Virus record (IMG/VR): IMGVR_UViG_3300032294_002335
Coordinates: 1 to 21,085 of that record
Source of the DNA: a virus
DNA length: 21,085 bases
Direction: 5' to 3' (one strand)
Both the position numbers and the translations under genes were made by a program. A model generated the notes under the pieces. The model was not told where the DNA came from. It saw only the letters and a program-made list of their open reading frames with translations, and did not search any database. Positions 1 through 21,085 of the stretch are shown piece by piece. Numbering within the stretch: the stretch's first letter is position 1; every line of letters begins with the position of its first letter.

Positions 1-1
1 C

Positions 2-427
2 GGCACAAAACCTGCCGGGTACTTCGGTGACCCTGCAAATTTCCCTGCGGTGACCGCCAACACACTCGGGTTGAATCGGTTCTTCAAGACAGAAGAGACG
101 ATGCGCAATCGCTACGTCAAGGACTTCTACGATGTGCAGCGCACGGTCGAAGAGATCACTTTGTCGATCAAGGATGCGGCTGATGCCAAGGACTTTGAAC
201 TTGTTAGAGAAAAGGTTCAGGCAGATCCAAGAGCCCGTGGTCTGGCTACAACATTGAACCGTGTCGAGAGTCAGATCAACGAGATCAACGCACGTATGCG
301 CTCTATCCGCAGGAATCCAAGCTTGAGCTCCTCCCAGAAAACGGAGTACATTAATCAACTCCGCTCACGGAAAAATGAACTCGCCAAACAAGCGTACAAT
401 ATCGCAAGACAGGTTGGATACGAATAA
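2..427 (+). CDS. C-terminus of a large polyvalent (LPD38-like) phage protein, 5' partial
   Basis: The reading frame is open from the first bases of the window to the TAA at 425-427, so this is the tail end of a longer protein. The GTG at 50 is internal and no ribosome binding site stands before it. About 140 residues are visible. They are helical and rich in Arg, Lys, Glu and Gln, with a heptad-like stretch (roughly TLNRVESQINEINARMRSIR) and an ending of the type seen in LPD38, a C-terminal domain of giant phage polyvalent proteins, often injected virion proteins. The family match is from recall of its pattern, not a search. The stop overlaps the start of the endolysin gene by 1 nt (TAATG), which suggests translational coupling in a rightward late operon. 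Confidence 0.7.
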   Translation, partial: GTKPAGYFGDPANFPAVTANTLGLNRFFKTEETMRNRYVKDFYDVQRTVEEITLSIKDAADAKDFELVREKVQADPRARGLATTLNRVESQINEINARMRSIRRNPSLSSSQKTEYINQLRSRKNELAKQAYNIARQVGYE

Positions 428-882
428 TGAAACAGTTTGACGCTCGCTCGCAGAGCCGACTCGTCGGTGTACATGATGACCTTGTTGAAGTGGCAAACAC
501 CGCTCTTCAACTCAGCACTGTCCCGTTCATCATCACGGAAGGTCTTCGTACACTAGAGCGCCAGAAGCAGTTGCTTGCGGCTGGTGCATCAAAGACATTG
601 AAGTCACGGCATCTGACAGGTCACGCCATTGATGTTGCTGCCTATGTCGATCTTGATGGCGACAACATGAAAGATCCCAACGAAGCTGTTCGTTGGGACT
701 GGCCTTTGTACTATCCAATTGCGGAAGCATTCCGTAGAGCAGCGGAAGACCTTGATATTCCAATAGAGTGGGGCGGTCACTGGCGCTTGCTTAACAACAA
801 TGGACCAGTGAAAGAGGGCGATCTAGCGAAGTTCGCAGACGGCCCTCATTTCCAACTGCCTTGGCATGAATACGCGGCCTAA
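427..882 (+). CDS. M15-family peptidoglycan endopeptidase (endolysin)
   Basis: This 151-residue protein has the M15 zinc peptidase layout of phage L-alanyl-D-glutamate endopeptidases, which cut the peptide stems of peptidoglycan. Visible motifs are SRHLTGHAID (residues 60-69, zinc ligands H62 and D69), EWGGHW (114-119, catalytic Glu) and PHFQLP (140-145, third zinc ligand H141). The length is that of a bare catalytic domain. No signal peptide or membrane segment is seen, so release across the inner membrane would need a holin, which is not recognisable next to it. It starts by TAATG overlap with the preceding gene. Its 3' end overlaps the convergent SNF2 gene by 4 nt, leaving no room for a terminator. 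The family call is firm; the exact bond cleaved is inferred. Confidence 0.9.
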   Translation: MKQFDARSQSRLVGVHDDLVEVANTALQLSTVPFIITEGLRTLERQKQLLAAGASKTLKSRHLTGHAIDVAAYVDLDGDNMKDPNEAVRWDWPLYYPIAEAFRRAAEDLDIPIEWGGHWRLLNNNGPVKEGDLAKFADGPHFQLPWHEYAA

Positions 883-2318
883 ATAATCCACTCCTTGTAA
901 CCTTCCTTCAGCACTGTTGAGGCGATATCAATCTTGCCTCGCAGTGCATGAAGAATCTTTTCGTCAACAGTGTCCTCTGTGACGATATCGACGTAGGTCA
1001 CATTGCTCTTCTGACCTATGCGGTGAGCGCGGTCCTCGCTCTGAAGCCTTACTTCCAAGTCATAGCTGTTGGAATAGTAGATCACTGTCTGTGCCTCAGT
1101 GAGTGTCAGACCATAGCCACCTGTCCGTGGTTGACCGACGAAGAAGCGCAGCGGGTTTTCCGGATCTTGGAAGTCCGTTACGATCTGCTGTCTGTCATCT
1201 GCCTTTGTATCTCCGTAGTATGTACGCACCGTTCCTTCGCCATACTTCTTTTGCAATGCATCTGCGATGGCTTGGATGTCGTGTGTATAGGTAGCCCAGA
1301 TAATAACTTTGCCATCGACCTCTTCCAAAACTTCCATTAGTTCATTAAGCTTCTCTGACGGAAGGATTTGAATATGACCATCATCAGTTTTGACGAAACC
1401 GGAACAGACTTGTTGGAGTCGCAGGATCTGAGTAAGTGCATTTGCCGCAGTAACAACCCCTTCTTGGAGGACGGCAAGTGCGATTGCTTTGAGTTGCTCG
1501 TAGACCCGCCGCTGTTCAGGGGTGAGTTCTACCACACGCTTGATGTAGATTTTTTCGGGGAGATCGAGACAGTCTTTCTTGAGGATTCGATAACTAAACC
1601 CGTCAAGCTTTTCGGTCAGTTCGTCGAGATTCTGGTAGCCAACAACCTGGTTGAAGGAGTGAGTGCCGACCGAGCGTCTCCAGATCTTACAGTACCGTGC
1701 TTGGAAAGTGAAGAACGAGCCAAAGCCGAGAAGATCAGGGCTGAGGTACTCGCACTGGGAGAATAGATCCATCGGGGTCTTGGTGATAGGTGAGCCCGTA
1801 GCAATGCGGCGATACCTTGCATGCTCGCCAGCCTTCACAATGTTCTTTGTTCTCTTCGCACCGCGATTCTTGATCGTCGTGCTTTCGTCGATTGCCATGA
1901 AGCACGTCTTACGGGACAAGAACTTTAGAGCAAACTTGAACCCCTTGTCAGTCGAGAATGCTTCGACATTCATGACAAGGATCTTCAGGTTGTCGTCGTC
2001 CTTGAACGCAAGGTCGAGATGCTCAAGCTGTTTCTTTGTATGGTTTGGTGACCATACAATGATGTCTGCAACAATGTGGTCAGGGAGATGTTGCGGTATC
2101 TCCTTCTTCTGCCAGTTCTTGTACACACCTTTAGGGGCAACAACGAGAACGGAATCGATCTTCCCTTGGTCGTACAGGATAGAGAAGTTGTCGATAAGGA
2201 TCTTTGATTTGCCCGTGCCCATCTCACAGAAGAGTGCATACTCATCTTGGTCCCAACATTTCTCAAGTGCCGTAAGCTGATGCGCATACGGTTGGTGTTT
2301 AAACTTATATCTGATCAT
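879..2318 (-). CDS. SNF2-family DNA-dependent ATPase / helicase
   Basis: A 479-residue superfamily 2 ATPase. Motif I is GTGKS (34-38), motif II is a DEST box (144-147, a DExx variant), motif III is TGSP (174-177). The C-terminal lobe has GYGLTLTEA (about 401-409) and motif VI QSEDRAHRIGQ (426-436), the Q..DRAHRIGQ signature of SNF2 proteins. It is short, with no accessory domains. Phage members are usually assigned to replication, recombination or DNA remodelling; the role here is inferred from being last in the replication module, behind the polymerase. The ATG is preceded by a leader with AGAAAGGG and CAGAGGACA, 28 nt from the polymerase stop. The same leader occurs before three other genes. 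The 3' end overlaps the endolysin gene on the other strand. Confidence 0.93.
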   Translation of the reverse strand: MIRYKFKHQPYAHQLTALEKCWDQDEYALFCEMGTGKSKILIDNFSILYDQGKIDSVLVVAPKGVYKNWQKKEIPQHLPDHIVADIIVWSPNHTKKQLEHLDLAFKDDDNLKILVMNVEAFSTDKGFKFALKFLSRKTCFMAIDESTTIKNRGAKRTKNIVKAGEHARYRRIATGSPITKTPMDLFSQCEYLSPDLLGFGSFFTFQARYCKIWRRSVGTHSFNQVVGYQNLDELTEKLDGFSYRILKKDCLDLPEKIYIKRVVELTPEQRRVYEQLKAIALAVLQEGVVTAANALTQILRLQQVCSGFVKTDDGHIQILPSEKLNELMEVLEEVDGKVIIWATYTHDIQAIADALQKKYGEGTVRTYYGDTKADDRQQIVTDFQDPENPLRFFVGQPRTGGYGLTLTEAQTVIYYSNSYDLEVRLQSEDRAHRIGQKSNVTYVDIVTEDTVDEKILHALRGKIDIASTVLKEGYKEWII

Positions 2319-2345
2319 TGTCCTCTGCCCTTTCTTACGGCAATG

Positions 2346-4226
2346 TTACCAACCTGTTTTTAGTTTTCCCCAGTTTGGTCCGAACTCAGCGTCCACAACG
2401 GATGGAATATGCAACTGGACGCATTCCTGCATAATCTTTTCTACCTTGTCTGCCGTCTCTTTATCAGGAACAGACATCGCCAACTCATCGTGGATCTGAA
2501 TGAGTGGAAGCAATCCTTCCTTGTACAACTCAATCATCGCACGTTTCGTTTGGTCTGCGGCACTCCCCTGAATGACACGGTTCAAAGCTTTGTAAGTGTA
2601 CGCAACCTTGATGTTGTTGGGCCCGTAGACTTCTTCCGCCTTGTTTCGTTCATAGGGAGTACGCGAAGAATCACTGCTTGTTACTGACCGTGGTTCCCAA
2701 AGTGGGAACCGACAACGACGATGCATGATCGTGCGCACATAGTACGGAGAACTGCTTGCCTTGTTCATGCACATGTTGCTCAGTTCACGCAAGAACGGAA
2801 CCTTTGTGTGGTATGTTCTCATCACATCCTTCGCCTCGTCCACCGAGATGCCAAGCTGATGAGAGAGCTTGTTCACACCCATGCCATAGATGATGCCGAG
2901 ACCAATTGTCTTTGCCTCTTTACGAGACACGCCCATAAGATCAGCGGCCATCTGATGGAAGTCCGTGCGAGGTTCTTCCCTGAATGCTTCGACGAATGGC
3001 TGAGATCCATAAAGACCGAGACCATGTGCGTAATGGATGACGAGACGCGGTTCCTGCGACGAGTAGTCGAACGATCCCCAACGCTCGCCTTCTTCCGGCA
3101 AGAACAGCGACCGGATCATTCCGGAGATGTTCTCGTCACGCGACGGGATCTGCTGAAGGTTTGGACTTGAATAGCTGAAGCGACCCGTGACCGTGCCTCC
3201 ATCCTCACTGCGAAGCGAGTGGATCTCAGGATGCAACCGACCATTGTGTTGGTGGCGCAGGATCGTTTCAATGAATGTCGAGTGAGCCTTGTTCAACTCC
3301 CGGGCATTTACAATAGACTGCGCCATCGGATGTGCATGGGTACGCAAGAAGTCCTTCGTAAAACTCGGTGCGCCTTTTGCTGTGCGGGGATATTCCAGAC
3401 CGACTTTGTCGAAAGCCTTGGCGACAGATGCAGCCGCCCAGATATCTACATCCACACCGTATTCTTTTTTGACTGCGGAGAGAATGGATTTCTCCTGCTT
3501 TGTCAGTAACTTACCGGCATTCTCTGCACCTTCGAGATCGATCCGAACACCCTTGCTACGCATCTCGATGATGATCTTTAAGACATCAAGTTCCATGTTA
3601 AATATGTCTTCTAAGTCATCATTTTGAATCATGCCTTTGAAGTGATGCCACAAGCGAAGCGTCAGTGCGGCATCCTGTTCAGCGTACTTGCCGACATACA
3701 TTGCAGGAAGCTTGTGCAGGTCAGCCTTCGGATCAAGACCGAACTCCTTTGCCGCATCCTTGAGCATACGCTCGTCCTTCTTCTCGAACAGATAGTCATT
3801 GCCGAGATTGTTGAGCGAGTAGCTGCGGCGGTTCTCGTCGATAAGAGGAGCGGCAACCATCGTGTCCACGATGCGGCCCTTCACCTCAATGCCCTCTGCG
3901 CGTAACCAACCCACATCGTATGATGCGTTATGGAATACGTACACAGCGTCAGGGTTTGAGCATAGCTCCTTCATGTAGTCGAGAACCATGCTCTTCGGAA
4001 GATTGTCCCCCATGGCATGGCGAATTGGCAGGTAGATCGACAGCCCCTCGACAGCGACAGCAAAGCCAACGACATGACCGTTCCTTGTCGGCCATCCACT
4101 GCCCTTTGTCTTAAGATCTGGGTCGTATGTTTCGAGGTCGATGCAAATTGTCGTTGCTCCGGACAGATCTGGAATCTCTGTCGGCATTACCCATTCTGTT
4201 TCCGGTGGCTTCACGAACCAATTCAT
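2346..4226 (-). CDS. polA: Family A DNA polymerase with 3'-5' exonuclease domain (Leu762 type)
   Basis: A 626-residue Pol I-type replicase. The proofreading domain has Exo I (IDLETYD, D30/E32), Exo II (FHNASYD, N100/D104) and Exo III (YAEQDAAL, Y181/D185). The polymerase domain has TGRFSYSSPNLQQIPS (347 onward), motif A DYSSQEPRL (387-395, D387 and E392), the O-helix RKEAKTIGLGIIYGMG (435-450) and motif C IHDE (578-581). No N-terminal 5' nuclease domain is present, as is common in phages. In the O-helix, L443 sits where E. coli Pol I has F762 and T7 has Tyr. Motif A reads SQ where SQIE-type polymerases have QI. The start at 4226 has AAGG about 10 nt upstream; M14 is an alternative. It overlaps the small cysteine-rich ORF upstream. 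Confidence 0.96.
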   Translation of the reverse strand: MNWFVKPPETEWVMPTEIPDLSGATTICIDLETYDPDLKTKGSGWPTRNGHVVGFAVAVEGLSIYLPIRHAMGDNLPKSMVLDYMKELCSNPDAVYVFHNASYDVGWLRAEGIEVKGRIVDTMVAAPLIDENRRSYSLNNLGNDYLFEKKDERMLKDAAKEFGLDPKADLHKLPAMYVGKYAEQDAALTLRLWHHFKGMIQNDDLEDIFNMELDVLKIIIEMRSKGVRIDLEGAENAGKLLTKQEKSILSAVKKEYGVDVDIWAAASVAKAFDKVGLEYPRTAKGAPSFTKDFLRTHAHPMAQSIVNARELNKAHSTFIETILRHQHNGRLHPEIHSLRSEDGGTVTGRFSYSSPNLQQIPSRDENISGMIRSLFLPEEGERWGSFDYSSQEPRLVIHYAHGLGLYGSQPFVEAFREEPRTDFHQMAADLMGVSRKEAKTIGLGIIYGMGVNKLSHQLGISVDEAKDVMRTYHTKVPFLRELSNMCMNKASSSPYYVRTIMHRRCRFPLWEPRSVTSSDSSRTPYERNKAEEVYGPNNIKVAYTYKALNRVIQGSAADQTKRAMIELYKEGLLPLIQIHDELAMSVPDKETADKVEKIMQECVQLHIPSVVDAEFGPNWGKLKTGW

Positions 4227-4338
4227 TTCTCGTTACCTTCATAAACTGACCGCATCCGCAGATGGGCCATCCGTTTGACAATTTCTGAGTCGTTATCTCT
4301 AAGGCTTCTTTCTTGCACTCGCATACTGCGGTTATCAT
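4111..4338 (-). CDS. Small cysteine-rich (zinc-ribbon-like) protein overlapping the polymerase start
   Basis: A 75-residue ORF whose ATG overlaps the stop of the gene upstream by 4 nt (ATGA), the coupling used throughout this cluster. The first 40 residues contain two CxC pairs (C6/C8 and C27/C29, 18 residues apart), a spacing compatible with a small zinc-binding fold. The last 38 residues, Arg/Ser/Asn-rich and low in hydrophobics, lie in another frame of the polymerase gene over 116 nt and look like a passively translated tail. The non-overlapping part fills an otherwise empty 108-nt gap. I believe the N-terminal half is a real gene product. Function is unknown; DNA or polymerase binding is only a guess from position. 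Confidence 0.5.
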   Translation of the reverse strand: MITAVCECKKEALEITTQKLSNGWPICGCGQFMKVTRNELVREATGNRMGNADRDSRSVRSNDNLHRPRNIRPRS

Positions 4339-4634
4339 GCGTTCCCTGCCGGAGTACTAAAGTGTAGAAACATAGAGTCAAAGATCTCGCTGCACAGTCT
4401 CATGAACTCGTCCTTCTCTACCTCGTTGAACAAGGCGATATCCGCTGCGCCACGGAGAAAAGAAAGAGCCATGATGATGTCTAGTTCTTCCTCTTCAATG
4501 AAGTCTTCAAACTCGTCTTCGACATGAAGCGATACGCGATCAACCATGGAACGGATAAGAACATTCATCAAAGACTGTATCTTTATGTGAGCATGCATCC
4601 GTTCTTCCGTCATCTCTTCTGGCATCTCGGTCAT
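4335..4634 (-). CDS. Acidic helical protein of unknown function
   Basis: A 99-residue protein I do not recognise. It is predicted helical and acidic, with an EDEFEDFIEEEELD stretch in the middle (about residues 39-52) and many Met, Leu and Phe residues. There is no cysteine pair, signal peptide or membrane segment. It overlaps the UvrD-like helicase gene upstream by 4 nt (ATGA) and the small zinc-ribbon-like ORF downstream by 4 nt, so it is translated between helicase and polymerase. The position suggests an accessory replication factor or a small regulator of those enzymes, but nothing in the sequence proves it. Confidence 0.75.
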   Translation of the reverse strand: MTEMPEEMTEERMHAHIKIQSLMNVLIRSMVDRVSLHVEDEFEDFIEEEELDIIMALSFLRGAADIALFNEVEKDEFMRLCSEIFDSMFLHFSTPAGNA

Positions 4635-6133
4635 AGCTTGAACCCCGCAGTAAACATTGGATGAACAAGGTGAAGGTTCTGCTTCGCCCTCGTTAGACCG
4701 ACATAGAATACACGCTTTTCGTCATCAGCGTGATGCTTTTCTTGCATCGCCTTTGCAGGAGGAGAGTAGTCCGTCAGCAGAAGAACATTATCTGCTTCGG
4801 CCCCCTTTGCTCCATGGATGGTGGAGATATGGATGCGGGGTTTTCCACCAATCTTTTCGCCCTTCTTGATACAGGCTTCAAGATACTGCTTGTATTCTAC
4901 AGGAATGCGACGGAGACCAGTTGACCACGGCTCGTCATGCAGGAGACCGAACTCCTGTTTTAAATCGGTAATGGTCAGAAGCCTGTCTTCATCCACATTC
5001 GGAATGGTCTTGAAGCCATGCGCTACCTGAGACCGAAGCTCCATGTACTTGTATGCAATACGTACATCTTGAGCGATCCGCGATCCGCCTGCACGGAGAT
5101 CTTCCCAGATCTCGATGGCCTGCATGACATCGGACACCGAGCTTCCTGTGAGCTTGCTCGTGTACAGATGTCCTTTGACCTTTACCTCTTCTTCGAGGTG
5201 CTTAACCATCTGCTTCGTGCGAGCGAGCAAAAGCCATGTGCCCTCTGACAAATCAACAGAGATGCTATCTGGATGCCACACAACAGAACCATTCTCTTCT
5301 CTGGCACGAAACTCTTTCGGACGGCGAGAAGATACACGGTTGATCAACTGCTGTGAGATCTGATGATGCGTCTGCGGGATACGATAGCTTTGATCCAAGA
5401 CTTGGATCTTACCATCAAGACGAATGAAGTATTCCACATCAGCACCTGCCCAACGATAGATGGCCTGATCGTCATCACCCGCGATGTACGTTTCCTTTGA
5501 TGCCTTCTCGATAAGGTCTGCCATCTTCCACTGAAGCGGAGACAGATCCTGCGCCTCGTCAATGAATGCCACATCGAGTGATGGTGCAAGATCGTGAGCA
5601 ACAAACTGTTCAAGCATGTCGGTGTAGTCGAAGAGATTCTTCGCTATCTTGAACTTCTTGAGAGCGCGATCAACCATGTCGATCATCGACCAGTCCACGC
5701 GCTTGTGTGCGCCTGACCGGATGTACGCATCCTTCAATGGGATGCAGCAGATGCGAGCCATGTCGATCACTTCAAGATACTTGTCACCAAGACCGAAGTC
5801 TATGAACGGTCCTTCTTCGACCTCCAGTCCATGGAACGGCGGGATCTTTAACCACTCGGCAACCTCATCGTAGTGCATGCGCGTCATGATGTTGCGCGGA
5901 GAGATCTGCATCTGACGAAACGCAAGACTGTGCAGTGTACGAAAGTACGGGAACTGTTTTGCATCTTTCTTGAAACGTGTTGCCGCACGAGTGATTGCCT
6001 CGTGTGCTGCACGACGAGAGAAGGCGAAGTAACCAATACGATCTGGCGGAACACCGGACTCAAGATAACCTTCGACCAATGTCAAAAGCTTCGTTGTCTT
6101 GCCTGTGCCTGGGGGACCAAGGATAATATGCAT
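4631..6133 (-). CDS. UvrD/PcrA-like superfamily 1 helicase
   Basis: A 500-residue SF1A-type helicase. Motif I is GPPGTGKTT (6-14), motif Ia region FAFSRRAAHEA (37-47), motif II IDEAQD (191-196), motif III GDDDQAIYRWAG (219-230), motif IV QSYRIP (248-253), motif V STIHGAKGAE (about 437-446) and motif VI VGLTRAK (about 479-485). It is clearly shorter than bacterial UvrD or PcrA (about 720 residues), with reduced insertion domains 1B and 2B. SF1 helicases translocate 3'-5' on single-stranded DNA. The gene sits between primase and polymerase and is joined to both neighbours by ATGA overlaps. No DnaB/gp4-like helicase is seen in the window, so this is the best candidate for fork unwinding; that role is inferred. 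Confidence 0.95.
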   Translation of the reverse strand: MHIILGPPGTGKTTKLLTLVEGYLESGVPPDRIGYFAFSRRAAHEAITRAATRFKKDAKQFPYFRTLHSLAFRQMQISPRNIMTRMHYDEVAEWLKIPPFHGLEVEEGPFIDFGLGDKYLEVIDMARICCIPLKDAYIRSGAHKRVDWSMIDMVDRALKKFKIAKNLFDYTDMLEQFVAHDLAPSLDVAFIDEAQDLSPLQWKMADLIEKASKETYIAGDDDQAIYRWAGADVEYFIRLDGKIQVLDQSYRIPQTHHQISQQLINRVSSRRPKEFRAREENGSVVWHPDSISVDLSEGTWLLLARTKQMVKHLEEEVKVKGHLYTSKLTGSSVSDVMQAIEIWEDLRAGGSRIAQDVRIAYKYMELRSQVAHGFKTIPNVDEDRLLTITDLKQEFGLLHDEPWSTGLRRIPVEYKQYLEACIKKGEKIGGKPRIHISTIHGAKGAEADNVLLLTDYSPPAKAMQEKHHADDEKRVFYVGLTRAKQNLHLVHPMFTAGFKL

Positions 6134-7662
6134 CAGAGCAGATCCTCGCCACGCATTGCGGGGAAGTCACGCTTCTGTGTAGCCACGTTCTCGCCGAAGT
6201 ATTCTTCCGGAACACTCCAAATGTGTACGCCTTTGCCGCGAATATTCCAGAAGGATTTATCTGCCCCGTCGATCTCCTTGAGAATGAGACCGATCTTGTT
6301 TGAGGTATATGTCGTAAAGCCATTGACCGAGAGATGCTTCTTGAGATCCTTGATCTGGAAGTACACTCGGCGATCCATCCACACGGCAATGCCTTGCAGA
6401 ATTTCTTGACGTTCGTTACCGCGAGCGCGATCACAGCAGAACGATGTGAAGAGATCTTCGAACTCGCCACGAGTGGTTGTGTCTGGTGGAACCTCGACAA
6501 CTGTAGCAGAGGCAAGCAGAGCAGACACTCGACGTTGCCACGCAGGTGCGCTCATCATCGGCGGGAACTTATTGATCTGCGAGATGCATGCCTTCTGAAA
6601 GAATGTCTGTGAGTGAAGAGCATCGGTGCTGAGTTCAAGACGCTCACCGTCCACAGTCATAATCCAGATTGGCGGATCACCGTTGATCTTTGTCAGTGAT
6701 CCAATGTCCACTGTTGCATTGCCTTCGCCAACACCAAACTTGCGGGTCTTGCAGATTTCCTTGTTGCAGAACGAAGCGATAGGCTGATCATTGCACTTGT
6801 AGAAATACTCTTTCTTCTTGAGTTGCTTGATAACAATATCAACCTCACGCAATGCGAGAGGTGGAATGACCATCTTGTCATTCATAGTTCTGACCTGATC
6901 TTCCCAACCTTCTGGGTTTGCCTGACGTGCGTACACACCGAGGTTGAAGAGAGCGTTGTTGCGACTGCCTTCACCAAAACCTTGTGAGGCAAGGTGCTGT
7001 AGGCATGGCGGTCCTTCCGGCAAAGTTTGATCGTAGGAATCATCGCGTGTCTTGATCGCGAAGAACTCCTCCGGTGTCATAATGTTTGACTTGGCAAACG
7101 CTATGAACTCACTTGCACTGAGACTTGCCCCAGTTTCATCGAACCCATATCGCGTACTTCTGCCACTGGCGAAGTATGGCATGTTGAGGAAGTTGCCAGT
7201 ATCTCCTCGTTCAAGAAGAAGGGAGGATTGCTTGGGGAAAATTTCACAGTTACCGTAACCGAGGAGTGAGGCAACTGCTCCAAGCTTTGCCATGGCATCT
7301 CCCGCTGCAATTGAGTCAGCGAGGAAAAAGTATAGGTGACCACCTCCGGACTTGCTCCGGCAGAGGACCCCTTTGATTTTGAGCGAGGAGAGTTTCCTTG
7401 CGAGCGACGAGTGGTCGAGACTGTATACGTCAACGTCGATGGCGCACCACCGTACAGTGTTCTGACTGTTGATAGGAATAATGCCGAGCCCCACCTTGCC
7501 ATCGAGGTGACTGCGCCAATGATCAAGAGTGGTAGCCTCGCGAATGACGCGAGCTGATCCCTGTCTTTTGCCATCTGTAATTCTTTCTGAGCTGATCTCG
7601 AACGTGCCGTGAGCGATGTCGCTCCCTGCAAAGAGATCAAAAAAGTCTTGGCTTAAATCCAC
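6133..7662 (-). CDS. Archaeo-eukaryotic-type primase (TOTE/Prim-Pol-like)
   Basis: A protein of 509 residues starting at GTG 7662, which has GGAG 7 nt upstream. The ATG at 7692 lies in the loop of a strong hairpin and lacks a binding site, so I reject it. The N-terminal domain has the AEP catalytic pattern: AIDVDVY (D76/D78), SKSGGGHLYFFL (H109) and EIFPKQ followed by NFLNMPYF, the set typical of the TOTE conflict-system primase domain. Next comes a PriCT-like part with RNNALFNLGVYARQ and Cys residues C220, C290, C299 and C304 (the last three in KCNDQPIASFCNKEICKTR), probably binding zinc. The remaining 200 residues are unassigned; a helix-turn-helix-like segment may lie near the end. No helicase motifs are fused. 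It likely makes primers at the phage fork. Confidence 0.88.
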   Translation of the reverse strand: MDLSQDFFDLFAGSDIAHGTFEISSERITDGKRQGSARVIREATTLDHWRSHLDGKVGLGIIPINSQNTVRWCAIDVDVYSLDHSSLARKLSSLKIKGVLCRSKSGGGHLYFFLADSIAAGDAMAKLGAVASLLGYGNCEIFPKQSSLLLERGDTGNFLNMPYFASGRSTRYGFDETGASLSASEFIAFAKSNIMTPEEFFAIKTRDDSYDQTLPEGPPCLQHLASQGFGEGSRNNALFNLGVYARQANPEGWEDQVRTMNDKMVIPPLALREVDIVIKQLKKKEYFYKCNDQPIASFCNKEICKTRKFGVGEGNATVDIGSLTKINGDPPIWIMTVDGERLELSTDALHSQTFFQKACISQINKFPPMMSAPAWQRRVSALLASATVVEVPPDTTTRGEFEDLFTSFCCDRARGNERQEILQGIAVWMDRRVYFQIKDLKKHLSVNGFTTYTSNKIGLILKEIDGADKSFWNIRGKGVHIWSVPEEYFGENVATQKRDFPAMRGEDLL

Positions 7663-7679
7663 GATTAGGCTCCAGATGT

Positions 7680-7702
7680 GGGGGAGGTACATAGCCTCCC
7701 CC
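7680..7702 (-). other. Intergenic stem-loop between SSB-like and primase genes
   Basis: GGGGGAGG and CCTCCCCC form a perfect 8-bp GC-rich stem around a 7-nt loop. It lies after the SSB-like stop codon (7714) and before the primase start (7662). No run of T follows on the - strand, so it is not a classic intrinsic terminator. It may protect the 3' end of the SSB-like message, act as an RNA processing site, or reduce transcription into the primase gene. Confidence 0.6.
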
Positions 7703-7713
7703 GTCCCTGACGA

Positions 7714-8517
7714 TTAGAACACGTCTGTATGTGATGACTGCGAAGAGGAATGTTCTTCGTGATCTTCACGAACAACAACATCACCCGCACTGATCGATTT
7801 CATAAACTGCGCACCCATCTGGAAGATGTGCGCCTCGTCTTCGTTGAGAGGTCCGATCTTCTGTACTTCCCAACCGTACCACGAACCCTTGTCGTTCTGC
7901 TGTGGCACAGTGACCATCCGATACTTGTTGTAGAACATCGGATAGGTAAGGAGGTTTCCTGTCGAGCTACGGAAAGTATTGCTTTCCATAACCGTCAGCC
8001 ACTTCTTTGCCTTGGTAACCTGCGAGCTTGACATCGCAACCATGCAACGCTGTGGGCCTTCCTCTGTGAGAAGAAGCACAAAGAACTGATACGTGTTGAC
8101 GAGATAGTTTCCATTCGGAAGAACGTCATTGCCGCGATCATCACGGCGAGTTGTCCTTACGATAGCATCATCTGCACGATGGCTTCCGACGAAGCCTCCG
8201 CCTTTTTCACGAGGCTTCCATTCAAGGTAGCGGTGTTGGAAGTAGCACGGAACAACCGTGATACCATCAGCACCCTTGAAGGCTGTGTTCGAGACGGTGT
8301 GATAGATGTCACCTGCCTCTGCGCCCTGAACATATGCGCCATCGCGCTTGTTCACCTGCGGTGAAAGCTGGGCAAGGATGCGAAGGAACGGAATCGCGAG
8401 ATCCGTAGCCTTAACTTCCTGCAAGCCCGCACCTGCGAACTGTTCAAGATCCATTCCACCAATCATGGCAACCGCACCTGATGTGGGTTGCGATACTGCA
8501 ACAGCATTCTTAGCCAT
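7714..8517 (-). CDS. Putative phage single-stranded DNA-binding protein
   Basis: A 267-residue protein with a mostly beta-rich central region. It resembles phage proteins that I recall being annotated as ssDNA-binding (pattern NYLVNTYQFFVLLL, MSSSQVTKAKKWL and NDKGSWYGWEV). The tail is hydrophilic and partly acidic and ends in an aromatic residue (DVF-COOH). T7 gp2.5-type SSBs use such an acidic tail with a terminal Phe to bind partner proteins. Its position directly upstream of the primase fits. The gene starts immediately after the stop codon of the coiled-coil protein gene (0-nt gap). The hairpin behind it could raise its expression relative to downstream genes. The function rests on context and tail architecture; there is no recognised OB-fold signature. 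Confidence 0.7.
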   Translation of the reverse strand: MAKNAVAVSQPTSGAVAMIGGMDLEQFAGAGLQEVKATDLAIPFLRILAQLSPQVNKRDGAYVQGAEAGDIYHTVSNTAFKGADGITVVPCYFQHRYLEWKPREKGGGFVGSHRADDAIVRTTRRDDRGNDVLPNGNYLVNTYQFFVLLLTEEGPQRCMVAMSSSQVTKAKKWLTVMESNTFRSSTGNLLTYPMFYNKYRMVTVPQQNDKGSWYGWEVQKIGPLNEDEAHIFQMGAQFMKSISAGDVVVREDHEEHSSSQSSHTDVF

Positions 8518-9075
8518 TTACTTTCTCCGGACTTTCGCTTTTTCGCCAATGTACAAACCGAACAACTCGGTAGGGATGTCTGTTCCCTGCTCGACCTGCT
8601 CCTTTGCAAAAGCCTTGAGCGTCATTGGCTCGACCCACTGCTTCTGCGCTACCGCATAACCCTCATCGGAAAGCTTTCCGATAAGATCTTTCGCTCTGTT
8701 ATCTTCAGCCCGACCAAACGTAGCCGACACAACATTCTTTACCAGATCACCATGACCATTCAGACGAAGCCAATCGAAAGCTTCTTCCGTCTTGTCCTTG
8801 GGGATCGACACATTATAGAAGTTGGCGACAGACACAACACTGCCGTCATCCATCTTCACTTCCTTCATGCCTATCTCGTGGAGGGCCATTGGAAGATCCT
8901 GCTCTGCCACCGTGCGGAGATTCTCTTTTGCGGCCTTGAGTTCCTCTTCAAGATCCTCAACGCGCTTCTCAAGAGCAAGTTGTTTGCGCACAAGTGATGA
9001 TACGCGAGACAACCCTGTCTCATTGATCTTTGCAAGATCAGTCGCGAACTCTTCCAGACTATCTAATAAGGACAC
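8518..9075 (-). CDS. Coiled-coil phage protein paired with the SSB-like gene
   Basis: A 185-residue protein with an N-terminal coiled coil (about residues 27-58, including LEKRVEDLEEELKAAKENL) and a mixed alpha/beta C-terminal part ending in a basic KAKVRRK. I recognise the pattern (LPMALHEIGMKEV, dG..v.v, TLKAFAKEQ.E.G...P.ELFGLY) as common in phage replication modules next to SSB-like genes, but no activity is established that I know of. It abuts the SSB-like gene with no gap and follows the next upstream gene by only 3 nt. An accessory role in DNA binding or SSB loading is possible. Confidence 0.8.
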   Translation of the reverse strand: MSLLDSLEEFATDLAKINETGLSRVSSLVRKQLALEKRVEDLEEELKAAKENLRTVAEQDLPMALHEIGMKEVKMDDGSVVSVANFYNVSIPKDKTEEAFDWLRLNGHGDLVKNVVSATFGRAEDNRAKDLIGKLSDEGYAVAQKQWVEPMTLKAFAKEQVEQGTDIPTELFGLYIGEKAKVRRK

Positions 9076-9078
9076 TTT

Positions 9079-9393
9079 CTACTCCTTTCCGTATAAACTT
9101 ACTTGAATGGGATAGTACTTGTTATCTATTCTGTCCCACTTCAGAACCTTGAACTTGCCTCTGTTGGCCGATGCCGCAAGAGCGCAAGCTATTCCAATGC
9201 AGACCGGATCTCCGGCAAGCACCAAGAAATCCTCGTCCGTAAACTTCGAAAGCTTTCTCTGCATGCGCCTGACTGTGGGCATTGCAGATAGACTGATCTG
9301 ATCTTTTGCAGGAATGATGACATCAAGATCACCGAACTCCAAAGCATCGGACAGATCACGTCCTCGCATTTCCTGTGTTATGTATACCGTCAC
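9079..9393 (-). CDS. Conserved small phage protein of unknown function
   Basis: A 104-residue protein starting at GTG 9393, with GGAG and AGAAAG 8-15 nt upstream. Visible patterns are an ITQE start, EFGDLDVII, DFLVLAGDPVCIGIACALAA and FKVLKWDRIDNKYYPI. Similar small proteins recur in phages near replication genes, so I take it as genuine and conserved, but I cannot assign an activity. It is soluble with one hydrophobic helix in the middle. It is first in a tight group with the coiled-coil and SSB-like proteins, and a candidate promoter lies just upstream (9419-9447). Confidence 0.8.
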   Translation of the reverse strand: MTVYITQEMRGRDLSDALEFGDLDVIIPAKDQISLSAMPTVRRMQRKLSKFTDEDFLVLAGDPVCIGIACALAASANRGKFKVLKWDRIDNKYYPIQVSLYGKE

Positions 9394-9418
9394 GGCTTTC
9401 TATCTCCGTTGAAACCAC

Positions 9419-9447
9419 AAGCTATGGGCCTGTGATTTAGTTGTCAA
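9419..9447 (-). promoter_or_regulatory. Candidate sigma70-type promoter upstream of the SSB/primase group
   Basis: On the - strand a perfect -35 box TTGACA (9442-9447) is followed after exactly 17 nt by TAGCTT (9419-9424), which keeps the key T, A and final T of a -10 box. It lies in the short gap before the gene starting at 9393. It would give the SSB-like/primase block its own transcription. Confidence 0.4.
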
Positions 9448-9449
9448 GA

Positions 9450-9578
9450 TCAGAACTGTACGATTCCGTTCTTAACAATTACCTCATACCAACGGTTGCC
9501 TTTGCCGTCTTCCCAGAGAGCGATCACATCGTCGCCTTCATATTCATATCGGACAAGTGTCCCGTTCTTTCTGCCCAT
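9450..9578 (-). CDS. 42-residue protein with the conserved leader
   Basis: A short ORF of 42 residues beginning MGRKNGTLVRYEYEGDD and ending VIVKNGIVQF. The start is well supported: it carries the leader AGAAAGGACAGAGGACA directly before the ATG, the same element found before the SNF2 gene. The sequence (ALWEDGKGNRWYEVIV) looks like a small SH3-like or two-strand beta fold. Function is unknown. It lies alone between the 21-residue membrane peptide upstream and the 9079-9393 gene downstream. Confidence 0.6.
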   Translation of the reverse strand: MGRKNGTLVRYEYEGDDVIALWEDGKGNRWYEVIVKNGIVQF

Positions 9579-9599
9579 TGTCCTCTGTCCTTTCTACGG
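9579..9599 (-). promoter_or_regulatory. Shared leader / extended Shine-Dalgarno element
   Basis: On the gene strand this reads CCGTAGAAAGGACAGAGG followed by ACA and the ATG. Near-identical elements occur at 2319-2340, 12379-12399 and 18657-18675. AGAAAGG pairs with the longer 16S rRNA 3' tail of alphaproteobacteria, and the second purine block GAGGA offers another pairing register. The extra conservation (CCGTA and ACA) goes beyond what a binding site needs. Confidence 0.65.
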
Positions 9600-9659
9600 A
9601 TACATTACCGACCATACGATGAGGGCTAGAAAAGCCAACGCCAAAAGCCACTCGGTCAC
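9594..9659 (-). CDS. 21-residue membrane peptide
   Basis: A tiny ORF starting at GTG 9659, with GAGGGG 9 nt upstream inside the end of the preceding gene. It codes for a nearly pure transmembrane helix (TEWLLALAFLALIVWSVMYP after the initiator) and ends in the leader of the next gene. The hydrophobic composition in this frame, its placement between two coupled genes, and the good binding site support it. Size alone makes it uncertain. It could be a membrane-acting host-modulation peptide. Confidence 0.4.
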   Translation of the reverse strand: MTEWLLALAFLALIVWSVMYP

Positions 9660-9660
9660 T

Positions 9661-9873
9661 TCACAATCCCCTCAAGGTTGTGTCAATCAATTTCAATACC
9701 TGTTCCCTCGGCTCGTCCGAGTGACGAATAATCTCACGAACATCTCCGAGAGCCTGACGGATCTTGCCGTAGTGCTTCTCATAGTTGATGAGGTACTTCT
9801 CAAGCTCCGCAACCTTGGCGCGAAGCTCGACGATATGCTGCATCGTCACTGGATCAGCGTGTCTTTCCGTCAT
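9661..9873 (-). CDS. Small coiled-coil protein
   Basis: A 70-residue protein. I place the start at ATG 9873 (MTERHADPV), which has AAAGG 10 nt upstream, rather than at the far upstream ATG that would run deep inside the metallopeptidase gene. The middle (IVELRAKVAELEKYLINYEKHYGKI) is a probable coiled coil. It overlaps the metallopeptidase gene by 20 nt. Its function is not recognised. Similar short coiled-coil genes recur through this cluster. Confidence 0.65.
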   Translation of the reverse strand: MTERHADPVTMQHIVELRAKVAELEKYLINYEKHYGKIRQALGDVREIIRHSDEPREQVLKLIDTTLRGL

Positions 9874-10345
9874 CTTCTGTCGCCTTTTGTCTGAGATAGT
9901 CTCGGAATAGGAAGGTTGTAATCGCTTGGATACAGTATGCTTCCTGCTCTTCGCCTGGCTTTGTCTCACCAATGTACTCACAATGATACTGCCAAACATG
10001 TACAGCTTCATGTACAAGTAGCCCGATCACGTCGGCAGCATCCATGTCGTTGTAGATAGGCATGCACACAATGCATAACGAATCATTGTTATGCTTGAAG
10101 CTATGCGTCATGGCGAGGGCTCCGTCGTCTAGGAAGAGGTCATCCTTCTGCCCAGTCTTCTTTAGAACCCTCTTGAACTGTTGCTCGTTCGTACAAAGGA
10201 TCAACTGCGACCCCTCGATCCACGTCCGTGTCAGGTAACGAGGTGTTGCCCGTTTCTTTTTTGGGCCAGTACCAGTCGCAGAGGGTGGGGCTTGCTGTTC
10301 CATCTCGCCAATATGGTTCGTCGATGAACCATCCCTGATTGTCAC
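9854..10345 (-). CDS. Putative zinc metallopeptidase (HExxH)
   Basis: A 163-residue protein with the zinc-binding motif HEAVH (112-116) in LLVHEAVHVWQY and a downstream Glu cluster GEEQEAY (131-137) that would supply the third ligand (likely E135). This gluzincin-like HExxH...E pattern is seen in small phage proteins of unknown target. The start is GTG 10345, which overlaps the stop of the upstream membrane protein by 4 nt (GTGA); M15 (10303) is an alternative without coupling. The N-terminal 40 residues are Pro, Gly and Lys-rich and probably disordered. No signal peptide is seen, so it would act in the cytoplasm, possibly on a host protein. The activity is inferred from the motif only. Confidence 0.75.
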   Translation of the reverse strand: MTIRDGSSTNHIGEMEQQAPPSATGTGPKKKRATPRYLTRTWIEGSQLILCTNEQQFKRVLKKTGQKDDLFLDDGALAMTHSFKHNNDSLCIVCMPIYNDMDAADVIGLLVHEAVHVWQYHCEYIGETKPGEEQEAYCIQAITTFLFRDYLRQKATEDDGKTR

Positions 10346-10518
10346 TTGGTTTCGTTCCGCTCTTCGGAGACATAACGCAATGGCTTGCCAGAGAACAGGT
10401 CTCTCCGGAACACATCATGCTCAGTCCCATAGAGATACTCCTTCCTGATATTAAAGCTCAACACCACCAGAGATATGGCAACAGGTAAAAACACAATAAT
10501 TCCTACGAGTTGTTCCAT
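10342..10518 (-). CDS. Small N-terminally anchored membrane protein
   Basis: A 58-residue ORF starting at ATG 10518, with AGAAAGG 7 nt upstream. Residues 4-23 (LVGIIVFLPVAISLVVLSFN) form a transmembrane helix. The remaining 35 residues are charged and, by the positive-inside rule (RKEY after the helix), likely cytoplasmic. It overlaps the stop of the upstream DUF6378-like gene by 16 nt and ends in a GTGA overlap with the metallopeptidase gene, so the two are probably co-translated. It may anchor or partner the metallopeptidase, which is inference from coupling. The rival frame at 10140-10430 is rejected in its favour. Confidence 0.65.
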   Translation of the reverse strand: MEQLVGIIVFLPVAISLVVLSFNIRKEYLYGTEHDVFRRDLFSGKPLRYVSEERNETK

Positions 10519-10772
10519 TTCACAGCCTTTCTAAGTAGTTCTGCGTAGCCACCGATATCATCCGAGTGGTCTTCAAAGTGCGGGTTACCAGAAAGTAACC
10601 TTCCTATCTTATTGCCGATCATGTCAAGGGCTTCTTGCATTGCGGGATCTAAGCTTTTCCAGTTCCTTGACTCACGCATTATTGACTTAATCTCTTGGGC
10701 AACCATCGCAACCTCCAGAAATTTCCCATGGGTCTTTTCCCGTTCATCCAAAAGATCATCAATCTCTGTCAT
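10503..10772 (-). CDS. DUF6378-like phage protein
   Basis: An 89-residue protein matching a pattern I associate with the phage family DUF6378: REKTHGKF near the N-terminus, a helix with QEALDMIGNKIGRLLSGN, and H.DDIGGYAELL at the end. This resembles the all-alpha NTP pyrophosphatase-like small proteins of phages, but the metal-binding E..E...D set is not clearly visible, so I do not claim an activity. It overlaps the DnaA-like gene upstream by 4 nt (ATGA) and the membrane protein downstream by 16 nt. The family call is from memory of the pattern. Confidence 0.75.
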   Translation of the reverse strand: MTEIDDLLDEREKTHGKFLEVAMVAQEIKSIMRESRNWKSLDPAMQEALDMIGNKIGRLLSGNPHFEDHSDDIGGYAELLRKAVKWNNS

Positions 10773-11284
10773 TTCTTAGGCCCTCTCTTCGCCAATCTTC
10801 CAAGTCCATACATGATCGAGGTGTGATCCATCTCGCATATCCGAGCGATCTGGTAGGGGTTCATGCCGAGAAAGTCGTGCATCTCCCTGAAGATTGCCCA
10901 CTTGGTTTGCACTGCACTCGGAGTCCGAGAGTTTCTTTTCGTCTCTGGATCCTTGCTGAACAGTTCTTCCCAACTGTAGTTGGCCTCTTCCAGAATCGGT
11001 AGAAGGGACAACTTGATTCGCTTCGGAATATTCTCCGCACCTCTTAACAGGGCCTGTCGATAGGAGATCCCGTCTTGAAGCACTATGGACTGGCGAAGAC
11101 AGGCTCGAATCTCTGCGTCAGTCATAGCCTTGGACGAAGCAGGGTTTTTCGGCGGCACATGTTTTGGCACTGCCTTAACAGGCGCAACCTTTTCCGGTGT
11201 CGGCATTACAATGTTTCTTTTCGGAGGGCCATTCAACCGCTCTCGAACCTTCTTGTAGTTTTCTATGAAAGACAGATCAGTCAC
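10769..11284 (-). CDS. DnaA domain IV-like DNA-binding protein
   Basis: A 171-residue protein. The N-terminal 50 residues are Pro/Lys-rich and probably disordered (VKAVPKHVPPKNPASSK). The C-terminal part, about 125-165, resembles the DNA-binding domain of DnaA: WAIFREMHDFLGMNPYQIARICE followed by MDHTSIMYGL, with D153-H154-T155-S156 matching the DHT[ST] signature that contacts the DnaA box. No AAA+ ATPase domain is present, so it cannot be a full initiator. It could mark the phage origin, compete for host DnaA boxes, or act as a transcription regulator. It overlaps its neighbours by 8 and 4 nt. The domain call is good; the role is open. Confidence 0.75.
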   Translation of the reverse strand: MTDLSFIENYKKVRERLNGPPKRNIVMPTPEKVAPVKAVPKHVPPKNPASSKAMTDAEIRACLRQSIVLQDGISYRQALLRGAENIPKRIKLSLLPILEEANYSWEELFSKDPETKRNSRTPSAVQTKWAIFREMHDFLGMNPYQIARICEMDHTSIMYGLGRLAKRGPKK

Positions 11285-11636
11285 CGATCATCTCCTTGAT
11301 CTTTGCTCTTGCTTCCGTACTGATTGCGTAACCAAACAATGGGCGGGACTCGACCTCGATGCCGTGCTTTGCAAGGATCTTGCGGGTACGGTAGATCATC
11401 ATCCGCACGTAAGTCTTGTCGTGATCCTGTGTGCTTCCATGACTGTCAGCTATTGCAATCAACGAGTTGTATCCGACAATCGGAAACATATACAAAGCCT
11501 TGATCACTGCCGCCAACTGCGCCGGAGCCTTGAATGCCAATGAGAATCGAGCGTCTTCTCCGTGCTTCGTGAACAGGGATTTGTAGTGCTCCAGTTCCGC
11601 TCGAAGTCTCTCAATTTCCATTTGTTTGTTCATCAT
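11277..11636 (-). CDS. Winged-helix DNA-binding protein, putative regulator
   Basis: A 119-residue protein with a short N-terminal coiled coil (MEIERLRAELEHYKSLF) and a C-terminal region like the OmpR/PhoB-type winged helix: THGST...YVRMMIYRTRKILAKHGIEVESRPLFGYAIS, where recognition helix (VRMMIYRTRKIL) and wing (I.V...PLFGYAI) line up. No receiver domain is present. It overlaps the DnaA-like gene by 8 nt and the gene upstream by 26 nt. The IERLR element in the coil also appears in the tandem paralogue array. A phage transcription regulator is likely; its target is unknown. Confidence 0.7.
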   Translation of the reverse strand: MMNKQMEIERLRAELEHYKSLFTKHGEDARFSLAFKAPAQLAAVIKALYMFPIVGYNSLIAIADSHGSTQDHDKTYVRMMIYRTRKILAKHGIEVESRPLFGYAISTEARAKIKEMIGD

Positions 11637-11820
11637 TACTCTCTGTTAATTCTACGCCAAAGCTCTGCACTTTAACCGGATGCCACTTGTCTTCTCCGGC
11701 GAAGCGATACTCCAAACTCCACGACAGATTCTCACCTGTCTTCTCCACAAAGATCTGAACTACACGGATCTCCGCAATGGATTTGTCGAACATGTTTAAC
11801 TGTATGCCGCCCTCTGTCAT
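11611..11820 (-). CDS. Small hypothetical protein
   Basis: A 69-residue protein I do not recognise. It has an alternating pattern suggestive of a beta sheet (IRVVQIFVEKTGENLSWSLEYRF) and an acidic/polar C-terminus. It starts in an ATGA overlap with the gene upstream and overlaps the winged-helix gene by 26 nt, so it sits in an unbroken chain of coupled genes. Nothing points to a function. Confidence 0.65.
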   Translation of the reverse strand: MTEGGIQLNMFDKSIAEIRVVQIFVEKTGENLSWSLEYRFAGEDKWHPVKVQSFGVELTESNDEQTNGN

Positions 11821-12053
11821 GCCAACTCCTTCAAAGACTTCTCAATGTTGTCGGCCACTTCTCCGGCCTCTTCATATGTGTCGTAGGTTCCGACATGAAT
11901 ATCGTACCGACGAAGCGTCATGCAGACTTCGTACTGAAACTCCGTGTCGTCATCTTCTTTGAGTACAAGATTGATGAGAGCTTCCATCTCACGGTCACGT
12001 CCTGCGATCTTGTTGCCGATATAAACAAACGGCTCTCCAAGGGTACGACGCAC
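11817..12053 (-). CDS. Small hypothetical protein, start uncertain
   Basis: A protein of about 78 residues if it begins at GTG 12053, which lies 11 nt after the stop of the upstream gene. The open frame continues further up to 12212, but that part overlaps the 12064-12378 gene and has the basic composition of a shadow frame. The binding site before GTG 12053 is weak (GGGG about 13 nt away), so the start is a best guess. The C-terminal part VCMTLRRYDIHVGTYDTYEEAGEVADNIEKSL looks like a beta hairpin followed by a helix. Unknown function. Confidence 0.5.
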   Translation of the reverse strand: MRRTLGEPFVYIGNKIAGRDREMEALINLVLKEDDDTEFQYEVCMTLRRYDIHVGTYDTYEEAGEVADNIEKSLKELA

Positions 12054-12063
12054 ACGCTTGATG

Positions 12064-12378
12064 TTAACCCCAGTAATCGCGCTCCATAGCGTCTTCAATC
12101 GCCCGATAAACCAGACTGCTAGATCTTTCGTTGTCGATGTAATCTGCAATACGAATGATCTCACTTGAGTCAATCTTTGTTTCATCACCGTCTTCACTGT
12201 AAGCCTCCTCAATCACCATGTCTGCGATGTTGATACTTTCTACCGACCACCCTTCGCTCTTGCTGTAGCACTCGGCTTCATAGCGAATAACAGCAGTGCC
12301 ACTTACGTTTACGAAGCGCGGCTCTTCAAGATAGAATTCAAACGGGTAGTAGAACTCCCCACTAATAACCTTTGTCAT
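12064..12378 (-). CDS. Hypothetical acidic protein with the conserved leader
   Basis: A 104-residue acidic protein: a beta-rich first half (GEFYYPFEFYLEEPRFVNVSG) and a helical second half (SEIIRIADYIDNERSSSLVYRAIEDAME). I do not recognise the family. It carries the leader AGAAAGGGCAAGGACAG before its ATG and a well-spaced promoter-like pair just upstream (12403-12431), so it is likely the first gene of a sub-operon leading to the DnaA-like and winged-helix proteins. Confidence 0.7.
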   Translation of the reverse strand: MTKVISGEFYYPFEFYLEEPRFVNVSGTAVIRYEAECYSKSEGWSVESINIADMVIEEAYSEDGDETKIDSSEIIRIADYIDNERSSSLVYRAIEDAMERDYWG

Positions 12379-12402
12379 CTGTCCTTGCCCTTTCTACGGT
12401 AA

Positions 12403-12431
12403 AGATTAGATCAAGTTTTTATTCAGGTCAA
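12403..12431 (-). promoter_or_regulatory. Candidate sigma70-type promoter before the 12378 gene
   Basis: On the - strand TTGACC (12426-12431) is followed after exactly 17 nt by TAATCT (12403-12408). The main leftward promoter at 19217-19245 has the same -35 box, the same 17-nt spacing and a similar -10 (TATTCT). It precedes a conserved leader and an ATG at 12378. The -35 box overlaps the end of the upstream coding region. Confidence 0.5.
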
Positions 12432-12616
12432 CCCGCTTTTGGTTTCTCGGATCCGACCACTTCCTCATATACTCTGTTCAGTTCCTCGTCATTCATGGAA
12501 CTGAACAGGGTATTCAACAGAGCGCGAATGATGCCGAGCCACTGGTGTGTTTCAATCTCTATGACGTTGTTAACGCCAGACGAAACAAGTTCCTTTATCT
12601 TCTGCTCTCTGTTCAT
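12428..12616 (-). CDS. Small helical hypothetical protein
   Basis: A 62-residue, mainly helical protein (MNREQKIKELVSSG..., WLGIIRALLNTLFSSMNDEELNRVYEEVV). It starts by ATGA overlap with the transglycosylase gene upstream. It ends at the promoter-like sequence before the next transcription unit. I cannot assign a function. There is no signal peptide, so it is not an obvious lysis partner despite its position. Confidence 0.65.
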   Translation of the reverse strand: MNREQKIKELVSSGVNNVIEIETHQWLGIIRALLNTLFSSMNDEELNRVYEEVVGSEKPKAG

Positions 12617-13020
12617 GTCCCACCTGCGTAGCGCATAACCTTTCTACCATATGCCGAGCAATGAGGTTTTGCATAGATGCCTGTGTTGTATAACGTAACA
12701 CCACTGCACCCTGTTCCGCCTCTGTCTACCGCTTTCTTCAGGTAGCGTACTCCCGCCTCGATCTCTTCGTAACAACTTCGAGGGGGCCATTGCATACCAA
12801 CCTCTTCGACTGCGCCACGAGACACCTGAAGTATGCCTCGGTGTGGGCCATTCCTAGCACCGCACCTTTTCGTACTCTCGACCATTGCTACCGCATGAAC
12901 AATCTTGCGCGATAGTCCGTGTCGATCCGCCGCATCATTCAACATTTGATCCACTGGATCACCCGCCAGTGCGGGAAAAGCGAATGCCACTGCGATGATT
13001 GCCAAAGCTCTCATCCTCAT
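12613..13020 (-). CDS. Secreted lysozyme-like lytic transglycosylase
   Basis: A 135-residue protein starting at ATG 13020, with AGAAGGA 1-7 nt upstream; longer starts would add residues in front of the signal peptide. Residues 1-19 (MRMRALAIIAVAFAFPALA) are a signal peptide with probable cleavage before GDP. The mature part has the SLT/lysozyme-like pattern: the catalytic Glu is in AMVES (E48), followed by GILQVS (62-67) and LYNTG (110-114). Three or four cysteines could form periplasmic disulfides. Such enzymes cleave the glycan strand of peptidoglycan. This one sits in the early/middle cluster, not with the M15 endolysin, next to a small membrane protein. A conjugation-like or SAR-type role is not indicated. 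Confidence 0.82.
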   Translation of the reverse strand: MRMRALAIIAVAFAFPALAGDPVDQMLNDAADRHGLSRKIVHAVAMVESTKRCGARNGPHRGILQVSRGAVEEVGMQWPPRSCYEEIEAGVRYLKKAVDRGGTGCSGVTLYNTGIYAKPHCSAYGRKVMRYAGGT

Positions 13021-13074
13021 GTCCTTCTGCCGTTTCGGGGGTGGCAGTATCATGGACACCACCACCCAAGTCAA

Positions 13075-13221
13075 TTAAAAGATACTGAACACCTTCCAAA
13101 GCGTTGATATTACTAGGAAAATTGAAACGAAGCCGAGAACAAGACCCCAGATTGTCATGAACGCAGGGATAAACATCTCAACAAACGACTCCTCGATCTG
13201 CTTTTTGATCCGGTCTTTCAT
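13075..13221 (-). CDS. 48-residue membrane protein (holin-like candidate)
   Basis: A short ORF starting at ATG 13221, with GGAG 7 nt upstream inside the end of the deaminase gene (3-nt gap between genes). A charged, amphipathic N-terminus (KDRIKKQIEESFVEMF) precedes one long hydrophobic segment from about residue 19 to 43 (PAFMTIWGLVLGFVSIFLVI...). It lies directly upstream of the exported transglycosylase, so a holin or membrane helper for it is possible. Size and single span fit small class III-type holins, but many phage membrane proteins look like this. Confidence 0.6.
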   Translation of the reverse strand: MKDRIKKQIEESFVEMFIPAFMTIWGLVLGFVSIFLVISTLWKVFSIF

Positions 13222-13224
13222 CGC

Positions 13225-13665
13225 TCACTCCATTACTACAAACTCAACACCCGCTTCCTTCATCAACTGCTTTGATGTCTTGAAGCGATCCATCCAGTCC
13301 GGCCTGTTGCTCAATCGAGCAACAACCCTTGTTATTCCAGCCTGTATCAATGCCGCTGTGCATTGTGGGCATGGGTACAGGGGAGAAACATAGACTGTGC
13401 ATCCTTTAAAATCCGCATTCTGTGCGGAGATAATTGCGTTAATCTCCGCATGCACAACCCGTGCGTACTTCATTTCCTTGTCCTCGTAGAGATGCTCACT
13501 GTCATCTGTCCCACGGGGAAAGCCGTTGTATCCGACCGAAGCAATTGTCTTGTCTGGTCGTACAATCACAGCGCCCACTTGCGTACTCGGATCTTTCGAC
13601 CACTGAGCAATGAACTCTGCCAGTTCAATAAAGCGGCGATCCCACTTAGAAGTATGTGTCGTCAT
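13225..13665 (-). CDS. Deoxycytidylate (dCMP) deaminase
   Basis: A 146-residue cytidine-deaminase-fold zinc enzyme that would convert dCMP to dUMP, the precursor of dTMP. Zinc and catalytic residues are in HAEINAI (H72, E74) and PCPQC (C99, C102). The substrate-region motif GYNGFPRGTDD (45-55) is typical of dCMP deaminases rather than of cytidine or guanine deaminases. The length is normal for the phage and bacterial family. The start has GGAGGAAG 10 nt upstream, within the end of the upstream gene (20-nt overlap). No thymidylate synthase gene is visible here, so host or out-of-window enzymes would use the product. Confidence 0.95.
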   Translation of the reverse strand: MTTHTSKWDRRFIELAEFIAQWSKDPSTQVGAVIVRPDKTIASVGYNGFPRGTDDSEHLYEDKEMKYARVVHAEINAIISAQNADFKGCTVYVSPLYPCPQCTAALIQAGITRVVARLSNRPDWMDRFKTSKQLMKEAGVEFVVME

Positions 13666-13795
13666 ACCAATAGTCTTCCTCCGACATCTCGGAATCCTTT
13701 GCTACGTTTAAATAGTCGAAAGCATACCCTGAAACGCAAGCCCTCTTTGCAACCCACATTGCACCCAAAAAAATCCACAACCTAATCTTTCTCAT
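13646..13795 (-). CDS. 49-residue protein with a hydrophobic N-terminus
   Basis: An ORF starting at ATG 13795, overlapping the upstream stop by 4 nt (ATGA). Residues 5-17 (RLWIFLGAMWVAK) form a short hydrophobic segment after a basic start, so a membrane anchor or signal is possible. The C-terminus is acidic and tyrosine-rich (SEMSEEDYWYDDTYF). The last 20 nt overlap the deaminase gene and hold its binding site. No family recognised. Confidence 0.55.
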   Translation of the reverse strand: MRKIRLWIFLGAMWVAKRACVSGYAFDYLNVAKDSEMSEEDYWYDDTYF

Positions 13796-13962
13796 TCATG
13801 ATCTCCTTTCAATCGATCTTTGACCTCTGCCCTTTGTCTCTTCCAGAACTTCCGCTTGATCTTGCGGATCTGTCCGGCCTTGTGGTGATAGTAACGGCGA
13901 GCCCTTGTCAGGAAGTCATACTCGTCGCCACCCTTTAACTTTTCTTTGTGACCCATTGCCAT
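13792..13962 (-). CDS. Small basic protein, conserved-looking
   Basis: A 56-residue, very basic protein starting MAMGHKEKLKGGDEYD at ATG 13962, with AAAGGACAG about 10 nt upstream; an upstream ATG at 14019 lacks a binding site. The body (RRYYHHKAGQIRKIKRKFWKRQRAEVKDRL) is rich in Arg and Lys. I recall short phage and plasmid proteins with a LKGGDEYD...KIKR..RKR pattern, of unknown function. Nucleic acid binding is plausible from charge. It ends in an ATGA overlap with the next gene. Confidence 0.6.
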   Translation of the reverse strand: MAMGHKEKLKGGDEYDFLTRARRYYHHKAGQIRKIKRKFWKRQRAEVKDRLKGDHE

Positions 13963-14064
13963 CTGACATCTGTCCTTTAGAATGCAAATGCGGGGCGGTT
14001 GATTTCTGCTGCTTCCCAACCTTGGATCAACCGAAGCAGAGCAGCGTCAGGAAGATCACCCGCA

Positions 14065-14421
14065 TCACTCCCGAATAATCGGAGCCAACTTACGCACATC
14101 TTCAAGCGACAAGAACTGAACCTGCAACCGTGCTTCTTCCAAAGTCAACGGCGACTCCAAAGTCTCACCTGTGTCGTAGTCCACAGGACCGAGAAGCAAA
14201 CCCTTCCCGCACAATGGGAAAGGATAGTCTCCGATCACGAAGAAGTGTTGCGGATTTTTGTACAACCCTTCGTCATCGATGTAGACGCTGAACGTACTCG
14301 TTCCCGCAACATCAAATGAATCGCAATCGATCAGACCCGCAATATCTTTCCAGTCATTGCTGTAGTCACACGATTCAACGATCCGTTTCTCAGGGTCAAT
14401 CAGATAAGCTTGCATAATCAT
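14065..14421 (-). CDS. DUF3846-like protein
   Basis: A 118-residue protein with the layout I associate with DUF3846: AYLIDPEKR near the N-terminus, then IAGLIDCDSFDV, VYIDDEGLYKNP, FFVIGDYPFPLCGKGLLLGPVDYDTGE. DUF3846 proteins occur in phages, plasmids and conjugative elements and have no established activity. The start overlaps the upstream stop by 4 nt; a second ATG two codons on is equally usable. The family call is from pattern memory. Confidence 0.75.
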   Translation of the reverse strand: MIMQAYLIDPEKRIVESCDYSNDWKDIAGLIDCDSFDVAGTSTFSVYIDDEGLYKNPQHFFVIGDYPFPLCGKGLLLGPVDYDTGETLESPLTLEEARLQVQFLSLEDVRKLAPIIRE

Positions 14422-14618
14422 AGGATCTCCATCAATCGCTTCGCGTCTTGGATGTCACGACGAATGATGCCGTGACCAATTGCATTCGACGGGCTGAGTT
14501 TTTCAATCGCCCGCTCCATCTCCTTCGCATACATCTCAAGCACCATCGCAATGAATGCCGAGTCAGATGGCGTAAGCTGAAGCACGTTCAGAACTTTGCG
14601 CTCAGATTTGTTTTCCAT
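14418..14618 (-). CDS. Small helical hypothetical protein
   Basis: A 66-residue protein, almost wholly helical (SDSAFIAMVLEMYAKEMERAIEKL, RRDIQDAKRLMEIL). The region before ATG 14618 lies in the 3' end of the upstream gene, with a 17-nt overlap. It ends in an ATGA overlap with the DUF3846-like gene. Not recognised. Confidence 0.65.
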   Translation of the reverse strand: MENKSERKVLNVLQLTPSDSAFIAMVLEMYAKEMERAIEKLSPSNAIGHGIIRRDIQDAKRLMEIL

Positions 14619-14787
14619 TTATCTTCTCCAAGTAATCGGTTACTTCTTCTTGCAGATCCCACCACAAGGCTTCGATCCAATCATCCCAAACCTCGCGAGC
14701 AATAGCATCGGCCTCCTCCCGATCCCTTGCCTCTACCTCCCTCAGTCGATCCCGAAGATCCACGATATGCGAGAATAATCTTTCCAT
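14602..14787 (-). CDS. Small charged coiled-coil-like protein
   Basis: A 61-residue helical protein (HIVDLRDRLREVEARDREEADAIAREVWDDWIEALWWDLQEEV) with alternating acidic and basic residues and four Trp. AGAAAGG lies 9 nt before the ATG. A 46-nt gap separates it from the upstream gene, so it may begin its own translation unit. Not recognised. Confidence 0.65.
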   Translation of the reverse strand: MERLFSHIVDLRDRLREVEARDREEADAIAREVWDDWIEALWWDLQEEVTDYLEKINGKQI

Positions 14788-14833
14788 GACACATACCTTT
14801 CTTTGAAGTGTCGAGGTGAGAACCGTAAACTAA

Positions 14834-15097
14834 CTATTGACCTTTGTCCTCTGACATTTTTGCATGGCTGCTCAGCAATTTACGCAGACGTTCGATCTCT
14901 TTTTCTGCTTCCATCAGCTTTTTAATCTCAAGACAGATCTGGTTGTGCGACTCGTTGTGCTTTTCTATAAACTTTAAGCTGAGGTTGTGATTCTCTTTAC
15001 GCAATTCTTCAATCTCTTCAATCGTTTCTTCAAGCACGATCTTCTGACCGCCCGTTGCCCAAGGCATCCAGTTCTTTAGCTTCTGTAAGATGTCCAT
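14834..15097 (-). CDS. Coiled-coil relative of the tandem MDI-type array
   Basis: An 87-residue, almost entirely coiled-coil protein. The start MDILQKLKNW resembles MDILKRLRN and MDIVERLRS of the array genes downstream in sequence (16584-17253), and it contains EIERLRKLL near the end, but it lacks the shared ALKGDE terminus. It therefore looks like an outlying or older member of the same family. Its ATG overlaps the upstream stop by 1 nt (TAATG). Function is unknown. Confidence 0.7.
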   Translation of the reverse strand: MDILQKLKNWMPWATGGQKIVLEETIEEIEELRKENHNLSLKFIEKHNESHNQICLEIKKLMEAEKEIERLRKLLSSHAKMSEDKGQ

Positions 15098-15438
15098 TAC
15101 TCGTCTTCCTCATGGATCAATTCATACGCGGCCTTCATCGCCGGACTGTTGGTCACGGAACTCGGATAGTACTCGGCATAGTCGTTGTACAAATTCTGAA
15201 GGGCCGCAAAAAGTGTTGTGCCCCAATCACTATTCTTCTGGTTTAGGTCTTGTAGGATTTGGATCATCGCACGATTGTTTCGGATTATTGCGTAGTTGTC
15301 TCTGATCGTATCGTCCTTAAACTTTAAGACAGATTCGATACGCTCCTTCAACTTGAGACAGAGCTTATCGCACTTCGTGCAACCCTCACACGGATCACCA
15401 TTTAACCACGGGTCCACTATCTCTGCGGCTGTTGTCAT
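15097..15438 (-). CDS. Hypothetical protein with N-terminal cysteine cluster
   Basis: A 113-residue protein. The N-terminal part has four closely spaced cysteines (DPCEGCTKCDKLCLKL, pattern CxxCxxCxxxC), which could bind zinc or an Fe-S cluster; the rest is helical. GAGGTGAAG precedes the ATG. The 3' end overlaps the next gene by 1 nt. CxxCxxCxxxC is also the spacing used by ferredoxin-like clusters, but the length and lack of other ferredoxin features argue for structural zinc. Not recognised. Confidence 0.65.
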   Translation of the reverse strand: MTTAAEIVDPWLNGDPCEGCTKCDKLCLKLKERIESVLKFKDDTIRDNYAIIRNNRAMIQILQDLNQKNSDWGTTLFAALQNLYNDYAEYYPSSVTNSPAMKAAYELIHEEDE

Positions 15439-15442
15439 TTCT

Positions 15443-15523
15443 TCACCTCATCAAATTGATTATGCTGATGCCAACAAAGATTCCCGCAAGAACCCCCGTC
15501 ACGTAGGCCGGAAAACATTCCAT
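15443..15523 (-). CDS. 26-residue membrane peptide
   Basis: A very short ORF (start MECFPAYVTGVLAG, end ISIINLMR) that is one hydrophobic helix. It fills the only gap between two coupled genes. The ATG overlaps the upstream stop by 1 nt, and GGAGATGAG from the upstream gene's last codons supplies the binding site, as at the array junctions. It ends 5 nt before the next ATG. Small size keeps the confidence moderate. Confidence 0.5.
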   Translation of the reverse strand: MECFPAYVTGVLAGIFVGISIINLMR

Positions 15524-15780
15524 CACTCATCTCCATTTAGTGCGGCACGGGCTTTGCGAAAATCACCAAGCGTTAAATCAAAACGCTTATCCACGCCAAA
15601 CCCATAAGACATTGGCATCGTGTCTGGCTGTTCATCCCAATTGCCTTTCACAACATCTGCAAACGGCTTCAACGCTTCCCGCAACCGTTCAATCTCTTTG
15701 GCGGCCTCTGGCCCGTCTGGGTTGACATAATACCTTGTTGTCTCTCCGACGACTTGTCTGAGCCTTTCAATCAATGTCAT
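15523..15780 (-). CDS. Array paralogue A (IERLR / GDE family)
   Basis: An 85-residue member of the tandem family. It starts TLIERLRQ, has the NPDGPEAAKEIERLREALKPF module in the middle and ends in ARAALNGDE, a one-residue variant of the shared terminus. The NPDGPEAA block is shared with paralogue E (16584-16772), where it follows a similar YY/WY-V/I sequence. It starts in an ATGA overlap with the gene upstream. No catalytic motif is visible. Short phage proteins with ADEIERLRE-type coils are common in phages of alphaproteobacteria, but their function is unknown. Confidence 0.75.
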   Translation of the reverse strand: MTLIERLRQVVGETTRYYVNPDGPEAAKEIERLREALKPFADVVKGNWDEQPDTMPMSYGFGVDKRFDLTLGDFRKARAALNGDE

Positions 15781-16055
15781 CCCCGAACCTTCCTGTTCTG
15801 CAAAACCCTTAACGCAATTTGCTTCGCCCGTTCTGCTGTTGCCTTGCCAGTGGCAATACGTTCCAATGCATCCATGAACATTTCATGGTCCAATTCATAC
15901 CGATGCGCTTCAACGTAATTCTGATGCCACATGGACGCTTGCGCTTCCCAATACTGAGCCGCCGTGATCGTGTCTTTGCGGAGATTAACGACGTTATTCC
16001 CCGCATCTTCCGCGTCAATCCTTGCGGCCTCTTCCTGTGTCCAGTTCTTGCTCAT
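15777..16055 (-). CDS. Unrelated gene inserted in the array
   Basis: A 92-residue helical protein that lacks both the IERLR module and the GDE terminus (it ends LQNRKVRG). It still uses the array junction repeat as its binding site, starting at ATG 16055 with a TGATG overlap. A GTG one codon earlier is less likely. It contains AAQYWEAQASMWHQNYVEAHRYE and ALERIATGKATAERAKQIALRVL. Not recognised. Its presence shows that the junction can serve foreign genes. Confidence 0.7.
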   Translation of the reverse strand: MSKNWTQEEAARIDAEDAGNNVVNLRKDTITAAQYWEAQASMWHQNYVEAHRYELDHEMFMDALERIATGKATAERAKQIALRVLQNRKVRG

Positions 16056-16258
16056 CACTCATCTCCCTTTAGTGCGGCTTCGGCAAATGACCAAACGTCT
16101 AATCCATCGTTATTTTCCGCAATGCGTTTCAACGCTTCCCGCAACCGCTCAATCTCGTCGGCGGCTTCAACAAAAAACTGCGCCAAATCTGCGTCTGAAA
16201 ACTGATGTGGTTGGTTTTCAGGATCGCGGATTGCTTTTGCTATTTCTCTATAGTTCAT
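16055..16258 (-). CDS. Array paralogue C
   Basis: A 67-residue member: a distinct N-terminus (NYREIAKAIRDPENQPHQFS), then EAADEIERLREALKRIAENNDGL and the shared end AEAALKGDE. I start it at ATG 16258, overlapping the upstream stop by 1 nt. The central AADEIERLRE block is the same as in paralogue D, including at nucleotide level. Function is unknown; a short coiled coil that could dimerise with other members is likely. Confidence 0.75.
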   Translation of the reverse strand: MNYREIAKAIRDPENQPHQFSDADLAQFFVEAADEIERLREALKRIAENNDGLDVWSFAEAALKGDE

Positions 16259-16584
16259 CACTCATCTCCCTTTAGTGCGGCACGGGCGCAATCTGTTATT
16301 ACGTTCATCGTTGGTTTGTCATAGCGTTGTGACACCGCAAGAATTGCCGTCAGCGCCGATCTTAATTCTTTGTTTCTCTCGTTTCTTGAAAATGCGGAAC
16401 GTGAGTATTTTTCAGCTTTATCTACGGCAGAAACAAATTCCAATTTTAATTTGTTGTTCTCTTCCCGCAACCGCTCAATCTCGTCGGCGGCCTCTTTGAC
16501 ACGGGCTGCGCTTACTTGAACCCATACAATATCAGGATCATGCCATCCTTCTTGATTGGAACGTAAGTATTTAACAATATCCAT
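16258..16584 (-). CDS. Array paralogue D
   Basis: At 108 residues this is the longest member. It starts MDIVKYLRSN, then VKEAADEIERLREENNKLKLEF (coiled coil), an extra helical region (VDKAEKYSRSAFSRNERNKELRSALTAILAVS) and the shared end CARAALKGDE. The start is ATG 16584 with a TGATG overlap. The N-terminus is like that of E and G. The extra central region is absent from other members, in line with modular growth. Confidence 0.75.
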   Translation of the reverse strand: MDIVKYLRSNQEGWHDPDIVWVQVSAARVKEAADEIERLREENNKLKLEFVSAVDKAEKYSRSAFSRNERNKELRSALTAILAVSQRYDKPTMNVITDCARAALKGDE

Positions 16585-16772
16585 CACTCATCTCCCTTTA
16601 GCGCGGAACGGGCGGCTGCACGGTCTGTTTCATCGCCATCATCTAATAAGTTCCAAATAATAACCCGCAACCGCACAATTTCGGCTGCGGCTTCTGGCCC
16701 GTCTGGGTTGATATACCATCTCGTCGTGCCTTCTATACCGCCAACAGATCGCAACCGTTCAACAATATCCAT
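16584..16772 (-). CDS. Array paralogue E (mosaic of A-like and F-like halves)
   Basis: A 62-residue member. The first half (MDIVERLRS...WYINPDGPEAAAEIVRLR) resembles paralogue A; the second half (IIWNLLDDGDETDR then ARSALKGDE) is nearly the same as paralogue F. It therefore looks like a recombinant. The start is ATG 16772 with a TGATG overlap. No catalytic motif. Function unknown. Confidence 0.75.
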   Translation of the reverse strand: MDIVERLRSVGGIEGTTRWYINPDGPEAAAEIVRLRVIIWNLLDDGDETDRAAARSALKGDE

Positions 16773-16978
16773 CACTCATCTCCCTTTAGTGCGGCACGGG
16801 CGGCTAATGCTTCTGTGCGGTCTGTCTCATCACCGTCATCAAGCAAATTCCAAATAATGCGCCGCAACCGCTCAATCTCGGCATCTTTCTTAATCAAAGC
16901 GTCTAAATAAACCCTGTTCTCTTCGCAAATGCGTTTTATCCCTGATCCAATATCAAATAATTCAGACGTGCTTATCAT
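16772..16978 (-). CDS. Array paralogue F
   Basis: A 68-residue member with a unique N-terminus (ISTSELFDIGSGIKRICEENRVY), then KDAEIERLRRIIWNLLDDGDETDR shared with paralogue E and the end AARAALKGDE. The start is ATG 16978 with a TGATG overlap. The acidic DDGDETD patch occurs only in E and F. Function unknown. Confidence 0.75.
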   Translation of the reverse strand: MISTSELFDIGSGIKRICEENRVYLDALIKKDAEIERLRRIIWNLLDDGDETDRTEALAARAALKGDE

Positions 16979-17253
16979 CACTCATCTCCCTTTAGTGCGG
17001 TATCAATAATCATTTCAGCATCAATGTATGATTTATCCTCAATACATTCTTTCACTGCTGCCAACGCTTCCCGCAACCGCTCGATCTCTTTCTCAAGTAA
17101 AGAACGATCAGGCTGAACGCTCTCAGGAGCAATATCTGGAAATACCGATTTCCAGATATCAAGTTCTTCCTGCAACCGCTTGATCTCTTCCTCAAGTATA
17201 GATGCGGCGGGTTCGCTCTTCTGTGTGTTACGCAACCGTTTAAGAATATCCAT
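16978..17253 (-). CDS. Array paralogue G (first gene of the array)
   Basis: A 91-residue member with two copies of the coil module: EEEIKRLQEELDIW and LEKEIERLREALAAV, after a start MDILKRLRN. It ends IIDTALKGDE. The doubling fits internal duplication. The upstream junction (17251-17267) is a diverged form of the repeat with GGGGGAATAAG as binding site, so the array appears to begin here. The start is ATG 17253 with a 1-nt overlap. Function unknown. Confidence 0.75.
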   Translation of the reverse strand: MDILKRLRNTQKSEPAASILEEEIKRLQEELDIWKSVFPDIAPESVQPDRSLLEKEIERLREALAAVKECIEDKSYIDAEMIIDTALKGDE

Positions 17254-17555
17254 CACTTATTCCCCCTCGGTGGTGGCAGGTACGTGTAAGGGTAGACGTT
17301 ATCCATGACACCTGACACGAACTTCACGATCCGGTAATCACTGTCATTGTAACGCATATCAGGCTCACGATGGCCGGACACAATCTCAGCTTCGATTTCG
17401 TCAAACAACTCGTCGAGATCATGCAAAGCATGGGCGTACTTTTCATACGTCGTCGGGGTCTCGTCATCATTCTCGTCAATCGTAGTCCAACAGTTCACCC
17501 AACCATCGGCAACGGTCCAGTGCTGGACTTCGAAGTGCTCTTTGACATCTGTCAT
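17253..17555 (-). CDS. Conserved small phage protein of unknown function
   Basis: A 100-residue acidic protein. The start pattern HFEVQHWTVADGWVNCWTT and the later YNDSDYRIVKF resemble a family of short phage proteins I have seen without assigned function. The ATG overlaps the upstream stop by 4 nt within the string GGCAAATGACAGA, a start context shared with the genes at 17728 and 18275. The 3' end provides the binding site for the array. Confidence 0.75.
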   Translation of the reverse strand: MTDVKEHFEVQHWTVADGWVNCWTTIDENDDETPTTYEKYAHALHDLDELFDEIEAEIVSGHREPDMRYNDSDYRIVKFVSGVMDNVYPYTYLPPPRGNK

Positions 17556-17728
17556 TTGCCATTCTCCAGATCCTCAATGGAAGTCTTAATGAGATAAAGA
17601 TCCGTTTCCGTATGAATACGGAACGCCTCCAGATGCCCGACATCCATACAAAGTTCTTTAACCAAACGATCTAACTCCGCGACCTTGTCGAGAAGGTACT
17701 GGACCTGTGGTCCGTGGTTCTCTGTCAT
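17552..17728 (-). CDS. Small coiled-coil protein
   Basis: A 58-residue ORF starting MTENHGPQVQYLLDKVAELD and ending IKTSIEDLENGK, helical with heptad-like spacing. It fills the gap between two coupled genes, and both ends are ATGA overlaps, which supports it strongly despite its size. The start context is GGCAAATGACAGA. Not recognised. Confidence 0.7.
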   Translation of the reverse strand: MTENHGPQVQYLLDKVAELDRLVKELCMDVGHLEAFRIHTETDLYLIKTSIEDLENGK

Positions 17729-18081
17729 TTGCCGCTCCGAAACTGTTCAAGAAGACGCAGGGCTTCTTCGCTATCGCCAAGCACGAGCTGGTCGAGGATC
17801 TTCTGATACTCGTTCTTCAGGGCTTCCTCTTCTTTTTTGCAACTTGCAAAATCAAACTCAACCTCGTCATGAAACACGACATAGTTATACCAAGCGTTTT
17901 GATAATAAGCGCCTTCTTTGTAAGGCTTTATGCTGACCTCCCCTTTGAGAAGGGCCTTCAATTTGTCCTTCTCTGAAATGGTCTTGCACTTGGCCTTATA
18001 CTTTTTAGTGATCGCATCGTTGCGTTCACGATAGATATCGTTCGCCCGTCCTTTTGCGTATTTCAATTGTGTGCTGTTCAT
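17725..18081 (-). CDS. Hypothetical Lys/Glu-rich protein
   Basis: A 118-residue protein: helical, lysine-rich N-terminus (YAKGRANDIYRERNDAITKKYKAKCK), a central part with tyrosines and aromatic residues (YKEGAYYQNAWYNYVVFHDEVEFDF) and a helical acidic C-terminus. It overlaps both neighbours by 4 nt. I do not recognise it. Confidence 0.7.
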   Translation of the reverse strand: MNSTQLKYAKGRANDIYRERNDAITKKYKAKCKTISEKDKLKALLKGEVSIKPYKEGAYYQNAWYNYVVFHDEVEFDFASCKKEEEALKNEYQKILDQLVLGDSEEALRLLEQFRSGK

Positions 18082-18275
18082 TTGCTTTCTTCCTTCTGTA
18101 CTTCGTGCTTTGGTTCAATGCTTCCACGGTTCAACGTCACCGTGATGTAATCAATTTCATTCCAGTCTGGACCGCTTTCCACGATGTCGTGGAGATCTTC
18201 CAATTCCTCAAACGAGACAACCTTAGAGATGCGGTGAGTGCGATATTTGATCTCTGCCATCCATCTGTCTGTCAT
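18078..18275 (-). CDS. Conserved small phage protein of unknown function
   Basis: A 65-residue protein with a pattern (IKYRT...VVSFEELEDLHDIVESGPDWNEIDYITVTLNR) that I recall from other alphaproteobacterial phage small proteins. The binding site is AGAAAGGAACGAGG upstream of GGCAAATG. A small perfect hairpin (18297-18314) lies just before it. Function unknown. Confidence 0.75.
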   Translation of the reverse strand: MTDRWMAEIKYRTHRISKVVSFEELEDLHDIVESGPDWNEIDYITVTLNRGSIEPKHEVQKEESK

Positions 18276-18291
18276 TTGCCCTCGTTCCTTT

Positions 18292-18348
18292 CTAAACGAT
18301 GCTTCTTCGCATCGTGCGCGATGCCGACCAAACGATGATGTCTGTCAT
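18292..18348 (-). CDS. Possible 18-residue leader peptide
   Basis: A short ORF (MTDIIVWSASRTMRRSIV) that starts by ATGA overlap with the upstream gene and stops inside the binding site of the next gene (TAGAAAGG). The arrangement would carry ribosomes through the hairpin at 18297-18314 to the next start. It may be only a coupling device or chance. Confidence 0.3.
   Translation of the reverse strand: MTDIIVWSASRTMRRSIV
18297..18314 (-). other. Small perfect hairpin
   Basis: CGATGC and GCATCG flank a 6-nt loop, directly upstream of the binding site for the 18275 gene. No T run follows. It could modulate access to that site. Confidence 0.4.
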
Positions 18349-18656
18349 GCTACGCCCCCGTGCTTCTCAATGATCTCATCCAGAATATACGCGGGGACAT
18401 ACCCAAAGACAGATGAGTCATGCGGGTTCTCTGGGTCGTCAGCATACTGAAACAAAAGGTTCTCATCCTCTGTTGGATAGCCAACCTCAAATGAATAGTA
18501 ATAATCAAGACGGCTTTGACGCGGTTCACAGTAGTGCGTCTCGCTCGCCTGAACACTCATTTTGAAGCCATCCTTACAAGTGATATGCGGCTTCACGTAT
18601 TCGTCCCCAAGACCACGAAAGATCTCGTTGATTATCTGTCCGGTGTACATTGCCAT
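18345..18656 (-). CDS. Conserved small phage protein with the shared leader
   Basis: A 103-residue protein with the pattern MSVQASETHYCEPR, YYYSFEVGYP and VFGYVPAYILDEIIEKHGG, known to me as a recurrent hypothetical protein in alphaproteobacterial phages. The start is ATG 18656, next to the leader AGAAAGGAGAGGACAG; a second ATG two codons later is possible. A GC-rich hairpin (18681-18702) separates it from the first gene of the cluster. Function unknown. Confidence 0.8.
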   Translation of the reverse strand: MAMYTGQIINEIFRGLGDEYVKPHITCKDGFKMSVQASETHYCEPRQSRLDYYYSFEVGYPTEDENLLFQYADDPENPHDSSVFGYVPAYILDEIIEKHGGVA

Positions 18657-18680
18657 CTGTCCTCTCCTTTCTACGAGAAG

Positions 18681-18702
18681 GTCGGGAGCCGAAGCCCCCG
18701 AC
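18681..18702 (-). other. Intergenic stem-loop after the first leftward gene
   Basis: GTCGGG pairs with CCCGAC, continued by GC/GC around a CGAA tetraloop, with one A-C mismatch. It stands between the stop at 18729 and the leader at 18657-18675. No T run follows on the - strand, so it is more likely an RNA stability, processing or partial termination element than a full terminator. Confidence 0.55.
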
Positions 18703-18728
18703 TAAAGTATTACTGGTTCATTACCCGT

Positions 18729-19169
18729 TCAAGCCGCAACTGTTTCCTGTTGCTTGGTCAGCCACCGCTCGTGACGCTCCTGCACACGCTCATGCGCCGA
18801 GGCATCGACATAGGAGGTGGTCGCCTCACGCGACAGGCGATCCATGATCTTCCGGTTGAACTGGGCCTCGGTCAGGGATGAGGCATTCGTCCACAGGCCG
18901 ATATGGTTTACAATGTCTTCCTTGGTCAGGTAGATCTCTACCCAGTCCCCAGAAATCGAATCAGAGTACTGAATGTCCGAGCCATTCAGCTTCTGAAGGA
19001 CAGCGATACGACGGAATACCTCGTCCACGTTCGCCTTGGTGATCGATCCAATGCCTGTCAGCAAGCTCGACCAGATCAGGTAATTCGTCACAGGGTGGAT
19101 CTTCGAGTCGTCGAACGGACTCGTCGTGATGTGATCAGGGACGAGGTGATAATCAAAATTCAAAGACAT
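18729..19169 (-). CDS. First gene of the leftward cluster, hypothetical
   Basis: A 146-residue protein starting MSLNFDYHLVPDH at ATG 19169, with GGAGAAAG 4-11 nt upstream; the longer frame to 19205 would run through the leader hairpin and is rejected. It contains PVTNYLIWSSLLTGIGSITKANVDEVFRRIAVLQ, a pattern that recurs in phage hypothetical proteins, and a helical C-terminus with His and Arg. Being the first gene after a strong promoter, it should be expressed very early and highly. No enzymatic motif seen; takeover of host functions is a guess from position. Confidence 0.8.
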   Translation of the reverse strand: MSLNFDYHLVPDHITTSPFDDSKIHPVTNYLIWSSLLTGIGSITKANVDEVFRRIAVLQKLNGSDIQYSDSISGDWVEIYLTKEDIVNHIGLWTNASSLTEAQFNRKIMDRLSREATTSYVDASAHERVQERHERWLTKQQETVAA

Positions 19170-19192
19170 ATTCTTTCTCCATGTCTGCTTAT

Positions 19193-19210
19193 GTCGGTCT
19201 CCCAACCGAC
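19193..19210 (-). other. Leader hairpin before the first leftward gene
   Basis: GTCGGT and ACCGAC form a 6-bp stem with a 6-nt loop. It falls between the promoter -10 box (19217-19222) and the binding site, so it lies near the 5' end of the predicted early transcript. It may protect that RNA end. Confidence 0.5.
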
Positions 19211-19216
19211 ACGCAA

Positions 19217-19245
19217 AGAATATGCGGTCGTAACCAAAAGGTCAA
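19217..19245 (-). promoter_or_regulatory. Main leftward promoter (early cluster)
   Basis: On the - strand TTGACC (19240-19245) and TATTCT (19217-19222) are separated by exactly 17 nt, close to sigma70 consensus. It lies 48 nt upstream of the ATG at 19169. It would serve the whole leftward cluster. Palindromes directly upstream (19266-19300) may be activator or repressor sites. Confidence 0.7.
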
Positions 19246-19265
19246 GATACATTTTGGAATACCTG

Positions 19266-19300
19266 CTATGCGTCTGATGCATAGGTACGTCAGTGACGTA
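19266..19300. promoter_or_regulatory. Two adjacent palindromes, candidate operator
   Basis: CTATGC and GCATAG (19266-19271 and 19279-19284) are spaced by 7 nt. One base later comes TACGTCAGTGACGTA (19286-19300), a perfect 15-nt palindrome. Both lie just upstream of the -35 box of the leftward promoter. Such symmetry fits dimeric regulators; the winged-helix protein (11277-11636) or a repressor outside the window could bind here. Confidence 0.55.
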
Positions 19301-19372
19301 TACCAAACAGATTTTATTTTTGTTGGGCAGAGACCGCCAAATATTAAACAGGATTTATGGCGGAGGGAGTCA

Positions 19373-19411
19373 CCGGAGTGGTCGGGGAAACTTTTTATCC
19401 AACCACTCCGG
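19373..19411. repeat. 10-bp inverted repeat with 19-nt loop
   Basis: CCGGAGTGGT (19373-19382) and ACCACTCCGG (19402-19411) are perfect complements. The loop contains TTATCCAAC, which differs from the DnaA-box consensus TTATCCACA at two positions. Confidence 0.7.
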
Positions 19412-19453
19412 AAGCCAATCCCTAGGCAAGGTCAAAGGTAAGAGGAGGGATGT

Positions 19454-19473
19454 CAGGTGTCCAGTGACACCTG
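19454..19473. repeat. 8-bp hairpin
   Basis: CAGGTGTC and GACACCTG around a 4-nt loop. Perfect stem in the non-coding control region. Confidence 0.65.
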
Positions 19474-19483
19474 TCCTTTGTCC

Positions 19484-19514
19484 ACTCTAAAAAGTCGTTG
19501 CAAGTTTTTAGAGT
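19484..19514. repeat. 10-bp AT-rich inverted repeat
   Basis: ACTCTAAAAA (19484-19493) and TTTTTAGAGT (19505-19514) are perfect complements with an 11-nt loop. It lies between the two copies of the 33-34 nt direct repeat. It could be a bidirectional weak terminator or a protein site. Confidence 0.6.
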
Positions 19515-19550
19515 AAGACCGCCAAATATTCAGAGGATTTATGGCGGATG

Positions 19551-19594
19551 TTCCCAAATTGGGAAATTGTCAGTTGTCCACTGCCAGTTGTCCA
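19551..19594. repeat. 15-nt palindrome followed by TTGTCCA direct repeats
   Basis: TTCCCAAATTGGGAA (19551-19565) is a perfect palindrome. It is followed by two copies of CAGTTGTCCA (19571-19580 and 19585-19594), 14 nt apart. Related TTGTCC strings occur nearby at about 19478 and 19692. The pattern looks like iterons. Confidence 0.6.
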
Positions 19595-19743
19595 AAAAGG
19601 GGGGCTTTACAGGAAACTGGCATCTGGATGGGAATCGCGATTTGAATCCGCAGAGCTAAAACAGGGTATTTAGGCTCTGTGAAGGTGAGCTTTGTCCGTT
19701 GCCAACTGACCTATATCTTTTTTCTTTATATAAGAGATAGCAC

Positions 19744-20005
19744 TCTATCATTTTTTATTCTGCTAAGTCATTGATTTTAAACAACTCTATCATTCTATCA
19801 AATATATTGGGGTTTTAGAGAAATCATGTTTTTTAGCCAAACCATGGCTTGACAGAGCGATCTACAGACTTTTTTTCATACAATTTTATTCTATACGAAA
19901 AAACACGATAGAAATGATAGAATGATAATAAGATATTGATATACAAGGATTTATTCCAATAATATTTTGATAGAATTATGATAGGGTTTTGATAGAAAGG
20001 ATAGA
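19744..20005. repeat. GATAGA/TCTATC motif cluster (candidate origin iterons)
   Basis: Nine copies: TCTATCA at 19744, 19786 and 19794, then on the other strand CGATAGA at 19906, TGATAGA at 19915, 19968 and 19990, TGATAGG at 19979 and GGATAGA at 19999. The left group points one way and the right group the other, around an AT-rich centre with a T run at 19871-19876. This is the kind of arrangement found at replication origins or multi-site regulators. Confidence 0.7.
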
Positions 20006-20041
20006 ACAAAGCATCTGATCCGCCCGACCTGTTATCTTTTT

Positions 20042-20070
20042 TTGGAAGATGCTATCTTTTTTTCTATACG
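20042..20070 (+). promoter_or_regulatory. Candidate rightward promoter for the terminase operon
   Basis: TTGGAA (20042-20047) and TATACG (20065-20070) with a 17-nt, T-rich spacer. It lies 58 nt upstream of the terminase start. The -10 keeps TATA only. TCTATACGA also occurs at about 19890, so the match could be a shared protein site instead. Confidence 0.4.
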
Positions 20071-20081
20071 ATTGGCCCCCT

Positions 20082-20123
20082 TATGTAAGAACTGGGAATC
20101 GTGTCCTATGTAAGAAAGGAATC
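20082..20123 (+). repeat. Direct repeat containing the terminase ribosome binding site
   Basis: TATGTAAGAA followed by GGAATC occurs twice: 20082-20100 and 20107-20123. The second copy contains AGAAAGGA, the binding site for the terminase gene. The duplication may mark a regulatory RNA or protein site controlling terminase translation. Confidence 0.55.
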
Positions 20124-20128
20124 CTGTT

Positions 20129-20728
20129 TTGACTGACAGAAAGAGAACGCACAAGGTAAAGGTCAGTACTGCTGACCTTGTTGGGGATCAGATCATCCCG
20201 AAACTGGATCGCGGGATCACCGATATGCAGGAGAAGTTCTGCCAGATCTACGCGACTCAGAATGTGACCCAGACCGAGGCCGCTCGCCTTGCGGGGTATC
20301 AATCACCGGATGTGGTGGCTTCCAAGTTTTTGAATGGTCGGGATAACCCGAAGGTGATCGACCGGATTCGGGAGATCAAGGCCGAGCTTGCGAAGAAGTA
20401 CGAGGTGACCTACGACAACCACATCACCGAGCTTGCGAAGATCCGAGACATCGCCTTGCAGAACGGGCAGACTGCGGCGGCGGTCGCGGCTGAGAAACAG
20501 CGTGGCATGGCGGCGGGCCTGTACATTTCCCGATCCGAGATCCTTGTTGGTCGGATCGATCAGATGAGCAAAGACGAAGTCCTCCGCGAGATCCAGAAGC
20601 TTACTCAAGAGTTCCCTGCGCTCGCCAGTATCACCAAGATGAAGGAGATCAACCCTGTTTCAGACCGAGAAGAAGATGTGGACCTCCTTGAAATCGAGCC
20701 AATTGGAAGTCCATTGGACAAGAGTTGA
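20129..20728 (+). CDS. terS: Terminase small subunit
   Basis: A 199-residue protein of the phage terminase small subunit type (Terminase_2-like). It binds the packaging site and loads DNA on the large subunit. The diagnostic region is MQEKFCQIYATQNVTQTEAARLAGYQSPDVVASKFL (about 33-68), the helix-turn-helix with T.T.AA..AGY, followed by the oligomerisation helices and LYISRSEILVGRID. I choose the TTG at 20129: AGAAAGGA lies 8 nt upstream and the product starts TDRK like many genes here; no in-frame ATG occurs before residue 33. It is first in the rightward operon. The large subunit is expected just beyond the window. Confidence 0.9.
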   Translation: MTDRKRTHKVKVSTADLVGDQIIPKLDRGITDMQEKFCQIYATQNVTQTEAARLAGYQSPDVVASKFLNGRDNPKVIDRIREIKAELAKKYEVTYDNHITELAKIRDIALQNGQTAAAVAAEKQRGMAAGLYISRSEILVGRIDQMSKDEVLREIQKLTQEFPALASITKMKEINPVSDREEDVDLLEIEPIGSPLDKS

Positions 20729-21062
20729 AGCTTGGGCCGGAGCGGGTATGCCGGACGTGAATGGGGCGGCTGAGTTCGGAGAGTTCTGGATAGAGAACAA
20801 GGTGTCCGATACTAAGAATTTTAAACCGGATGGCCTGTGGAGACCTGCGCAGATCGCATGGCAAACCAAGAGATCCATGATTTTTCCGAATGTCTGGAAC
20901 CTTGTTAGCCGTCCACGGGCAGGAACGGTTGAAATTTATTCCTGCAAAACGCTCCTTTCTCTGGTGACAGAGGGCAAAGGTGAGCCGGAATTGGTCCTTT
21001 ACGCGCCGGTCAAGTGGCATTTGCTCTTTGACCATTTAAAACTGTGGTTTGAGAGCCGGTAA
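20676..21062 (+). CDS. PD-(D/E)xK nuclease-like protein (VRR-NUC-like)
   Basis: A 128-residue protein with a restriction-endonuclease-like core: E18 in RVEAWAGAGMPDVNG (16-30, D27 in the G.PD motif), FWIENKVS (37-44, E40 and K42) and LWRPAQIAWQ (54-63, Q59). This E...GxPD...ExK...Q..W pattern is typical of small phage nucleases near VRR-NUC. It overlaps the terminase small subunit gene by 53 nt. The ATG has AGAAG very close, so a later TTG start is possible, but E18 should stay inside. A role in packaging, junction resolution or host DNA breakdown is open. After its stop (21062) the window holds only a 7-codon ORF. Confidence 0.75.
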   Translation: MWTSLKSSQLEVHWTRVEAWAGAGMPDVNGAAEFGEFWIENKVSDTKNFKPDGLWRPAQIAWQTKRSMIFPNVWNLVSRPRAGTVEIYSCKTLLSLVTEGKGEPELVLYAPVKWHLLFDHLKLWFESR

Positions 21063-21085
21063 TGACTGACGCGCCGGTCAAGTAG

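Follow-up and report, generated by a model that had tools for sequence, protein, structure and literature searches.

T4-type mobile regulatory cassettes carry promoters and stem-loops. In Cluster K mycobacteriophages, the Start-Associated Sequence (SAS) is a 13-bp element, GGGATAGGAGCCC, that contains AGGAG, is found in 11-19 copies per genome, and lies a few nucleotides before the starts of genes of different families, sometimes including the upstream stop codon (PMC3203893). Its presence varies among related phages, and about half of the copies are extended (ESAS), with 17-bp inverted repeats (PMC3203893). For the nin region of lambdoid phages the overlap pattern is an old finding, depicted as a "chain of interlinked genes" (Kroger and Hobom 1982, cited in PMC8022706). 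Overlapping TGATG and ATGA gene pairs are usually coupled by termination-reinitiation, for which an intragenic Shine-Dalgarno (SD) sequence is often important: of five E. coli pairs, four reinitiated less once the SD was removed (PMC6728339). The location of SDs within upstream coding ends is also known (PMC2784483), and short conserved boundary sequences at gene borders have been proposed to aid gene shuffling (PMC3029335).

The locus described here is an array of small genes in a window of viral DNA (the whole stretch analysed, an IMG/VR virus record of 21,085 nucleotides). The DNA polymerase encoded there shares 51-52% identity with its counterparts in phage DSL-LC04 and Pelagibacter phage HTVC023P; a search for relatives via gene 17725-18081 found none. 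The array is very probably a chain of translationally coupled genes, built on portable junctions that are spread by recombination and in which the SD sets the C-terminus of the upstream protein.

The array and its junctions

The genes and junctions of the array, in the order in which they are read, are as follows.

16978..17253, minus strand: array gene 1, 91 aa, MDILKRLR...EIERLREAL...TALKGDE
16976..16998, minus strand: junction 1 (GCACTAAAGGGAGATGAGTGATG), 23-mer scan
16772..16978, minus strand: array gene 2, 68 aa, ...EIERLRRIIWNLLDDGDETDR...ARAALKGDE
16770..16792, minus strand: junction 2, 23-mer scan
16584..16772, minus strand: array gene 3, 62 aa, MDIVERLR...SALKGDE
16582..16604, minus strand: junction 3, with GCG for GCA
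16258..16584, minus strand: array gene 4, 108 aa, MDIVKYLR...AADEIERLREE...ARAALKGDE
16256..16278, minus strand: junction 4, 23-mer scan
16055..16258, minus strand: array gene 5, 67 aa, EAADEIERLREAL...AALKGDE
16053..16075, minus strand: junction 5, preceding the unrelated array gene 6
15777..16055, minus strand: array gene 6, 92 aa, outside the family, its start supplied by junction 5
15523..15780, minus strand: array gene 7, 85 aa, MTLIERLR...EIERLREAL...ARAALNGDE
15521..15543, minus strand: junction 6, the AAATGGAG variant, with Asn for Lys and GGAG kept
15443..15523, minus strand: putative 26-aa ORF MECFPAYVTGVLAGIFVGISIINLMR after junction 6, sequence read by hand

The original prediction, that six of seven consecutive genes end in ALKGDE or a near variant, is correct, with five ALKGDE ends, one ALNGDE and one RKVRG, and the MDI[VL] starts and EIERLRE middle that it described are real in the array genes. 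The last junction, which it took as the end of the array, is followed by the 26-aa ORF; when this putative ORF is counted, a following ORF is present at all six junctions. The encoded peptide is hydrophobic and is possibly a membrane microprotein. The start of array gene 1 has CGAGGGGGAATAAGTG just 5' of it (SD -10.9), within the end of gene 17253-17555. Array gene 6, which the prediction had already singled out as an unrelated gene using an array junction, does take its start from junction 5; its C-terminus, RKVRG, corresponds to an SD of its own (AGGAAGG) in place of a KGDE-type tail, and its homologues in two relatives (L155 and L141) have other ends. Beyond the array, the two genes at 14834-15438 look intragenically rearranged with respect to relatives L229 and L230, where a single gene combines the start of one of them (ATGGQK-VLEE-like) with the other's end (NSPAMKAAYELI).

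The 23-nt junction GCACTAAAGGGAGATGAGTGATG is present in six copies with at most one mismatch, against 0.00 expected from 100 dinucleotide shuffles. In all six, the upstream stop and the next ATG overlap as TGATG. AAAGGGAG, whose duplex with the anti-SD is calculated at -8.4 kcal/mol, ends 7 nt 5' of the ATG, which bears out the claim that the common end of the proteins is encoded by the next gene's SD plus TGATG. Alignment of the six junctions reveals near-complete identity from approximately five codons before the stop up to the next ATG, with an abrupt drop on both sides, and a 20-nt core is found exactly in phage contigs whose proteins have otherwise diverged. The middle motif (EIERLRE) is likewise a repeated nucleotide block in the window; the junction is thus not singled out by nucleotide identity alone, and a comparison of codons is required.

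A search of 15400-17600 for inverted repeats returned one pair only, away from the junctions, and no stable hairpin was found at the junctions, which fold no better than shuffles, a result that lends no support to an integron-like hairpin array. A T4-like promoter cassette is not supported either, with three promoter-like sites against 4.3 expected in shuffles, all three on the opposite strand. In the KGDE and KEGE versions of the junction (16053-16075 in the window, and relatives), each of the three frames has a stop no more than 16 nt from the ATG; this was dropped as an argument, other junction classes being without such stops.

The protein family and the codons of its tail

The array proteins are members of a phage family in which MDIVERLR, a variable stretch, AADEIERLREAL or EAADEIERLREAL, a second variable stretch, ARAAL and a tail follow one another. 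One set of family members was gathered by scanning viral contigs with the middle motif only, and is hence independent of the protein ends; it holds at least 120 stretches, and the same motif search in bacterial and archaeal genomes gave three. A Pfam and PHROGs scan of 47 members produced only isolated single-member matches and no common model, a PDB profile search gave nothing convincing (coiled-coil matches were at chance level), and no convincing relatives of the array proteins were found among isolated phages. An AlphaFold2 model of the array gene 5 product, built with 47 relatives, displays helices at residues 3-11, 22-49 and 55-63, with a mean pLDDT of 76 and a pTM of 0.49, so that helix packing is uncertain. 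The last four residues are coil, outside the helices, and the folded part of the family proteins is, in the model, predicted to end at the ARAAL helix. Three relatives (L040, L049 and L015) have a common start module, MMTTDWMMELEDSR...AKDAEIERLR, followed by different C-terminal halves, which points to mosaicism inside the protein bodies as well.

Tails in the relatives are KEGE, GEKE, KEKE, QQKESE and KGDE, the commonest classes being GEKE, KEGE, KEKE, KGDE and QKESE. The family genes coupled through TGATG number 118, from 78 loci. In 92% of them, the last 18 coding bases pair with the anti-SD at -6 kcal/mol or better, a level attained by 4 of 20 members (20%) that have no start nearby; in the middle-motif set, with TGATG and ATGA pooled, coupled and uncoupled members differ in SD pairing with a Mann-Whitney p of 3e-9. 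The distance of GGAG from the ATG is mostly 7-8 nt, but 75 genes have it in codon phase 2 and 22 in phase 0; the nucleotides thus stay where they are, while the encoded amino acids differ with the phase.

Choice of codons points the same way. Synonymous resampling that preserves the last six residues gives a mean pairing of -6.18 kcal/mol (sd of means 0.19), compared to -9.26 kcal/mol observed. Codons inside the SD are nearly fixed (Lys AAG 97%, Glu GAG 96%), and synonymous change is concentrated outside it, at Leu -5 and at the second Gly of KEGE. Codon identity alone was rejected as evidence, because the middle motif is codon-biased too (CGG 89%, for example) and some of the identity is therefore attributable to shared descent; Glu codons were compared instead, and those of the tail (161 GAG to 6 GAA) differ sharply from those of EIERLR in the same genes (146 to 90; p = 4e-18, or p = 1e-5 with one gene per locus). 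Neither a family member that keeps KGDE without a following gene nor a constant peptide with varying junction codons was found when these were sought, synonymous change being nearly absent inside the SD. The GAG preceding TGATG is 97% conserved though it does not pair with the anti-SD, a preference that is weaker in ordinary TGATG pairs of the same loci (44:14); this over-conservation means that part of the junction is not explained by the SD. The suggestion that KGDE is probably a by-product of translation control is supported for about the last four codons, but not for the AL/AAL portion of the common end, which falls within a helix in the prediction and most likely belongs to the protein proper.

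Exchange of tails and genes

A comparison of copy number and order between relatives had been called for, and array content does differ between close relatives. L230 (polA 87% identical to that of the window) and L229 (94% over the 72 aa present) have homologous flanking genes and different arrays, the former with QQKESE-type tails and the latter with a mixture of KGDE and QQKDSE types. A match to the window polA is absent from 16 of the 20 array-bearing records, including contigs of approximately 59-61 kb, although many of the records are fragments. Inside one locus, tail classes agree in 48% of pairs, versus 11% when shuffled.

Tails are exchanged between nearly identical proteins. The body GIDAPAVDAIIEKDRGDKARAAL ends in KEGE in three relatives (L125, L161 and L182) and in KGDE in L002, while the IIWNLLDDGDE body, that of array gene 2, carries KGDE in the window, QQKDSE in L229 and GEDK in L217 and L219. 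At about 12 clear sites, the junction persists either untranslated or in another frame. In L130, a CAA to TAA change ends the protein at ARSALQ and leaves AAGGAGAGTAAGTGATG untranslated up to the next gene; the homologous end in L132 reads ARSALQQKESE. The relatives are metagenome assemblies, and single-base cases such as that of L130 could be errors. In L142, the unrelated end YGCGN and a stop are followed by an untranslated GCACTAGGGGAGAAAGAATGATG; behind a homologous gene in L204 stands CGTGCCGCACTGAAGGAGG, which is what remains of a different junction class. A 38-aa gene reads the KEGE junction in another frame, its stop being the TGA within CTGAAGG; it occurs in L125, L215, L226 and L290, each time with a different gene after it. 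Further junctions kept without being read as a tail are present in L158 and others.

Junction-anchored scans identified 157 distinct KEGE sites and 57 GEKE sites with a downstream ORF. Some matches of a 16-nt scan were unrelated chance SDs and were left out of the counts. The downstream proteins fall into 58 clusters for the KEGE junction (149 proteins) and 29 for the GEKE junction. ALKEGE is also the end of unrelated enzymes, among them a dCTP deaminase-like protein, an N6/N4 DNA methylase and a Dam methylase whose gene is flanked by two junctions, and genes for MazG, a nuclease (SNase) and a transglycosylase (SLT) start at junctions. Unrelated upstream genes, as set by a simple pattern filter that may include some diverged family members, read the junction mostly in frame 0, not in one third of cases. 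The cassette behaviour that had been proposed is supported by tail swaps, by unrelated genes with the same tail and by junctions in other frames. It is of note that a second phage family (MISKDK...IACVKVEIDCEEGEGL; L006:86-428, L091, L021, L120, L182, L213 and others) has a G-rich conserved end directly 5' of ATGA or TGATG with varied next genes, and is likely, judging from the sequences, an independent case of an SD-shaped C-terminus.

Could the C-terminal peptide itself be under selection, as a degron, docking tag or assembly tail common to the paralogues, with incidental SD-like codons? The tails are always charged and alike in character (K/E/G/D), and the preference for frame 0, far above one third even in unrelated upstream genes, could point to a role for the tail or for the precise overlap of stop and start. 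Charge is, however, expected from any tail that encodes an SD, near-identical proteins change tails freely, most uncoupled members have no tail, and L130 loses its tail by a nonsense change while the DNA is kept; in addition, codon choice at Glu and Lys hardly varies in the tail, unlike that at Glu in the middle motif. This reading was rejected on the grounds of tail swaps, other-frame junctions and codon constraint, and is considered highly improbable. An equally slight chance is given to recent tandem duplication only, in which the copies would be young and the junction identical by descent with no special constraint. The DNA-level repetition of the middle motif and of other stretches in the window, together with the clustering of tail classes by locus, is what such a history would leave; against it stand the limits of the identical block, bounded at the ATG and approximately five codons upstream with differing flanks, the exact 20-nt core in contigs with diverged proteins, the convergence of different tail nucleotides on one SD position, and the use of a common junction by unrelated genes.

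An unlikely alternative, though less remote than these, is that an RNA- or DNA-binding phage regulator or a recombinase recognises more of the junction than the SD, which would be one part of its site. The GAG before TGATG and the GCACTA/GCACTG segment are conserved beyond anti-SD pairing; in Cluster K, comparable over-conservation prompted the authors to suggest that a factor might bind SAS (PMC3203893). Yet at least five tail classes place different nucleotides in the same position, and the junctions display no inverted repeat, stable hairpin or excess of promoter-like sites over shuffles.

In the favoured account, that of coupled genes on portable junctions, each junction consists of a strong SD and, approximately 7-8 nt after it, an ATG overlapping the upstream stop (TGATG), and a ribosome that ends one gene would most likely reinitiate on the next. 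Since the SD falls within the upstream gene's final four codons, it sets the residues there, KGDE in the window and KEGE, GEKE, KEKE or QQKESE in others, which are probably not needed by the protein. Genes would be duplicated, lost and replaced, presumably via homologous recombination; junctions would be near-identical inside a genome because these events leave the junction in place, and a gene that lands on one would inherit the start signal of the next gene, and usually the short tail too. Constraint at the nucleotide level, exchange of tails, use by unrelated genes and differing arrays in close relatives are all demonstrated by the sequence comparisons. A more speculative extension, which is possible but doubtful, is that the junctions act as a recombination platform, their near-identical SD tails in the gene gaps of a genome providing the homology by which single genes are exchanged, with annealing or strand-exchange proteins of the phage itself as possible agents. 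If true, the array would function as recombinase-independent cassettes, with crossover at the ribosome-binding site and expression guaranteed for any gene that lands at a junction.

Comparison with described systems

The coupled-gene account provides many natural experiments in which the last residues of a protein are dictated by the translation signal of the next gene and exchanged regardless of the protein, and serves as a caution that conserved C-termini in compact genomes need not imply function. It would also offer a concrete description of single-gene swapping with expression kept, a step of phage mosaicism that is usually left unexplained. The family itself is widespread in uncultured phages and without a Pfam or PHROG model, and its mosaic structure can be analysed once the tail is set aside.

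The original prediction knew of no named system of this kind, a statement that is too strong, since lambda nin and the Cluster K SAS share the principle. As with SAS, a repeated, SD-containing sequence lies shortly before the starts of genes of different families, although the SAS consensus GGGATAGGAGCCC has no match in the window with up to two mismatches allowed, and the 17-bp inverted repeats of extended SAS are not at the window junctions (15400-17600 examined). Unlike SAS, the junction described here is part of the coding region and determines the C-terminus of the upstream protein; it exists in several versions and connects the genes of a paralogous array. For lambda, the comparison covered ninB, ninC and ninG, each of which ends in AA and has G-rich SD codons ahead of ATGA; the nin region resembles the array in its small accessory genes, overlapping stops and starts, SDs in upstream C-termini and gene content that varies among phages, but its junctions are loosely alike, with no identical transferable junction, and its genes are not evidently paralogues. 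Termination-reinitiation pairs have the same geometry, but are single gene pairs with no repeated or exchanged junction. Unlike T4-type cassettes, the window junctions have neither promoter enrichment nor hairpin, the common element being a translation signal. The array is a repeated, portable translation-start element, an unusually clean new variant of a known principle, and what is new is the location inside the coding end, the existence of several interchangeable versions, and a paralogous array built around the junction.
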